A stretch of DNA of 64,000 bases from Salisapilia sapeloensis (Eukaryota; Oomycota; Peronosporomycetes; Peronosporales; Salisapiliaceae), in the NCBI GenBank assembly GCA_023334545.1, contig JAADVB010000055.1, positions 23,996-87,995 on the forward strand, written 5' to 3'. How positions within the stretch are numbered: position 1 is the first letter of the stretch; every line of letters starts with the position of its first letter. The notes under the pieces were generated by a model, which saw only the letters and a program-made list of their open reading frames with translations, ran no database searches and was not told the origin of the DNA. Of this stretch, positions 1 through 64,000 are shown piece after piece. The position numbers were made by a program, and so were the translations under genes.

Positions 1-2846
1 GCATTCCCTGAATCCGCCTCATATCCGCAAAGTACAAGTTGTTTTTGCTGTAGCACTCTCTCGCGAGCGACACACAGTTATTTAATGACTTCAGTGCACC
101 AGATACGTCGCCGTCGTGATACAAGATATCGACCATCCTCAAATATGTTTCCAACAGGAGAGGATGGCTTTTACCCAAATGCCAGTTTGCTGCAGACACT
201 GCTTTGGCATACTGCTCCTTCGATCTATTAATGTCACCTTTTGAATGCTCCAAACGCATCGACATTGTCAGTGGAAGTACTCGCTCGGCGTTATTGAGTG
301 GCGAGTCATCGATTGCAAGTTTCAAGAAGTGAGTCGTTTGATCTATCAGACCCAATTGCTGACTCAAGTCTGCAGCAGAGGTTAGAAGAGAGCAGATAGA
401 TGCTGTGCGTTCATCACGAGGAGATGTGTCTGCAATCGCAAGCTGAAATTTGACACACGCAAGTGCCATGTCGAGATTGCCTTCAGTTTTCATTGAAGGG
501 ATCGACGCAATCTTTCTTTCGCACGCTGCGCTCGTGCGTAATGGCATCGTCGTGATTGGAATGATACCTTTGAGGACATTTGGGTCAACGGGAAGTTTAG
601 AATTAAAATCAAAGCTGGTCACGTCACGAAGCTTGATGCCAAGGTGATACTGCAATGCGAGTAATAATTGCGGAGGGTGTATTAATTCCCCTCTTTCGAT
701 GATCTCCATTGTCAAAGAGTTTGGTTGTAGGCTGAACTTGCCCGTTGTATGAGGCAACAGACGAGTGCTCCACAATTGCTTGCTATCCTTTGTCTGCATC
801 GCCATAACTTTGTTAAGAAAAGAAACGGTAGACTTCTTGACCTCTTTCTGCAAATCTGACGCGCGCCATCGACGTTTATTTTCCTCGATAGCATGCTTCT
901 TTAAAATGAGAGAGCGAAGTACGCGACGATACTCCACCTTGCACACTCTCGCCAGCATCTCCGTTGCCAAAAGTCTACGCGCATGCTTCAACTTTGCCGT
1001 CTCAAAGCATCGTCCAAGATGGCGAGCATTTACACCCTCGTTGTGAAGTAAATTTACGAGGGCTTTTGTATCAAACAAAGGAGTCGGTGTGTGCGCTTCC
1101 AAATGAGCGATAACGTTTGGTATGGCAACCTGGTGAAGATAGTCACTACTGCTTTTCACATTGGTTTCCTCGTCGGAAGCTAATGACGTACCAAATCGAG
1201 TAACCAGCTCCAGGCGTTGCCTCCAGATACGAGGGTCTTGACCGGACGAGTCATCCTCATGTGCTAAAGAAGACCAATCAGGAGGGGCAATATCTCCGAC
1301 ATTCTGAATTGCAATTTCATCATAGTCTGGTGAAAACCCGATCGTAGCAGGAGTGCTAAGCTCGGAAACGGAATCATCGCTTTTGCTAGGAATAGCAACC
1401 GTGCCAATTTCTTTAAGGACATAAGCTAGTTGTCTCTCAGTGTCTCCTTTGCGTCGAGAACGTTGGGGGGTAGGAAGTTCTTGGCGAGCACTGCGAATTT
1501 GCTGTGTTGGAAAGCCAAATACGAAGGCCCGGAATCCAAGGTAGTCTACACAGCATTGGAGTGGAACGTAAAGGTTTGTATCCTTGCTCTGGATAGTCTC
1601 GTGAAGCCACTTGACCGCTCGCATCTCATTACCGAGTAACTTCCGAAGTGCTTCACCAACGGAAGTATGAGGCTCATAGAGTATGTAAGCGGTTAGACCG
1701 TTATTCACGAACTTCTGGAGGTGCTTGTGAAGAACCTGAATGCGAGGCATGTCGTCGGTTGCAAGGAACTGGTCGTTAGACATATCGAGAGGAATTAAAC
1801 GTTTCATGTTTCCATCCGCAACCATTTCCTCCACGATCTGGGTCACAAGTTGTTCTGCAGACTCTCGAAAGGATGACAAGATGGCCGAAACAGAGATGCC
1901 ATGGGTCAGCGTCGACTCCAGTTCTCCATCACTTGATATACGTAATGTAGCTCGCAGCTTTTGGCAGGTGTTCAGGGGTCTATCAAGTGTAGACAACGCA
2001 CTAGACGATGCAGAAGGCCGACTGCGTGTGCTAGTGTAAGAAGATGTATCCTGCTGATTTTGAGGCTGCGAAATCACGGACTCTTTCGATTCATAAGACG
2101 GTTTCCTGAATGAGCGTCGAGGGAGGCACATCGATCGCGTGCTCTCGGGCCTACGCAAAGCTTCAAATTGATTTTCTTGAGACTCATATACTAGCTTTAG
2201 TGATTCCAGAAAACGTTCGCGCTGGATTTTGCCTGTTGTTCTATCCTGGACACGCTGCGAAAACTCTGTCGGATCGCCTTCATAGCGAATGGACTTGAGA
2301 AGCTCTTCCAAATGACTCGGCTCCGCCTGGTTCGTTTGGCTGTGCGCAATGTCATTAAAAGCCTTGTTTGCTGCACGAAGCTTGCCTGCGATACCAGGAT
2401 TAACGTGAAATGTTTTGTCTTTCGTCATCTGTAATCGCTCTTCGAAAGCTTGTTTCCATTCTAGCTGTTCTTTGTCTGATGCGCAAGCGAACGAGGTCGT
2501 TTTCGTCGGTCTTCCGGTCGACCGATCTGTCGAAATGAGCTGAATGATAAATCGGCCATCGACTTTTTTCGGCTCAGCCGAAACAAGGTTGTACTCGGCG
2601 AGCTCCAGAGTGTCCTGCTGACGAAGTGTCGGCGTCAGAGTGAAGCGGGATTGATCGGACGCCATTGGGAAGTACTTAAGTATGGTCCCATCGAGATGCA
2701 CCCACTTCTCTTTCCATCGAGGACCCAAGAAGGTCGACGAGAGCTACGCATTGTAATCAATACGTGAGCGCATGAGATAAATGGTATTTAAATGGATGGT
2801 GTATAGCTACCTTGTAAAGCTTCCCCGACTTTGGTTCTGCTGTCAT
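1..2846 (-). CDS. PH domain plus CLU (clustered mitochondria)-like protein, C-terminus off the left edge
   Basis: Two exons: 2811-2846 and an open exon from 2743 to the edge, joined in phase 0 across a GT-AG intron (2744-2810). The first 110 or so residues form a PH domain: GKLYK, then WKEKWVHLDG, closing with a DKEQLEWKQAF helix. The middle resembles the CLU domain (VDYLGFRAFVFG) and the central CLU region (NEGVNARHLGR near residue 575, then an EMLARVCK helix). The C-terminus has TPR-like helices (LRMVDILYHDGDVSGALKSL) and is still open at base 1, so at least 926 residues exist. CLU proteins bind mRNAs of nuclear-encoded mitochondrial proteins and affect mitochondrial distribution. A PH domain at the front suggests membrane lipid binding (inference). 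CLU proteins known to me lack it. Function is confident only at domain level. Confidence 0.72.
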
Positions 2847-3272
2847 GGGTAGAAAGGGCAAATGATGGGAGGCTGCAAGCAAAGAGTGGTTTCTGACGAA
2901 AGGTGTTTCAAGTTAGGAGCGCTCAAATCCATTTCGGACCTTGAAACGGTTTCCACGTCTATGGTAACTCAATAGTGCACTCTTGTCTAAACTCACACAT
3001 AGAAGATAATCATAGACTCGATCCTCCATATCACCAGTTAATATACTCTTCTGCAGGTTGTGTAGGGTAGAAATCTAAAGTACATCTTAGCTCCATGATG
3101 ACAGTCACAAAAGCCGAGTACGTTTACTATTTCATGGTAACCTACGCTAATTCATATACTTTAGTAAACTTATATGCTTATGATTGGTGTAAATAGACGG
3201 ATATTAGTGCACAGCGTAAATCGTATCTAGAGCGGATCGCCACCTTGACAAAGGAAAAATCTCTTGCGCAGG
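2847..3272. promoter_or_regulatory. Divergent intergenic region, 426 bp
   Basis: This stretch lies between the outward-facing starts of the PH-CLU gene and the FHA gene. It is A+T-richer than either gene and has no convincing open frame. It presumably carries both promoters. I saw no clear initiator match or repeat. Confidence 0.45.
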
Positions 3273-6200
3273 ATGACCAAGGACAACGCGGCGCCCAAGG
3301 CCTGGGCCAGGCTCAAACTAGTCTCCACTTCTGACCATAAGGCCCAGGACGACATCTACCTCCAGTATGGTCTGAATTCAATTGGCAGACGCGAAGGTTT
3401 CTGCGACTACGCCATCCGTCAGCCGATCATCAGTCAAATCGTACGTCCCTTTGCCACACAATCGTCGGTTTGATACAAAGTTTAATGTGCATTCGTCCAG
3501 CATTGCATGGTGAAGCTGGCTGGCTTGGACGAAGCTAAGAATCCGACTGTCTTTCTGCAAGACCGAAGGTAGATGGTCCATTAACTGTAATTTGTCCATA
3601 CGCTTGTGTACTGAGATTGCTTGGTGTAGTCGCCACGGTGTCTACGTGAACGAAGAGCTCGTTGGTAAAGGCAAGACTGTCAAATTGCGGCCTAATATCA
3701 CCGTCCACTTTACCAAGCCAGGCGTCCGCGTGCCAAGTAAAGAGCTTGTGTTATCGAGTGTATCATTCATATTCTAAAATGCGTTTATCTGACACATAGA
3801 CATTGGAGTACTTGCGTACAAGTTTGAGCTGATGTACGCACTCATATTTTAATACTATCCATGTGTTGACTGACAAGAGTACGATGCCCATGAATATAGA
3901 CCAGAGGGATTTTCGCAGGAGAATAGACGTCTGCGCTCTATCGCGGATAAAGCTAGAAATGAACGTCGGAAGCAGACATCTGCAAAGCAGTCCAAGCCTC
4001 AAGAAAAAGCTCCAGCCTCTGCACCTCACGAGACACCATCTGAGGATACGACGGCGTCTGCGCCCCGAAAGGCTAAGGTGCCTCATACGTCGCCACCGAA
4101 ACCTCCTCAGCCCAATCGTCCGCACTCGACTTCGGACACGACAAGCGCTATCTCAGCATCTAAGAGCAAGCCTACGTCTACTAAGAAGAAGACTAGTCCA
4201 GCTAAGGACGCCAACAAGCCTGCGCCAAAGTCATTTGTCACGGATATGATGTCTCGAAAGCGTAAGACGCCAGAAGACGATGAAATGGAGACGCAGGCTC
4301 CGGTGGAGAAGAGACGAAGTGGCGTCCAGCCAAGTACAGTGCCAGCGTCCGAGACGACCGAGGCAAAAGAGGCAACTGCAGCGTCGAATGTAAAAGCTGA
4401 TAAGACCGATGGGCAGGTGAAAAGGGATCTGGAGGTAGACTTGCAGCTGTCGCTGGAGAAAGAATCAGCACTCAAGGAGAAAGTCAAGTCTCTCGAGAAC
4501 AAGAACACGTCTTTAGAGGAACAGATTAAGGCGAACAAGGAGTGGATGAAGAGTCAGGAGAAGCAGATGCAGCTGCAGCGAGAGAGCACCATCGAGTTGG
4601 AAAGCCAAAGTCGGAGTCTGATGAACCGCATAACGGAGATGCAGAATGAGACGATGGAGTTGAGAGAAAAGCTGTCGCATTCGGAGGCTCGAGTGGAACG
4701 ACTGGAGGCGGAGAACGCTGTAATCCGGGAAGAGAAGACTTCTGCGCGCTTGAAACGCTATGAGCTGGAGGACGAGGTACGTGTTATGATTGTTTTGCCT
4801 TTGTTTTATGTATGCAGAATGACTTAAAGGCTCCTAGCTATCGAACCTGTGTCTCAATGGGTGATTTGTATCTGTGTGATAGTTGGCGAGTTTGAAGGAG
4901 GAGCACAAGAAGGAATGGGAGGAGTTGCTCGAGTTCGAAGAGGATGGGAGTCACTAGTACGTTTCATGTAGGAGCGGTTGTGGGTGATGTACTGATGTAA
5001 TCGTATCTTGTAGCAAGAAGAAGTTCTTGAAGGCAAAGCATGATGCAAAGGCAATGCAGAAGCACGTGAACGAACTGCAAGGTCACTTTGACGCGATGGT
5101 GAAACGTCTGCAGGCAATGGATGACGAGGTCTACTCTTCTAGTGAGGACGGTGGCAGTGTGATCGATGACGTGGACGATGCGATGCTCGAGTCGGAAGCT
5201 ACTCTGGAGAATAAGACGTATTTGCTAATGGCCCCTGCTGAAGACAAGAACGAAGGAGAGGACACTAGTAAGCAGAGCATGTCCCGGGGGAAAGATACCT
5301 CTATTGTCATGGGAAAAGAAGAGAAGGATATGAACGCCAAGAGTAAGAGTGTGGTGAAAGATGAAGGCATGTCGTCTGGGGTGGAGCGAGGCGACACGAC
5401 AGAGTGGGATAGCTCAAGCGACTTGAAGAGCAGTGCTGATGTAGACGGTGTGACTGAGTCAAAGGATGAGTCTGCGATGGAGCAAGAGTATTCTGATGAG
5501 CAGATAAAGTCTATAAATGAAGAAGTAGAATCTGATGAACCAAAGACGATGACTGCAGTTAAGGAGGATTCAAAGGATGCAAAGGATGCAAAAGATTTAA
5601 ACGATGAGAGCTCGAATGATGCTTTAGAGATCACTGATGACACCACTGCTCAAGAGACTCCGACTGGCACCACAGCTGAAGAAAAAGCGGTTATCACTAA
5701 GACTACTAAAACGCAGGCTGTCGCTACGAATGCCGTTGCGGAGGTGGACATGGAAACAGAAAATGAGAAGGTGACAGAGGAACATGCAGCAACTGATGCA
5801 CCAGCGAATGCTCCGGCGGACGAGAAGGATCGTCCGACTGCTTCTCATGAGTCAACGGACGATGTGGACATGGCAGATGCTAGCTCCGCAAGTGAGAAAG
5901 CTACAGCACCTATGACTTCTGATGCTGCTGAGACGACGGCTCAGATAGACTACGATGGAACGCAGGTATCTCCTCAGAAGGATCTGATCGAGATCGATAA
6001 CTCGTCCGATGAAGAAGCCTCTCAAAGCGATAACACCAAGGTCGCTGTCTCAATTATAAAGCAGGAGGAGACTCCTGCTGAGGACACAAAGGAGTCGGAC
6101 GCTAGTAAATCGTTGCCACATGACCATAACCAATGTTTGAGCATCGACCTGACGATGGAAGAAAGCGAAAAGGAAAGGCAGGATGAGAATACGCCTCCGA

Positions 6201-6328
6201 CAACGGAGAAGAGCTCTCTGAAAAGTAGTGGTGAGAGAAAAGCTAGTGCAGACGTGGGCGAAAGTCACTGCCGTAGTGAACAGACTGCACTCGAAAGTGA
6301 TGACTCGGAAAATAGCAGAATGGTCTAG
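3273..6328 (+). CDS. FHA-domain, coiled-coil protein with long acidic tail
   Basis: Assembled from several exons with GT-AG introns (about 3440-3500, 3571-3630, 3736-3799, 3836-3922, 4777-4881, 4958-5013). The ATG at 3273 is the first Met in frame. Residues about 10 to 110 form a FHA phosphothreonine-binding domain: GRREGFCDY, HCMVKL, then DRSRHGVYVN, the typical S-R-H-G...V-N loop rebuilt exactly by splicing. A basic low-complexity linker follows, then about 180 residues of heptad coiled coil (LEKESALKEKVKSLENK), then about 430 residues rich in Glu, Asp, Ser and Thr, with SUMO-interaction-like stretches such as LIEIDNSSDEE and LSIDLTMEE. Such a layout fits a nuclear phospho-dependent scaffold, for example in DNA damage or transcription (inference). 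I do not recognise an orthologue. A short direct repeat codes SKDAKDAKD near 5570. Confidence 0.72.
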
Positions 6329-6360
6329 TAACCCAATAGCTTATAATTTTTTTGCTGAAA

Positions 6361-7094
6361 CTAGTTTCGTTTAAAAGCTACAAAGTGCGGGTCTTCGTAT
6401 GGATGTGCGTCGACTCGACTGTACCCTTCAAAGGCTACCATGTCCATCTTGAGCTGAGCGAATGCTTGGCGCTGAATTCGTACGTCGAACGGCAGATAGC
6501 TGCTCCACTATGTTAGGCGGTTATAGGGAAAGAAGGAGTAGTATCGGAAGTACATGAGCTCCAGCGATGATATGGACCGAAATGCATGCTCGTTGACGAT
6601 GGAGATGGGATTCAAGTCGAGTCGACTAGAAAATCACGTACGTGGTGATATGAGGTTGGAGATGGACAGTGATTTGAAGAAGGCTTACATGACTTTAAGG
6701 TCGGTGAGTGGAGTCTTGTCGGTGGAGAAGGATCCGTCTGGAAATCGCTCGTGACCATAGAACATCGACGGGATGACTTTAGTGAATTTGTTCCCCATCA
6801 AGTAGCTAGATGAGTTAATGATGAGACCGGAGAGATGCCGTTATAATGAAAGCAATAAATGTACAGGTGTGTCGTTTCTATAGGAATATTGTCTGGCATG
6901 ACCTAAATTGGAAAATGTCAGGATTAGAACGATTCAATTGAGCACATGATACCGACATTCAAGCCTTTAAAGTCACAATAGACAACCACACGAGTTCGAC
7001 CACTGCAATAGCACTCAGTTGGGCATGCTGCAACTATATTTACAAAGCACATCCATGCTATGAAAGAAACTTTTGCATGCAAAGCGACGGACAT
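6361..7094 (-). CDS. Small secreted leucine-rich repeat protein with LRRNT cap
   Basis: Read on the minus strand from ATG 7094. Residues 1-24 are a hydrophobic signal peptide ending near NIVAA. An LRRNT cysteine cap follows (CPTECYCSG...VVVYCDF). After a splice at about 6900-6957 comes NIPIETTHLYLMGNKFTKVIP, the classic entry into LRRs. Two more introns give RLDLNPIS-IVNEHAF and a closing half-repeat with QAFAQL. The stop is at 6361-6363. Total is about 170 residues with two to three repeats, five exons and introns of about 45 to 65 nt. The frame holds only with these introns. The protein is extracellular (inference from the signal peptide). It lacks a transmembrane helix or kinase, so a ligand-binding or inhibitor-like role is possible but unproven. 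One alternative is that it is decaying. Confidence 0.55.
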
Positions 7095-7196
7095 CCTGCC
7101 TAGACCGTCTGCGACCTTCAAAGATACCAATGACGTAAAGATAGCAACAACACCTGTCGCTATAGTTTTACACATCGAAACAAGAAAGCGAATAGA
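7095..7196. promoter_or_regulatory. 102-bp shared promoter between LRR gene and CWC15
   Basis: Only about 100 bp separate the outward-facing ATGs of the LRR gene (7094) and the CWC15 gene (7197). Both promoters must lie here or inside the neighbouring reading frames. Confidence 0.4.
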
Positions 7197-8146
7197 ATGA
7201 CTACAGCCCATCGTCCGACCTGGCATGCCGCCGTGGGCCAAGAGAACGAAGGTGGATGGCAGTCCGGAGGTAAAGTACACTTGTATACACATGAGAACGT
7301 TTTAGTGCTTCTAGACAGCCTTTCTCGGCACACTTTGCATGGAATCGTGGCTGACTCTGAACCATTTTTCGTTTTGTACAGGCCAAATCAGCCAACAGTT
7401 TTCTTCTCGAGACCTGCCAGCGCACAAGAAGCTCAAGTTCCGGTGAGTTATTATCTACCAGAAAAGCTTAAGTTCATGCGCTCATTCCATCTCTGTTTTA
7501 TAATCGCGTATAGACAAGTGGGCCAAGGAACTGCGAATGAAGTGGAGCTTCGTGACTTACAGGCAGAACTGGAAGATAAAGAGGCCAAGGCTGAAGACGA
7601 GAAACAGCAGGACAAAGAATCAGCTCAAGGTACCTCTTCTTTCTTCATCGTCGACTAAACGATCTTCTCATTTGTGTATTTCTAGTCGAGTTAAAGAGAT
7701 TGGAAGAGAGTAAAAAGCTTTTACTTTTGGGCGATGCCGAAGCAGATGCAAGAGAGTCACAGCTGAAAAACGTCGCGAGTAAATACGATGACGCAGATAT
7801 AGGAGATAGTGACGCTTCGAGTGAATCGGAGAGCGACAGTGATGACGAGGATGAAGAAGCAGAGCTGATGCGCGAGCTCGAGAAGATCAAGAGGGAACGA
7901 CAGGAAGAGAAGGAGAAAAAGGAGGAGGAAGAACGCAGACAGGCAGAGGAAAAGGCGAAAGCAGAGGTGTTGGAAGGGAATCCTCTTACACAGGCGCAGT
8001 CAAGTGCCAAGCTGAAACGTCGGTGGAACGACGACGTCGTGTTCAAAAACCAGTCGCGAGGAGAACCGGAGCTCAAGAAGCGGTTCGTAAACGATACCAT
8101 TCGCAACGACTTCCACCGCCGCTTCCTTAGCAAGTACATTCAGTAG
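7197..8146 (+). CDS. cwc15: Spliceosome factor CWC15 (Cwf15)
   Basis: Four exons with GT-AG introns at about 7272-7382, 7443-7514 and 7632-7685. The N-terminus begins MTTAHRPTW, as in human and yeast Cwc15. It then reads GQISQQFSSRDLPAHKKLKFRQ across the first two junctions, matching the family's SSRDLPSH-K-K-R block. An acidic middle (SDASSESESDSDDEDEE) and a charged helix follow. The end is KRRWNDDVVFKNQ...KKRFVNDTIRNDFHRRFLSKYI, the diagnostic C-terminus. Cwc15 is a component of the Prp19-associated (NTC) activated spliceosome and contacts U6 and Prp8 in the nucleus. Full length for the family, about 215 residues. CWC22, another activated-spliceosome protein, lies 1 kb downstream on the same strand. 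Confidence 0.93.
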
Positions 8147-8191
8147 AAAAAGCCATTCATTTGCATCAAGTCGGTTGTGTTTCTCTGTATT

Positions 8192-8945
8192 TTAGCGGAC
8201 ACGAACGACATCCCTTCCAACGTATTTGGTCGTAAATGTATCTCCTTCTGCATCAGGGATCTTGACGTACTCTCCGTCCTGTTGCATGCCAGTAGGAAGC
8301 TTGAACATGCACGGTCCAATGGGCTTTCCATTTTCGAATCGACCGACGTACGATCCTCCGTCCTTAAAGCACCACTTGCCGTCTGAAAAGTCATGTTTAA
8401 CCCAGTTTCCAACGAGTAGACTCTGGTCTCGGCCGTATTCGTATGTCCCTCGACCTTCGCGAAGACCTTGGACGAACGTGCCACTGAAGATGTCTCCGTT
8501 GGCATAGTTCATGGAGCCTTCGCCATGCATGTTGTTATTTTGCCATTCGCCCTGGTACACGTCTCCATTGGCAAAAGTCATTTTACCAAGACCTTGCTTG
8601 ATGCCATCAACGTAGTTGCCTTCGTACGTCGCGACCACTTGCACTACATGACGAAAGGTGATGCACTGGATTAGAAAAAGGTTGTGGATGGATAGGTACA
8701 TTCGCCATCTTCTGAACGCTCTTGCCATATGTATTTGCCTTGACCTTGCTTTAGCTTGTTGCTGTCGATCGTTCCTTCAAAGATGTCTCCATTTGCGTAT
8801 GATATCTTGACATCACCAGCTCGAGACAAGTAGCGTGTTTCTTCCGGACGATCATCCGTATACTCGACGAGGTATTCCTGTCCAATAAAATGAATTTGGG
8901 ATTATATTTACATCATACATGAATATTTACCGCTTCTTCCGCCAT
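8192..8945 (-). CDS. MORN-repeat protein
   Basis: Three exons. A 15-nt first exon (8931-8945) codes MAEEA. The second runs 8700-8877 and the third 8192-8644. Introns are GT-AG. About six MORN repeats follow the pattern Y-x-G-x-W/F...GxG: YEGNYVDGIKQGLGKMTF, YQGEWQNNNMHGEGSMNY, FSGTFVQGLREGRGTYEY, VGRFENGKPIGP. The protein has no other domain and is about 213 residues long. MORN proteins often act as scaffolds at membranes or in flagella. Which applies here cannot be told. It lies convergent to CWC15 with 45 bp between stops. Confidence 0.8.
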
Positions 8946-9165
8946 TAATAAGTGTCTAGTAGCCTCGTAGTGATGTGCAGTCCAACAAAACTCCAAATCG
9001 CGCTTGCAACCGTTCAAGATCTCCTGATAATTTTGAAACGACGGTGTACCACACTTGTACTTTTTACTTAACACCAATCAAAGCTGAAAAAATATTAATA
9101 CTCGTTCATTATTGGCCGAAAATCGTTTGGAGAGTATCGAACAAAACAACACGACCGAGACCAAG

Positions 9166-11811
9166 ATGCCACGCACGAGGTCGCCATCGCGCTCTCGATC
9201 GCGCTCTCGAGGCAAGAGTCGAGGCAGGCCGTCTCGGTATCGCAGTCGGAGCGAAAGCCGAGACCGCTATCGTGGACGACGCAGATCTCGCTCGTATGAC
9301 CGTCGTCGGTCTCCATCTCGATCGCGCCGGTCGAGAAGGAGTCGATCGTACTCGTCTTCACGATCTCGATCTCGGTCTAGAAGAAGTCGATCCTACTCTT
9401 CATCTCGATCCAGGTCCCGTTCGTATTCTAGTCGATCCGAGTCTAGATCTCCATCTAGATCTCGATCACGATCTCGAGGCAAAAGCAGGAGAGACGACGA
9501 TGGACGTGAAAGAGATAGCAAGAAACGTGATCGATCTGACAGTCGAGATGAAAAGAACACGAAACGACAGCATACTGGTAAAGATGACAGGGATCGCAAG
9601 TCGGATGATGTAAAAGAAAAGGTAGAGGACAAAGAGAATGCTGATCGTAGCACTCCAAAGCCGGTAGAAGAGCAGGAAAACACCAAGCAGATCCAAGACG
9701 AAAAGGTGAATGTGAAGAAGGATGAGAAGACACCACCACAACTGTCCAAGTCAGAGGCTGAAGGCTCTAATGATGACAAGACGCCACCACGGTCGTCCAA
9801 GTCGCAAGCTAGACGAAGTAGTGAGAGCAAAACTCCTCCTCGTCGGCATAAAGCCGAAAAGGAAGACACCCCTCCTTCCAAATCGTCCAAAAAGGACAAA
9901 TCGTCTAAGAAGCGGAGTTCTCGTAGAAGCCGTCGATCGAGATCGTCTTCTACCAGTAGTAGCAGCAGCAGCAGTAGCGACTCGGATACTCCGGAGAAAG
10001 CTCCAAAGAAAAAGAGGTCTCCCAAGAAGGACTCTCCAAAGAAGGATGCTCCCGAGCAAGAGAGTGAAGGCGTATACCCCAAGCCCAACCAGCCGGATAT
10101 TCTAACGGAGAAGCGGATGACAAGAACAGGAGGCGTGTACATCCCTCCGTTCAAGCTCGCTCGTATGCAGGCAGAAGAGAAGGACCCTTCATCTGAGCAG
10201 TACCAGCGTCAGACGTGGGATGCACTGCGGAAGAGTCTGAATGGTATCGTGAACAAGGTGAGCATGAGCAACATCCGGTACCTTTTGCCAGAGCTCTTCC
10301 AGGAGAATCTAGTACGAGGTCGAGGTCTCTTGGCTCGGAGCATCATGAAGGCGCAGATGGCGTCTCCTGGGTTCACCCACATCTATGCTGCCTTGGTAGC
10401 AGTGCTGAATACGAAGATGCCTGAGAATGGAGAGCTCATCGTCAAGCGTGTCGTCCTCCGCTTCCGACGATCGCTCAAGAGAGGCGACAAGATCGTCGCG
10501 TTGGCTTTAGTAAAGTTCCTAGCGCACTTGGTGAATCAACAAGTGGTGCATGAGCTCTTGGCGTTGGAAGTCTTATTGCTCTTGCTTTCGAACCCGACGG
10601 ACGACTCGATCGAAGTGGCTGTCAACTTCACCAAAGAATGCGGACAGCTCTTGGCGGAACTCTGCCCTGAAGGTCTTCGAGACATCTTTGAACGCTTCCG
10701 AGGTATTCTACATGAAGGAGAGATTGACAAGAGAGTGCAGTACACGATCGAAGGGCTGTTTGCTATTCGTAAGAATGGATTTGCAGATTACCCTGCTGTA
10801 CCGGAGGAGCTAGACCTAGTCGAGACAGGGGACCAGATCACGCACACCACGACGTTGGACGAGAAGATCGACGCAGAGGATAAACTCGATGTCTTCCGCT
10901 TTGACCCCGAGTATGAAAAGAATGAAGAGATGTGGGAACAGATCAAGAAGGAGGTTCTGGGTGAAGATGATTCTGAATCGGAGGACGGGTCCGAAGAGTC
11001 GGAGGAGGAAGAAGAGGAGAACCAGGCGGCTACGCAGACGCAGGAGATCCAGGACATGACAGAGCAGGATCTGGTGAATTTGAGACGTACGATTTACCTG
11101 ACAATCATGTCGAGTGTTAGTCATGAAGAGTGCGCACATAAGCTCATGAAGATGCAGATCCGACCTGGTCAGGAGAAGGAGGTTTGTGGCATGCTGATCG
11201 AGTGCTGCAGTCAGGAGAGAACATATCTTAGATACTATGGTCTCCTAGGCCAGCGCTTTTGTCTTATCAAGAGAGAGTATCAGGACGCCTTTGACGTGTG
11301 CTTTGCAGAGCAGTACGCCGTCATCCATCGGCTCGAAACCAATAAGCTGCGGAACGTGGCCAAATTCTTTGCTCACTTGCTCTTTACCGACGCTTTGCCG
11401 TGGACGGTCTTTGAGTACATTCGTCTAAACGAAGAGGAGACGACGAGTTCCAGTCGTATCTTTGTCAAGATCCTGTGTCAGGAACTGTCAGAGCATCTTG
11501 GCATGAAGACGCTCAAGGAGCGGTTCAATGACGAGCTCATGCAGCAGACGTTCGCTGGTCTCTTCCCGCGAGAAAATCCTCGCAACACTCGATTTGCCAT
11601 CAACTTTTTCACGAGCATCGGTCTCGGTGGACTTACAACGGAACTGAGAGAGCACTTGAAGAATGCGCCGCAGATGATCATGCAGCAAGGCAAGAAAGAG
11701 GACGACAGTAGCTCGGATAGTTCCAGTAGTTCGTCCGACTCGGATTCTAGTAGCTCGGATAGCGACTCTAGTGGCTCAGATTCTAGTAGCTCGGACAGTG
11801 ACTCGGAGTAG
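9166..11811 (+). CDS. cwc22: Spliceosome factor CWC22 (MIF4G/MA3 protein) with SR-rich head
   Basis: A single exon of 881 residues starting at ATG 9166. Residues 1 to about 300 are Arg/Ser repeats and charged linker. The conserved part opens with RTGGVYIPPFKLARM, the CWC22 signature, and continues into a MIF4G HEAT domain (ALRKSLNGIVNKVSMSNI). The block LDEKIDAEDKLDVFRFDPEYEKNE links to an acidic stretch and a MA3 domain (LRRTIYLTIMSSVSHEECAHKLMK). The end is a long (S/D)n tract. Cwc22 escorts eIF4A3 to the spliceosome so that exon-junction complexes can be deposited. The N-terminal SR tract resembles that of animal CWC22. The gene is intron-free. Confidence 0.93.
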   Translation: MPRTRSPSRSRSRSRGKSRGRPSRYRSRSESRDRYRGRRRSRSYDRRRSPSRSRRSRRSRSYSSSRSRSRSRRSRSYSSSRSRSRSYSSRSESRSPSRSRSRSRGKSRRDDDGRERDSKKRDRSDSRDEKNTKRQHTGKDDRDRKSDDVKEKVEDKENADRSTPKPVEEQENTKQIQDEKVNVKKDEKTPPQLSKSEAEGSNDDKTPPRSSKSQARRSSESKTPPRRHKAEKEDTPPSKSSKKDKSSKKRSSRRSRRSRSSSTSSSSSSSSDSDTPEKAPKKKRSPKKDSPKKDAPEQESEGVYPKPNQPDILTEKRMTRTGGVYIPPFKLARMQAEEKDPSSEQYQRQTWDALRKSLNGIVNKVSMSNIRYLLPELFQENLVRGRGLLARSIMKAQMASPGFTHIYAALVAVLNTKMPENGELIVKRVVLRFRRSLKRGDKIVALALVKFLAHLVNQQVVHELLALEVLLLLLSNPTDDSIEVAVNFTKECGQLLAELCPEGLRDIFERFRGILHEGEIDKRVQYTIEGLFAIRKNGFADYPAVPEELDLVETGDQITHTTTLDEKIDAEDKLDVFRFDPEYEKNEEMWEQIKKEVLGEDDSESEDGSEESEEEEEENQAATQTQEIQDMTEQDLVNLRRTIYLTIMSSVSHEECAHKLMKMQIRPGQEKEVCGMLIECCSQERTYLRYYGLLGQRFCLIKREYQDAFDVCFAEQYAVIHRLETNKLRNVAKFFAHLLFTDALPWTVFEYIRLNEEETTSSSRIFVKILCQELSEHLGMKTLKERFNDELMQQTFAGLFPRENPRNTRFAINFFTSIGLGGLTTELREHLKNAPQMIMQQGKKEDDSSSDSSSSSSDSDSSSSDSDSSGSDSSSSDSDSE

Positions 11812-11847
11812 CAATACAAGACGTTTGTTTAGGTATACTCTCTTGTT

Positions 11848-13007
<1,160 letters not shown>

Positions 13008-13160
13008 GTCCACACTTGGTTGTCAATACGTCCCAAATTATATTTTTATAAAGCATTGATTGAAAGAGTCAAGTGTATGTTTTATAGTGGACATTCGCTC
13101 GAACTGCCAAATTGTGGTGGCATACGCCCGAGCTCGACTTGCAGTGGTACTGGGCGGCGC

Positions 13161-14154
13161 ATGGCGACTCCTTCGGCGTACAAGCATGTTCGGAAGCTTT
13201 TAGTCGGGCTAGGAAATCCGGGGAAGAAATTTGACGGCACCAGGTAAGTTTAATTGCACGCTTATAGCCCACATCTAGCGTTTCTGATGGATACTGCTGG
13301 CATGAAGCACTCTTTTGGAGATGGAAAAGATGCTAACAATGCTTTCATTTGCTCTCTATGTAGGCATAATATTGGCAATGCCGTGGTGAGTCATTTTCTA
13401 GAGACTTATGCCCAACAAGTGCTGGTATACTTGAAAATTACATTTATGCTGGTGCTTCGTCTAATGAGATCTATAACAGGGCACTAGTCTATCCTTTCGA
13501 CACGAATCCAATTGCCATGGAGACTTGTGCAAGTTCTCTCTTCCATTTCAGCATTCAATTGATCCTGGTGACCGCACGTCTCCCATTGACGACCTCATCA
13601 GCAAGTCATCAACACGTCGACGAGCAAAGACGATCGAAGAAGGCGTGCCTCACGCACAAGTTAACGTCGCTCTCTTGCTGCCTACCACGTACATGAACCG
13701 CAGTGGAGTTGCAGTCCGGTCGTTTATGCATACTCACCAGTGGCGTCTAAAGCGAAATCCTCTGTCATTGTCAACATCGAGCGACGAGCTCTTGGTCATA
13801 GCTGACGACGTTGCACTACCCTTTGGTACATGCCGATTCAAGCCGAAGGGAGGTGCCGGTGGTCAGAATGGACTAAAGGATGTCATCAAGAGCGCTGGAA
13901 CTGAGCGATTTGGACGGCTGAAGATTGGTGTGGGCGCACCAGAGTGGTTTACAGGAGGTACAGGTGCACCTCCTGGTACTGCAATGGACAAGTTTGTCCT
14001 CTCTCGCTTCAATGCCGACGAGCAGGACCAATTGCCAAAATTGCTCGAGTACACGAATGAGCTCTTGCGATTGTACCTGCATCGAGGTCTTAGTCAAGCA
14101 GCGACAGTTTCCAATAGCATGCAGCTAGAAGACTTCCGGAAGATCGCAGTATAG
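13161..14154 (+). CDS. pth: Peptidyl-tRNA hydrolase, bacterial type
   Basis: Hydrolyses the ester bond of peptidyl-tRNA released by stalled ribosomes. Exons are 13161-13243, 13364-13385 (22 nt) and 13480-14154. Splicing joins LLVGLGNPGKKFDGTR to HNIGNAV, restoring the catalytic His. NVALLLPTTYMNRSG carries the conserved Asn, and IADDVALPFG the conserved Asp. KPKGGAGGQNGLKDV is the family signature. An alternative upstream ATG in frame at 13077 would add 28 residues (MFYSGHSLELP...), which might serve organelle targeting. I prefer 13161 for its ATGGCG context. It is divergent from kdsA. Confidence 0.9.
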
Positions 14155-14230
14155 AAAAATAGAGTCGAAGTTCGAGCGTCAAATTGTAGTTGATTACGCG
14201 ATACAACAATCCGTCACAAACTATCTCGCC

Positions 14231-15357
14231 ATGTCAAGGAATGAGGAGACAGCGATGCCGCCGCCGCCGGTGCTGATGGAGCGATATGATCCGAACGATG
14301 CGATCAAGCTGCTGGTCATTCAGGCAATAGGCTTGACGCTGGCAGTCCAGCTCACGGGAAGTTTGGAGGAGCATTTCGCACCAGAGCTGCAGGATCCGAC
14401 GTTTGTGAATAAGTGTGTCATTGTTGTATATAGCTATATTCGGACGTTGGCAGCTGACCTCCTGCTTTTCAATTGATAAGATCGATCGGGTCATTGTTGT
14501 CCATTTATTTTGCTATCTCCTTCGTCTTCCGCTTCGTCAATGAAGGTATTTCCACTAAAATTTCGGACAAGTAATGGACTTCTTAGCTATTTGCACTCCA
14601 TCCGACGATTAGGATCGCATGTCTTGTACGACGCAATGTGGGTTTGCAACGCCGCCATTGTCCTTGTTATTCATGGGCTATTCACTGGCAGACCATTCTT
14701 CGCTGGACTTGCTGTAAGATCCGAGTTTTACACTCTGTTGTCGGAAAATTAAGTCTTTTGGACATGGATACGTAGATGGCAAGCGTATCTGGCTATCAGC
14801 TATTCTTCATATTTGACCTCATCACGTATTGGTCGAGTGGGCGTACCAATTTCGGAACTTTACAGCATATCTTCGAGTCCGAGAACAAGTCAACACTCAA
14901 ATGGGTGTTTGCATCTCATCACGTCTGGTTCCTACCACTCTGCTTCTACGTATGCTGCTATTTATGAGCTACTATCCGACTTTCAGTTAATATCTATATC
15001 TTGTAGGTGACCATGGGACATGGAGGCATGCATGAGTCAAGTTTCTCGGCCTCCTTCTTGCTCATCTTTTATCTCATCGCCTACAGTCGACTCACGTCTC
15101 CGTTCGAAGTGAAGCTTGAGGGCGAGGACCGACCACTATATGTCAATGCAAACTGCGCCTACGAGTTCTATGAAGCAAAGTCCATCCCCTTCCTTCACGC
15201 TCTCGACCACTGGCACCCTGGTATCTACATACCTTACGTGACCATTGTAGGCAACATTTTCATAAACGGAGTACCGCACATGCTCGTGCTTGGGATTGCA
15301 CTGACGCTGCGATTCCATCCGCTTATCGTTGGATTTGACCAAGACAAAAGCGAATGA
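14231..15357 (+). CDS. Multipass membrane protein, possibly TLC-like
   Basis: Reads as about five exons. Hydrophobic segments include AIKLLVIQAIGLTLAVQL, SLLSIYFAISFVFRFV, AMWVCNAAIVLVIHGLF, YQLFFIFDLITYW, WFLPLCFYV, SASFLLIFYLIAY and VTIVGNIFINGVPHMLVLGIAL. A double His (ASHHVWF) followed by a distant TSPF recalls TLC (TRAM/LAG1/CLN8) proteins. That comparison is from memory and weak. Introns at about 14411-14480, 14715-14775 and 14951-15006 splice cleanly. The predicted intron at about 14546-14588 does not keep frame with canonical sites, so either the border differs or the copy has a frameshift. Function is unknown. Confidence 0.55.
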
Positions 15358-16498
15358 ATAGGCGAAAAAGGATACACTTTTACGTTCGAATTTGCTCTTC
15401 AGACTTGTTCCTCATCGTTTATTCCTTCGCTAACTTCTTCTCAAGTGGCGGTTGTGGGCATTAAATATCTGCTTTAAACCGCAGAAAACTCTGCAATTAG
15501 TGTCGTTGATGAACAGTTGTAGATTTTCATGTCAATCGCTCCCGTCATATCTATATCCTCCACTTTATAGAGAGCACTCTTTCGGACTAAGACTCGACCA
15601 GAAAAAATCGTTTGCTCTGCAGAGATAGCAGTAGTGCAGACATGTAAAAAAGCAGACTTGCATTCTTGTTGAATTCATCTTCGGGATAATAAAAGTATGC
15701 TTGGAAACTATGTTGGGCCGGACATGATGCAGGACACTTCAAAATGTAAGCAGACACTCATGATCTTTCCTCTTTATAACAACATTCCATCTGATAACAG
15801 AGCTAATGTCAGTACGCTAAACGTGAACTTAACCAGCAAATATATGAGATGAGGACTTCATTTTCGTGCCGAAAAAGATTCTATGTGGTAACTTTAAAGT
15901 CAAAATTTAAGTTACTTTTAAATTCTTTACAAGCATCAAGCTTTTGTTTGTGGTAAAAGCCTGGGATGCCACTTTAGGTAGCTCTGGATAGCGTCAAGTA
16001 TAAAGCAGTCAACGCAAAAGTCAGTAGTACTTGACGCGATACTGCTAGGTTATAATTGTTGTGTCCTACTAAGCCATGCAATCAGCCTCACGTTTTAAAT
16101 CTTTATTGTTAAAGTAGGTGTCCGTTTTACATATATCAAGGTAAAAGATCAAGCTTCCATGAGGAAGTCGGGTTCACCTGCCTAGCCAAAATTTTTGTTC
16201 ATCAGGGATGGAGTGCTTGCCATATCTACATCAAATTCAAGCAGTGCATTGCAACCATCTTTGCTATTCTTCAGCCTTAGCAACGATATCATTGCATTAT
16301 CGACTCGTTTGAAAGTCTCGGGATAGAGACACCACTTAGACATATCAGAATCCTGCTTAACCAAACGCAATCCTAGCTATTGGTAAACAATTTGAAAGCA
16401 CAGCGACTCCAGCTTTCAACGGTGAGGCTGAAAGCTCAAAGAAGATGGTAGGATGCCTGGTCTAGATCATTTTAAATAGACTGCACAACAAATTCTGA
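15358..16498. other. Gene-poor A+T-rich gap, 1.1 kb
   Basis: No convincing gene on either strand. The longest frame, on the minus strand at 16182-16370, lacks an ATG start and resembles nothing I know. The stretch contains a perfect 10-bp inverted repeat (listed separately) and a weaker stem near 15890 (GTAACTT/AAGTTAC). Confidence 0.5.
15991..16037. repeat. Inverted repeat GCGTCAAGTA / TACTTGACGC
   Basis: GCGTCAAGTA at 15991-16000 is the exact reverse complement of TACTTGACGC at 16028-16037. Partial pairing extends outward. The loop is 27 nt. It could be a protein-binding palindrome, an RNA hairpin or a mobile-element remnant. Confidence 0.5.
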
Positions 16499-18919
16499 TT
16501 ACTTCTTCGGGTGCATGTCTTGAAGGCTTTCTTCCACTACGACGACGGGTTGGTCTTGAAGCTTTATACGTCGAAGTCTACGGTTAATTTTACGCATAAA
16601 GCGGTCAGGACGAGGGTGGCGAACTGTGCCGTTATGACCGCCCACCCATCTTCGTCCACGTTTAGGAATGTGAGGCTTTCTAGGGGCTTCTACTGCTTGT
16701 ATGTTAACAGTTTGGTTCGAAGGCATAGCTAGCTTTTCCAGCAATTCTTCTTTTGCAATTTGAATCTGCTTCATTGTTGATAGCGGCTTAATTTCTTTCG
16801 TTAATCCACTGTAATACAGTGTCTGCAAGTTCTCTGTAAAGTTTCCACGCCGTATACGATCGATCTTTACATTGCTTGCTTCAGTATCTGTATCGCCACC
16901 GCATTCCTCTGCTATCCCTTCTCGAAGCGTCTTGATTATTGAAAGCGCTGAGGTATCAACACACCCAATATCGTTGTGGCATTCAGGTGATAGTAACTCC
17001 GTAGTTGTGTATGTGCAGTCTTCACCATTATTATGATGTAAAGGTGGTAGTTCTGTCACAGGAATGCGATCTCCTTCTACTCTACGACTACTGCTAATTG
17101 AGGGCTTTGGCTTAAAGTTATCAGCGACAAAGCTTGCATTGCTTATCGATGACAATCGCTTTCGATCGGATTCTGAGATAACTATGGTCGACAACCGGTT
17201 TCTCTCTGCAACAGCAAATCTTTCGTCGTGTGTCGTGGTCAGGAGTGGTGTTTCGTCATTTACTAGATCTACATGATCTTTTTGGGCTAGTCTTAGGGTA
17301 TTCTTCACGGCCATTATGCGAGCCCGGAGTGCTGGAGATCTCTTAGACTGAAATAATTTCTTCTTTTTCTGAGCTTTATCTGCTTGCTTTTGCTGCAACG
17401 TAATCAGCGCAGCACACTCAATGTCTCCAGTCAAATGCTCTTGACTACCACACCATCCGCAAATACACTTCGCGTCAATCATCATATCCTTGGTAGATCT
17501 GTAATCCATGCAGAATATTCAGAGGGTAACTATTAACGTAGGGAGCCTATAACTTACAGAGTTATGACGAGCCCAGGGTGGGCGAGAGCCATTGCCATCC
17601 GGGTTTGTCGCCAAGAATCCCTAGTGTTTTTGATCCATCGCAACTTCTGAAGTGTTTCTTTAATAAATGCAATGCCTTGAAGAGAAAAATAATCGCGATA
17701 GGTTTCTCGCTACCCATTCAGTCACTTCTTTTTTCATTCATGTTGGGAAATAAATACACATATGCACACTTACATCCATGACGAGCACCTTGACGTCCGT
17801 TATTGCGAAGAGGTCGACAGTACTCGCGACCTTGCCTGTAATTATCGGTAACTCATTGCAAACATCATGATCTTGATACAAATTGGTTTCCACAGCAATT
17901 TTTCTTTTTGGTATCTCAATTCTAGACCGTCGAACTGTACCTGGAATTGTGACTCGTTCCGATTGTCGAGACAGCGACTCCTCTACTGCGGTGCACTTCA
18001 CCACTTTCCCATTCGCATTAACATGTTGAATAATCGGCACGCTTTCTTGGACAACTCCTCCGAAAATAAAGAATAGGCAATTTGCCTCCGCTCCAACGCG
18101 AGCCAAGTAAGATCCTGCGGGAAATTCAGCTGAACGTAGACGGTTAGAAAGTCGAGAAAGCTCCCCGTGTGGCCATTTATCGAGAAAGAAAAAAGTCTCA
18201 AGTAGCTCTACTGGTGTAAAGTCTAGTTGATCGGAGTTGTTCACTCGGATAAGGCGTTGGTAGGACCCTCGTTTGAGACAAATAAACGATGTTGGTACAT
18301 CACATTTAATTGTGCATGAGCGTTTGGCCGTTGGGTCTAAAATGGCTACTTCGCCAAACGTACCACCGACTCCTATATGTTTCAGGAAGGTTCCAAAGTC
18401 TTCTGGTATTTCCTCTACCCTGCTATCTCGTCGTTGGCGATCAGTCTCTCCTGCAAGTGTATTTGCCGAGTTGCGCCGATGAATACGTAGTCGTTCTCCT
18501 TTGCTGTTTATAAATAAGGAGACAGATCCTTCAATGATGATAAAGAATGTATCGCCAAAGTCTCCTTGACGGCATACGATTCCATCTGTGGGTAGTTCGA
18601 GTAGCGTCATCTCCCGACAAATAGTTTTACAAACGATCTCCTGAGCACCTTTGAAAATGTTTGTGTTCAAGGCATTCTGTAGAACGTAGTTATACAGGGT
18701 GTCAATGTCTTGTGGTTCACGCGCTTCGGGTATTTTGACCAAGATAGAACGGAGCTGTCGAATCTCTCGCTTCCTCTCCTGCTCATCCAGCGTCGGTGGT
18801 ATGTACTCGTCTAGTTGTTGTTGGATTTGCTCCAGAAATGAATCTCGACGAGTGGATGCCTGTCTTGGGGCTTGACGGGATCTTGGATAGAGCAGTACGG
18901 ATGGAGATGCATCAGTCAT
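16499..18919 (-). CDS. Protein with two cyclic-nucleotide-binding domains
   Basis: Start at ATG 18919 (MTDASPS). Exons are 17774-18919, 17558-17646 and 16499-17498, with in-frame GT-AG junctions. The first CNB domain includes GDFGDTFFIIIEGSVSLFI and the phosphate-binding cassette FGEVAILDPTAKRSCTI, which keeps Glu and Arg. An insert between beta strands (ANTLAGETDRQRRDS) is unusual. The second CNB domain starts near ELLETFFFL and has a less canonical cassette. The C-terminal 330 residues have a Cys cluster (CICGWCGSQEH...C) and then basic low complexity. No kinase, channel or cyclase domain is attached. It could be a cAMP/cGMP sensor of the regulatory-subunit type without the kinase-inhibitor sequence (inference). 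About 740 residues in all. Confidence 0.75.
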
Positions 18920-19200
18920 TTGATCTATCCTCAAGTATCTGGCTTCTCATGCGCCAACCTTGTTGCTTTTCTATCTTTAGATTCCTAAATCGGTATTATT
19001 AACCAACGGTCTATCTCTATGGATGGATGTCTTTGAGCATGCTCTACTGCTAGATGAGCTACAACGAGATTTGCATAGAAGACGTAGATGCCCAATTCGC
19101 CAGCTTCAATACATCTTCAATAATGTATGCACTTTTGTAATGACTGATGTAGATTTGCAACTTAATTGAAAACCACGAAAAGTAGAATCAAAGCCATACG

Positions 19201-19734
19201 ATGTCCCTGTCGCTAGATCAGTCCTCCAGCGCCGAGTTCCTGCGCTTCCTAGCACGGTTCACCGGTGTATCAACGGCGTCTGCTGCCCGTGGACCTGTCC
19301 GCATTCGTGTGGGAAAGAGTACGGACCTATACCAGCCGACAGCAATCGCAAGGGCTCTCGCGAGGCAAGCGGATCGTGAGGATGAGCTCTGCGGTGCTTC
19401 TCCGCTCGAAATTGCCCTTGTCGCGCAATGGCTTGACGTATCCATGCATGCCATTTCAGACAACAACAAAGATTTATTGAAGCAGCTTTCGGAGAAGTTG
19501 GAGCAGCGACTGCAGACTCGGACGTATGTTGCTGCGGAGCGAGTGACCCTCGCCGATGCTGCATTATTCTGGGCGTTGAGAGAAAGCTTGGTGAAGATGA
19601 AAGCGGGCGACAAAAAGAATCTTCCGAACGTCTGCCGCTGGTTTGACCAGGTTCAGCACACGGCTGGAGTGCGAGGCTTTCGCGACATGGAGCTCGTCCA
19701 GTTCGAGCGCAAGCCCTTCGTCATTGCCATGTAA
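19201..19734 (+). CDS. GST-C domain protein, AIMP3/EEF1E1-like
   Basis: A single exon of 177 residues with a glutathione-transferase C-terminal fold. LEQRLQTRTYVAAERVTLADAALFWAL and LPNVCRWFDQVQHTAGVRGF parallel the EEF1E1/AIMP3 pattern (FTLAD..L, NVSRWF..IQH..G.R). There is no thioredoxin-like N-terminal half with a catalytic residue, so enzyme activity is unlikely. AIMP3-type proteins tether aminoacyl-tRNA synthetases in the cytosol. The threonyl-tRNA synthetase gene is the second gene downstream. An eEF1-gamma-like or MetRS-appended GST-C domain is the alternative. Confidence 0.65.
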   Translation: MSLSLDQSSSAEFLRFLARFTGVSTASAARGPVRIRVGKSTDLYQPTAIARALARQADREDELCGASPLEIALVAQWLDVSMHAISDNNKDLLKQLSEKLEQRLQTRTYVAAERVTLADAALFWALRESLVKMKAGDKKNLPNVCRWFDQVQHTAGVRGFRDMELVQFERKPFVIAM

Positions 19735-19844
19735 GCGAAAGGCGGAGGATAATCCATAATTCAAAATCAGTTGATGCCAGATTTGTCGTAAATTTTAGGA
19801 TCCGTTTCTTGTCCTTCGTGCTAGTCGCTGAAACGCCTCCATTT

Positions 19845-19860
19845 GGCATTCTTTCACTCA
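19845..19860 (+). promoter_or_regulatory. Possible oomycete initiator before the Kelch gene
   Basis: GGCATTCTTTCACTCA resembles the oomycete initiator core (YCATTYYCA) and lies 8 bp before the ATG at 19868. It would imply a very short 5' UTR. Confidence 0.35.
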
Positions 19861-19867
19861 AAAGAGG

Positions 19868-21124
19868 ATGAAGTCACCAGTGCATACTTCAGACGCGACA
19901 TCATCGACATCGTTCCCGTCTCCATCCAAAACGTTGGTCTCGACTGCTCAAAATGTTGCTCGTGATGTATCCATTACGTGGTCGATTCCAAAGCCCGATG
20001 GTATCCTTCCACGTGCCAGAGGAGGCCACTCGACTGTCGTTCTTGGAACTCTGCTCATAGTCTTCGGAGGTCATTACTTTAGCGGTCACGGTATCTTTGA
20101 GTATTTAAACGACATTCAGTGTCTTGATTTGGAAACGTTGACTTGGAGGGAAATCTTGGATCCTACGTCGACAGTCAACGCTAGGCGTATCAAGGATGGG
20201 AATTTAATTGTACCGGCTCCACGCTATCATCACTCAGCTGTGCTTGTGAACGACGAAACCAAGATGGTTATCTTTGGAGGTCGAGGGCGTGATGGTGTGC
20301 TTTATAACGACGTATACGCGCTCGATCTGACCACTTGGACATGGCAAGAACTTAACGCTTCCGGACCAGTGCCACCACCACGATTCGGTCATGGATGTAC
20401 CACTTGCTCTGACGATACAAGCATAGTCCTGTTTGGCGGATGGGATGGTAAACGGAGCATGGGTGACTTGTGGGTCTTTGATACTTTGGCTATGAAATGG
20501 GTAAAGCCGAAGGCTCATGGGAAGGCGCCGACACCGAGACAAAACCATGCCACAGCAGTTGTTCCTGGAACGTCAGACATTGTTGTCGTCGGAGGGTATA
20601 CAGTCCAGCCTTCCGCCGATACGCACATTCTACCCGTGTACAACCGCGACGCATTCTTCCTGAATACAAAAACGTTTACATGGACACGCCCTAGGATTGT
20701 TGGCGAGTACCCGACTGCGGCATTCGGTCATAGTCTAAACTTTGATGACGATCTAGCTTTTATGCTCGGGGGATGGTCTGGCACAGAGCGGTCGCCTCTT
20801 TTCATGGGCGACTCGCAAGTGCATCAGATGGCAAAGATGCTAGCGAGAGAAGAGAAGCTTTCCAATGGCGTCGAGTCCGCCGAGTCTCATCAGCAGACTC
20901 TCAAAGAGCTCCGAAAGGCGTCTGCACATATAAGGATTTTGGACATGAGTGCCAGCACGAGGCAGTGGATTCGACCAACGATGAAAGGTAGATATATCGA
21001 AAACCGGTACGGACACACGTGCAGTATCGTTGGTCCAACCATTTTTATCTTTGGAGGTTGGGACGGCAATCGAGCTCTAAATCAGCTTGTCATAGGCGAG
21101 TTCAGAGTGCACGAAAGGAAATAG
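19868..21124 (+). CDS. Kelch-repeat beta-propeller protein
   Basis: Single exon, 418 residues. Six or so Kelch blades can be read: RGGHSTVVLGTLLIVFGGHY, PRYHHSAVLVNDETKMVIFGG, PRFGHGCT..IVLFGGWDG, PRQNHATAVV..IVVVGGY, AAFGHSLNF..AFMLGGWSG and RYGHTCSIV..FIFGGWDGN. Each has the paired Gly and the downstream Trp (TWTW, MKWV, TFTW, RQWI). There is no BTB, F-box or signal sequence. It is probably a protein-interaction propeller in the cytosol. The partner is unknown. A charged loop (MLAREEKLSNGVESAESHQQ) interrupts the fifth and sixth blades. Confidence 0.85.
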   Translation: MKSPVHTSDATSSTSFPSPSKTLVSTAQNVARDVSITWSIPKPDGILPRARGGHSTVVLGTLLIVFGGHYFSGHGIFEYLNDIQCLDLETLTWREILDPTSTVNARRIKDGNLIVPAPRYHHSAVLVNDETKMVIFGGRGRDGVLYNDVYALDLTTWTWQELNASGPVPPPRFGHGCTTCSDDTSIVLFGGWDGKRSMGDLWVFDTLAMKWVKPKAHGKAPTPRQNHATAVVPGTSDIVVVGGYTVQPSADTHILPVYNRDAFFLNTKTFTWTRPRIVGEYPTAAFGHSLNFDDDLAFMLGGWSGTERSPLFMGDSQVHQMAKMLAREEKLSNGVESAESHQQTLKELRKASAHIRILDMSASTRQWIRPTMKGRYIENRYGHTCSIVGPTIFIFGGWDGNRALNQLVIGEFRVHERK

Positions 21125-21148
21125 AAACGAGTTGTCATCTAATCGAGT

Positions 21149-23673
21149 CTATTCTAACCTTTCGATTGCTTCCTTCATCTCATTTGCAAACGTATCCAAC
21201 GACTTGGTGCCGTGCACCTGATTGTCTCTTGTACGCACATTCACTTCCTTTTGCTCTCGCTCGCGATCACCGACCACCAGTATGTAGTTGTATCCACTGA
21301 GCTGAGCTTCTCGCACCCGCTTGTTCAGCGTCTTGCTACCTGCCTGTACGTCCACATAGACTTCTCCTAGCTTATCTAGAAGCGTCTGCTGTACTTGATG
21401 TGCGTACTCGGCATGGTTTTCCGAAATGGGCAGGACGGCGACTTGGCGCGGACTCAACCACAGCGGCCACTTGCCTCCAGTGTGCTCGATCAGAATCGCC
21501 ATCATGCGTTCGACGGAGCCCAGGACAGCTCGATGGACGATAATGGGCGTGTGCTCCTGTCCATCTGCTCCGTCATAGGTAAGCCCAAAGTTACGCGGCA
21601 GTTGGAAGTCGAGTTGAATGGTACCGCACTGATGCTTGCGTTGGAGCGCATCTGTGACAGCGACATCGATTTTAGGACCGTAGAAAGCACCGTCTCCAGC
21701 GTTTAGCTTCCACGGCGCACCAAATTCTGTTAGAGCTTGCTTCAGTTGCGTCTCAGCGTCATCCCACGTCTCGACGTCACCCATGAACTGGTCCGGTCGG
21801 GTGGAAAGCCTCAGCTCGAATTCGAAACCAAAGACGCCGTAGACGTGCTGAATAAAGTCTAGACACTGCCGAATTTCCTCCTGCACCTGGTCCGACCGAC
21901 AGAAGATGTGGGCATCATCCTGGTGGAATCGACGGACGCGTGTGAGACCTGTAAGCGCACCAGACGCTTCGTTCCGGTGTAAGGCGGAGAAATCTGCCAG
22001 TCGCACTGGAAGCTCTCGGTAGCTGTAGCTCTTGCTCTCTTTAAACAAAAGACAGTGACCAGGACAGTTCATGGGTTTGAGGCCGAATCCCTCTGCGTCC
22101 GAGTGGTCGTGGACGACACCTTGAGAGACCATGAACATGTCATCCTGGTAGTTTTGTAGATGACCTGACGTCTCCCACAGTTCCTTTTTAAAGATCAATG
22201 GCGTAATTACTTCCTCATATCCTCGCTTCTTGTACTGGTTTCGGATGAAAGTGGTCAGTTTATTAAACACACGTGTGCCGTGCGGTAGGAAGAAAGATGA
22301 TCCAGGACTGAGCTGATGGAAGAGGAAGAGACCTTGGTTTTTCCCGATGATGCGATGGTCTCGCTTCCGAGCCTCTTCCTGCAGGTGATTGTACTCTTTC
22401 AACTCCGACTTGGACGGGAATGAGATGCCGTAGACACGCTGGAGAAGTTCTTCCCCGTCCTTCCAGTGAGAAGCGCCGCAACGAGTGATGTCAAACGCAG
22501 TCAAGGCACCTGGCAAAAAGATATACTTGTTAGAGACGAGGAAAGAAAAGAGAAGGATAAATTGTCTGTCCAAGTGTAGCTCATCGGTACCATTACCAAG
22601 TACGAGAGATGTTCTTAAGACATATTCATGTAGGGTAGTGGTCACTGGGCATGAGAGCGAGTGGTAGCTGGGTGTAGCTGCTCTCCTGCCCGAAAAGCAT
22701 GCTCATAAGAACAGCACACCTCCCCAATAGTAGATCTCTGCACATGAATTACCTGTATGAGGGACGTGAGGTCCTCTGCACAAGTCAATAAAAGGACCAC
22801 AACGGTACAAAGTGACTTCTTCATCTTCCGGAATATTGTCCAGCATCTCTCGCTTGAAGGATGAGTAGGCAAATATTTCTCGAGCAAAGTCCCGTGAGAC
22901 GAGGAGTCTCTCAAAAGGCTGCCTAGCCTTGACAATCCGCTTCATCTCCTTTTGAATAGCTGGAAAATCTGTTTCAGATACTGTCCGGCCGTCTTGAAGG
23001 AACATTTCGTAGAAGAAACCGCCTTCCTCGAGGGCAGGACCATCACATAGCCGAACTTTGTCGCCATAATACGCCTCCAATGCCTATTACATGTCAAACG
23101 AAAGAGTTAATGGCCATTAAAACTCAGGATACAATCAATAAAGCAAGATACCTGTCCGAGAACGTGTGCTGATGAGTGCCAAAATACGTGCTTTCCCTCG
23201 TCGCTCGAGAAGCTGCCATCAAGTAATAAAGTAGCACGTTAGGCATCAAAAGTATTGGTGGCCTCAGTATGAAGCCAATAGTGGCAACGAATCGTAGGAG
23301 CTTGTACTTACTCGAGCAGCTCAATGTCGGATGATGCTTGGAGTGGCCGATTGAGATCGACAATGTGCCTTCCGTCCACCTTGGCAGCTACTGCTTGGAA
23401 CTTTGGAAGACCATTTTCTCGCATACGTGACAGGATGTCAATCGGAGTGCTCTCATTAGCCTCCCCAGTGAAATTAAATGCTTCGGATGCGTTAGGAGCA
23501 TGGACACGCAACTCAATTGGTCCTGCATTGGTACTCTGAAGCAGTTGCTGCTGCTGCCTTGCAACTTCTTTTTCCCACAAACTGATACGGCTATTCGCAA
23601 ATGTAGTTAGACATCGGGAAACGCGTCCTGTTTGGAGCACACGCCTCCGAAGTGCCACTGCAAGCTGCTGCAT
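21149..23673 (-). CDS. Threonyl-tRNA synthetase with organelle-type presequence
   Basis: Charges tRNA-Thr. Exons are 23312-23673, 23152-23212, 22753-23083 and 21149-22509. The ATG at 23673 gives MQQLAVALRRRVLQTGRVSRCL, a basic amphipathic mitochondrial-type leader. Then come a TGS domain (IELRVHAPNASEAF), the editing domain with HSSAH formed by exon 2, a class II catalytic core (FGLKPMNCPGHC, RLADFSALHRNE, RRFHQDDAHIF, CGTIQLDFQLP) and an anticodon-binding domain (VAVLPISENHAEYAHQV). The last intron (22510-22752, 243 nt) is the longest found in this gene. A downstream start could give a cytosolic form, but no strong second ATG is evident before the TGS domain. It is convergent with the Kelch gene. 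Confidence 0.95.
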
Positions 23674-23715
23674 GCCAGATCGGGAATTGTTTGTCAAAGT
23701 TGTTGTCTCCACATA

Positions 23716-23724
23716 TCATTTTCA
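23716..23724 (+). promoter_or_regulatory. Oomycete initiator element TCATTTTCA
   Basis: An exact match to the initiator core TCATTYYCA, oriented toward the gene starting at 23806 and 82 bp upstream of its ATG. It lies in the 132-bp gap shared with the divergent ThrRS gene. Confidence 0.5.
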
Positions 23725-23805
23725 TCAATCATAGGCCTTCTGGAGGAATAATAGCCAATTGGAATCGACACGAGAACGAAAGTACGTACACCAAAACTGG
23801 AGCCG

Positions 23806-25488
23806 ATGAGTGAAGCGAATGAGGATAAAGACACAGGTGACTTTGCCATCTACAACCCACTCAAACACATCCGGAAGCGTCCTCAATACGGTAGGCTTCC
23901 TAGCATTTCAAACTAGATGTGACAGTAGTGTAAATGAACCTAGTGACACCGTACTGATGGCTACATGAACAGTGACACTGTCGTCCTCGTCCTCGTCTTC
24001 AGACGACGAGTCAGACTTAAATAGTCAGACCCCACCGAAGAGCCGAAGGCAAAGCTGGAAGAGAAGCAAAACAGAGGAGGTGCATGTCGTAGATGATACT
24101 ACTTCTAGCGCCACTTCCAACGATCAGAACCCTGGCACAGGTACTTTTGACGGCATGGACGTTGATAGATACGTCGTAACATGTACCACTTGTGTAGTAG
24201 TACTGGATGAAGAAGGAGACTCGGTATTCACAGCTGACAATATCTACACGGAGGAAGAGCGGGAAGAGGAGCGGAGGCGACTGGAAAGGGAGGAGCGTGA
24301 AATTCAGAAAACGCTGTCGCAAGACAAACTCTTGAACCAGACCAAGTCCATCATCGACAAGTACAAGACGACTCAGACGGTAGTGGCAGGTGACGAAAGC
24401 TCTGATTCGGATGGGTTTGAGGTGGTCGACGCGCCAGCAGAGGAAACTCTAGCAGCACCAAAGGTAGAAAAGGAACCAGTGGTATCAGTAGCTCGTCTCG
24501 GAGAAAGACTCACCATTTCCGTTCGGGCTAATGGAGACGACAGCAAGAAGGACGAGTTGGACATTTACAAGGTACATATTATTAGGGCGCAGGACTGTAT
24601 GAACGAAAGCTGACGAGCTTGCGACTGTAGAAGCAAACGTTTGACATGCTGTACCAAAGCTATTGTGAACTGCATGGTCTGCCTCGATCAGCTGTATTGA
24701 TGAGTTTTGATGGCGTGCCTCTGAACATGAATAGCACGCCGGAAGACGAAGACATGGAAGCAGGAGACTTGGTGGAAGCCAAGGCCAACTTTTCGCTTGC
24801 CAGTAGTAAGTCGAAGAAGACGTTTGTCCGACTGAAAGTGGTGGTCAAAGGCAGAAGACCAGAGTACTTTAAGATTGACGAGGTATACACTAGTGACGAT
24901 CTTGTAGCGTTATCGGAACCAATGGGTTGAGTAGAAACTGCCGATGGAGAAACTACGGGCGGCCTTTTGCAAGAAACACAGCATCGACCGAGTAGACAAG
25001 GTGGAACTGGAGTTGCTTGGCGATCCGATGGAGATGTCGAGAAGCATTGCGTCCTACAAATTTGAGCCGGAGGACGAGATCAATGTCAAGCTGGCAGACG
25101 GCGTCGAGATCACAGAGAGGCCGAGGACATTAGAGGGGAAAGCGAAGAAGGAAGAGGGAATGGTATCAATCACACTCCGCTTCCCAGATGGCAAAAAAGA
25201 GCAGCATTATATACGTCGTGTACGTTTACATACGCTTGAAGGTCATTGAGGCACTGATAGATGGTGTGTAGGAGTGGAAGGTGGATGTATTGATGGAAAA
25301 GGTGGCGAATGCAAGAGGCGTGCCGGCATACAAAGTAGAGTTGTCCCTCGACACCGAGTTCCTATCATCCGTCGACAGCTTCGAGGTACATGATCTCGTA
25401 CGTACTACGTCATTACATGTACGTGACTCTGGTGTAGGAGTATGAGCTCGCAGAGGGGGAAGTGCTAAGTGTGAAGATTTTGCCTTGA
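23806..25488 (+). CDS. Rad60/NIP45-type protein with three SUMO-like domains
   Basis: Six exons, with introns at about 23891-23969, 24571-24629, 24882-24938, 25219-25271 and 25387-25438, all keeping frame. After an acidic Ser-rich head and an EEER coiled region come three ubiquitin-like folds. The first has KQTFDMLYQSYCELHGLPRS...MSFDGVPLNMNSTPEDEDMEAGDLVE, the Rad60-SLD pattern. The second has KLPMEKLRAAFCKKHSIDRV...YKFEPEDEINV. The third has EWKVDVLMEKVANARGVPAYKV...YELAEGEVLSVKIL and ends the protein. Rad60, Esc2 and NIP45 use tandem SUMO-like domains to work with Ubc9 and the SUMO pathway in genome stability. Those members have two folds; a third is unusual. About 460 residues. Confidence 0.78.
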
Positions 25489-25546
25489 CCATGTGCACCG
25501 CCCACTCATCTACACTTTTTCCTTTCTTCCTACCCTCCACTACATT

Positions 25547-26473
25547 TTACACTTGGACAAGACTCGGCTGGTTCGTGGAGCTGATCCAGGCGTTCTGGTC
25601 TTGACACTTTTCCTTGAGTCGCGAAAGCAGTCCGATGATACCAAGAGCGAGGAGGTGGGAGATAAGGATACCGCTGTACCAGATAGGAGCCCAGGGCGTA
25701 TTGAGCTGCAGAAACGGATACGGCCAGAAGCCTCGGGCGATCGTGCCGTGGAGTATCCACGTGAAGACAGCGTAGGAAGTGGGCCAGGCGATGATGAGTG
25801 GGAGGACGTCCTTGGAGACTGTGTGGTTGGAGAGCCAAAAGTCGATCTGGAGGAGCAGGATATTACCGCCGTGTTGAATGTAGCTAACCCAATTCAGAAT
25901 CTTCTCTTGCGTCTTTGTGTGTTTCGCATACGGGTACAGGATGGTCCATACGACGACGCAGATGAGAATAGAGGCAGCGAGGCTCATGTCCAAGAGGAGA
26001 GCCGTTCGGAAGCCTCGTTTCTTCTCATATAGTGTCCACCTCTCGGAGGATTTTAAAAGTGGTTCAGTCGACTCGACCTTTTGCTTTTGCTGCTTCTTGA
26101 CTTGGTAATGCTTGTACGTGTGGATGGTTGCGAGGAAGAAGTAGGCGCCTTGGAGCATAAAGTTCCAGCTAGTGTAAAACGCAAAGCAGAGGCCGTTGGT
26201 GCGGTGAGCGTCGTAGAGCTGGACAAAGCAGTAGAACAAAAAGACAGCGCCACGGTAGCCTACGAGGAACGAAAGGGAACACCAGCTTCTTGGTGTCAAG
26301 TACGGAGCTTCGTGCGATGAGGAAGATGTCTTGAGCGCCAATTCGGATTGGCTCGTCCTCCACCTGTACAAATAGATGGAAAAGGCAAAGACGAGGACCA
26401 TTTCGCATCCTACCACCGTAGCTTCCCATGTCCAATGGACTGGTTCGCCTACTTGAACTAGCTCGTCATACAT
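25547..26473 (-). CDS. FAR-17a/AIG1-like multipass membrane protein
   Basis: Single exon of 308 residues with about six hydrophobic helices (VVGCEMVLVFAFSIYLY, GAVFLFYCFVQLY, FMLQGAYFFLATIHTY, LLLDMSLAASILICVVVW, VLPLIIAWPTSYAVFTWIL, ISHLLALGIIGLL). YTSWNFMLQ keeps a Thr before the Trp-Asn pair, and IQHGGNILLLQIDFWLSNHTV keeps a His. These are the two positions thought to be catalytic in AIG1/ADTRP hydrolases, which cleave fatty-acid esters of hydroxy fatty acids. The rolling-stone family is an alternative with a similar layout. The assignment comes from memory of motifs. Confidence 0.5.
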   Translation of the reverse strand: MYDELVQVGEPVHWTWEATVVGCEMVLVFAFSIYLYRWRTSQSELALKTSSSSHEAPYLTPRSWCSLSFLVGYRGAVFLFYCFVQLYDAHRTNGLCFAFYTSWNFMLQGAYFFLATIHTYKHYQVKKQQKQKVESTEPLLKSSERWTLYEKKRGFRTALLLDMSLAASILICVVVWTILYPYAKHTKTQEKILNWVSYIQHGGNILLLQIDFWLSNHTVSKDVLPLIIAWPTSYAVFTWILHGTIARGFWPYPFLQLNTPWAPIWYSGILISHLLALGIIGLLSRLKEKCQDQNAWISSTNQPSLVQV

Positions 26474-26601
26474 CAGAGTAGCGAAATGGAGTGAGAAGAA
26501 GGATAAGCTATTTAGGCCAATCCTGAATCTTCATAGGGTATTTTATCCAATAAATGATAACCGTTGACTTCTAAGCGACATATCTACTGACAGAGGTCGA
26601 C

Positions 26602-28641
26602 ATGACGGAGCGCTCGTTGAGATACATCGACATTGGAGTGAACCTGACAAATGGACGCTTTCGTAAAGACCTGTCGCAAGTGATTCGGAGAGCAGAGGAG
26701 GCTGGAGTCGAAGCGATTATCATTACAGGCACTAGTTTGACCGAGAGTCGGAAAGCGCTGGAGCTAGTCGATGCGTATCAAGGAAAAACCACTGTGAAGC
26801 TATTCACAACCGTCGGTGTGCATCCTCACGACGCAAAAGGATTTAATACTGAATCGACAGTTGCTGAAATGAAAGCCCTGGTCGAAAAGTATCCTGGTGC
26901 AGTAGCTGCCATTGGCGAATGCGGACTGGATTTCAATCGAGATTACTCTCCTCGAGATGCTCAGAAACAAGCTTTTCACTCCCAACTGGAACTGGCATGC
27001 GAGCTACAGCTTCCTTTATTTGTGCACGAGAGGGAAGCCCACGATGCTCTCCGTTCAGTCTTAGAACCGTTCGTAAAAAGCGGAAGATTGCCTCCTTTGG
27101 TGGTGCACTGTTTTACTGGCACAGCAGCAGAGATGGACAAGTACATCTCAATGGGATTTTACATTGGTATCACAGGATTTGTTTGTATGGACGGAAGGGG
27201 TCATGCACTACGTACTATGGTCTCGCGACTGCCGGTAGAAAAACTCATGGTCGAAACCGATGCTCCGTTCATGTGCCCATACCCAAGTCATGGCGGTCGT
27301 AAGCCTAGGTGTGAGCCAAAGGATGTCGTATCGGTTGTGTCAACACTGGCTGAATGCATGGGAACGACAGTAGAGCAGCTAAGTCGAATCACAACGCAGA
27401 ACGCAAATCGTTTCTTCCGTCTACAAGATAAACGAAAGGAAGCAGCTAGCAAGACTGCCAGTAAAAAGTCAAGAGAGCAAAAGATGCAAGTTGAAGAGGC
27501 TATGAAAGTGAATGGCGGGAGTGGAGAAGGTGGAGGACAAGTGCTCCGGATTTCGACAGCAGTGGCAGCCGTGACAGGGCAGAATATACACATTGAACAA
27601 ATTCGAAGCAACCGACCTACGCCTGGACTTCGCAATCAGCACATCCAGACACTAAAACTTGTGGACGCTTTGACAGGTAGTGGGCACCTTCGAGGCAATA
27701 CTCTCGGGTCCAGCGAAGTGGCATTCGAAGGCAAGTACGCTGTCTGCGAGCAAAAGACGGTGCGAGCAACGTCTGCTACGAATGGAAGTGTCTCGCTTAT
27801 GCTTCAAGGTGCTTTGCCCATTGCTTTTCTGTCGACTGGAAAGGAGCCGACAAAGCTCCGACTTCAGGGAGGAACGCACGTGGGTTTTAGTCCTCCAATC
27901 GACTTTATGCAGCACCCTTTTATGACCTTACTCGATCGGTTGGGGTGCAAGGCAGATATACAAGTGAATAAGAGAGGCTTCTTTAGAGGACGCACGGGTG
28001 ACGTGCAGGTAAATGTTGAGCCAGCACCAAAAGGTTTTAATGTTGTTGACATCAGCACGTCATCACGCGATGTTGTCCGAGTCTTCACAAAGGTCACTGT
28101 CCATGGTCCGACAGCGAATGATACTTTTGCTACGCATATGACAGAAGTGCTAGAGAAGGTTTATCGAAAGCAGCTCCAGGTGAATAGTCAAATGGAATGG
28201 GAGACGGTCGTGGATAAAGTATCCCAAAGCTCGAAGCGAGGCAAGCAGCAAGATAAGGGTGGTCGTCAAAACGATCGAAATGAAGTTTCCGTCATGACCA
28301 TGGTGGAGACACAGACTGGAGGAATTCTGTCCGCGGATGAAACTAGTAAGAAGTCTCCGTCATCGATAGCGTCCATTCTTTCCCAAAAACTTCATGCCCT
28401 GCTGCAATCTGGAGCTTGTGTAGATGAACATCTCGCAGACAATGCAGTAATCTACATGGCGTTAGCGAATGGCAATTCTAAGCTAAAGGTACCAGGCAAT
28501 AAGCATCGTCGATCGAAGCACCTGGAGACTGCAATTACGGTACTAAAACAGCTAACAAATGCGAACATCCAGTTGACAGAAGAGGCGAGTGGAGAAGCTG
28601 CACTGTTAGAAGTACAGGGTATCGGCCTTGGTGCCAAGTAA
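26602..28641 (+). CDS. Fusion of TatD nuclease and RNA 3'-terminal phosphate cyclase (RtcA)
   Basis: One uninterrupted frame of 679 residues. Residues 5-285 are a TatD-type metal nuclease: IDIGVNLTN, TVGVHPHDAKG, AAIGECGLDFNRDYS, LFVHEREAHD, VVHCFTGTAAEM and METDAPFM, with all metal ligands present. A lysine-rich linker (KRKEAASKTASKKSREQK) leads to RtcA at about 305-679: EGGGQVLRISTA, NRPTPGLRNQHIQTLKL, LQGGTHVGFSPP, VDEHLADNAVIYMALANG and SKHLETAI, whose His aligns with the catalytic His that is adenylated. The protein ends LLEVQGIGLGAK, as eukaryotic RTCA does. TatD enzymes act as 3'-5' nucleases on DNA or RNA. RtcA turns 3' phosphates into 2',3'-cyclic phosphates. A linked RNA or DNA end-processing enzyme is inferred. 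No stop, intron donor or start lies at the join. Confidence 0.92.
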   Translation: MTERSLRYIDIGVNLTNGRFRKDLSQVIRRAEEAGVEAIIITGTSLTESRKALELVDAYQGKTTVKLFTTVGVHPHDAKGFNTESTVAEMKALVEKYPGAVAAIGECGLDFNRDYSPRDAQKQAFHSQLELACELQLPLFVHEREAHDALRSVLEPFVKSGRLPPLVVHCFTGTAAEMDKYISMGFYIGITGFVCMDGRGHALRTMVSRLPVEKLMVETDAPFMCPYPSHGGRKPRCEPKDVVSVVSTLAECMGTTVEQLSRITTQNANRFFRLQDKRKEAASKTASKKSREQKMQVEEAMKVNGGSGEGGGQVLRISTAVAAVTGQNIHIEQIRSNRPTPGLRNQHIQTLKLVDALTGSGHLRGNTLGSSEVAFEGKYAVCEQKTVRATSATNGSVSLMLQGALPIAFLSTGKEPTKLRLQGGTHVGFSPPIDFMQHPFMTLLDRLGCKADIQVNKRGFFRGRTGDVQVNVEPAPKGFNVVDISTSSRDVVRVFTKVTVHGPTANDTFATHMTEVLEKVYRKQLQVNSQMEWETVVDKVSQSSKRGKQQDKGGRQNDRNEVSVMTMVETQTGGILSADETSKKSPSSIASILSQKLHALLQSGACVDEHLADNAVIYMALANGNSKLKVPGNKHRRSKHLETAITVLKQLTNANIQLTEEASGEAALLEVQGIGLGAK

Positions 28642-28693
28642 GGATGCACTTGAAACCAAGATTTAACTGGTTGGAAATACTTTCACTATTACT

Positions 28694-30067
28694 TTAAGTT
28701 TGGGAATAAAAGCGTTTATCCTGTCGTCTAGCAAAAACAAGACTAGCGACCAAGGAGATACACCCGAGGACGGCACTGAGTAGAAAGAAGGGGACATAGC
28801 ATTCACTTCCGTAGCACTTTTCTTCCCCATCTACAGTCCGCGCAGAGCTTTCGTATATGAAACTAGCGATTGGGCTGAAGAAGAGAGGGAAGCCGGATGC
28901 GGTGGCTAGTCCGATGAGACCAAAGTTGAAGCCAAGGTGCTTGGCACCGAAAGTCTCGCGTACCAGGACTGGGTAACAGGCAAACATGATGCCGTCGACT
29001 AGACCTGCTATTATGATGGGTATCACGAGGAAGGACGGAGGAAGCATGATAAATAGCGTGAATAGCACAATGAGCAGCATGCTTGCTCCACTGATGTAGT
29101 ATACGCGTGAAAAGGTAGACAGAAAGTAGTCGGAGACAGCACCTGTGACTAGCTTGGACGTGCAATTTGCGACCGAGAACAAAGCAACCATCGTTGGCAC
29201 CTGGTATATCGGACCTCCAAGCGACTCGACAATGAACGGGATGTTAGAAAGTATAAAATTACTTGCGCCGACGACGACGAAGACCATGATAAAGAGCATC
29301 CAGAATTGGCTATCCTTGAGCAATTCAGTCCCTGTAACATCTCTTTCAATGATCGTCTGTGTGTCAATATGGTCTTGCGCAAGCGTAGTTTGCTGAGCGT
29401 TGGAAGTACATTGTGGACTCTGCTGGTGTAGGAGTGGAACGGCTTCTTCCTCTATACTTATGAACTCTGGCTGATCTCCACGATACAGTGCAAACCAGGC
29501 AAATAGCGATACCAAGGTGAAAAGGATGCCTTGGAACTGAAAGAACTGCACTAGCTCATGTTCAAAGTACGTCGAATAGATGACGGCAAAGGATGCTCCT
29601 CCGATGCTGAAGGTAGCGAATCCAAGCGAAATGACCTTTGCTCGATGTTGTGCACCAAAGAGTCCTTCGTTGACGGATAGTGCTGCCAAGTTATTAAAAT
29701 TGGCTGCTTGACCCACGAAAAAGAAGATAGATCCGACGATCCAAGCTGGCATCTGATTCGGAGCGTTGGCGATACCGTAGGATAGTATCGGGAAAAGGGA
29801 ACCTAGCACGACAGCGGCAGATAGACAGCTCTTATACGGCCCGATTCGATCAAATAGGTACCCTGGGAGGATGGACAGGTAAGTACCTAGCGACAAGAGA
29901 GATAGCACGACCGAAATGTCGGCGTGCGAGTAGGCTAGCGTCGACTTGAGCTGTGCGTCCCAGGAGGACACAGCATGTATGGAGCCAGCACAAAAGTAGG
30001 TGCATGCCCCTGCAAAGACACTCATATAGCGCCGAAATGCATCACTTTCCCTCGATGCAGCCTTCAT
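28694..30067 (-). CDS. MFS transporter, nodulin-like (paralogue 1 of 3)
   Basis: Single exon, 457 residues, from ATG 30067. Twelve hydrophobic segments are evident. Family marks include SIHAVSSWDAQLKSTLAYSH, GYLFDRIGPYKSC (the MFS loop 2-3 signature), a cytosolic loop with ERDVTGTELLKDSQFWMLF, and ESLGGPIYQVPTMVALFSVANCTSKLVTGAVSDYFL in the second half. FGAKHLGFNFGLIGLATASG and a cysteine pair (EEKCYGSECYVP) in the last outer loop also occur in the paralogues at 33925 and 35413. Such proteins are related to plant nodulin-like and monocarboxylate carriers. The substrate is unknown. It lies tail to tail with the TatD-RtcA gene (52 bp apart). Confidence 0.85.
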   Translation of the reverse strand: MKAASRESDAFRRYMSVFAGACTYFCAGSIHAVSSWDAQLKSTLAYSHADISVVLSLLSLGTYLSILPGYLFDRIGPYKSCLSAAVVLGSLFPILSYGIANAPNQMPAWIVGSIFFFVGQAANFNNLAALSVNEGLFGAQHRAKVISLGFATFSIGGASFAVIYSTYFEHELVQFFQFQGILFTLVSLFAWFALYRGDQPEFISIEEEAVPLLHQQSPQCTSNAQQTTLAQDHIDTQTIIERDVTGTELLKDSQFWMLFIMVFVVVGASNFILSNIPFIVESLGGPIYQVPTMVALFSVANCTSKLVTGAVSDYFLSTFSRVYYISGASMLLIVLFTLFIMLPPSFLVIPIIIAGLVDGIMFACYPVLVRETFGAKHLGFNFGLIGLATASGFPLFFSPIASFIYESSARTVDGEEKCYGSECYVPFFLLSAVLGCISLVASLVFARRQDKRFYSQT

Positions 30068-30640
30068 CTGATGTCGGAATGGAATGCGACACCTGTGTTG
30101 AGGTGATGTGCATCGATCTTCGAAAGTTGTGTCGTTGCACTGCGATGTGCAAAGCAAATTAAACGAGAGCGGAAGCCTGATGAATGTAGTCGTCCGAGTC
30201 TTTATGCCATCATGTATCCTGTGCTATCTCTTCCCACGTGGCGTAGAACAATTGCACAAGTGAACCTAGCATCCCATCCAATTCGAATTTGCGTTTTTAT
30301 AGTATGGCTGCGACGATACGGTCGCAAGGTCGTTACTAGTGTTTTCTATCGACCTGTTCTACCCAGTATGAGGCATCCATGGTGCGCACGCAAGTAGTCG
30401 AGTTAGTCGGAAGAACACGCACCAACGAGTTCACTTCCGACGGTATTGTGCCATTGCGAGTACTGGTGTCGATCGCCGTCCTCGACCAGTTACCTAGATA
30501 CTAATCCTAGCGCAGCGGACGACAGCTGCGCCCAGCTGTCACTTTCTCCACTTACGATTGACCTGGCTTCCTGTCAGAGCCTAGAAGAAGAAGTGCACGA
30601 ACTAGACACGCTACGTTTTACTCGACAATAGGTCAGCAGG
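30068..30640. promoter_or_regulatory. Divergent intergenic region, 573 bp
   Basis: Separates the MFS gene and the type I membrane-protein gene. Short open frames occur (for example 30446-30631) but have no family features, so I treat them as untranslated leader. I saw no initiator match. Confidence 0.4.
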
Positions 30641-32362
30641 ATGATCGTGTCGCGCGTGGCAGCAGCGTGTGCGGCGACGAGTTTGCTCTCATTCCTGACG
30701 ACGACGGATGCTGCGTACTCGAACGACTACGAGTACGATGGCAAGACGGTCTACTGCGTTTGGATGGACCAAGGCATGGGTGTCACGTCTTTGGACACGA
30801 GCTACATCCATGCCTCGGGTAGCGGAAGCGAATGTCCGCTCGCGCTTACGATTAAGCAGGAGAACTCGGGCGTTATCAATGCTGGCGAACCCATTTCCTA
30901 CAGTTTCGAAGCTACACTTTCCATGGACGACAATGTCTTCGACATGACAGGACTCCAGGCGACTGTGACGGACCCGACGACTCGAAGGCCGGTGCAGATT
31001 GGGCATGCGAATGTCCACGCGTGTGACCAAGGCACGATCTGTGACATCTTTACGGACGGAGCCAACAGGAAGATTTCGCCGCAGGAAACGTCTAATTTCA
31101 CAGCTTCCGGTAAAGCTGATTTCTCCCAAGAGCTGACGTTTGATGAGGACGGGGACTACAACATCTTTGCCCATATTATCCTTCCTCCGGTCGATCCGAA
31201 CGAGGAAGCATATCACTTTATGACGTTCACAAAGGCAACGGTTGGCGCTGGAGAGACAACGACCACCAATGCCGATTCAGGGGAAGATGGAGAGGCTAGC
31301 CACGCAGCCATGATCGGTGTCATCGTTGCAGCTGCGGTGGTCCTGTTAGCGCTAGTAGCGTTCGTACTGCACCGACGAAAGAAGAAGACAGAGGAGTATG
31401 TAGAACCGAGAGGACCGAACGGAGAATTGTACGATGGTTCGGCGTACGCTCAGTCGAGTGTGACAAAGCCCACGCAGAGCGTGCCGGACTGGGGAAGCGG
31501 AGGTACTCACACGCAAGATTTCGCTACCTTCCACATGCCGCAGTCCAACTTCTCCAATACGTCTAATCCGGCGTGGGAACAGAACCAGCAGCCTCCAGGT
31601 CTAAGCGCGAGTGCACTCACGTTCGACTACAACGCCCAGACCGTTCGTAGTGCGAGCCAATGGGAGAGTCAGCGAACGCTTTTCAGTAATCCGGAAGAGG
31701 AAAGAAGATCGAGTTTCCCCAAGAGACGAGCGTCGTCTGGCCAGTCCGACGACACGATCAGTCAGAGAGGAGGCTCGTACTTTTTGGAAGCGCATCAGGA
31801 TGACCCTCGCGTGCCGCCGTTTGATTACCACACGCTCGGTACGATGGACGAGTCGTCTGATGCCCGATTCCGAAACGATTCCGATGCGACTGTACCTCCG
31901 GAAGCATTCGACAGCCGTCATCAAAAGTACTCAAAGAACCATGACGGAGACATGTTCGAGTCGGACTCGGATCTCACGTATACGTTCGACAGCCAGAATG
32001 CCATGCCGATGCCCAAGCAGAACTACGCACCTGGCTACAAGACGGACATTCCTTCGCCCATGGACTCGGAAGTCTACAAGACTAACATGTACAGCCATCC
32101 GGAAGACCGTTTGTCCGACTCGACGGCGAACACCAACTACTTCAACGAGTCGCAGTTCGCGGCGAGTGACATTCGAAGCACTGCAGAATACTCTCGTGGC
32201 ACCAATGCACGACGAGGCTCGGAAGAGTCGTATGCGTCGGACGCCACCTTTGACTTTACGAACGAGATCAAGGACAACGCTGCTTCCATGCACGGACCTA
32301 GCCGAGCCAAGAACCCTCGATTCGCACCTCATGCTTCCGACCCTGACAACTACGAGTTTTAA
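30641..32362 (+). CDS. Type I membrane protein with four-Cys ectodomain (family member 1)
   Basis: Single exon, 573 residues. Signal peptide 1-24 (MIVSRVAAACAATSLLSFL..TDA). The ectodomain of about 190 residues has YC, EC-P and C-x5-C (CDQGTIC) cysteines and a conserved strand EDGDYNIFAHIILPP followed by a Tyr-rich step before the membrane. One TM helix (AAMIGVIVAAAVVLLALVAFVLH) and a stop-transfer RRKKK follow. The cytosolic tail of about 310 residues is rich in Ser, Asp, Tyr and Asn with no catalytic domain (SDATFDFTNE, ESDSDLTYTFDS). Members at 37297 and 42957 share the layout. I know no named family. A cell-surface receptor or wall sensor with a phospho-regulated tail is inference. Confidence 0.72.
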   Translation: MIVSRVAAACAATSLLSFLTTTDAAYSNDYEYDGKTVYCVWMDQGMGVTSLDTSYIHASGSGSECPLALTIKQENSGVINAGEPISYSFEATLSMDDNVFDMTGLQATVTDPTTRRPVQIGHANVHACDQGTICDIFTDGANRKISPQETSNFTASGKADFSQELTFDEDGDYNIFAHIILPPVDPNEEAYHFMTFTKATVGAGETTTTNADSGEDGEASHAAMIGVIVAAAVVLLALVAFVLHRRKKKTEEYVEPRGPNGELYDGSAYAQSSVTKPTQSVPDWGSGGTHTQDFATFHMPQSNFSNTSNPAWEQNQQPPGLSASALTFDYNAQTVRSASQWESQRTLFSNPEEERRSSFPKRRASSGQSDDTISQRGGSYFLEAHQDDPRVPPFDYHTLGTMDESSDARFRNDSDATVPPEAFDSRHQKYSKNHDGDMFESDSDLTYTFDSQNAMPMPKQNYAPGYKTDIPSPMDSEVYKTNMYSHPEDRLSDSTANTNYFNESQFAASDIRSTAEYSRGTNARRGSEESYASDATFDFTNEIKDNAASMHGPSRAKNPRFAPHASDPDNYEF

Positions 32363-32401
32363 TTTCATGAAAACAAAAAGTGTTGTGTACACGAAGGGTG
32401 T

Positions 32402-33436
32402 TTATTCCTGCTTTCTCTTCTTCTTACTTGGCTCCTTGGACGCTAGTTTCTTCGCTAATGACTTCTTCGCTTCCTCTCCCTTGTGCCAATACGTCCCGTC
32501 CTGCTTCCGGAAACTCTGTTTCGGACCGGCGCCTGCCGTGTCCAGGTCGATGAGGACCATGCGATCTCCTATACGCATCCCGCTCTTCTTCACGGCATTC
32601 CGAGCGCTCTTTTCGTCTGCAAACTCGACGTAGCCAAAGCCTTTCAGTTTCTTCGTGTGGTTCCACATCGGCAAACGAACGCTCACGATGCTGCCACAAG
32701 GCTCGAGCGCTTTCTGAATATCCTGTTCCTCGATATCGTACGGAAGCTGCTTAATGAAGACTGTGCGGATGTTGCGTGTGTTCTTCTGACCTAGGTTGGC
32801 TCGCGCGCGTTGGGACTGTTCAACTACGCGAGGCGTCTGGGCTTTCCGGATGGTCAGATATCGCTTCAGTAGGTACTTGCCATCGAGCTGTAGTGCCTTT
32901 TCGACCGATTTCGGTGAATCAAAGCTAATGTGCGCGTAGCCACGGGGCTTACCAGAGTCCTGGTAACGAGGAAAGCGAACTTCCTTCACGGTGCCGCACT
33001 GGGAAAAGTGTGTGACCAGATCACTTTCATCAGCGTCGTAAGAGATACCTTCGACGTAGACGGTGGCCTCAGTCTTGGCTTTGGCCTCCTCCTCTTCTAC
33101 ATTATCGGCATTGGCGTCCGTCCCGCCCTCGTCTTCATCCTCCGAAGAGCTTTCTTCCTCCTCTGTTGGCTTTTGCTCGTCTTCACTACTGGACGATTCT
33201 TCCTCCTTGTCATTGACTTCGCTAGCAGTAGGCTTGAAAAGCGTTTTTTCGGTCTCATCGTCGTCACTGTCACTGTCACTGTCAGAGGATGAGGAGCCAT
33301 CTCCACCCGAGTTGCTACTGCTTTCAGCTATTTTCACATCCGTCGTGTCGCGAGCACGCTTTTTTCCCTTCTTGGCAGCATTGGTGGAGTTTTTAGCGGA
33401 CGCATTGGAACCTTTGGTTGCAGTAGGCTTGGCCAT
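32402..33436 (-). CDS. Nucleolin-like protein with two RRMs
   Basis: Start at ATG 33436 (MAKPTATKG). 344 residues, single exon. A basic and acidic head (KKGKKRARD, SSSDSDSDSDDDETEK, EEEESSSEDEDEGG) is followed by RRM1 (EATVYVEGISYDADES, RNP1 as GKPRGYAHISF) and RRM2 (RTVFIKQLPYDIEEQDI, RNP1 as KLKGFGYVEFA). The C-terminus is basic (KKLASKEPSKKKRKQE). The acidic-plus-RRM layout matches nucleolin/Nsr1-type nucleolar proteins in rRNA processing. There are no GAR repeats, so it may be another ribosome-biogenesis RRM protein. It is convergent with the membrane-protein gene, 39 bp away. Confidence 0.8.
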   Translation of the reverse strand: MAKPTATKGSNASAKNSTNAAKKGKKRARDTTDVKIAESSSNSGGDGSSSSDSDSDSDDDETEKTLFKPTASEVNDKEEESSSSEDEQKPTEEEESSSEDEDEGGTDANADNVEEEEAKAKTEATVYVEGISYDADESDLVTHFSQCGTVKEVRFPRYQDSGKPRGYAHISFDSPKSVEKALQLDGKYLLKRYLTIRKAQTPRVVEQSQRARANLGQKNTRNIRTVFIKQLPYDIEEQDIQKALEPCGSIVSVRLPMWNHTKKLKGFGYVEFADEKSARNAVKKSGMRIGDRMVLIDLDTAGAGPKQSFRKQDGTYWHKGEEAKKSLAKKLASKEPSKKKRKQE

Positions 33437-33924
33437 GGCTTCGTCCGAGTGTCTGAGCTGGTCGTGTCCAGAGCCAACGGTCATACATGCCAAAAACGGT
33501 AATTCTACTAGCATGTAAGACAAATAGAGATTCATTCATAAAATTATAGACAAAAGCGGAAGTTATACAATTGATACTTTAATTTGGATTAGAAGGGTGG
33601 CCAAAGCAAGGCACTCGAAGTATGCAAGTCCAAATGCTCATGGAAAAATACAGAGAATGGCTTGCCTTGAAGAGGCTGTCGATCTAGTCTAAAACATCAC
33701 TTGTGGAGCATCTACAGTTGTCTGGACTGCTAGTAAAGACACAGTTCTTGGCATTCGTTGAGTCATGCTTGCAGGCGGATTGGGCATGGGAACAGATACA
33801 TTTTAGATGGCCAATCTGTCAAATCATTGTTTCTGATTACAAGAGTAGGACAACAGATGTCCTGTCACGCACGATACTTAGGCATGGAGGAGCTACTTCC
33901 ATTACGATTTGATCTACCGAAGGA
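33437..33924. promoter_or_regulatory. Divergent intergenic region, 488 bp
   Basis: A non-coding gap between the RRM gene and the second MFS gene. No gene, repeat or clear promoter motif was recognised in it. Confidence 0.4.
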
Positions 33925-35298
33925 ATGAAAGGTCCAGGAGACACTTCGATGTCTTATACGGACGTCACGAGACGTGTGGTTAGTGCTCTTGCAGGGTTTT
34001 CCATCTACTTTTGTGTAGGGTCAGTGGATGCAGTCTCTGCCTGGAATGCGCAACTCAAGACGGAGCTAGGGTATTCGCATGGGGAAATGCAGCTCGTCCT
34101 CTCGCTTGCTGTATTTGGTGCTTTGTTTGGAGTACCACCAGGATATGTGCACGACCGACTTGGTTCTCATAAGAGCGCCTTCATCGGTGCCACGATGCTC
34201 GGAGCCATCTACTTTGGACTCGCGTACGGTATCCAGCATTATCCACAGTACATGTCATCCTACGTGGTCGGCGTCTTGCTTGCAATGGCGGGACAAGTAG
34301 CCCATCTAGGCATTTTCGCAGCTCTAGTGACCAATGAAGGCTTGTTCGGACCGGCGCATCGAGGAAAGATCATCTCGTTCGGCCTGGCATCTGACAGCGC
34401 TGGTGCAGCATCCTTCGCTGTCATCTACTCTACTTACTATGATGCAAACCTCGTTGGCTACTTTTACTTTTTATGCATCCTGTTCGCAGCTACGTACGCC
34501 TTTGCATGGCTTACTCTTTATCCTCATGCCACGAAGGGGAATGGGCATGAACGGGAGGAAGCTTTGCTGGCACCGCCGGAAGAGTCGCAGCTTCTCCCGG
34601 ATGTGTCAAAGGCGGAAGCGTCAGGAGGCAACGAGTATCCAGAGTCAGCAGTTCCAGTGGAGGAAGAGATTACCGGAATGGAGCTGCTACGAGACACTCG
34701 CTTTTGGTTTTTATTCATCATCATGTTCATCATGGATGGAGCAGCAAAATTCATTATCTCCAACATCTCTTTTGTCACAGAGTCCATTGGAGGTCCCATG
34801 GACCAAGTGCCGAAGATGGTGGCGCTCTACTCCATCACTAGCTGTGCGGCGAAGCTGGTTACTGGGGCGCTCTCAGACTACTTTTTGGATCATATTCCTC
34901 GTGTTCATTTCATGTCACTGTCAAGCGTCTTGATGATGTTTACCTTTGTGCTCTTCCTGGTACTACCGCCGAGTGCCGTGGTGGTACCCGTGACGCTTTG
35001 TGGTGTCTCCATTGGCGTCTTATTCGCAAGTTTTCCGGTCATCACGAGAGAAGTATTCGGTATCCGGCACTTGGGGTTCAACTTTGGTGTCTTGAGCTTG
35101 GCCTGTGCGCTTGGCTACCCGCTCGCCTTTAGCCCCATCTCATCCTTCGTGTACAACTATGCTAGTCAGGAAGCGGGCAAGTGTCTTGGGTACATGTGTT
35201 TCGCGCCTACGTTCGCCGTAGCGTTCGTGGCGGGAGGCTTTTCACTCTTCTACTGCATCCGCTTTGCCCAGCGTCAGTCCTATAAGCAGCTCCAGTGA
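33925..35298 (+). CDS. MFS transporter, nodulin-like (paralogue 2 of 3)
   Basis: Single exon, 457 residues, twelve TM segments. SVDAVSAWNAQLKTELGYSHGE, GYVHDRLGSHKS, EEEITGMELLRDTRFWFLF and ESIGGPMDQVPKMVALYS are clear counterparts of paralogue 1. GIRHLGFNFGVLSLACALGYPLAFSPISSF and the cysteine pair KCLGYMCFAP match too. This copy and paralogue 1 look closer to each other than to paralogue 3. The central cytosolic loop (about residues 205-255) is acidic and variable between copies, which may be where regulation differs. The next gene is paralogue 3, 114 bp downstream on the same strand. Confidence 0.85.
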   Translation: MKGPGDTSMSYTDVTRRVVSALAGFSIYFCVGSVDAVSAWNAQLKTELGYSHGEMQLVLSLAVFGALFGVPPGYVHDRLGSHKSAFIGATMLGAIYFGLAYGIQHYPQYMSSYVVGVLLAMAGQVAHLGIFAALVTNEGLFGPAHRGKIISFGLASDSAGAASFAVIYSTYYDANLVGYFYFLCILFAATYAFAWLTLYPHATKGNGHEREEALLAPPEESQLLPDVSKAEASGGNEYPESAVPVEEEITGMELLRDTRFWFLFIIMFIMDGAAKFIISNISFVTESIGGPMDQVPKMVALYSITSCAAKLVTGALSDYFLDHIPRVHFMSLSSVLMMFTFVLFLVLPPSAVVVPVTLCGVSIGVLFASFPVITREVFGIRHLGFNFGVLSLACALGYPLAFSPISSFVYNYASQEAGKCLGYMCFAPTFAVAFVAGGFSLFYCIRFAQRQSYKQLQ

Positions 35299-35412
35299 GA
35301 TACTTTGGATAGTCGGAAGATCCGAAATGGCTACAAAAGGATACCGTTCAAATGGCTAATTTCAAAAATACTGAAACTTTGAATTGCATTCTCGTACAAG
35401 TATAATTGAATC

Positions 35413-36771
35413 ATGACCATCTCGGCGGTCCGTCGAGCTGCCAGCCTCACGACTGGAGTGTTCATCATGGTCGGCGTAGGATCTATTTACGGCATTTCGG
35501 CTTGGAATGCAGACCTCAAGGAGCTGCTGCAGTGCTCACAAGCCGGCATTTCGACGGTGTCGTCAATGGCGCTCTTTGGCACGTACCTCTCCTGGGGTCC
35601 AGGCGTCGTCTTCGACATGTTGGGGACGTCCAGAAGCGTTGTCATCGCGGCAGTCGGCCTATTCGCATTGCATGCACTGCTCTACCTGCTCTTGGCATAC
35701 ACTCCTGAGAGCGTGGGTGCCTGGACTGTTGGCTGGTGCCTGTTTGGCGTGGGGCAAGTGGGAGCATTCTGCATCTTTTCCTCCATCGTCTCAAATGAAA
35801 GTCTGTTCGGTGCTTCGAGTCGAGGAAAAGTGATGGCTGTATTGACTTCCTCCTATAGTTGCGGAGGGGCCGTCTTTGCTTTTATCTACCACCATGCTTT
35901 TAATGATGACGTTCCTGACTACTTTTTATTCCTCGGACTCTATCTATTCGTAGTTTGCTTGCTCGGCTGGTTTGTCTTTATACAAGGGAAAAGCATTGAG
36001 GGCAAATATGACAGCGGAATGGAAGTGGTGGCCGCGAATACAGAAGCTGGAGATGCCGTTGATGAAGGCAGATGGGAAGATGAAGTACCTGACATGACGG
36101 GCCTAGACTTGCTGAAAGACGAGAGGTTTTGGCTTTTGTTTGTACCTGTCCTAGTCGTCATAGGCGCTGGGCTGCTTGTAATGTCGACGCTGTCCTTCAT
36201 CGTCGAGTCCCTGGAAGGTCCGATGGAGCAGGTTCCGACGATGGTGGCCATTTTCTCCATTTGCAACACTGTCACGAGACTGGCAACTGGAGCCATTTCC
36301 GACCATCTAATTGATCGCTATCCGAGAGGTTACTGTGCGGCTGCTGCCTCCATCAGCACGCTCTTGACCCAGATTGTCTTTCTGACAATCCCGTCAAATG
36401 CACTCATGGTACCTGTCGCCCTTGCAGGCGTATCGGAGGGAGTGATGTTTGCAACGTTCCCTGTTGTTATACGTGAAACCTTTGGCTTGCGCCATTTTGG
36501 TAAAAACTATGGCATCATCAGCCTAGCGAACTGCATCGGGTACCCACTATTCCTCAGCCCCCTGTCGTCGCTCGTGTATGAGTTAGCGGCCACAAATATG
36601 GAAGATGGTACAGACAAGTGTATTGGGAGTCACTGCTTTCGACCGATCTTTCTACTAGTAATTGTACTTAGCGCCATCTCTTTCATGTCTTGCATGCGAT
36701 TGATCCGACTTCAACGTCGAGCCACGTATCAACCGATTTCGGAGAAACTTAGGCAAGGCATAGAGCTTTAG
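35413..36771 (+). CDS. MFS transporter, nodulin-like (paralogue 3 of 3)
   Basis: Single exon, 452 residues. GSIYGISAWNADLKELLQCSQ, GVVFDMLGTSRSVV, DMTGLDLLKDERFWLLF and ESLEGPMEQVPTMVAIFSICNTVTRLATGAISDHLI identify it as a more divergent member. FGLRHFGKNYGIISLANCIGYPLFLSPLSSLVYE and KCIGSHCFRP keep the family end. Compared with the other two, an SDYFL motif has become SDHLI. A tandem duplication followed by drift is the simplest reading. Substrate unknown. Confidence 0.85.
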   Translation: MTISAVRRAASLTTGVFIMVGVGSIYGISAWNADLKELLQCSQAGISTVSSMALFGTYLSWGPGVVFDMLGTSRSVVIAAVGLFALHALLYLLLAYTPESVGAWTVGWCLFGVGQVGAFCIFSSIVSNESLFGASSRGKVMAVLTSSYSCGGAVFAFIYHHAFNDDVPDYFLFLGLYLFVVCLLGWFVFIQGKSIEGKYDSGMEVVAANTEAGDAVDEGRWEDEVPDMTGLDLLKDERFWLLFVPVLVVIGAGLLVMSTLSFIVESLEGPMEQVPTMVAIFSICNTVTRLATGAISDHLIDRYPRGYCAAAASISTLLTQIVFLTIPSNALMVPVALAGVSEGVMFATFPVVIRETFGLRHFGKNYGIISLANCIGYPLFLSPLSSLVYELAATNMEDGTDKCIGSHCFRPIFLLVIVLSAISFMSCMRLIRLQRRATYQPISEKLRQGIEL

Positions 36772-37296
36772 GTTGTAGTAGTCTCTGAATCCTGGGCTAC
36801 ATCCGCGTAAATCAATTGAACGAGGACGCGAGGAATGAGCGATGCAAGTGCCGAAAAATACGGACAAAAATCCACGCGTAGCTTTGGCACGAATTCTTTC
36901 TGTTGCTAGTGTCCCACTACGATCCTATGATGGCGAGGATAGACACTTTTTGCTGCGTCTTGAGTGTATAGTGCAGTCTAGTGCACACCAGTGCCGGATG
37001 TGATTCGTGAATGGCAGAAGAAACCAAAAGTAGAATTTTATACGCGAATGTACCCGACTAGACCATGCACCATCGCAACGTGTCGATATAGTACTTGTAT
37101 TTTCTAAGAAAGGCGATGGTTGGTTTTATTCTTGCGGTTACGTTCTAGATGCGCTCTACTGTCCTTTCGGTAGTTTGAACTTGGCGTCTTTGGGATCGAG
37201 AGATGGCGGACTCCCCATCTTGGCACGTAACCATCGCACGCACAAACTCATTTTGGCTTTTGGCAGAGCAAATATCCACCTACCAGTCTGTTCGTG
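36772..37296. promoter_or_regulatory. Intergenic region, 525 bp
   Basis: Upstream of the second type I membrane-protein gene. Contains no gene I can support. Short frames at 37203-37388 overlap the leader of that gene in another frame. Confidence 0.4.
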
Positions 37297-38532
37297 ATGA
37301 AGTGGTCAGCATGCTCGCTACTTATAATCATCTTCTCTTTCCGTACATGGACTTCCGTTGCTGGTACGATGCACTATGTAAACGCTAGCACGCATTTGAC
37401 TTATACTCGCTTCTTGTTTCTAGATCGCATCACTTCCGAAGTTACTTATTGCTGGAGCGTTAATGCTTCTCCTAGCAAAGAAGCTGTGCGTCCAAAAGAC
37501 GTATCTGCTCAAGGCGAAGGAGATAGCTGCCCTCTTTACTTGCAATTGTCGACAAGTGACCTTTCATTTACAGAAGACGAGTCGATGATGGTCACTTGGT
37601 CGGCTATTCCTAACCAGAGTGAAGAGGACAAAATTTTCTCACTCGACCAAGTGGCCATGACGAATAGCCCGGACAAGGACTTGAGCGATAACGTAATTCG
37701 CTCCCAAGTACATCTCTGTGCTAGCGACACTGACTGCAGCATCCTCAACCAAGACTTGCTATCATTTCCTTCTACTGTGAATGTCCATAGAAACCTCACA
37801 CAGACCGGTAATGGAAACTACGATACAGAGAAGTTTGGACCTCATGAACTCGCATTAAAGACTTCTGGAAAGTTTAAGGTCATGGCTCATTTGGTTCTAG
37901 CAGCAAAAGATTCCAATCTTAGATATGAAATCGCATCGTACTTGCACATAGCAGTGGACGGATCAAAAGACACAAGTACAGAGCATTCTGAAGGTAACGA
38001 GCTGCTGTACTTCAATTTAATCGTTCTTGGTACTCTTGCCGTCGTGATCGTCATGGGAACTGTGTGCTTTACGCTTTTCGTTCACAAGGAGCAGAAAGAG
38101 TCTCCGGACCAGCTTTTGGAGCTCGGTCCAGGAAAACACAGCGATGGTGCAAGTTGCGGTGAATATCGCCAGAGCAACTTGTCGCCAATCCCTCGACGGA
38201 AATCGCACTGGACAGACCTGTACGCAACGCAAGATGCGTTGCCGGCGTCCATTCTAGATGATAGTAACAACACTCGCGCGATCTTGAGGGATAGCCGAGT
38301 GTCCTCTCCGACAGAGTCTCCAGAGTTGGCGACAATAGAATTCCACCAAACGGTCACCTACTGGGATGTGCAGCCGAACACACCTCCGCAAGCGCCTAAC
38401 TCGGACGACTCGAACTTGTTGACGCTTCACGAAAGTCCGCCAGGAGCGTTCCCAGGACACAACACGATGATCCCGTTGTCTCGTCCAAGCGTCCGGTCGT
38501 TGACAGGCAGCAGGGAGGAAACTAGTGCATGA
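37297..38532 (+). CDS. Type I membrane protein with four-Cys ectodomain (family member 2)
   Basis: Single exon, 411 residues, from ATG 37297. A signal peptide (MKWSACSLLIIIFSFRTWTSVAG) precedes an ectodomain with TYCW, SCPLYL and C-x5-C (CASDTDC), then GKFKVMAHLVLAAKDSNLRYEIASYLHI, matching member 1 in order. The TM helix is LYFNLIVLGTLAVVIVMGTVCFTLFV, with HKEQKE after it. The cytosolic tail is only about 150 residues and includes SVLPTESPELATIEF-type Ser/Thr-Pro sites. It is shorter than member 1, with the loss lying in the tail. An ATG in another frame further upstream was not chosen because it carries no signal peptide. Confidence 0.7.
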   Translation: MKWSACSLLIIIFSFRTWTSVAGTMHYVNASTHLTYTRFLFLDRITSEVTYCWSVNASPSKEAVRPKDVSAQGEGDSCPLYLQLSTSDLSFTEDESMMVTWSAIPNQSEEDKIFSLDQVAMTNSPDKDLSDNVIRSQVHLCASDTDCSILNQDLLSFPSTVNVHRNLTQTGNGNYDTEKFGPHELALKTSGKFKVMAHLVLAAKDSNLRYEIASYLHIAVDGSKDTSTEHSEGNELLYFNLIVLGTLAVVIVMGTVCFTLFVHKEQKESPDQLLELGPGKHSDGASCGEYRQSNLSPIPRRKSHWTDLYATQDALPASILDDSNNTRAILRDSRVSSPTESPELATIEFHQTVTYWDVQPNTPPQAPNSDDSNLLTLHESPPGAFPGHNTMIPLSRPSVRSLTGSREETSA

Positions 38533-38665
38533 TATATCGATGGAGTTGTTTATAATTGACTACGAAGACGCGAGTAGAATAGACGGACAAACAAGTGTAA
38601 AGATTTCACCGCAACGTCACTTTTTGTTTGTCTTACGAATAGCCTTTCGTGAAAGGCTTTTTCAT

Positions 38666-39599
38666 TCACAACGTGTAATGCACGAAGACTGCGATGGCAG
38701 CAAAGCTGAGCACGACGTGGGCCAGGGCGTTATGGTTGAAGTGGTTCTTGGATGGGATCACAACGAGCGCTTGGATGAGCGCGCTGGAGAACTTGAGTCC
38801 GTACACCAGGAGCTCGTTCATGGACGGGCCCCACTGCCAGTCGAAGGCGTAGAGACTGAGGCCCACGCCAAAGACCATGGCTGGCAAGTAGCCGAGGAAC
38901 AAGAAGAAGACGTGCATGCTGAGACTAGCCCAGATGGCTAGGACAATGTACAGAGCAGCAGCAGAGGCAATGAGTCCCGTCGCCCACGTCGCACTCAAGT
39001 ATCGACTGGCAGCAAGAGCCAGCAGGCCAAAGTTGGCGAGAATGGAGGAGCCAAGGACGACTCGCCATGTCACTTCGATGACCCTGTCGATTCCTCTGCG
39101 ACTGAGCTGGACGCCAAAGAAGCGAGCAGTTCTGTCCACAAAGTTCTGGGAGCTGCTCGCATTCGCAAAGGCTTTCATCCCTTTGAAGGCTGCATGGTGC
39201 AGCACGGCGCCAAATCCAGCGCTCATACCGAGGCCAGTGAAGTAGATCATGTACCACCAGATATCCGAGTCTTCTGGCTGGTGATACAGGAGCACGTAGG
39301 CTCCGCAGGCGAATGCCTGAGCTGCTAAGACGTAGTCCGTGATGAAGCACGCCGGCTGCGCATCCCACTCCTCACCTGTTAGCCAAATGAAAGGTTATGC
39401 ACATGCTTAAAACATAGAAATGTAGATTGCACGCACCAGTGGAGTCTTTGTACGACCAGAGAGACCAGGTGTCGGTGTCTGCCATGGCGGCGGCATCACT
39501 AAACGAATTGCTCAGGTCCTTAGCAGACTGCCTGGCTGCAGACGCTCGCTTCGTGAGCCCTTGGCGTATATTGTTAGCGTCGGATACTTGGGCCGTCAT
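38666..39599 (-). CDS. Seven-TM protein, possible CREST-superfamily relative
   Basis: Two exons, 39437-39599 and 38666-39376, joined in STGEEWDAQP. The ATG at 39599 gives a polar N-terminus (MTAQVSDANN). A later ATG at 39485 is possible. Seven hydrophobic helices follow: FITDYVLAAQAFACGAYVLL, WWYMIYFTGLGMSAGFGAVL, VVLGSSILANFGLLALA, LIASAAALYIVLAIWAS, FFLFLGYLPAMVFGVGL, GLKFSSALIQALVVI and HVVLSFAAIAVFVHY. Conserved-looking His residues sit in AVLHHAAF and FNHNALAHVV. Histidines at such helix ends are the hallmark of CREST hydrolases (alkaline ceramidases, PAQRs). No direct match was recognised, so the link is a hypothesis. Confidence 0.6.
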
Positions 39600-39896
39600 C
39601 GGTTCGCACAGCTTTCGTTCTATTTCTGTGGTTCTCTCGTACTTGTCAACTTCCAATTCGTTCTGGACGCCGCACGAAGCAGTCGCGATGGAACCTAGCT
39701 CCGGTTTTAGGCCAATCAAATCACAGCTGACGCTGATGGATTACTTGACTCATGGCAACTTGGCACGTTTTAACGAGGGTTCTGTCGGTTGCAACCACTA
39801 TTATATAATAATTCTAGATGAAAATGCGACCAAGGTCGAAAAAACTATTTTATTTATAGCCGTGGGAGCTGCCTACATTCGTTGCAAGTGCTTAGT

Positions 39897-42822
39897 ATGC
39901 TCTTTGGCGGCAAGTTGACACTGCAACAGACACATGGAGGTAAAGCAGCATGGCTGAAGGAAAAGGAGCCTAGGCAGCATACCTTGGCGGAAAAGTCCGA
40001 AGTCTTGCATCGGCTCACGAATCACGAATTGAGACTGCTGGAGGAGCTTGAGCGGACGAGAGAGACTTTGCGTCATGAATGGCAGCGAAAGCTGACGCAA
40101 TTAGAAGAGCGGCACCAGTTGATGCATCCAAAGGACGAGGAGCTACTTCGGTCGTTTTCTCCTAAAGAACTCAGGCTAGAGTCTTCATCGACACGCAGGA
40201 GGGTCACAAAAAGACCGTCTTCCGGTCACTCCTTCGGATCGAAGTGTCACGGCAATGAGGCACAGATGACCAAGAGCACCAGCTGTGGAAACCAGTCTGC
40301 AATGGTAACTTCGAAGAAAGCTAGTATTGATATGCTACCTGTGTTGAGTTCCACAGGCGAACCTCCCTTTGATGTTGGACTCAACGCTGGTCCTTCAAAA
40401 GCAACCAAACACCTCTTGCCGATATTCAAGCTCCCTAGTGTTAGTGTCGAAAAGGAAATGGAGGAAATTATCATCAAAGAAGAAAAAGTGGCTGAAGACG
40501 AAGACGATAGGCATGCTGCTGTTCAACATCTTGGACTATCCCTTGAAGAGATTGAAGCTTTGGAGACTGGGTTTCATATCGATCGAGTATTACGTGCAAC
40601 ATCACTATCAAAGCCTTCCAAAGGGACGAAGAAAGACATCCAGCTTCCATTTTTGCATAAGCGAAGACGTCAGCATCAAACACAAAAAATGAGGAGATCG
40701 AGTCATGACAGGTCCAGATCTGCGGGCAATACAAAGCTGAAGCAGGAGTTGGAAGGCGCTATGAAAAGTGTGCAGAGCCTGACGCGTATGGTCAAGGAAG
40801 ACATCCGACGAGCACAGGCGATATGTCCCGCGAAGGAGTTGCAAGCCACTGCGTTTTTCCGTAATTGGGGTCGAAAGAAAATGGAGTCTACCCTCCAACG
40901 ACTCCTACATCAAAAGCAGGCTGCTGCTTGGCAAAAGTGGAAATTAGTGATCGCTTTTGAGAAGCACGAGGAGAAACGTCATGTATACTATCAGTACAAG
41001 GGGACGAAGAAACTAGACAAATTTCTGTTGAACTGGAGGCGGCGACGGCTGCAGCATGCATGGAGTCACTGGTGGAATGACATTGCGTTGGAGAAAGCTA
41101 TGGAGCGGTCGTCATTGGAAAGAAATGCTGCTGAAACTCTCCAGCGAGCGTGGAGAGGGCATCGTGGTCGGTGCTTTTACAAGGCCATGCAAGCGCACGA
41201 GGTATGGAAGCGTCGAACAGAGGCTGCTACCAAATTACAGCGACATTTTCGGGGAAGCTTCGTTCGTAAACTATTGCGACTCCAGCGTCGGCAGCGACAA
41301 ATGGAGAAGGCAGCGATTGTAATACAGTCAGTCGAGAGAGGACGTGTCGGTCGGAAGGTTGCTGCAAAAGTGCGACAGGAGAGACGCGAGTATATAGCTG
41401 CTAGTCGCATCCAGGCGCCATGCAGGGGAAGAGTTGCGAGGATCAGAGTAGCAGCCATGAAGAGAGAGCGAGAGTTGAAAGAGGCCGCGACGCTCATCCA
41501 ACGACGATATCGAGGGCGACTCGGCCGCGCAGCGTACATTCGCCAACAGATTGAGCGATACCATGCCCAAATGGCTGTTCGTGTTCAATGTGCTGTTCGG
41601 AGGATGCTAGCGTATCGACTTCTCCGGAGGCTCCAGAAAGAGGCGACGGAGCTACTTCGAGTGCAAAAACAAGCAGCAACAAATATTCAGCGTGTCTACC
41701 GTGGCCATCGGTACGGCTACTATCTCTTTATCAATAGAAAAGTGCTAAGGCTCATTCTACATGAATAGATCTCGCCTAGGCACCGAAATCAAGCTCATTG
41801 CCTTACGAGAGAAGAATCGTCGGGAAGCAAAAGCAGCAACAACGATCCAGACATACGTCCGGTCGAAACAAGCCATTCAGTTGGTGCGTTGGATGCGTCA
41901 GGAGAGAGCGAATGAATTGGTTTCTTGGGCTCGCGTGTGGGTGGAGTATTGGAGTGAAGACGCGAGTGCCTGGTTTTACTACAACGCTATGACAGGTGAA
42001 GCGCTGTGGCAGCCTCCAGTTACAGGATATACAAAATCCGACGGCTACCTTGTGCTTCAGAACGGCCGAGTGATCGCCAACCCTACCGACGACGTCGTTT
42101 CTTCCACGATCGCATCTCGTAAAGATGTCGGCGACAAGGCAAATAAGGAAGAGGGAGCGGCAAGTGACGATGATGACGAAGATGATAAACTTTGTGTGGA
42201 GTGTGAAGAGGAAGACGCGAGACGCCATTGCGACCAGTGTGAAGATGTGTTCTGCGACGCTTGTTATCAACGTTTGCATGACGGAACGAAGCGTGAGAAG
42301 CACACTTGGAAGGCTATTGGCGCTCTGAGGTGCATCGAGTGCGAGAAGATGAAAGCTACTCGTTGGTGTCAGGTTTGCCAGGACCCGTATTGCTTAGGCT
42401 GCTACTCGATAATTCACTCCAAAGGAAATAAAGCTGCGCATGAGTGGATTACAATGTCGGAGCTCAAGCGACAACAAAAGAGGATGGAGGAAGAAGAAAA
42501 TGCTTATACGTATGACGAGTACCTCCAGTCGACAGAGTATCAGTATGTTAATGAGTATGCGGATGGCTATGAGCCACCAGTGGAAACGCAGGATGTGTAT
42601 GGTAGTGGCTATCAGGAACCAGTTCAAAATGCTGAGGAGGGTGACTACGCTGGTGAAGTGGCAGATCCATTTCATCAACAAGAATACGACTCTCAGTATA
42701 ATGAAGGCTACCAATATGATGACAACGTTAGGAATGAAGGAGAGTGGGTCGAAGCGTATGATGAAACCTCCGGGTATTCCTACTGGTACAACACTCTTAC
42801 AGGAGAATCTCAATGGGGGTAA
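39897..42822 (+). CDS. IQ-motif, WW and B-box scaffold protein
   Basis: Two reading frames that overlap near 41765 are joined by a 58-nt intron (41711-41768, GTACGG...AATAG), giving VYRGHRSRLGTEI, which completes an IQ motif. The start is ATG 39897. Residues 1-390 are charged and coiled. Eight IQ or IQ-like motifs follow (LQRAWRGHRGR, LQRHFRGSF, IQSVERGRVGR, IQRRYRGRLGR, IQRVYRGHRSR, IQTYVRS). Next are a WW domain (WVEYWSEDASAWFYYNAMTG), two B-box-like zinc fingers (CVECEEEDARRHCDQCEDVFC and CIECEKMKATRWCQVCQD), and a second WW ending TGESQWG. That last WW lacks its proline, so a further short exon may exist after 42820. It probably binds calmodulin (inference). About 950 residues. Confidence 0.75.
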
Positions 42823-42956
42823 GCGGATAGCAACAGAATCAACGAAGCAATTAAAAGACAGAAACGCACAGATTAATGCAACTTCATTCAAGCTTTCTGA
42901 TACTCGTGACTTGAGAATTTTGCAGGATCACTTGTGCAGAGTCAAGCTGTTATCCA

Positions 42957-44396
42957 CTACAGTCGGTGTCCTGCTCGCACGTTGATCCTGTCCGGTCGGT
43001 CGGGAGCTCGTGTTTGCCATTCATCCGTGTAGCGTGACCACCGACTCCCCAAATTCACACTCGATTGGTATGACGAGTCGCCACTCTCATGGCTTCCTGC
43101 TATAGTAGCCAGACTTAGACCCCGTTGAGAGTCTAATACGTTGCTGTTGCGATCATAGAAGTCGCAGGTTTCTTGCATGGACGGCCTCGTAGCATAGCTC
43201 TCTCCAGATTGACTCGACTGTTCTGAGGTGGTAATCGATCTTGTAGATTTTTGCATATTCAGACTCGACGAGTATGATACATACTCGTCCTGATTGTCCA
43301 CAATATCCAGGAAATTTGGATGACCTAGACGAGTAGTGTCCGGGGTCTGGTCTACGAAGGCTGAAGGTGCGACCGAGATGCCTTCCGACGGAGCAATGCT
43401 ATATCGACTTGATTCGTATTGCGTGCTTTCTTGGTCGTAATGAAGGCTGGGGTCATTGGTACGATACGTGGATGAACCGTTATGGCGCTTTGGTTCTGAC
43501 GATCGAGAGCTTGAATGTGTCAGGTAATTTTGCACTTGAGCTGGAGCTGGCTCCGAGGCCATTTGGGTATGATGGCTGGTTTGTCGTGGGATCGCATTGC
43601 TCATTTTAGACGAGGTGCTCGCCTTGTTCCTCATTTGAGACAATCCACAGGAATCTGTCTGCTGACTGCCCATGCCAGTTGGAGCACAAAAGCCATGGGC
43701 AGCAGTGCTTCGAGTGGCACTATAGTCTTTGCTACTTCTGCGGCAGTATCGCGAGTAGAAGAGGATAAATCCCGTTAGAGCTAAAAAGAAGGCGACACTA
43801 ATCGCTGTAATTACAATGATCAGAGTGTTTGAAAGCCCAAGGTTCTCTTCTGCTTGGATTGACACCTTTTGGTACGCAGCGTAATCGTAACGCGCTCTGT
43901 CCTTACCAGGGAGGACGACGTGCGTCATGACAATGTACTCTCCCTCTTCTTCGAAGACGAAATGATCACGAAAGGTGAAGCGATTTTCATCACTAAAGTT
44001 TCCAATACGTGGAGACGACGAGGTCACTTTGTTCTCAAGCCAATGGAACGGATCGCACTCACTTCCAACCTTGCACGCCACAAAGTCAGACCACGCAATT
44101 TCGACTGTGGACGATTTCTTTTGGTACACGTCTGCGTAGATATCCGTTTGGTTGATACCATTTTCAACAAATTTGGATTCTTCCATGAAAAGTTGTGCTT
44201 GTACTGACATCGATTTGCCCACGATGGCATCACCGAATGACTCAAAGAAGACACTAAGGCTCCCAGGGCAATCGCGACCACTAGCAGCAAGCACGTCTTC
44301 ACTGTTCGTGATGTTCGCATCGTTGTAGCTTTGTGGGATGGCCCAGCAGTATGTAGTTTGACCATGAAAATCGACGCTGATGTCAGTCGCAGACAT
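42957..44396 (-). CDS. Type I membrane protein with four-Cys ectodomain (family member 3)
   Basis: 479 residues from ATG 44396. The sequence begins inside what is the mature ectodomain in members 1 and 2 (DFHGQTTYCW), followed by RDCPGSL, C-x5-C (CKVGSEC), EEEGEYIVMTHVVLPGKD and YDYAAYQKVSI. The TM helix is LIIVITAISVAFFLALTGFILFY, then SRYCRRSSKD. The tail of about 260 residues is Ser/Tyr-rich (SQSGESYATRP). No signal peptide is present, because an in-frame TGA sits 6 bases before the ATG. Either a small upstream exon encodes it, or the copy has lost export. The first exon could be inside the stretch 44400-44970, which has its own candidate gene. Confidence 0.68.
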   Translation of the reverse strand: MSATDISVDFHGQTTYCWAIPQSYNDANITNSEDVLAASGRDCPGSLSVFFESFGDAIVGKSMSVQAQLFMEESKFVENGINQTDIYADVYQKKSSTVEIAWSDFVACKVGSECDPFHWLENKVTSSSPRIGNFSDENRFTFRDHFVFEEEGEYIVMTHVVLPGKDRARYDYAAYQKVSIQAEENLGLSNTLIIVITAISVAFFLALTGFILFYSRYCRRSSKDYSATRSTAAHGFCAPTGMGSQQTDSCGLSQMRNKASTSSKMSNAIPRQTSHHTQMASEPAPAQVQNYLTHSSSRSSEPKRHNGSSTYRTNDPSLHYDQESTQYESSRYSIAPSEGISVAPSAFVDQTPDTTRLGHPNFLDIVDNQDEYVSYSSSLNMQKSTRSITTSEQSSQSGESYATRPSMQETCDFYDRNSNVLDSQRGLSLATIAGSHESGDSSYQSSVNLGSRWSRYTDEWQTRAPDRPDRINVRAGHRL

Positions 44397-44972
44397 GTTT
44401 CAGCTTGTGCTCGAGTTGCGGAATGGCACGGATCGAAGACCATGTCGTGCTTGCGATGTACCACGGAAAGCGACTTCCATCGATGGGCGTACCTGGCGTG
44501 ACATAGAGGATGATTCCAGTTCCATATGCACAAAGATCTGTCAGTACAGCAAGCACTCTGAGTATGAAGCTTGAATAAATATCGAAATGGAATGCTCTTT
44601 CGACCCATTCGCACCACTTGCACCGAATAACTCTCGACAGGATCATACAGCTTGGCACTGTTTATGGCGTATAATTGAGCTCTCTCGGGAAATGTGAGGG
44701 AGAGATCTATTTTCAAGCTTCCAACTTTGACCATCTTTAACTGGCGCGGAGCATCCATGGGAATCAAATTCCATCGAATGGACACACAATAGAGAATTTT
44801 AGAGCAAATAATTTCCGTTGTACCTGCTTACTGATCGATATTCCATAAATCTCCCTTCGATTGCTTTTGAATTAGTCTCAATACAAGGCCTTCGAAAGCG
44901 AATTGAAGCGATGACTTGAGTGTGATCCAGGTTTCCACTCCACCCGTTCATAAATTTCGAAGTTGTAGCCAT
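44383..44972 (-). CDS. Hypothetical small protein, tentative three-exon model
   Basis: ATG 44972 (MATTSKFMNGWSG) opens a frame that can be spliced at CGATCA/GTAAGC into LKMVKVGSLKIDLSLTF, and again into LCAYGTGIILYVTPGTPIDG, ending in a TGA at 44383. That stop overlaps the start of the neighbouring membrane-protein gene by 14 bases. The first donor is good; the second (GTCGAA) is weak. The product of about 145 residues resembles nothing I know. The gap to PRMT3 is 100 bp, like other divergent pairs here. Alternatively this DNA holds the missing signal-peptide exon of the membrane protein. Confidence 0.35.
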
Positions 44973-45072
44973 TTTGTACAAAATAAATGGAAATGACTGA
45001 TACATCAGCGTTTGCGCTATTCGGTGACAATTAAAAATTGCTGGTCATCAGCTCAATTCCACTTCAAAAACC

Positions 45073-46593
45073 ATGGCGGATGCAGAGCTAATGACGGAGA
45101 CTGAGGAGACCTGGGACGATTGGGTCGACGAAGGCAGTGAAAGTGCACTCCAGTGCCTCTTCTGTAAAGAACAGCTTTCCACTCTTCTGAGCCTACACGA
45201 GCATCTCGAACAAGCGCATGGCTTCTCGCTCCAGCACTACATTGCTCACTTCGAGCTGGACATGTACGGAGCCATTCAGCTCGTCAACTTCCTTCGCACT
45301 CAGAACGCTCAAGGCGTAAGCATTGAGAATGTCAAGAGTAGTTTGAGCAATGAAGGAAAGGCACTTTTCGCAAAAGATGAGTTCATGAAACCATTTATCG
45401 AAAATGACCCAGTGCTGTATTCGCTCGACCTTGACAGCGATGAAGATGACAGTGACGATGACGACGAGGAACATAAATTTAACGAGGCTCCGTCCAAGGC
45501 TTCAAAGGAAAAGAGTTTGGCCGTTTTGGAGCAAGAGAACCAGCAGCTGAAGGAACAGCTTGCCAAGTCTTCGTCGCTGCTGTCCAAGGTAGTCGATGAC
45601 TCCGGTGTACAAGTGCAAACCAAGGCAGACAATGACACGTACTACTTTGATTCGTACTCGAAAGTGGGAATCCATCGTGAAATGCTGGAGGATCGAGTGC
45701 GTACGGAAGGGTACAGGAATGCAATTTTGAACAACGAGTCGCTCTTTAAAGACAAGGTCGTGTTGGATGTCGGCTGCGGCTCTGGTATCCTCAGTCTATT
45801 TGCTGCTCAGGCTGGTGCAAAGCGGGTCATTGGCATTGATAGCAGCGAGATGGCTGATGTGGCGCAAGCAATTGTCCGCGCGAACAAGTACGAGAGCGTC
45901 ATTACGATTCTCAAGGGAAAAGTGGAGGACCTTGAACTGCCGGTGGATGGCGTCGATATCATTGTGTCGGAATGGATGGGCTACAACCTGTTGTACGAAG
46001 CCATGCTGGATACAGTCTTGGTCGCTCGAGATAGGTGGCTGCGGGAGGGTGGTCACGTCTTCCCAGACAAGAGCTCGATGCATCTCCAAGTCGCTACTGA
46101 TTCTGCACGGACGTTTGAGTTCTGGGAAGATGTCTATGGGTTCGACATGACCCCACTTCGCTCTAAGATCACCGTCGCAGACGGCTTTGTGCAAGACGTC
46201 CCGGCATCGGATATTCTTTCGGACAGAGCGTTGCTAAAGGACATTGACATTGCGACAGTCAAGTACGACGACTTGGACTATGAAAGCGCATTTGAGCTGA
46301 CCATTGCCTCTACTGGCGTGATGCATGCCTTCGTGTCGAGCTTTGACATTGGCTTTGAGAAGGGGTGTGAAAAACCAGAGTACTTTACGACCGGAGTGGA
46401 AGGCGAGACGACCCACTGGCACCAAGTGCTCTTCCATCTAGGTCGAAGCGTCCAGGTGACGGCAGGAGACAGGGTAGTAGGCAAGTGGCGTGTGCGACGG
46501 AACGCAGAGAACCCTCGCTGCATGGATGTGGACATTGAATGGAAGAAGGAGGGTGACGAGAGCATGAATGCGCACCGATTTAAGGTTCAATAG
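45073..46593 (+). CDS. PRMT3: Protein arginine N-methyltransferase 3 (zinc-finger type)
   Basis: Single exon, 506 residues. The N-terminal C2H2 finger reads LQCLFCKEQLSTLLSLHEHLEQAHGF, as in PRMT3. An acidic stretch (LDSDEDDSDDDDEE) and coiled-coil residues lead to the core: YYFDSYSKVGIHREML, SAM-binding VLDVGCGSGILSLFAAQAGA, the double-E loop SEWMGYNLLYEAML and the THW loop (TTHWHQVLF). The enzyme makes asymmetric dimethylarginine (type I). Its known substrate is ribosomal protein uS5/Rps2, and it acts in the cytosol. All catalytic motifs are intact. Confidence 0.94.
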   Translation: MADAELMTETEETWDDWVDEGSESALQCLFCKEQLSTLLSLHEHLEQAHGFSLQHYIAHFELDMYGAIQLVNFLRTQNAQGVSIENVKSSLSNEGKALFAKDEFMKPFIENDPVLYSLDLDSDEDDSDDDDEEHKFNEAPSKASKEKSLAVLEQENQQLKEQLAKSSSLLSKVVDDSGVQVQTKADNDTYYFDSYSKVGIHREMLEDRVRTEGYRNAILNNESLFKDKVVLDVGCGSGILSLFAAQAGAKRVIGIDSSEMADVAQAIVRANKYESVITILKGKVEDLELPVDGVDIIVSEWMGYNLLYEAMLDTVLVARDRWLREGGHVFPDKSSMHLQVATDSARTFEFWEDVYGFDMTPLRSKITVADGFVQDVPASDILSDRALLKDIDIATVKYDDLDYESAFELTIASTGVMHAFVSSFDIGFEKGCEKPEYFTTGVEGETTHWHQVLFHLGRSVQVTAGDRVVGKWRVRRNAENPRCMDVDIEWKKEGDESMNAHRFKVQ

Positions 46594-46640
46594 ACTTACA
46601 TGTGAAAATTAATTTCTGTTGTTACTTTTTCACCACCACC

Positions 46641-49600
46641 TCACGTCCGGTTGCTAGCCTGGTGCTTTTTCACCTGCTGAATCACGTCCTTGACGACGAC
46701 AGACATGGACGTCGCCTTCTCCAGCTCTAGACTCTTCTCTGGAAGCAAAGACAGGCAGCGGAGCAAAAGGTAGTGAGTCGCAGTCAGCGATGGCTCTTTG
46801 TCAAGCTTTGCGACCTGCTTGTCCGCAACCAGCGGCGGCTGGCTATCGTTGATGACCCACATGTGCACATCTGCAGGCAGGATGCTCATCACTCGTGCGT
46901 ACTCTGGCGCTGCCTTCATTCGCTGCAAAATCAACGACAGCCGCGCACGTGCTATCGATGCCAGTTTCTCCGCAATGCGTTCTGGTCGATTCAGCTTTTC
47001 GAAGGAGGCCTCGGCAGCTTCGTCCTGCCCACTCTCGTATAAGAATACAACTTGCTCCTCTCGGATCACTTGCGTCGGTAGCTCAAATGCTTCAGCTAGC
47101 TTAAAGCCGAGCTTGTCGTCATGCCGAAGTAACTTTCTAAGGAAAGCAGTGCGCTCCTCTTCTCTCTTGGAGGTTGCGTCTGAAGTGGACGTGGTGAATG
47201 TGTTCAGGCAGCAAAGAGACCTGGCATTCGGAGGATACAGTCTAGACAGTGGAGTGGGCGTCACGTTCGTAAGAACGAACGAGTCTAGAAGTAAAAGCAG
47301 ACTGACGTGGTCAGACACTTGCTGTCGAGAGACAGATCGAGGATCAAACGCGTACAGTCTGGTCATTAGGTCTGAAGCATCAGAGGATGGAGGCCAGTGT
47401 CTCTGGAAGACAGTTGGGAGATTGACTACTGATGTCCTCCAGTGCTTGGTATCGATCAGATCGCTTAAGACCGTTTGACTGTGTTCTTCCTCCTCGTCAC
47501 TGCAATCTTCCTCCTCTTCCTCTTCCTCTTCTTCTTCCTCGTTGTCTTCTATTGTGCTCATCGTGCCAGCACTGTCCTGCTCAAGATGTTTTAAAGCCAA
47601 TTGCAGCATCTCTATTAAGCTCTTGACAATGGCAAAGAACCGTCGAGCAGCTTGAGGCTGCAACCCTTTGCCTGTCCTCTTTCCTTGTGCACTGTCTTCC
47701 CAAAAAGAGACGAGTGTCGCCACGTGCGACCGGACGAAGTCTTCCCACACGAGATTGCACATCGCAGCTCTCAGCTTGGCACTTGACAGGCTCTCGATCT
47801 CCACCAATGCGTCTTCAAATTGATGCAATTCAGCGCGACTGGCGTTCCACGCCGTGCACAAGATGATTGCTCGAAAGCAGCCCAGAGCGTCCCCGTTCGA
47901 CAGTTGGGGGTAGCAAGCAAGCACGCCTGTCCAGTCCTTGAGCTGACTGGTTTCCAGCAGGGCGGCTGCCCAGTCCTCCTTTTCATTCTCGCCCAAAGCT
48001 TGAGTATGCTTCGTGCTCGAATTTAGCTGCAAGAGGGCAACGACACGCATGATGTCGTCCACTCCCTCCACAGCTGCTGCTGAAAGACGCCCTGCTCTGC
48101 CTAGACGCAAGGACAAATGGACAGTTTTGCTCAAACAGGAACGCAGGACGGTCCAGCGCATGCCGCCTTCGACATTTCGAAATTTACCCAAGGACTGCTC
48201 TTCCGCACGCTCAGCTTCACGCTCCTCTCCGAACGCCAAGTGGTCGCATAAGACACAGGCATGGATGACGCGATGTGTGCTAGAGCAATGGGTGAAGAGG
48301 CGAGAGAGAAGGTCCGGGTAGGAGGACAGGTGCTGTCGACGAATGGCAATGGGGTCGAACGGCTCCTCTTCCTCTTCCTCTTCAAAGGTGAGCTGGTCAA
48401 AACAAGGTTGGAGAAAGCGTTGCAGTCCGGATGAAGTAGAGGCTGGAGGGATGGAAAGTAGAACGTCAAAGGGAAGAGACAAAAACCATTCCATAAAGAG
48501 CGATGGGAGGACCTCTTTCGATAGAAATAGTCGACCATGGATGCGCTGGAGCTCCTGCACTGTGAACACACTCGTCAACACAGGGACAAAGAGCAAAGAG
48601 AGCAGTGGTGCTTTGTCGGGACACTTTCGCTGCAGTACTGGTTGCTGCAGAGTGTCTAGAGCTTTTCGGAGAAAGTCATCTGCACCTATAGACTGGTCGA
48701 ACACAGCCACGAGCTGCTTGTTTTTTGCAAGAGACACGTCTGTGAATGGAGACGAAAAGTACTCTAGAAAGCGTTTGCCGGACATGCGACCGGCAGCTTC
48801 GATCGAATTGACGAAATTAGTGCACATGTCACCATCACTTGTCACGCCTGCCCGTAGGTAGAGTTCAAGCCAAGGTAGCACGTCGCTTGGATTAGTTTCG
48901 TCATTCGGACCTGAGTACGCCCCAAGCATTTGCTCCGAGAGTGGTTGAGCGCTCTTGATTGCTTTACGAGAATTATTAAACTCTTTCGTTAGCTGCACAA
49001 AACCCGAGAGCAGTGCCACGTGCCACATCACTTGCCACCTCAGTGTGACCGCTTCCAAGGGTTGCTCATGAAGGGTTTTCGCTAAGGTCACTTCGATGCT
49101 TTTTAATGCATTTAGAAAGTCCTTCGCTGGTAACTGGTCAAATTCCGAGCTGTAAAGTGTTTCATGCAGCGACTGGATTGACCCAAAGCTTGACAAGCCT
49201 TCAATCTCTTGCCAAACGTCAGAGCTAATGACACTTGCATGCAATTTACCAGTGATCTGATGCAACAAAAATGTTTCTTCCTGTAGCTTGCTCTTGTTGA
49301 AGTACTTGAGGACGGCATCTTCATCTGCTAGCGTCGGTAGGAGCTCCATCACGTCCATTTCACCTACTGTGTCACTTGGTGTCGCGACCACGCATGTTGC
49401 ATTCTGTTCGTCTCGATCGATGTCGCCCAACAACCGAGCATTGTTTCCGACAGCCAACGAGAACACTTTCGGTCCATATCGTGGTCGCCATATGTCGATC
49501 ATCCCTCGTGTGGCTGAATAGATAACCAAGTACAGCCCTTTCTTTCGATCCTTCCCTTCCATACAGTGCATCCATGCCACCTGCGCTTTACGATAGCCTT

Positions 49601-50582
49601 TCCACATGCGAATCACCATCATCCGAGACGTATCTAGCAGAGAAACACGGCCCAAAGTATCTGCAATGACTGCCAAACGGCCGTTAGGACTGACTATCAT
49701 TTGTCGACAGCGGCGTCTGTAATCTTCCGACACGGTAAACGTTCCACCGAGTGGCGCAGGAACGTGGTCAGCTGCACCTCGCATATCCTCCGTTTCGCCC
49801 ACTGACTGCTCGCCATTGAACGGTGTCCAGCTCTTTGCAAAAGACCAGACAGCGCCAGCAGCCTTGGATGCCATGGCTGTGGCAATGTGGGCTAGATGGA
49901 TGATTGAATTTTGGTCGTTTCCAGCCTGGTAAAAGGAAACAAAAGGACCTGCTCCAACGCTAATAATGGTATAAACGCCAATGCGAGGGTGAGACTGAAA
50001 GATGGAAGGTTTAGGAGAACCACAGGGAATGGCTGCTACACTCTCCGCTTGGTCTCGAAGCGAATATTTACGAAATTTGGTCACTTGGGCTGGATACAGC
50101 AAGATACTGGAGATGCGAGATAGAATGTCGGATGTTTGCAAGATTACAATAGTCGCATCGTGGTACAGCAGCCACAGTTCAGAAGCTGTGGACAAAGGAG
50201 CCGAGTGCATCTTAAGACTTCGAATAGAACTCGAATGGAATTGCTGGCTGAATTGGAGACTGCCGTCCGTGTTAAATACACGCAAGTAGCCAGTCGTGTA
50301 GCTAGCTGCCACTGTATCATGGTTAATGAAAAGCAGGTCTGTAATTTCTTCGTCTACTTCCAGGTTCAGTCTTTCTGAGACTAGGAGAGGCTCAACATCT
50401 TCAATATCTTCTCCGTCCTGCTTTGAGCAGTAGATTTGGTGTTGGTGGGCAAATGCGATGCGGTTTGTAGGTGATAATGCCGCTGGAACGGATGTGTTCG
50501 GAAGAAGTGAGGTAAGATCGAAGTCTTCTTGGCTGCAGTAAAGGCGGTGTACCAGTCTGTGTGTATGAGCAGTTGCATCCAT
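46641..50582 (-). CDS. RAB3GAP2: Rab3GAP regulatory (non-catalytic) subunit-like protein
   Basis: Single exon, 1313 residues from ATG 50582 (MDATAHTHRL). An N-terminal beta-propeller-like half carries the marker DYRRRCRQMIVSPNGRLAVIADTLGRVSLLD, then MVIRMWKGYRKAQVAW and LVIYSATRGMIDIW, which match the Rab3GAP2 pattern (VR.WKGYRDAQ..W, LVIY..RRG). The helical C-terminal half includes an acidic run (EEEEEEEEEEDCSDEEEE) near residue 1100. The length is near the human protein (about 1390). With its catalytic partner, Rab3GAP acts on Rab3 and as exchange factor for Rab18 at ER membranes. A Rab gene lies 309 bp upstream. No catalytic subunit is in this window. Confidence 0.75.
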   Translation of the reverse strand: MDATAHTHRLVHRLYCSQEDFDLTSLLPNTSVPAALSPTNRIAFAHQHQIYCSKQDGEDIEDVEPLLVSERLNLEVDEEITDLLFINHDTVAASYTTGYLRVFNTDGSLQFSQQFHSSSIRSLKMHSAPLSTASELWLLYHDATIVILQTSDILSRISSILLYPAQVTKFRKYSLRDQAESVAAIPCGSPKPSIFQSHPRIGVYTIISVGAGPFVSFYQAGNDQNSIIHLAHIATAMASKAAGAVWSFAKSWTPFNGEQSVGETEDMRGAADHVPAPLGGTFTVSEDYRRRCRQMIVSPNGRLAVIADTLGRVSLLDTSRMMVIRMWKGYRKAQVAWMHCMEGKDRKKGLYLVIYSATRGMIDIWRPRYGPKVFSLAVGNNARLLGDIDRDEQNATCVVATPSDTVGEMDVMELLPTLADEDAVLKYFNKSKLQEETFLLHQITGKLHASVISSDVWQEIEGLSSFGSIQSLHETLYSSEFDQLPAKDFLNALKSIEVTLAKTLHEQPLEAVTLRWQVMWHVALLSGFVQLTKEFNNSRKAIKSAQPLSEQMLGAYSGPNDETNPSDVLPWLELYLRAGVTSDGDMCTNFVNSIEAAGRMSGKRFLEYFSSPFTDVSLAKNKQLVAVFDQSIGADDFLRKALDTLQQPVLQRKCPDKAPLLSLLFVPVLTSVFTVQELQRIHGRLFLSKEVLPSLFMEWFLSLPFDVLLSIPPASTSSGLQRFLQPCFDQLTFEEEEEEEPFDPIAIRRQHLSSYPDLLSRLFTHCSSTHRVIHACVLCDHLAFGEEREAERAEEQSLGKFRNVEGGMRWTVLRSCLSKTVHLSLRLGRAGRLSAAAVEGVDDIMRVVALLQLNSSTKHTQALGENEKEDWAAALLETSQLKDWTGVLACYPQLSNGDALGCFRAIILCTAWNASRAELHQFEDALVEIESLSSAKLRAAMCNLVWEDFVRSHVATLVSFWEDSAQGKRTGKGLQPQAARRFFAIVKSLIEMLQLALKHLEQDSAGTMSTIEDNEEEEEEEEEEEDCSDEEEEHSQTVLSDLIDTKHWRTSVVNLPTVFQRHWPPSSDASDLMTRLYAFDPRSVSRQQVSDHVSLLLLLDSFVLTNVTPTPLSRLYPPNARSLCCLNTFTTSTSDATSKREEERTAFLRKLLRHDDKLGFKLAEAFELPTQVIREEQVVFLYESGQDEAAEASFEKLNRPERIAEKLASIARARLSLILQRMKAAPEYARVMSILPADVHMWVINDSQPPLVADKQVAKLDKEPSLTATHYLLLRCLSLLPEKSLELEKATSMSVVVKDVIQQVKKHQASNRT

Positions 50583-50891
50583 CTGAATGGGTAATTTCGA
50601 GGCTCGTAGAAACGTTCTAGGTGAGACGCAGAAGAGCGTAGAGCAGCAGGAAGCTGACGGGAGAAACTCGAGATTCGACCTGTCTGAGTCTCTTCCGAAC
50701 AGCAACCGAAAATAGTGTCGAGATATACATAATACCAGGTAATTTAGGATGTGTATATCAAGCCATGAGGACGGTCCGAGTCGAGATGGAATTGGACATA
50801 GAGACAATCGCCACGAAATGAAGTAAATTGCAACTGGTGCTTTTCTTTTGTGTTTGTGAATATAAAGCTCAAAGTAGACTTACGTACAAGA

Positions 50892-51839
50892 TTAGCAACA
50901 GCCATCGTTTTTCTGGTCTTGTGCTTCGTCGACGCGAAACGTACTGTTGGCGTTGGCGACATCCAGGCGCTCGTGCTCGCTTTCTGCTAGCCGTTTCTGG
51001 ACATCCAGAGCGATGGAGCGGAATGCGTCCGAAACGTTCGTGTTGTCTTTGGCGCTTGTCTCGAAGAACTGGATGCCAAATTCGTCTGCTAGTTCCTTGC
51101 CTTGCTGGTAGGTTACAGCCTACGACGCTTGTGAATAGAAGAAAAGTGTATATTGTTTATAATACATACCCTTTCGGACGGATCGACGTCGCACTTGTTA
51201 CCGATGAGAATTTTATTCACGTTGGCGGATGCGTTCTGCTTGATCTGAGTCATCCAGTTTCGAATGTCTATCACGGCACAGTCAGATAATCACTCGATAT
51301 GTCGCACGGCATACTTCTTACTTTGGAAAGAGTGCTCGTCGGTGACGTCATAGACAAGGAGGATGCCCATGGCGCCACGGTAGTACGCTGTATTCGTATC
51401 GCAATAAAATTGTGAGCAGGACGCCAGTGGAAGTAAAATGAAAAGGTATACCAGCAGTGATGGTTCGGAAACGCTCCTGCCCGGCTGTATCCCATATCTG
51501 GAGCTTGATCTTTTTCCCATTTACATCGATGGTCTTGACCTTAAAGTCGATACTAAGCAATACGATCGCAAGTGAGATCTTCTATTGGAAGCGAATAGCG
51601 TGGTGTAAAAGCGCATGTACCCAATCGTAGTGATGAAGGACGTCGTGAAGGAGTCGTCCGAGTATCGCAAAAGCACACAACTCTTGCCGACACCTAATGA
51701 TGCCAAGAAACCGATTAAAAGAGATGTCATAAATATTTCAAGTACAGCCTTTTCATGCCGACACACGAGTCGAGCACATACCACTGTCGCCTATGAGTAG
51801 GAGCTTGATGAGCAAGTCGTATTTGCTGCTTTGGACCAT
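50892..51839 (-). CDS. Rab GTPase of the Rab8/Sec4 group
   Basis: Six exons with five short introns, one falling inside the P-loop (GDSG/VGKSC). Spliced text: [20 protein letters not shown], switch [45 protein letters not shown] and a C-terminal CC (NDGCC) for geranylgeranylation. FNIRNW-type residues and the effector region fit Rab8/RabE, which guides post-Golgi secretory vesicles to the plasma membrane. Rab1 is the nearest alternative. About 205 residues. In oomycetes such a Rab would serve polar hyphal secretion (inference). Confidence 0.9.
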
Positions 51840-52119
51840 CACGAAGAAGAGCTATATGAAGGGAGAGGACAAGTCGGCGGAAGCTCCGGTCAACTGCGTT
51901 TCGATATTCGTGTCACTGTTGGATGACTGCGACAAATATTCTGAGCATCTCACGAACAAATTTTAAAAATTATGGCCATGCCGACATTACCATGTTGGTC
52001 CAGAAAAAAGGTACAAATTGAAAGTTCCGACATCGCTCGGCAGATATCTTTGTAGAAACCAGAGCTGCATGCGGCATGTGATTTACGAAATTGATAATGT
52101 ACCGCGTCTATATTTATTC
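51840..52119. other. Intergenic stretch between Rab and CFAP46 genes
   Basis: 280 bp that must contain the Rab promoter and the 3' end of CFAP46. No further feature was seen. Confidence 0.35.
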
Positions 52120-55100
52120 TTACCCATTATCCTCTATATTGTATTCCGCAACCTTCGGTCGAATTTGGTCCACAAGAGACAAGGCTGCTTGGCGCTCGGT
52201 TTCCACATCAAACGCTTTCATCGTCTCCGCCGCACACGTAGCTAGTGAAACTGCATAGCTAAAGTCGCTTTTGCGCAGACCAGTTCCATGAGCTCGACTT
52301 AACTGGACTTGTGTCTCATGTAGCCAAGTGTCAACGACATTGAAAGTACCACTGTGGGCATTCTTACTCGCCTCAGCTCTCTGTAGCAACTCATCGTATT
52401 TTATCTCAAGCTTGGCAATATCCAGTTGGGTGCGTGCATAGGCCAAATCGAGCTGGAAGAACCCTCCGCTTTTGCTCGCTTCGCCCTTTGTATTTTTCCA
52501 TATTGGTAGATCCAGACGACAGCCCAGACTTTGTTCTAGTAAACTTTGAGCGCGCTCCATCGGCTTCACGTTAGCATCGATCTGAGACAAAATGTCCTGG
52601 TACTCAAGCAGCAAGTGGGCGAAACGAGATAGCCACCGAGAAAGCTGCGCCTTGGATGCAATGACAGACAGTAGTTCAACTACGCCGTCAAACGCAGCTT
52701 CAGAGCTCCGAAACATCTTCAGCGCGTCTTCAGGTCTTACTTCTTGGTATTCCTTTACGCTTTTTTTCAATAAGAGCACAAACAGCTCACCTTGAGCTTC
52801 TGCTAGGCTTAGCATGGCACTTAAATCAATCACGTCGGTGCCATCGGAAGCTCCTTTGAGCAACTTTTGAAACTCATGGCTCTTCTGAAGAAGGTTCGAA
52901 GCCAGCAAGGCGCAGTCCATTTGAAACAATTTGGAAGATGCTTGCTTGATGACTAAACGTAGAATGCGAATAGAGAGATCCTTGTCTGTGAAGAGTTTCA
53001 CAGCAGTGATTGCACTCTCCACGAACACTGATGTTTCAATAGACGGTCGCTGCAATGCATTGCATATCGTCGTCACAGCAGCCTCATAGTCACCTTTCGA
53101 AGCCGACAGTATTGCCGAAACAACCTCCGTTTCAAGCTCTAGTTGTTCATCATTAGTCGCCTTGGTTTGAGCAGAAATAGCCTCTTCCATTATATGATGG
53201 AGCGATTGTGCCTGCTCTAGACGATTGACCTGCAATAGAAACCTGCAAACTCGAAGAGCGCTGAATAGGACATTTGGCTGGCTAGTGTCCATTATCATTC
53301 GGCTGCATCCCACAACTAACGCTTTCTGGTCTAAGTGCATTCTACTGTACGCCTGAATGTCTTTCGAAAATGCATGTGTCTCTGCGATAATCTGCGAACA
53401 CACTGTAGTCTCGATCTTATCCTTTTCTGATATAAGCTGCGCTGCCTCCATGACAGAGGCCAATGTAAGGTTCATTTCAGTTTCTACCACAATGGACTTT
53501 TGGCTGAAGTACTGGTGGTATACGACCAAGTGAAAGGCACTGACCGACAGTGCCATTTCCAAGCAGCCTTCATCTTTTAAAATCGCCACGAGACTAGATA
53601 ATAGCCACGACGTCTGCGTCGGTTGGCTAATGTGACGATGACTTTCACTCTGGCAAGCAGTCAGTGCTTTGCACCATACCGCGTGGAAAGACTGTTCTTT
53701 TGAATAATTCAAGAAGAATGCCGGCCATTCTTCCAGACTGGAAGGAGCAACGTGACGAACAGCTTGGCTTTGACACCACTCATCAAAATCCATCCCGGTT
53801 GATTTCTCCTGCTCAAACTTTTCCTGAAGTTCTACTTGGTTGGTGACAGCAACAATCTCCGTCCAGAGTCGTTGAACAACTGCGAGTGCTGCTAACGCAT
53901 GAGACCATCTATCTTGGCAGTTGGAACTTGCCAAAGCCTTCATTATTGCAATATTTACCAGCTTTTCATCGTACCAAAGAGCCGAGTACGCTATATCTGC
54001 CGTGCTCAAGGCTGCTGACGACTCTGAAGACATCAAGCCAGACGTGGACCTCCTTTTAGGCAGCTTTGGTCGTACCAATTCCTCTGTTGAGATCTGTGAT
54101 AGTATTTTCGACTCTTCTAGTCGGCAGCGTCGCAGTATTTCTGCTGCTTTTAAGAGATGATCTTGAACAACTTGTGATGGAAAGCGATACGTGTGATACC
54201 AATGGGCCAAATGGATAAGCAGAATAGCTTGCTCCTGCTTTTTGTCGTCCAGCTTGGCGTAAGCTTCTGTAAGGAACTTAAGTTCGATAGCAGGATTCTT
54301 CCATGATGCTGCGGCAATTTGCTCTAAAGTGTTTGCTTGCTCGACAGGATCACCAGACCTTTCATTCGCACTAACTCCGTCCATACCAATTTCACTATTG
54401 CCCATATTGGCACTAGCAATGGTCTTGTAGGACTTTATGTTACGCAAGGTATCGGTCGGAATCACTTGCTGCATGCTTCTCTTGCTACGGTTGTTTAAAC
54501 TGATAGCAGCTTCAGCAACCTTTTGAAGTACTTCCCACAATCCGAGATCCTCTGCCATTTTCAATGACAGCAGAGCCAGGTTTCCGTAGAGCTGCATACC
54601 GTACTCGACAGTCGCTGCAACTTTACCAAATTGGTTCAGGAAAGAGTTGAAGTTCTCGATGATGGTTGTTTCGGGGCTTTTCACTGCTTCCTCTGGCATT
54701 GAGGTTTCCGCATGATCCTCATAGCCATCGTTTTGAAGCAATAACAGTACATTCCAAGCAATTTGGGCTGCACGATACGCGGTTTTTGGTGTCTTAGCCA
54801 ATATGCTGCATTCGCAGACCTGCACAAAGCGATCAATGGAAGTACTCACAACTTTCATTGGCGGATATTCCGAATCCGCCGACGCCAATATTGATTGTCC
54901 ATCAAGGAGATGGGCAAGTGCGATCCATTTGTAGGTATCTTTGTTAATAAGCTTAGGCAAAATACTTGGGGAAGATGCCAGTGTGATCTCAAGAACTTCT
55001 TTCGCACAAGACTGTGCATCATCTAATTGCTGGAACTGGTAGCACACAAAGCCCAATCGCGTCCAGAGCTCGACGTATATTTGTAGTTGCTCCTGGCGGG

Positions 55101-58100
55101 TTTCAAACGATCCGCCTGTATCAGTATCGCAAATCTCGCGCATAAGCTCTTTAGCTGCTGCTTTCCACGAGTCGGTTGCCAGAGTAAGAAATTCAGTTGG
55201 TTTCTCCTTATTATTCGATTGCTGGAGTAACAGCCATTCCGCCGCTTCCAGGTACATGGCCGATCTTATCCTGACGCGAATACCTTCTTCTATTGTACAT
55301 TTTCCGGCATTTTGGAGAAGTTGTATTCGAGTCTGAATCTCAGCTAAGGACTTTTGTTGGAGTTCAGTAAATGGAGGGTTCTCATCGTCACCGGTTGTGT
55401 ACATACCAGTTAGTTGCAATGCTTGATCATACTTCTGCAGCTTTTCGTAGACCTTTGCAGCGCCCACCGCAATCTCACCGACAAGCAATGAATCTACTTT
55501 TAATCCCAGTAATTTTTTTATGCTGGCAGATATGGAGTCCATGAATGTCACGAATTCGGGTAGAAGCCACGCTACGTCGATCTTTTCTTGAGAATGAAGC
55601 TCGAGTTGGCTATTATAGCCTAGTACCTCGATAATGGTACTGTGATTTCTCCAAAAATGACAGCATACAATTTCGATAGCTGAAGACGAATGTATCTCTA
55701 AAGCGATTCGGAACGCTGAGTCTAACTGCGTCAGTATGTCACGCTTCCAGGATAATAGTTGTTGCTCCAGTTCTTCAACACGTTTCTGCAGCAGGGCAAT
55801 ACCTTGCTTTTCGACCTCATTATCATCCACGCCCTGTAAAAATTCACTGAGATCATCTGAAGAGCGATGCAAGCCGCATACGAAGCTATCTGGGTGTAAA
55901 AGTGCCATACATGCGGCCTCCGTTTCTTCTGGGTACTTTACAACCTTGCTTCCAATCCCATTGAATCCTCTTTTTGCATATAAAGCATCTGCTTCTCGAT
56001 GTGCTTCTTCCTTCCGCTGAAGAGAAATTTCCAAAGTACTGACCAGTAAGAGTCGGAAACTAGCGTGCCTTGCCTGCAAGTCTTGGGCTTGCGTCAGAGT
56101 GTACAGTGGTGAAGGTACCTGATTTGAGCTGTTAGAGTCGTTCTGCGTTTCAAAATATACCTTTAAGACTTTATTAATGATATCCATGGCGAATGCGCTG
56201 TCGAGTGCGTTATCCGACGATATGGAAGCTAGTTCGTACCAGAAATCTAGCAGCCGCACAGCTTCTTCGGTGCCTTCACTAGATTGAAGGTCCATGGTAT
56301 CAAACCATTCCATCCCTTTATCAAGTAAGCCTTTGCATTGCTCCTTTATAGATTCCTTTCGCAATCGATCCAGCAACCACGCCATTTTCGAGATAAGTGG
56401 GTCCGTCGAATCTGACTCGTTGTTCCTGACCTGGGAAATATCTAATCTTTTGCTGTAAGGAACAAGCTCTCTATCGATGCACCTAATGTAGGCCCATTTT
56501 GCAAGCTGCTCAGGTTTGAGCGCTTCTTTCAGTGCATCACCATCGTCTGATAGTGATGCCGGGGTTTGCAACGTGCCATAGTCGAGGTGTGTTGCTTTTC
56601 GAATATTCGATGCAGCATCTTCCGTCAGACCAGTGGAAACTTGAAACTTGGAAAGCTCCAAATGCAATCTTACTCGCAACTCAAGAAGTGGTGAATCATA
56701 ATCTTCTAGAGCGTCTGCGGCAACTTGGAATAGTCGTGCAATAACTTTTCGGGTTTTGCCTCGTAAGAGACCGTGGGTGAGATTCCAAGCACAAAGACAG
56801 ACTCGCTCGATGAGATGGGCATTGCACTGCCTTCGAGCGGATCGTACAGCTCCTTCTAACAGCTTGATGGCCTCTATCTTTTTCGAGAACACAAGCTTTG
56901 CTTTGTCTTTGCGAGTGAGAACTTGCATCGGTTTCTTCGGCAGCTGAGGTTTCGAGAACAGCAATGCTGCCTGCAGCACGCTGTGGAGGGCTCTGCTTTT
57001 GGGTGGCATGCTGTTTCCTTGAAGCTGAAGAACTATGTTGCAATGTTGAGCAAACTGTAGTTCTTCATTCATGGTAGCAACCATGCCGATTTCTCCAACC
57101 GATTCATAGTCAATATTCTTGGCAGCTACCTCGGTTAAAGAGCGAAGAAACGAGCTGACGTCGTTGTCAGTTGAGTCAGCGATAGAGTACTCTGCCATGC
57201 CAGTTGCTGGTCGAAAGACATCTTCATATGACTCGGGTGCTGGTGGAAGCTGGTTTTGAGCCCTTTGCACCGCGACAATGTGACTGCTCCGTCCTTGAAG
57301 CTTCTCTTTTAGGGCATTTAGAGCTGGATCAAGCTTTTGAGAAGCGCCTCCATCTAAGGTGCTAACGTGAACAACTAGACGCAATGCCTCTTCACCAATG
57401 GACTCAGTTTCTGGTCTTGAACTCAAATCTTCCTTTGAGAGTGCTGGCAACAGAGTCATTTCGACAAGCTCGGCGAGTGCATCTGCGGCAGCGAAGGCAT
57501 TTCTTTTGTCCAACCAAGCCAAGACAATGCTCAGCTGCAACCTGGACGCCCATAGCAAGTCACTTTCTTCGCTCAACGTATAAGCTTTTGTAATAGTCAA
57601 GAGAGATGGTAGCAAGTACTGGAATGTAGATGACTTCATAAGTGGACGAACAATCCACCAGTATTCAACTGAAGCATTGTAGATGAGAAAATTGTACCGT
57701 GGCTGCTTTTCTCCCTCCTGCGCAATGGACAGTACCTTCAATATGGGCTCGATGGCATCAATCAGTGCACTTAACTTGGCGACCCCGTTCTCTTTTCGAC
57801 CAGCATACGCGACTGACCTCGCCTGAACGAGCAGCATGCGACAAAAGAACTAGAGGACATGTGAAACAATGAACTAGAACATCACAATCACGAGACGGTG
57901 GATACCTGATCGTGCTGTTCTGACAAGGATTCAAACCAATCTACACATTCTGCTGCACTTTCGAAATCCTGTTGACGGGCTGCTGCTTCAGCGATTAGAA
58001 CAAGTGTCTGGCGTAGCTCTGCAACAGTCAATCTTGCAGGCGACGGCTTGCTTCGAAGGGGTCGCAACTTTTTGAGTACAGTTGCAGCTCGTGCTTCGCC

Positions 58101-58166
58101 TTCATTGTTGGATAACCTTCCACCATAGGCGCGCAGTACTCGACGCAAGTCGTCGTCCACAACCAT
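52120..58166 (-). CDS. CFAP46: Cilia- and flagella-associated protein 46 (CFAP46)-like
   Basis: Two exons, 57906-58166 and 52120-57849, spliced in frame as EQHDQ/FFCRMLL. 1996 residues, nearly all alpha-helical with TPR-like pairs (AAECVDWFESLSEQH, VGAAKVYEKLQKYDQALQL). The segment PRYNFLIYNASVEYWWIVRPLM near residue 130 matches CFAP46 (TTC40), a component of the C1d projection of the axoneme central pair. The human protein is longer (about 2700 residues), so the C-terminus is shorter here. The gene implies motile flagella, as on oomycete zoospores. Downy mildews that lost zoospores would be expected to lack it. Confidence 0.78.
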
Positions 58167-58262
58167 GAGGCAAACCGTTTCAATGTGCCTGTTCCAAACT
58201 TAACAAGTAACCAAAAGATGAGTCGATGGGAAGTGCGCCTATATTAGAGAAAGGAGCCGCCT

Positions 58263-59906
58263 CTACTTTTTCTTTGTGAGCCCCGACACGATATCATCGA
58301 TGCGCAGGAGCATACAGGCAGCTTCCACAGCAGTCTTGATCGTCTGCGTTTTCACCTCAAATGGTTCCCACACACCAAGCTCGGAGGACGGAAGCACCTT
58401 GCCCAGGACGCCATCGATGCCACAAGCGTCGGTCGTCTCAGCCTGCTTGGCTCGCAGCGCCGTCATGACACGCACGACGTCGGCACCACAGTTCTGGAGA
58501 AGTGTGCGAGGGATGACTTCTAGCGCTTCTGCGACGGCGCGGAACGGGAACTGCTCGACCCCCTCAATTTCGTCCGCCTTCTTACGCAATTCGTTTCCGA
58601 GACGCATCTCCGTGGCGCCACCACCTGGAAGCAGGCGCGGCTCGAAGACGACGTTTCGTGCGACCTGCATGGCGTCCTGGAGGTTGCGCTCAATCTCGTT
58701 AAGCACATCCTTGCTACCTCCGCGCAGCAAAATGGAGCAGGCACCAGGGTGCTCGCACTCTTCAAAGAATGAAAAGTACTCGTCACCAACCTTGCGGACT
58801 TCGAAGAGCCCACACTCGGTACCAATGTCCGACTCTTGGATTTCGTCCGCGCGAGAGACAATGGTGGCACCGGTCGCTCTAGCGACACGGTTGTTGTCTG
58901 TTTTTCGAAGACGACGGAAGGCAGTGATGTTGGCCTTGACAAAGTAGTGTTGAGCCAAGTCTGACACACCCTTCTCCGTGATGACAATGTCCGGCTTCAT
59001 GGCCACAATCTGAGCGCACAGGTGCTCTATGTACTCTTCCTCCAGTCGCAACAACGTGTTCCAGTCCTGGTCGTTCGTCAGCTCCACATTCGTTTGGCTC
59101 TCGCCCTTCTTGTACTCGAGCGGGCAGTCCAGAAGCAGCACGCGAGGCTTCTCGATACGTCGGCGCATCTTGGAGTGGGTCACATCCTTGTTGAACATGA
59201 CACCAGAGAGGACGCGACTGTCCTCCAACTCTCCACCCGGGAGCTTCTCAACCTTAGCATATCTCTTCACGTCCACCTCCTTCTTACCCGACGGAGAAGT
59301 ACGAGCCACCGTACGCACAGCGTTCAGAGCGAGATCACTGACGAGGTTGCCGACTCGAGGCGAAAACTTCGTGCCAACGGAGGACAGGATCAAATTGCGC
59401 ATCTGGTCCTGGTCGTCTAAACTCACTGGCGTAGAGAGTTTCTCGGCACTTTCGAGCGCTGCTTCCAGCGCACGACGGAAGCCTCGGATGACGACGGTCG
59501 GGTGCACCTGGTTCGACAAGAAAGGCTCTGCGACGGTCAAAAGCTCCCCAGCCAAGATGATCACTGAGGTGGTGCCATCACCGACTTCCTCGTCCTGAGC
59601 ACGACTGAGTTCGATCATACTTTTGGCCGCTGGATGCGAGACGTCGACTTCTCGCAGAATGGCGTTACCGTCATTGGTCATCACGATACCACCCATCGGG
59701 TCCAGCAGCATCTTCAGCATAGAACGCGGTCCGAGCGTCGTGCGCACAATTTCGGACACGGCCTTTGCGGCCTCAATGTTGCCAAGCTGCGCGGTGCGAC
59801 CGGTCTCACGCTTGGTGTTTGTGTCTAGTACAGCCCAAGATTATTTCATGCAGACAAGGTATATGCAGTAACGAGGCATACTTAAAACCATCACAGGGGC
59901 CTGCAT
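58263..59906 (-). CDS. CCT3: T-complex protein 1 subunit gamma (CCT3)
   Basis: Folds actin, tubulin and other proteins as one of eight subunits of the cytosolic TRiC/CCT ring. A 25-nt first exon (59882-59906, MQAPVMVL) is spliced to 58263-59825. The core has TTLGPRSMLKMLLDPMGGIVMTNDGNAIL, the ATP-binding GDGTTSV, KRYAKVEKLPGG and LLPGGGATEMRLGNEL, as in CCT gamma. The end TIKTAVEAACMLLRIDDIVSG is subunit-typical. Full length, about 545 residues. It sits 96 bp from the CFAP46 start on the same strand. Confidence 0.95.
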
Positions 59907-61817
59907 GGTGATCAATTAGTTGTCAGTTCGGTCGGGCGATCTTCTGGATGAGCGTCGCGTCGGCTGATTTGATCCAGCGAGTGGAAATGGTTAAGTGCGT
60001 CATTAAATGCGCATCATAGTACTCCTTTTTATCTAATTTGCAGCTTTGACGCTATTTTCACTGAGTAGGCTTTGTTTTTATGTTTACCATCGCTACTAGG
60101 AAGTCGAAGTTTCCAAAGTGGTTGCTTGGATTGAGCTTCTGCTTATGGCTATTTCTAGGCACGGATTTTGCTTATGCTTAAAAAAATTGAAGGCCCCTCC
60201 GAAGGTGACTTTGAATTTTCAAGGCAAAAACGCAACTCTTTAAACGGCAACTTTCATTCTACTTCAACTTAACATACAAAATATGCAAATTTCTATCTCA
60301 CAGACTGGTCGTCCGCCGAGGCGCACCAGGTCCTTATGCTCCTACCCTCCTCTTTGTTGATCGCCTAACAACCGGACCTACTGATGGTGCCCGAAGTGCC
60401 ATCTTAATGCACATTGGATCAACAGCAAGTGAGACCGTGATTCGCTAGGTAATACGCGAATGCGATTCAAGCAAACGCGTCCAACACAACAATACCATAT
60501 CCACAATGGCGTAACCCTGAGTCTCCAGGCTTGCCTAGACTATGCATGGGATCCTATCCATGTCATTCTCCTCTCGCAAAATGTCATCCGGCTATACCTC
60601 ACACGTACACCACCTCCGAAAACAAGATCAACGCATCATCTATTAAAAGGATCGTCGACTTGCCGACATGCTTGCCATCGCCTCATGGACCCCCGTGGCC
60701 CATAATCGCACCGCAGACCACATTGCTTCCACTGCAGTATTAAGATGCAGCAACACTACCCACGATTCCCAAAACCTGACTAATAACGGGCACTGGACGC
60801 TACCTCCGGAATATGTCTCGCACGACATTGGACGGTGGCTTCCAGACACCGCCCACAACGAATCTACACAACAGGACATCAGCATAGTATAGGAATTAAG
60901 TGAACGGCGAGGCCGGATGTGCTGGCAATTGATAAGCGCGTGCTGGGACGGACTTTAGGTATTGGAAGTAACCCGACGTCAATGTACCTCTTTTTCAAAA
61001 CAAAAATATATGCAAATGGATCTGCTGGTGTGTCGCTTTTAACGGACCGACAGTTGATATCCAAACTTGCTTAGAGTTATAGAGATTGCCTGATTACTAT
61101 CAAATGCAAAACTCGTAACTTTGACTCCCAATATAAATTATAGCACACTATAATCTAGGTATTTACTGGAAAACTACTCTATAATGATCAGTGGTTTCCT
61201 TAGCTGCAAGTAGAAGATGTTGTGGTCGACTTGCTAGAGTATGTCCCAGAAGATGACGAACATGATTTGGTCGATAAGAACTAAGAGACAGAAGAAAAAT
61301 AAATTGTACAATTAAAGTCAGTGAACGCAAATGCAATTAGAGAACGCCACAGGTAAAGATATCCTGGCGGCATGCTAGTTTACCAAAACTTACCATTAAC
61401 GAATGCAATTTTTGTACGTGATAAAAACATGTATTAGGGATCCCGCTTCTCTTCTTTTTATCCTACAGTCGTTGGATCTTCTTGCCGAAGTCGCAATTCA
61501 GTCATTTTTAGCGATGCCAGCTGCCGAACAAGTTCTTGATCATTGAGAGAAAGCTCTGATATGCTACTCCTCCAGATTTTCTCAATCATCGCATCCTCTT
61601 TGACTCGATGACTTCAGTGTTATTATTGGAAAAGGTGAACTCAGCAAATGGATTAAGTAAATTCCGTTGTAGGGCTACGTTGATCGCTGCCAAACTCGTA
61701 GATTTCACCAGCGCTTATTTCTTTCCCGGCTAGATCGCTAGATCCTTCGGTAAGTTGAGAAACCCTGGACGGTTCAACGATAGTAGATCCACTGCCTTCC
61801 TTCTCGTACCGCCCTGC
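59907..61817. other. Gene-poor region with a composition-shifted relic at about 60300-60900
   Basis: No intact gene. The outer parts are A+T-rich. A block at about 60300-60900 is C-rich on the plus strand (CCTACCCTCCTC, CCACCTCCG) and has several open frames of 47 to 81 codons that break at stops. It looks like a decayed coding or mobile sequence, but I recognise no reverse transcriptase, integrase or transposase motif. Confidence 0.35.
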
Positions 61818-62910
61818 TCAAAATTCTTGCTGGGCAACCTTGTGCGAGCTGACATGGCTAATTAATCGGTCGCAAGTGAGGCAGAGGCGAACCTTTTTGG
61901 TCACTGGCTTTAACTCGGGGAACACATCATATAGCTCCATGGGAAGAACGCATTTTCTGCAGATTGGGGAGTCACACAAAGTGCACGGACAAGGTTTCCG
62001 TAAGGGACCAAATCGCTTTTTGCAAGATCGACATTCGGACTTGCTCTGAACTTCGTTCATGCCAATCAAGCCCATTATATCATCATTGTTTACGCTCTTT
62101 CTTTGAAGAATCCACGAAACTTTTTTTGTTTCGCAGACTGAACATTTGTCCAAATGTCCATGAGCGCACTGGGCACGGCGATGACAGAGTTGGAGTCGAG
62201 AAGGTTGTTTCCAAATACTTCATAATATGCCTTTGATGAACACTTCAACTGATTTATCTGTAATGGGTTTGAAAAGAAGACAATACGACATACGACCGCG
62301 TATAAAGCCTCGTTCTTCAAGTGAAGGGGTAGTCGGTAGATCAACGGAATGCATGAGATAGTACCCGATGCGCTCATCTTTACTGACTTGGAAAATTCCG
62401 TCCGCTCGGATGTAGACGGAATTTCGGTCTTTGACTACCCCCCGGAGCGCTGGGCTTGGACAGCCTGAATGCCATTGGAGAGTAGTACAGCGATAAGAAT
62501 GATCCAGAGTTGGTTTTTCAATCGCAGCTAGAATCTGCGCGTTCTTCACTTGCGATCCGGCGTAGTTCGCACTTTACAAAAGTGCTGCCTTATCGCCATT
62601 CACGACACCGGATAATATGTCATTCATACTGCTTGAGATCGTCCTATTGCCGACGATGATTCGAGGCATTTGCCATCCTGCACTATCGGTGTACGAATAT
62701 TTTACCACGCGTCGAGATGGGTGTCGCTCGCAGTACATGGTCACATTATTGGATGTCTTGATAGGTTTCCAGCGCTTACTATCCATTTCCCGAGGTACCG
62801 AACGATCGAACTTTTGATAGTGCCTGAGTGCTTCATGGACGAGTATCATGGCGATATGCTTGCAATCAGCCTTCTTCGCATCCGAGAGGTCGAAGCCTTC
62901 ATATGCGTCT
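61818..62910 (-). pseudogene. FYVE/START-domain protein pseudogene, frame-broken
   Basis: Minus-strand pieces in three frames line up in the right order. KRWKPIKTSNNVTMYCERHPS (upstream to about 62910) starts the START-like part. IRADGIFQVSKDERIGYYLMHSVDLP at about 62400 is the typical core. SVIAVPSALMDIWTNVQSA follows in another frame, and a FYVE-type finger (CRSCKKRFG, CTLCDSPICRKC, VRLCLTCDRL) closes in a third. At least three shifts or stops separate the pieces, near 62575, 62225 and 62140. Short introns explain none of them well. FYVE/START proteins are a very large family in oomycetes. This copy is probably dead. Sequencing errors are the alternative. Confidence 0.6.
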
Positions 62911-63815
62911 GCTTTCCACTGTGGCGCCTGATCTTGAAGTCGGTTCTAGCGTGCAAATTTGAGAATGTCACGAAGGCTTGCTATGAATCCCTTGATGGAG
63001 ACGATACGGCGGGAAGCATATCTGGCGTGCGCCGTACATTGTCGCTTCTGTAGGGTTGACTCTATGATGCGCGAGATGCGGTAACATAGCTCGGTGAGAA
63101 AATGATCAAGGTAGCTAAAATTCGCAGGATCGTAAAAGTTCCAAGTGCTATCTTAATCTTATTCAGTGCTTGCTCCCAACGTGCTTGAGAAACTACGCAC
63201 GTGTTCGTAAGGCAACGTTGTTGGTGTAGGTTATCCTACTAAAATATACCTCTAGGATCAAGCGGTAGTGAGTCCAACTGTTTAAAAGAAAATGCAAATG
63301 ACGTTGGCGAAATGTAGGAAGATTGGGATGTAGGGTATCGAAGATCATCGTCCCAGGTAACGAGCAAGTGACGTTCCACTCTGCCAATCACTTGATGCTC
63401 TCCCCTTCTACGACGGCGAGCGTCTATGTAAATTCCGAGGGAAATGAAATCAAACCTGAATGACAAAAAGAGTTAATAGTGGTATCTTCATTTAGGTTAC
63501 TGGTAATCTATTTCTTTCGGGCTCAGTGGCAACCTGAAGTCAGGGTAATTACGGCGCGCTGATCGCTATATTGAACATTTAAACACACAAGGACAAAATA
63601 TATGTAGAAAAAAGGATAATAAGTGGTTTACACTGCAATCAAAAGATATGTTCGTGTGGATCATGCTGCGCATAAGCTTCATTTGACGATAGGATAACTA
63701 ATTTCTGTTTGTTTGCTGAGGAACAGAGCCCGGCCGCCTCACAATCCTACATCAGCTCTCACTATGAATATCGCTCAGTATTTTCCGTTCTCCAATGCCA
63801 TGCCGTTCTCGGTTG
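62911..63815. other. Gene-poor region, 0.9 kb
   Basis: Contains only short frames without family features. One minus-strand frame at 63239-63466 includes VERHLLVTWDDDLRYPTSQ, but lacks a recognised domain. It may be part of another decayed gene. Confidence 0.35.
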
Positions 63816-64000
63816 TAGCACTATAAAAGCGGAAGGTACATTTAAACATTTTGAAGGCACTCCTACTGAGGTTAACAAGACCTCTAGGAGGATGGGAGTT
63901 GGTCCTATTCCCTCGCAAGCTACAAAGGCGTTTGCGATAGAAATATAGAAGAGGAGTGGCTACAAACTGTTTAAATTTACCTACCGCTTTTATAATGCTA
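63816..64000. repeat. 185-bp inverted-repeat element (MITE-like), right end at window edge
   Basis: The first 33 bases (63816-63848) and the reverse complement of the last 33 (63968-64000) agree at 30 positions. Shared core is TAGCAYTATAAAAGCGG, then AGGTA and ATTTAAACA. The arms enclose about 119 bp without a gene. The arms run from the outer ends inward, as in terminal inverted repeats. The right arm stops exactly at the window edge, so arm length and any target-site duplication cannot be judged. A foldback RNA hairpin is an alternative. Confidence 0.6.

Follow-up and report, generated by a model that had tools for sequence, protein, structure and literature searches.

The window, by which we mean the whole 64,000-nucleotide stretch of Salisapilia sapeloensis DNA analysed here, encodes one polypeptide in which a TatD-type nuclease is followed by an RNA 3'-terminal phosphate cyclase of the RtcA type. 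On sequence grounds we regard this TatD-RtcA architecture as virtually certain. With regard to function, the reading we favor, at a probability of roughly 40%, is that of an oomycete protein in which two enzymes process 3' ends and would carry out 3'-end triage, healing some damaged ends and removing others. To judge from their residues, both halves are probably catalytically active; a coupling of the two activities in triage is a more tentative proposal. The fusion is a new architecture made from two known enzymes and not a new kind of enzyme.

No paper on a fusion of TatD with RtcA, or with a phosphate cyclase, was found in the literature searched, most of which lay outside subscription journals; in the available parts of PMC12699882, RtcA and TatD are mentioned in unrelated places. 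Morris 2009 (PMC2705460, available in part) catalogued 273 novel Phytophthora multifunctional proteins. This catalogue likewise deals with oomycete multidomain proteins, but its main text is without a TatD-RtcA fusion, and a text search of that main text found none of 'TatD', 'DNase', 'nuclease' or 'RNA 3'. The earlier note had described the two proteins as known only as separate enzymes, which agrees with the literature searches but not with public protein records, where the domain pair is already visible. RtcA is widespread and its endogenous RNA target is not known, according to the available text of PMC6277466, and until recently the nuclease functions of the TatD paralogs in humans had not been characterised (PMC10085689, in part). 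The persistence of the fusion across oomycetes hints that TatD and RtcA may act on shared ends.

Reading frame and TatD half

The fusion is encoded on the plus strand at 26602-28641 as a single open reading frame of 679 codons plus stop. Its translation has 679 residues and its sole stop is terminal; at the base composition of the window the chance of 679 codons without a stop is about 1e-15. A continuous 679-codon frame holding a full TatD nuclease and a full cyclase, as the earlier note had claimed, was thus borne out by translation and by Pfam, which places the domains at residues 9-273 and 308-657. A conserved internal start ahead of the cyclase was considered and rejected, a methionine lying within 12 residues of the domain in only 5 of 48 records (window included). 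Upstream of the fusion, and divergent from it, lies a minus-strand frame (25547-26473) whose start codon is 128 bases away from the fusion start, and minus-strand frames at 21149-23080 resemble, by eye, what we take to be a threonyl-tRNA synthetase with apparently more than one exon.

The TatD domain (residues 9-273; 26626-27420, plus strand) is a predicted TIM barrel related in sequence and fold to PDB entries 3rcm, 1xwy and 4p5u. Its match to PF01026 spans profile positions 1-253 of 253 with 215.7 bits against a cut-off of 27 (E 9.1e-64). The cut-off of the NCBIfam equivalog for TatD 3'-5' exonuclease was missed (248.4 vs 395), and by that model the TatD half is a distant member and not an equivalog. 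Alignment equates E106, H142, H169, E218 and D220 with the E. coli TatD metal residues E91, H127, H152, E201 and D203, and H74 and H76 with H62 and H64; H12 and H14 are absent and G12-V-N14 is found instead, the group I type with G-x-N and not H-x-H. In the TIM barrel, the metal residues, the H62/H64 equivalents and the G-x-N that replaces H-x-H, this half is like E. coli TatD (1xwy, 4p5u) and human TATDN1 (8efg), both of which are free-standing, whereas the TatD of the window is fused to RtcA. The catalytic columns, that of E106 (codon 26917-26919, plus strand) included, are invariant in the 19-row alignment A1 and also, among rows with a residue there, in a 52-row alignment. In E. coli TatD, E91A, E201A and D203A abolish exonuclease activity, H62A reduces it greatly, and H64A, H127A and H152A leave the enzyme active, as reported in the available text of PMC4176340.

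Retention of these residues bears on one alternative, namely that the TatD half has lost its nuclease role and acts on some other substrate, the cyclase being the main function. Metal hydrolases whose substrates are uncertain belong to the TatD superfamily, and this counts for such a reading. We nevertheless consider it improbable, given that the five metal residues and both H62/H64 equivalents are kept and that TatD is the slower-evolving half. By sequence identity it is the cyclase half that diverges faster, with a mean identity to the window protein of 41% vs 58% for the TatD half (51 rows).

Cyclase half

The cyclase domain (residues 308-657; 27523-28572, plus strand) matches PF01137 over profile positions 2-220 of 221 (E 2.8e-60) and is of the RtcA type by comparison with the RtcA structures 4o89 and 1qmh, with a diverged insert region. 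H640 (codon 28519-28521, plus strand) aligns to His309 of E. coli RtcA in 1qmh, the residue that accepts AMP according to the available text of PMC6277466. Its column is invariant in alignment A1 and holds H in 48 of the 49 rows with a residue there when 52 rows are aligned, the exception being P0041, a model merged with a Kelch neighbour; the E609 column has G in one row of the 52-row alignment. The statement that both active sites are intact was thereby upheld at the level of alignment, by the five TatD metal residues and by H640. The histidine of the EHLADN motif was rejected as the nucleophile, since it is H640 to which His309 aligns, and two fish relatives and one diatom relative are without that histidine.

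The window cyclase shares with RtcA (4o89 from P. horikoshii; 1qmh and 3tut from E. coli) the fold, the EGGGQ, RxxR and QH motifs and the catalytic histidine. It differs in being fused, in having an insert that has diverged and lies outside Pfam recognition, and in belonging to a genome in which RtcB was not found. There was no Pfam match to the RTC insert domain PF05189 in the window protein, and the cut-off of the NCBIfam RtcA equivalog TIGR03399 was missed (207.1 vs 250.05); the predicted model has strands and a helix at 491-582, the insert region. Within the insert, residues 541-561 (28222-28284) form a low-complexity loop rich in Lys, Arg and Gln, which is mostly missing in the six Saprolegniales rows of alignment A1.

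An assignment of this half to Rcl1, the cyclase-like ribosome biogenesis protein of related fold, was rejected: the score for TIGR03400 lies far under the cut-off (77.7 vs 227.95) and the genome has a separate Rcl1-like locus. The description of the cyclase as eukaryote-like is supported, the fused cyclases grouping with fish, fungal and algal rows, apart from archaeal and bacterial rows, in a midpoint-rooted tree.

RNA-repair genes in the assembly

We searched the assembly (19.5 Mb, 452 contigs) by profile; gaps in the assembly and introns may hide genes, so absences from it are weak evidence. PF01137 matched at the fusion gene and at one other place, C1:45566-46087, near which a frame contains an RTC insert domain and has CIDSTNQS where the fusion has CVDEHLAD. 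This locus we take to be Rcl1-like. By sequence the fusion appears to be the only RtcA-type match in this genome; the second RTC match looks like Rcl1.

Neither RtcB (PF01139) nor archease (PF01951) was matched in the assembly; 9 and 6 of 14 control genomes, respectively, had matches. Profiles for the tRNA ligase core (PF09511 and PF08303) likewise gave no match in the assembly, nor did either match any control genome. Tpt1 (PF01885) is present (E 7e-60), tRNA splicing endonuclease (PF01974) was found at two places, and TatD at four, the fusion included. A 627-codon frame at L014, 1051-2934 (minus strand), carries a P-loop kinase domain and a partial match to PF08302, the fungal tRNA-ligase phosphodiesterase (48 bits; profile positions 161-225 of 250, i.e., 65 positions), and has no significant relative in the PDB (best E 0.034). 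With its kinase and partial 2H phosphodiesterase, this frame may supply the end-healing part of an atypical tRNA ligase.

A possible role in 3'-end triage

In the triage role that we favor, the cyclase half would convert RNA 3'-phosphate ends (and, slowly, 2'-phosphate ends) into 2',3'-cyclic phosphates by way of an H640-AMP intermediate, and the cyclic-phosphate ends would make broken RNA fit for a healing and sealing pathway that operates without RtcB. The splicing endonuclease, Tpt1 and kinase-phosphodiesterase-like protein of this genome would be partners in the pathway; the kinase/phosphodiesterase/ligase/Tpt1 route begins from cyclic-phosphate ends. The TatD half would trim or destroy unpaired 3'-OH ends left unhealed. 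Healing and removal would then be alternative fates of a damaged 3' end and not serial steps, an arrangement we prefer because the 3'-OH that TatD is expected to leave could not be used by RtcA.

A more specific version of this proposal is RtcB-free RNA repair in oomycetes, with the RtcA half healing 3'-P ends for sealing by kinase, phosphodiesterase and ligase, and the fused TatD acting as an RNA exonuclease that clears ends beyond healing. We put this version forward as a rather doubtful one. If it is true, the fusion would be, as far as our searches show, the first example of a physical connection between members of the TatD and RtcA families. The fusion also gives access to a lineage in which RtcA seems to work without RtcB.

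The earlier note had proposed a different order of events, in which an end is trimmed or opened and its 3' phosphate is then cyclised. The constant order of nuclease and cyclase in 19 aligned rows speaks for serial action on the same RNA end, but the chemistry of the two families does not support it. RtcA acts on 3'-P ends and, at a rate five orders of magnitude lower, on 2'-P ends, with a 2',3'-cyclic phosphate as product (available text of PMC8131947 and PMC13247085). E. coli TatD digests single strands, RNA as well as DNA, starting at the 3' end (PMC4176340, in part). In human TATDN1 the 5'-phosphate of bound dAMP points into the metal site, and modelling put the AP cut at the bond on the 5' side of the AP site (PMC10085689, in part). 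From these TATDN1 data we infer by analogy that TatD cleavage would leave a 3'-OH on the retained strand, whereas RtcA needs a 3'-P or 2'-P. TatD may also act on 3'-phosphate ends; a '3'-32P-NMP' product was obtained with E. coli TatD from 3'-labelled DNA (PMC4176340), the placement of the label being outside the text available to us. Taken together, trimming followed by cyclisation seems decidedly improbable.

Another alternative is that the fusion is a DNA repair enzyme, in which TatD serves as AP endonuclease and 3' exonuclease and the RtcA half adenylates 5'-phosphate DNA ends. The substrates of the TatD half may indeed be DNA, and H74 presumably corresponds to H77 of TATDN1, a residue that AP cleavage requires, which we count in favor of DNA repair. 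Furthermore, the available texts report that (i) DNA is a substrate of human TATDN1 and TATDN3 and of E. coli TatD (PMC10085689, PMC4176340); and (ii) 5'-P DNA is adenylated by E. coli RtcA (PMC8131947). However, the cellular role of 5' adenylation by RtcA stands without a test in the available text of PMC8131947, and the three other TatD matches in the genome could serve DNA. We therefore consider a DNA repair enzyme to be quite unlikely.

Linker and predicted structure

Between the domains lies a linker of approximately residues 276-302 (27427-27507, plus strand), which varies in length and sequence among relatives. Its length, which could be measured by pattern in 48 of the 53 records (the window among them), is 16-86 with a median of 37.5. 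The lysine-rich character ascribed to it holds for the window protein, in which Lys makes up 24% of the linker, but not as a general trait, none of the other 47 measured linkers having more than 10% Lys. An AlphaFold2 model of the protein has a mean pLDDT of 86.4 and a pTM of 0.59, with pLDDT below 50 at linker residues 287-295 and at a cyclase-insert loop, 544-556. Foldseek with this model returned RtcA 4o89 (TM 0.91 by target) and TatD 1xwy (0.92), with Rcl1 as a fold relative. The linker is variable and, as modelled, flexible and disordered. Given this variability and the pTM, neither a fixed domain arrangement nor a conserved interface nor channelling is implied.

These features would also suit a scenario in which the join is a neutral tether and each enzyme keeps its usual activity, on substrates unrelated to those of the other; the fusion would have arisen once and would persist because splitting it is costly or because it aids co-expression or stability. 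We hold this to be nearly as likely as triage. A linker unconserved in both length and sequence, with low model confidence, is what such a scenario would predict, and database records show each partner in other company: in nematodes, for example, TatD is paired with UMP synthase domains, and RtcA is elsewhere paired with a methyltransferase domain. According to the available text of PMC12964723, annotation artefacts account for some helminth fusions. Against neutrality, the fusion has been retained in at least 52 records across deep oomycete branches, and cyclase-only oomycete records are few and partial-looking.

Distribution among oomycetes

At least 52 relatives carry both Pfam domains among the matches listed, 50 of them from the first protein search, together with P0122 and P0240. 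Organism names accompany 34 of the 52, all oomycetes with several species repeated, and 18 are without a name; the named genera are Phytophthora, Nothophytophthora, Pythium, Globisporangium, Lagenidium, Aphanomyces, Saprolegnia and Achlya. No two-domain record among the matches listed bears a non-oomycete name. The protein searches listed the best 120 of 223, of 129 and of 224 matches, and two of them scored the top 7987 and 7992 candidates by shared words; as only the best-matching candidates were scored and listed, fusions from other groups than oomycetes may have escaped notice. In the first protein search, rows aligned over at least 92% of the window protein show 36-50% identity. TatD and EGGGQ motifs occur together in 49 of 342 fetched proteins, all inside the fusion set.

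Of 53 records (window included), 8 failed a simple check for the motifs of the two active sites: three continue into Kelch repeats (P0016, P0040 and P0041), two have abnormal ends (P0049 and P0051), P0043 is without EGGGQ, and P0026 and P0122 are without the exact TatD motif. Odd models of this sort are what might be expected if two genes had been merged through assembly or annotation error. However, the window frame was read directly from raw DNA and has no introns, and the identical join recurs across many species with differing linkers. On account of this recurrence we reject a frame-join or assembly artefact, to which we assign a negligible probability; the 52 relatives that share both domains give strong support to a true single-polypeptide fusion.

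Cyclase-only records from oomycetes or oomycete-like organisms are P0123, which is without EGGGQ, P0124, which comes from a 2,110-base contig and groups with the fusions, P0125 and P0130. These look like fragments or partial models, and real splits may exist. None of the 34 named fusion records listed bears a downy mildew or Albugo name, and Phytophthora is well represented among them; this gap may reflect loss in obligate parasites or a gap in the databases.

Other domain combinations were also seen. In two metagenomic records, P0245 and P0248, a 2H phosphoesterase-type domain (PF13563) is joined to RtcA, perhaps as a pair that opens and closes cyclic phosphates; P0315 combines RtcA with part of RtcB and P0251 combines RtcA with a methyltransferase domain. 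Like the window protein, these records join RtcA to an enzyme, in some cases an RNA-end enzyme, but none has TatD. P0052 (916 aa) and P0053 have two TatD domains each. P0052, which also has a NUDIX domain, may be of Platysulcus origin, a guess from its PLAT prefix.

Origin of the fusion

We built a midpoint-rooted tree of 98 cyclase domains, comprising 24 of the 52 fusion-labelled rows (P0124 among the 24; P0043, P0051 and P0123 lie outside the 52) and 74 of 204 stand-alone or otherwise fused rows, 34 of them hand-chosen and 40 random. The fused cyclases form one clade (support 100/99) with a basal split between Saprolegniales and Peronosporales/Pythiales. Because the cyclase halves form this one clade, a single fusion event in an early oomycete is the simplest history, although the trees do not prove it.

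A quick tree of TatD domains placed the fused rows adjacent to one another, with weak support and not as one clean group, and P0078 fell among them. In this tree, from which the other TatD genes of the genome were left out, the fusion label needs three changes, in part because the truncated fusion record P0051 was kept outside the 'fusion' label.

The rows nearest to the fused clade in the cyclase tree are protist-like cyclases, including P0269 (Phaeocystis taxid), with weak sister support (90/51); diatom cyclases are placed elsewhere, with green algae. P0245, P0248 and P0251 are neighbours of the oomycete clade in a branching order that is not fixed, and P0315 lies among bacterial-archaeal rows.
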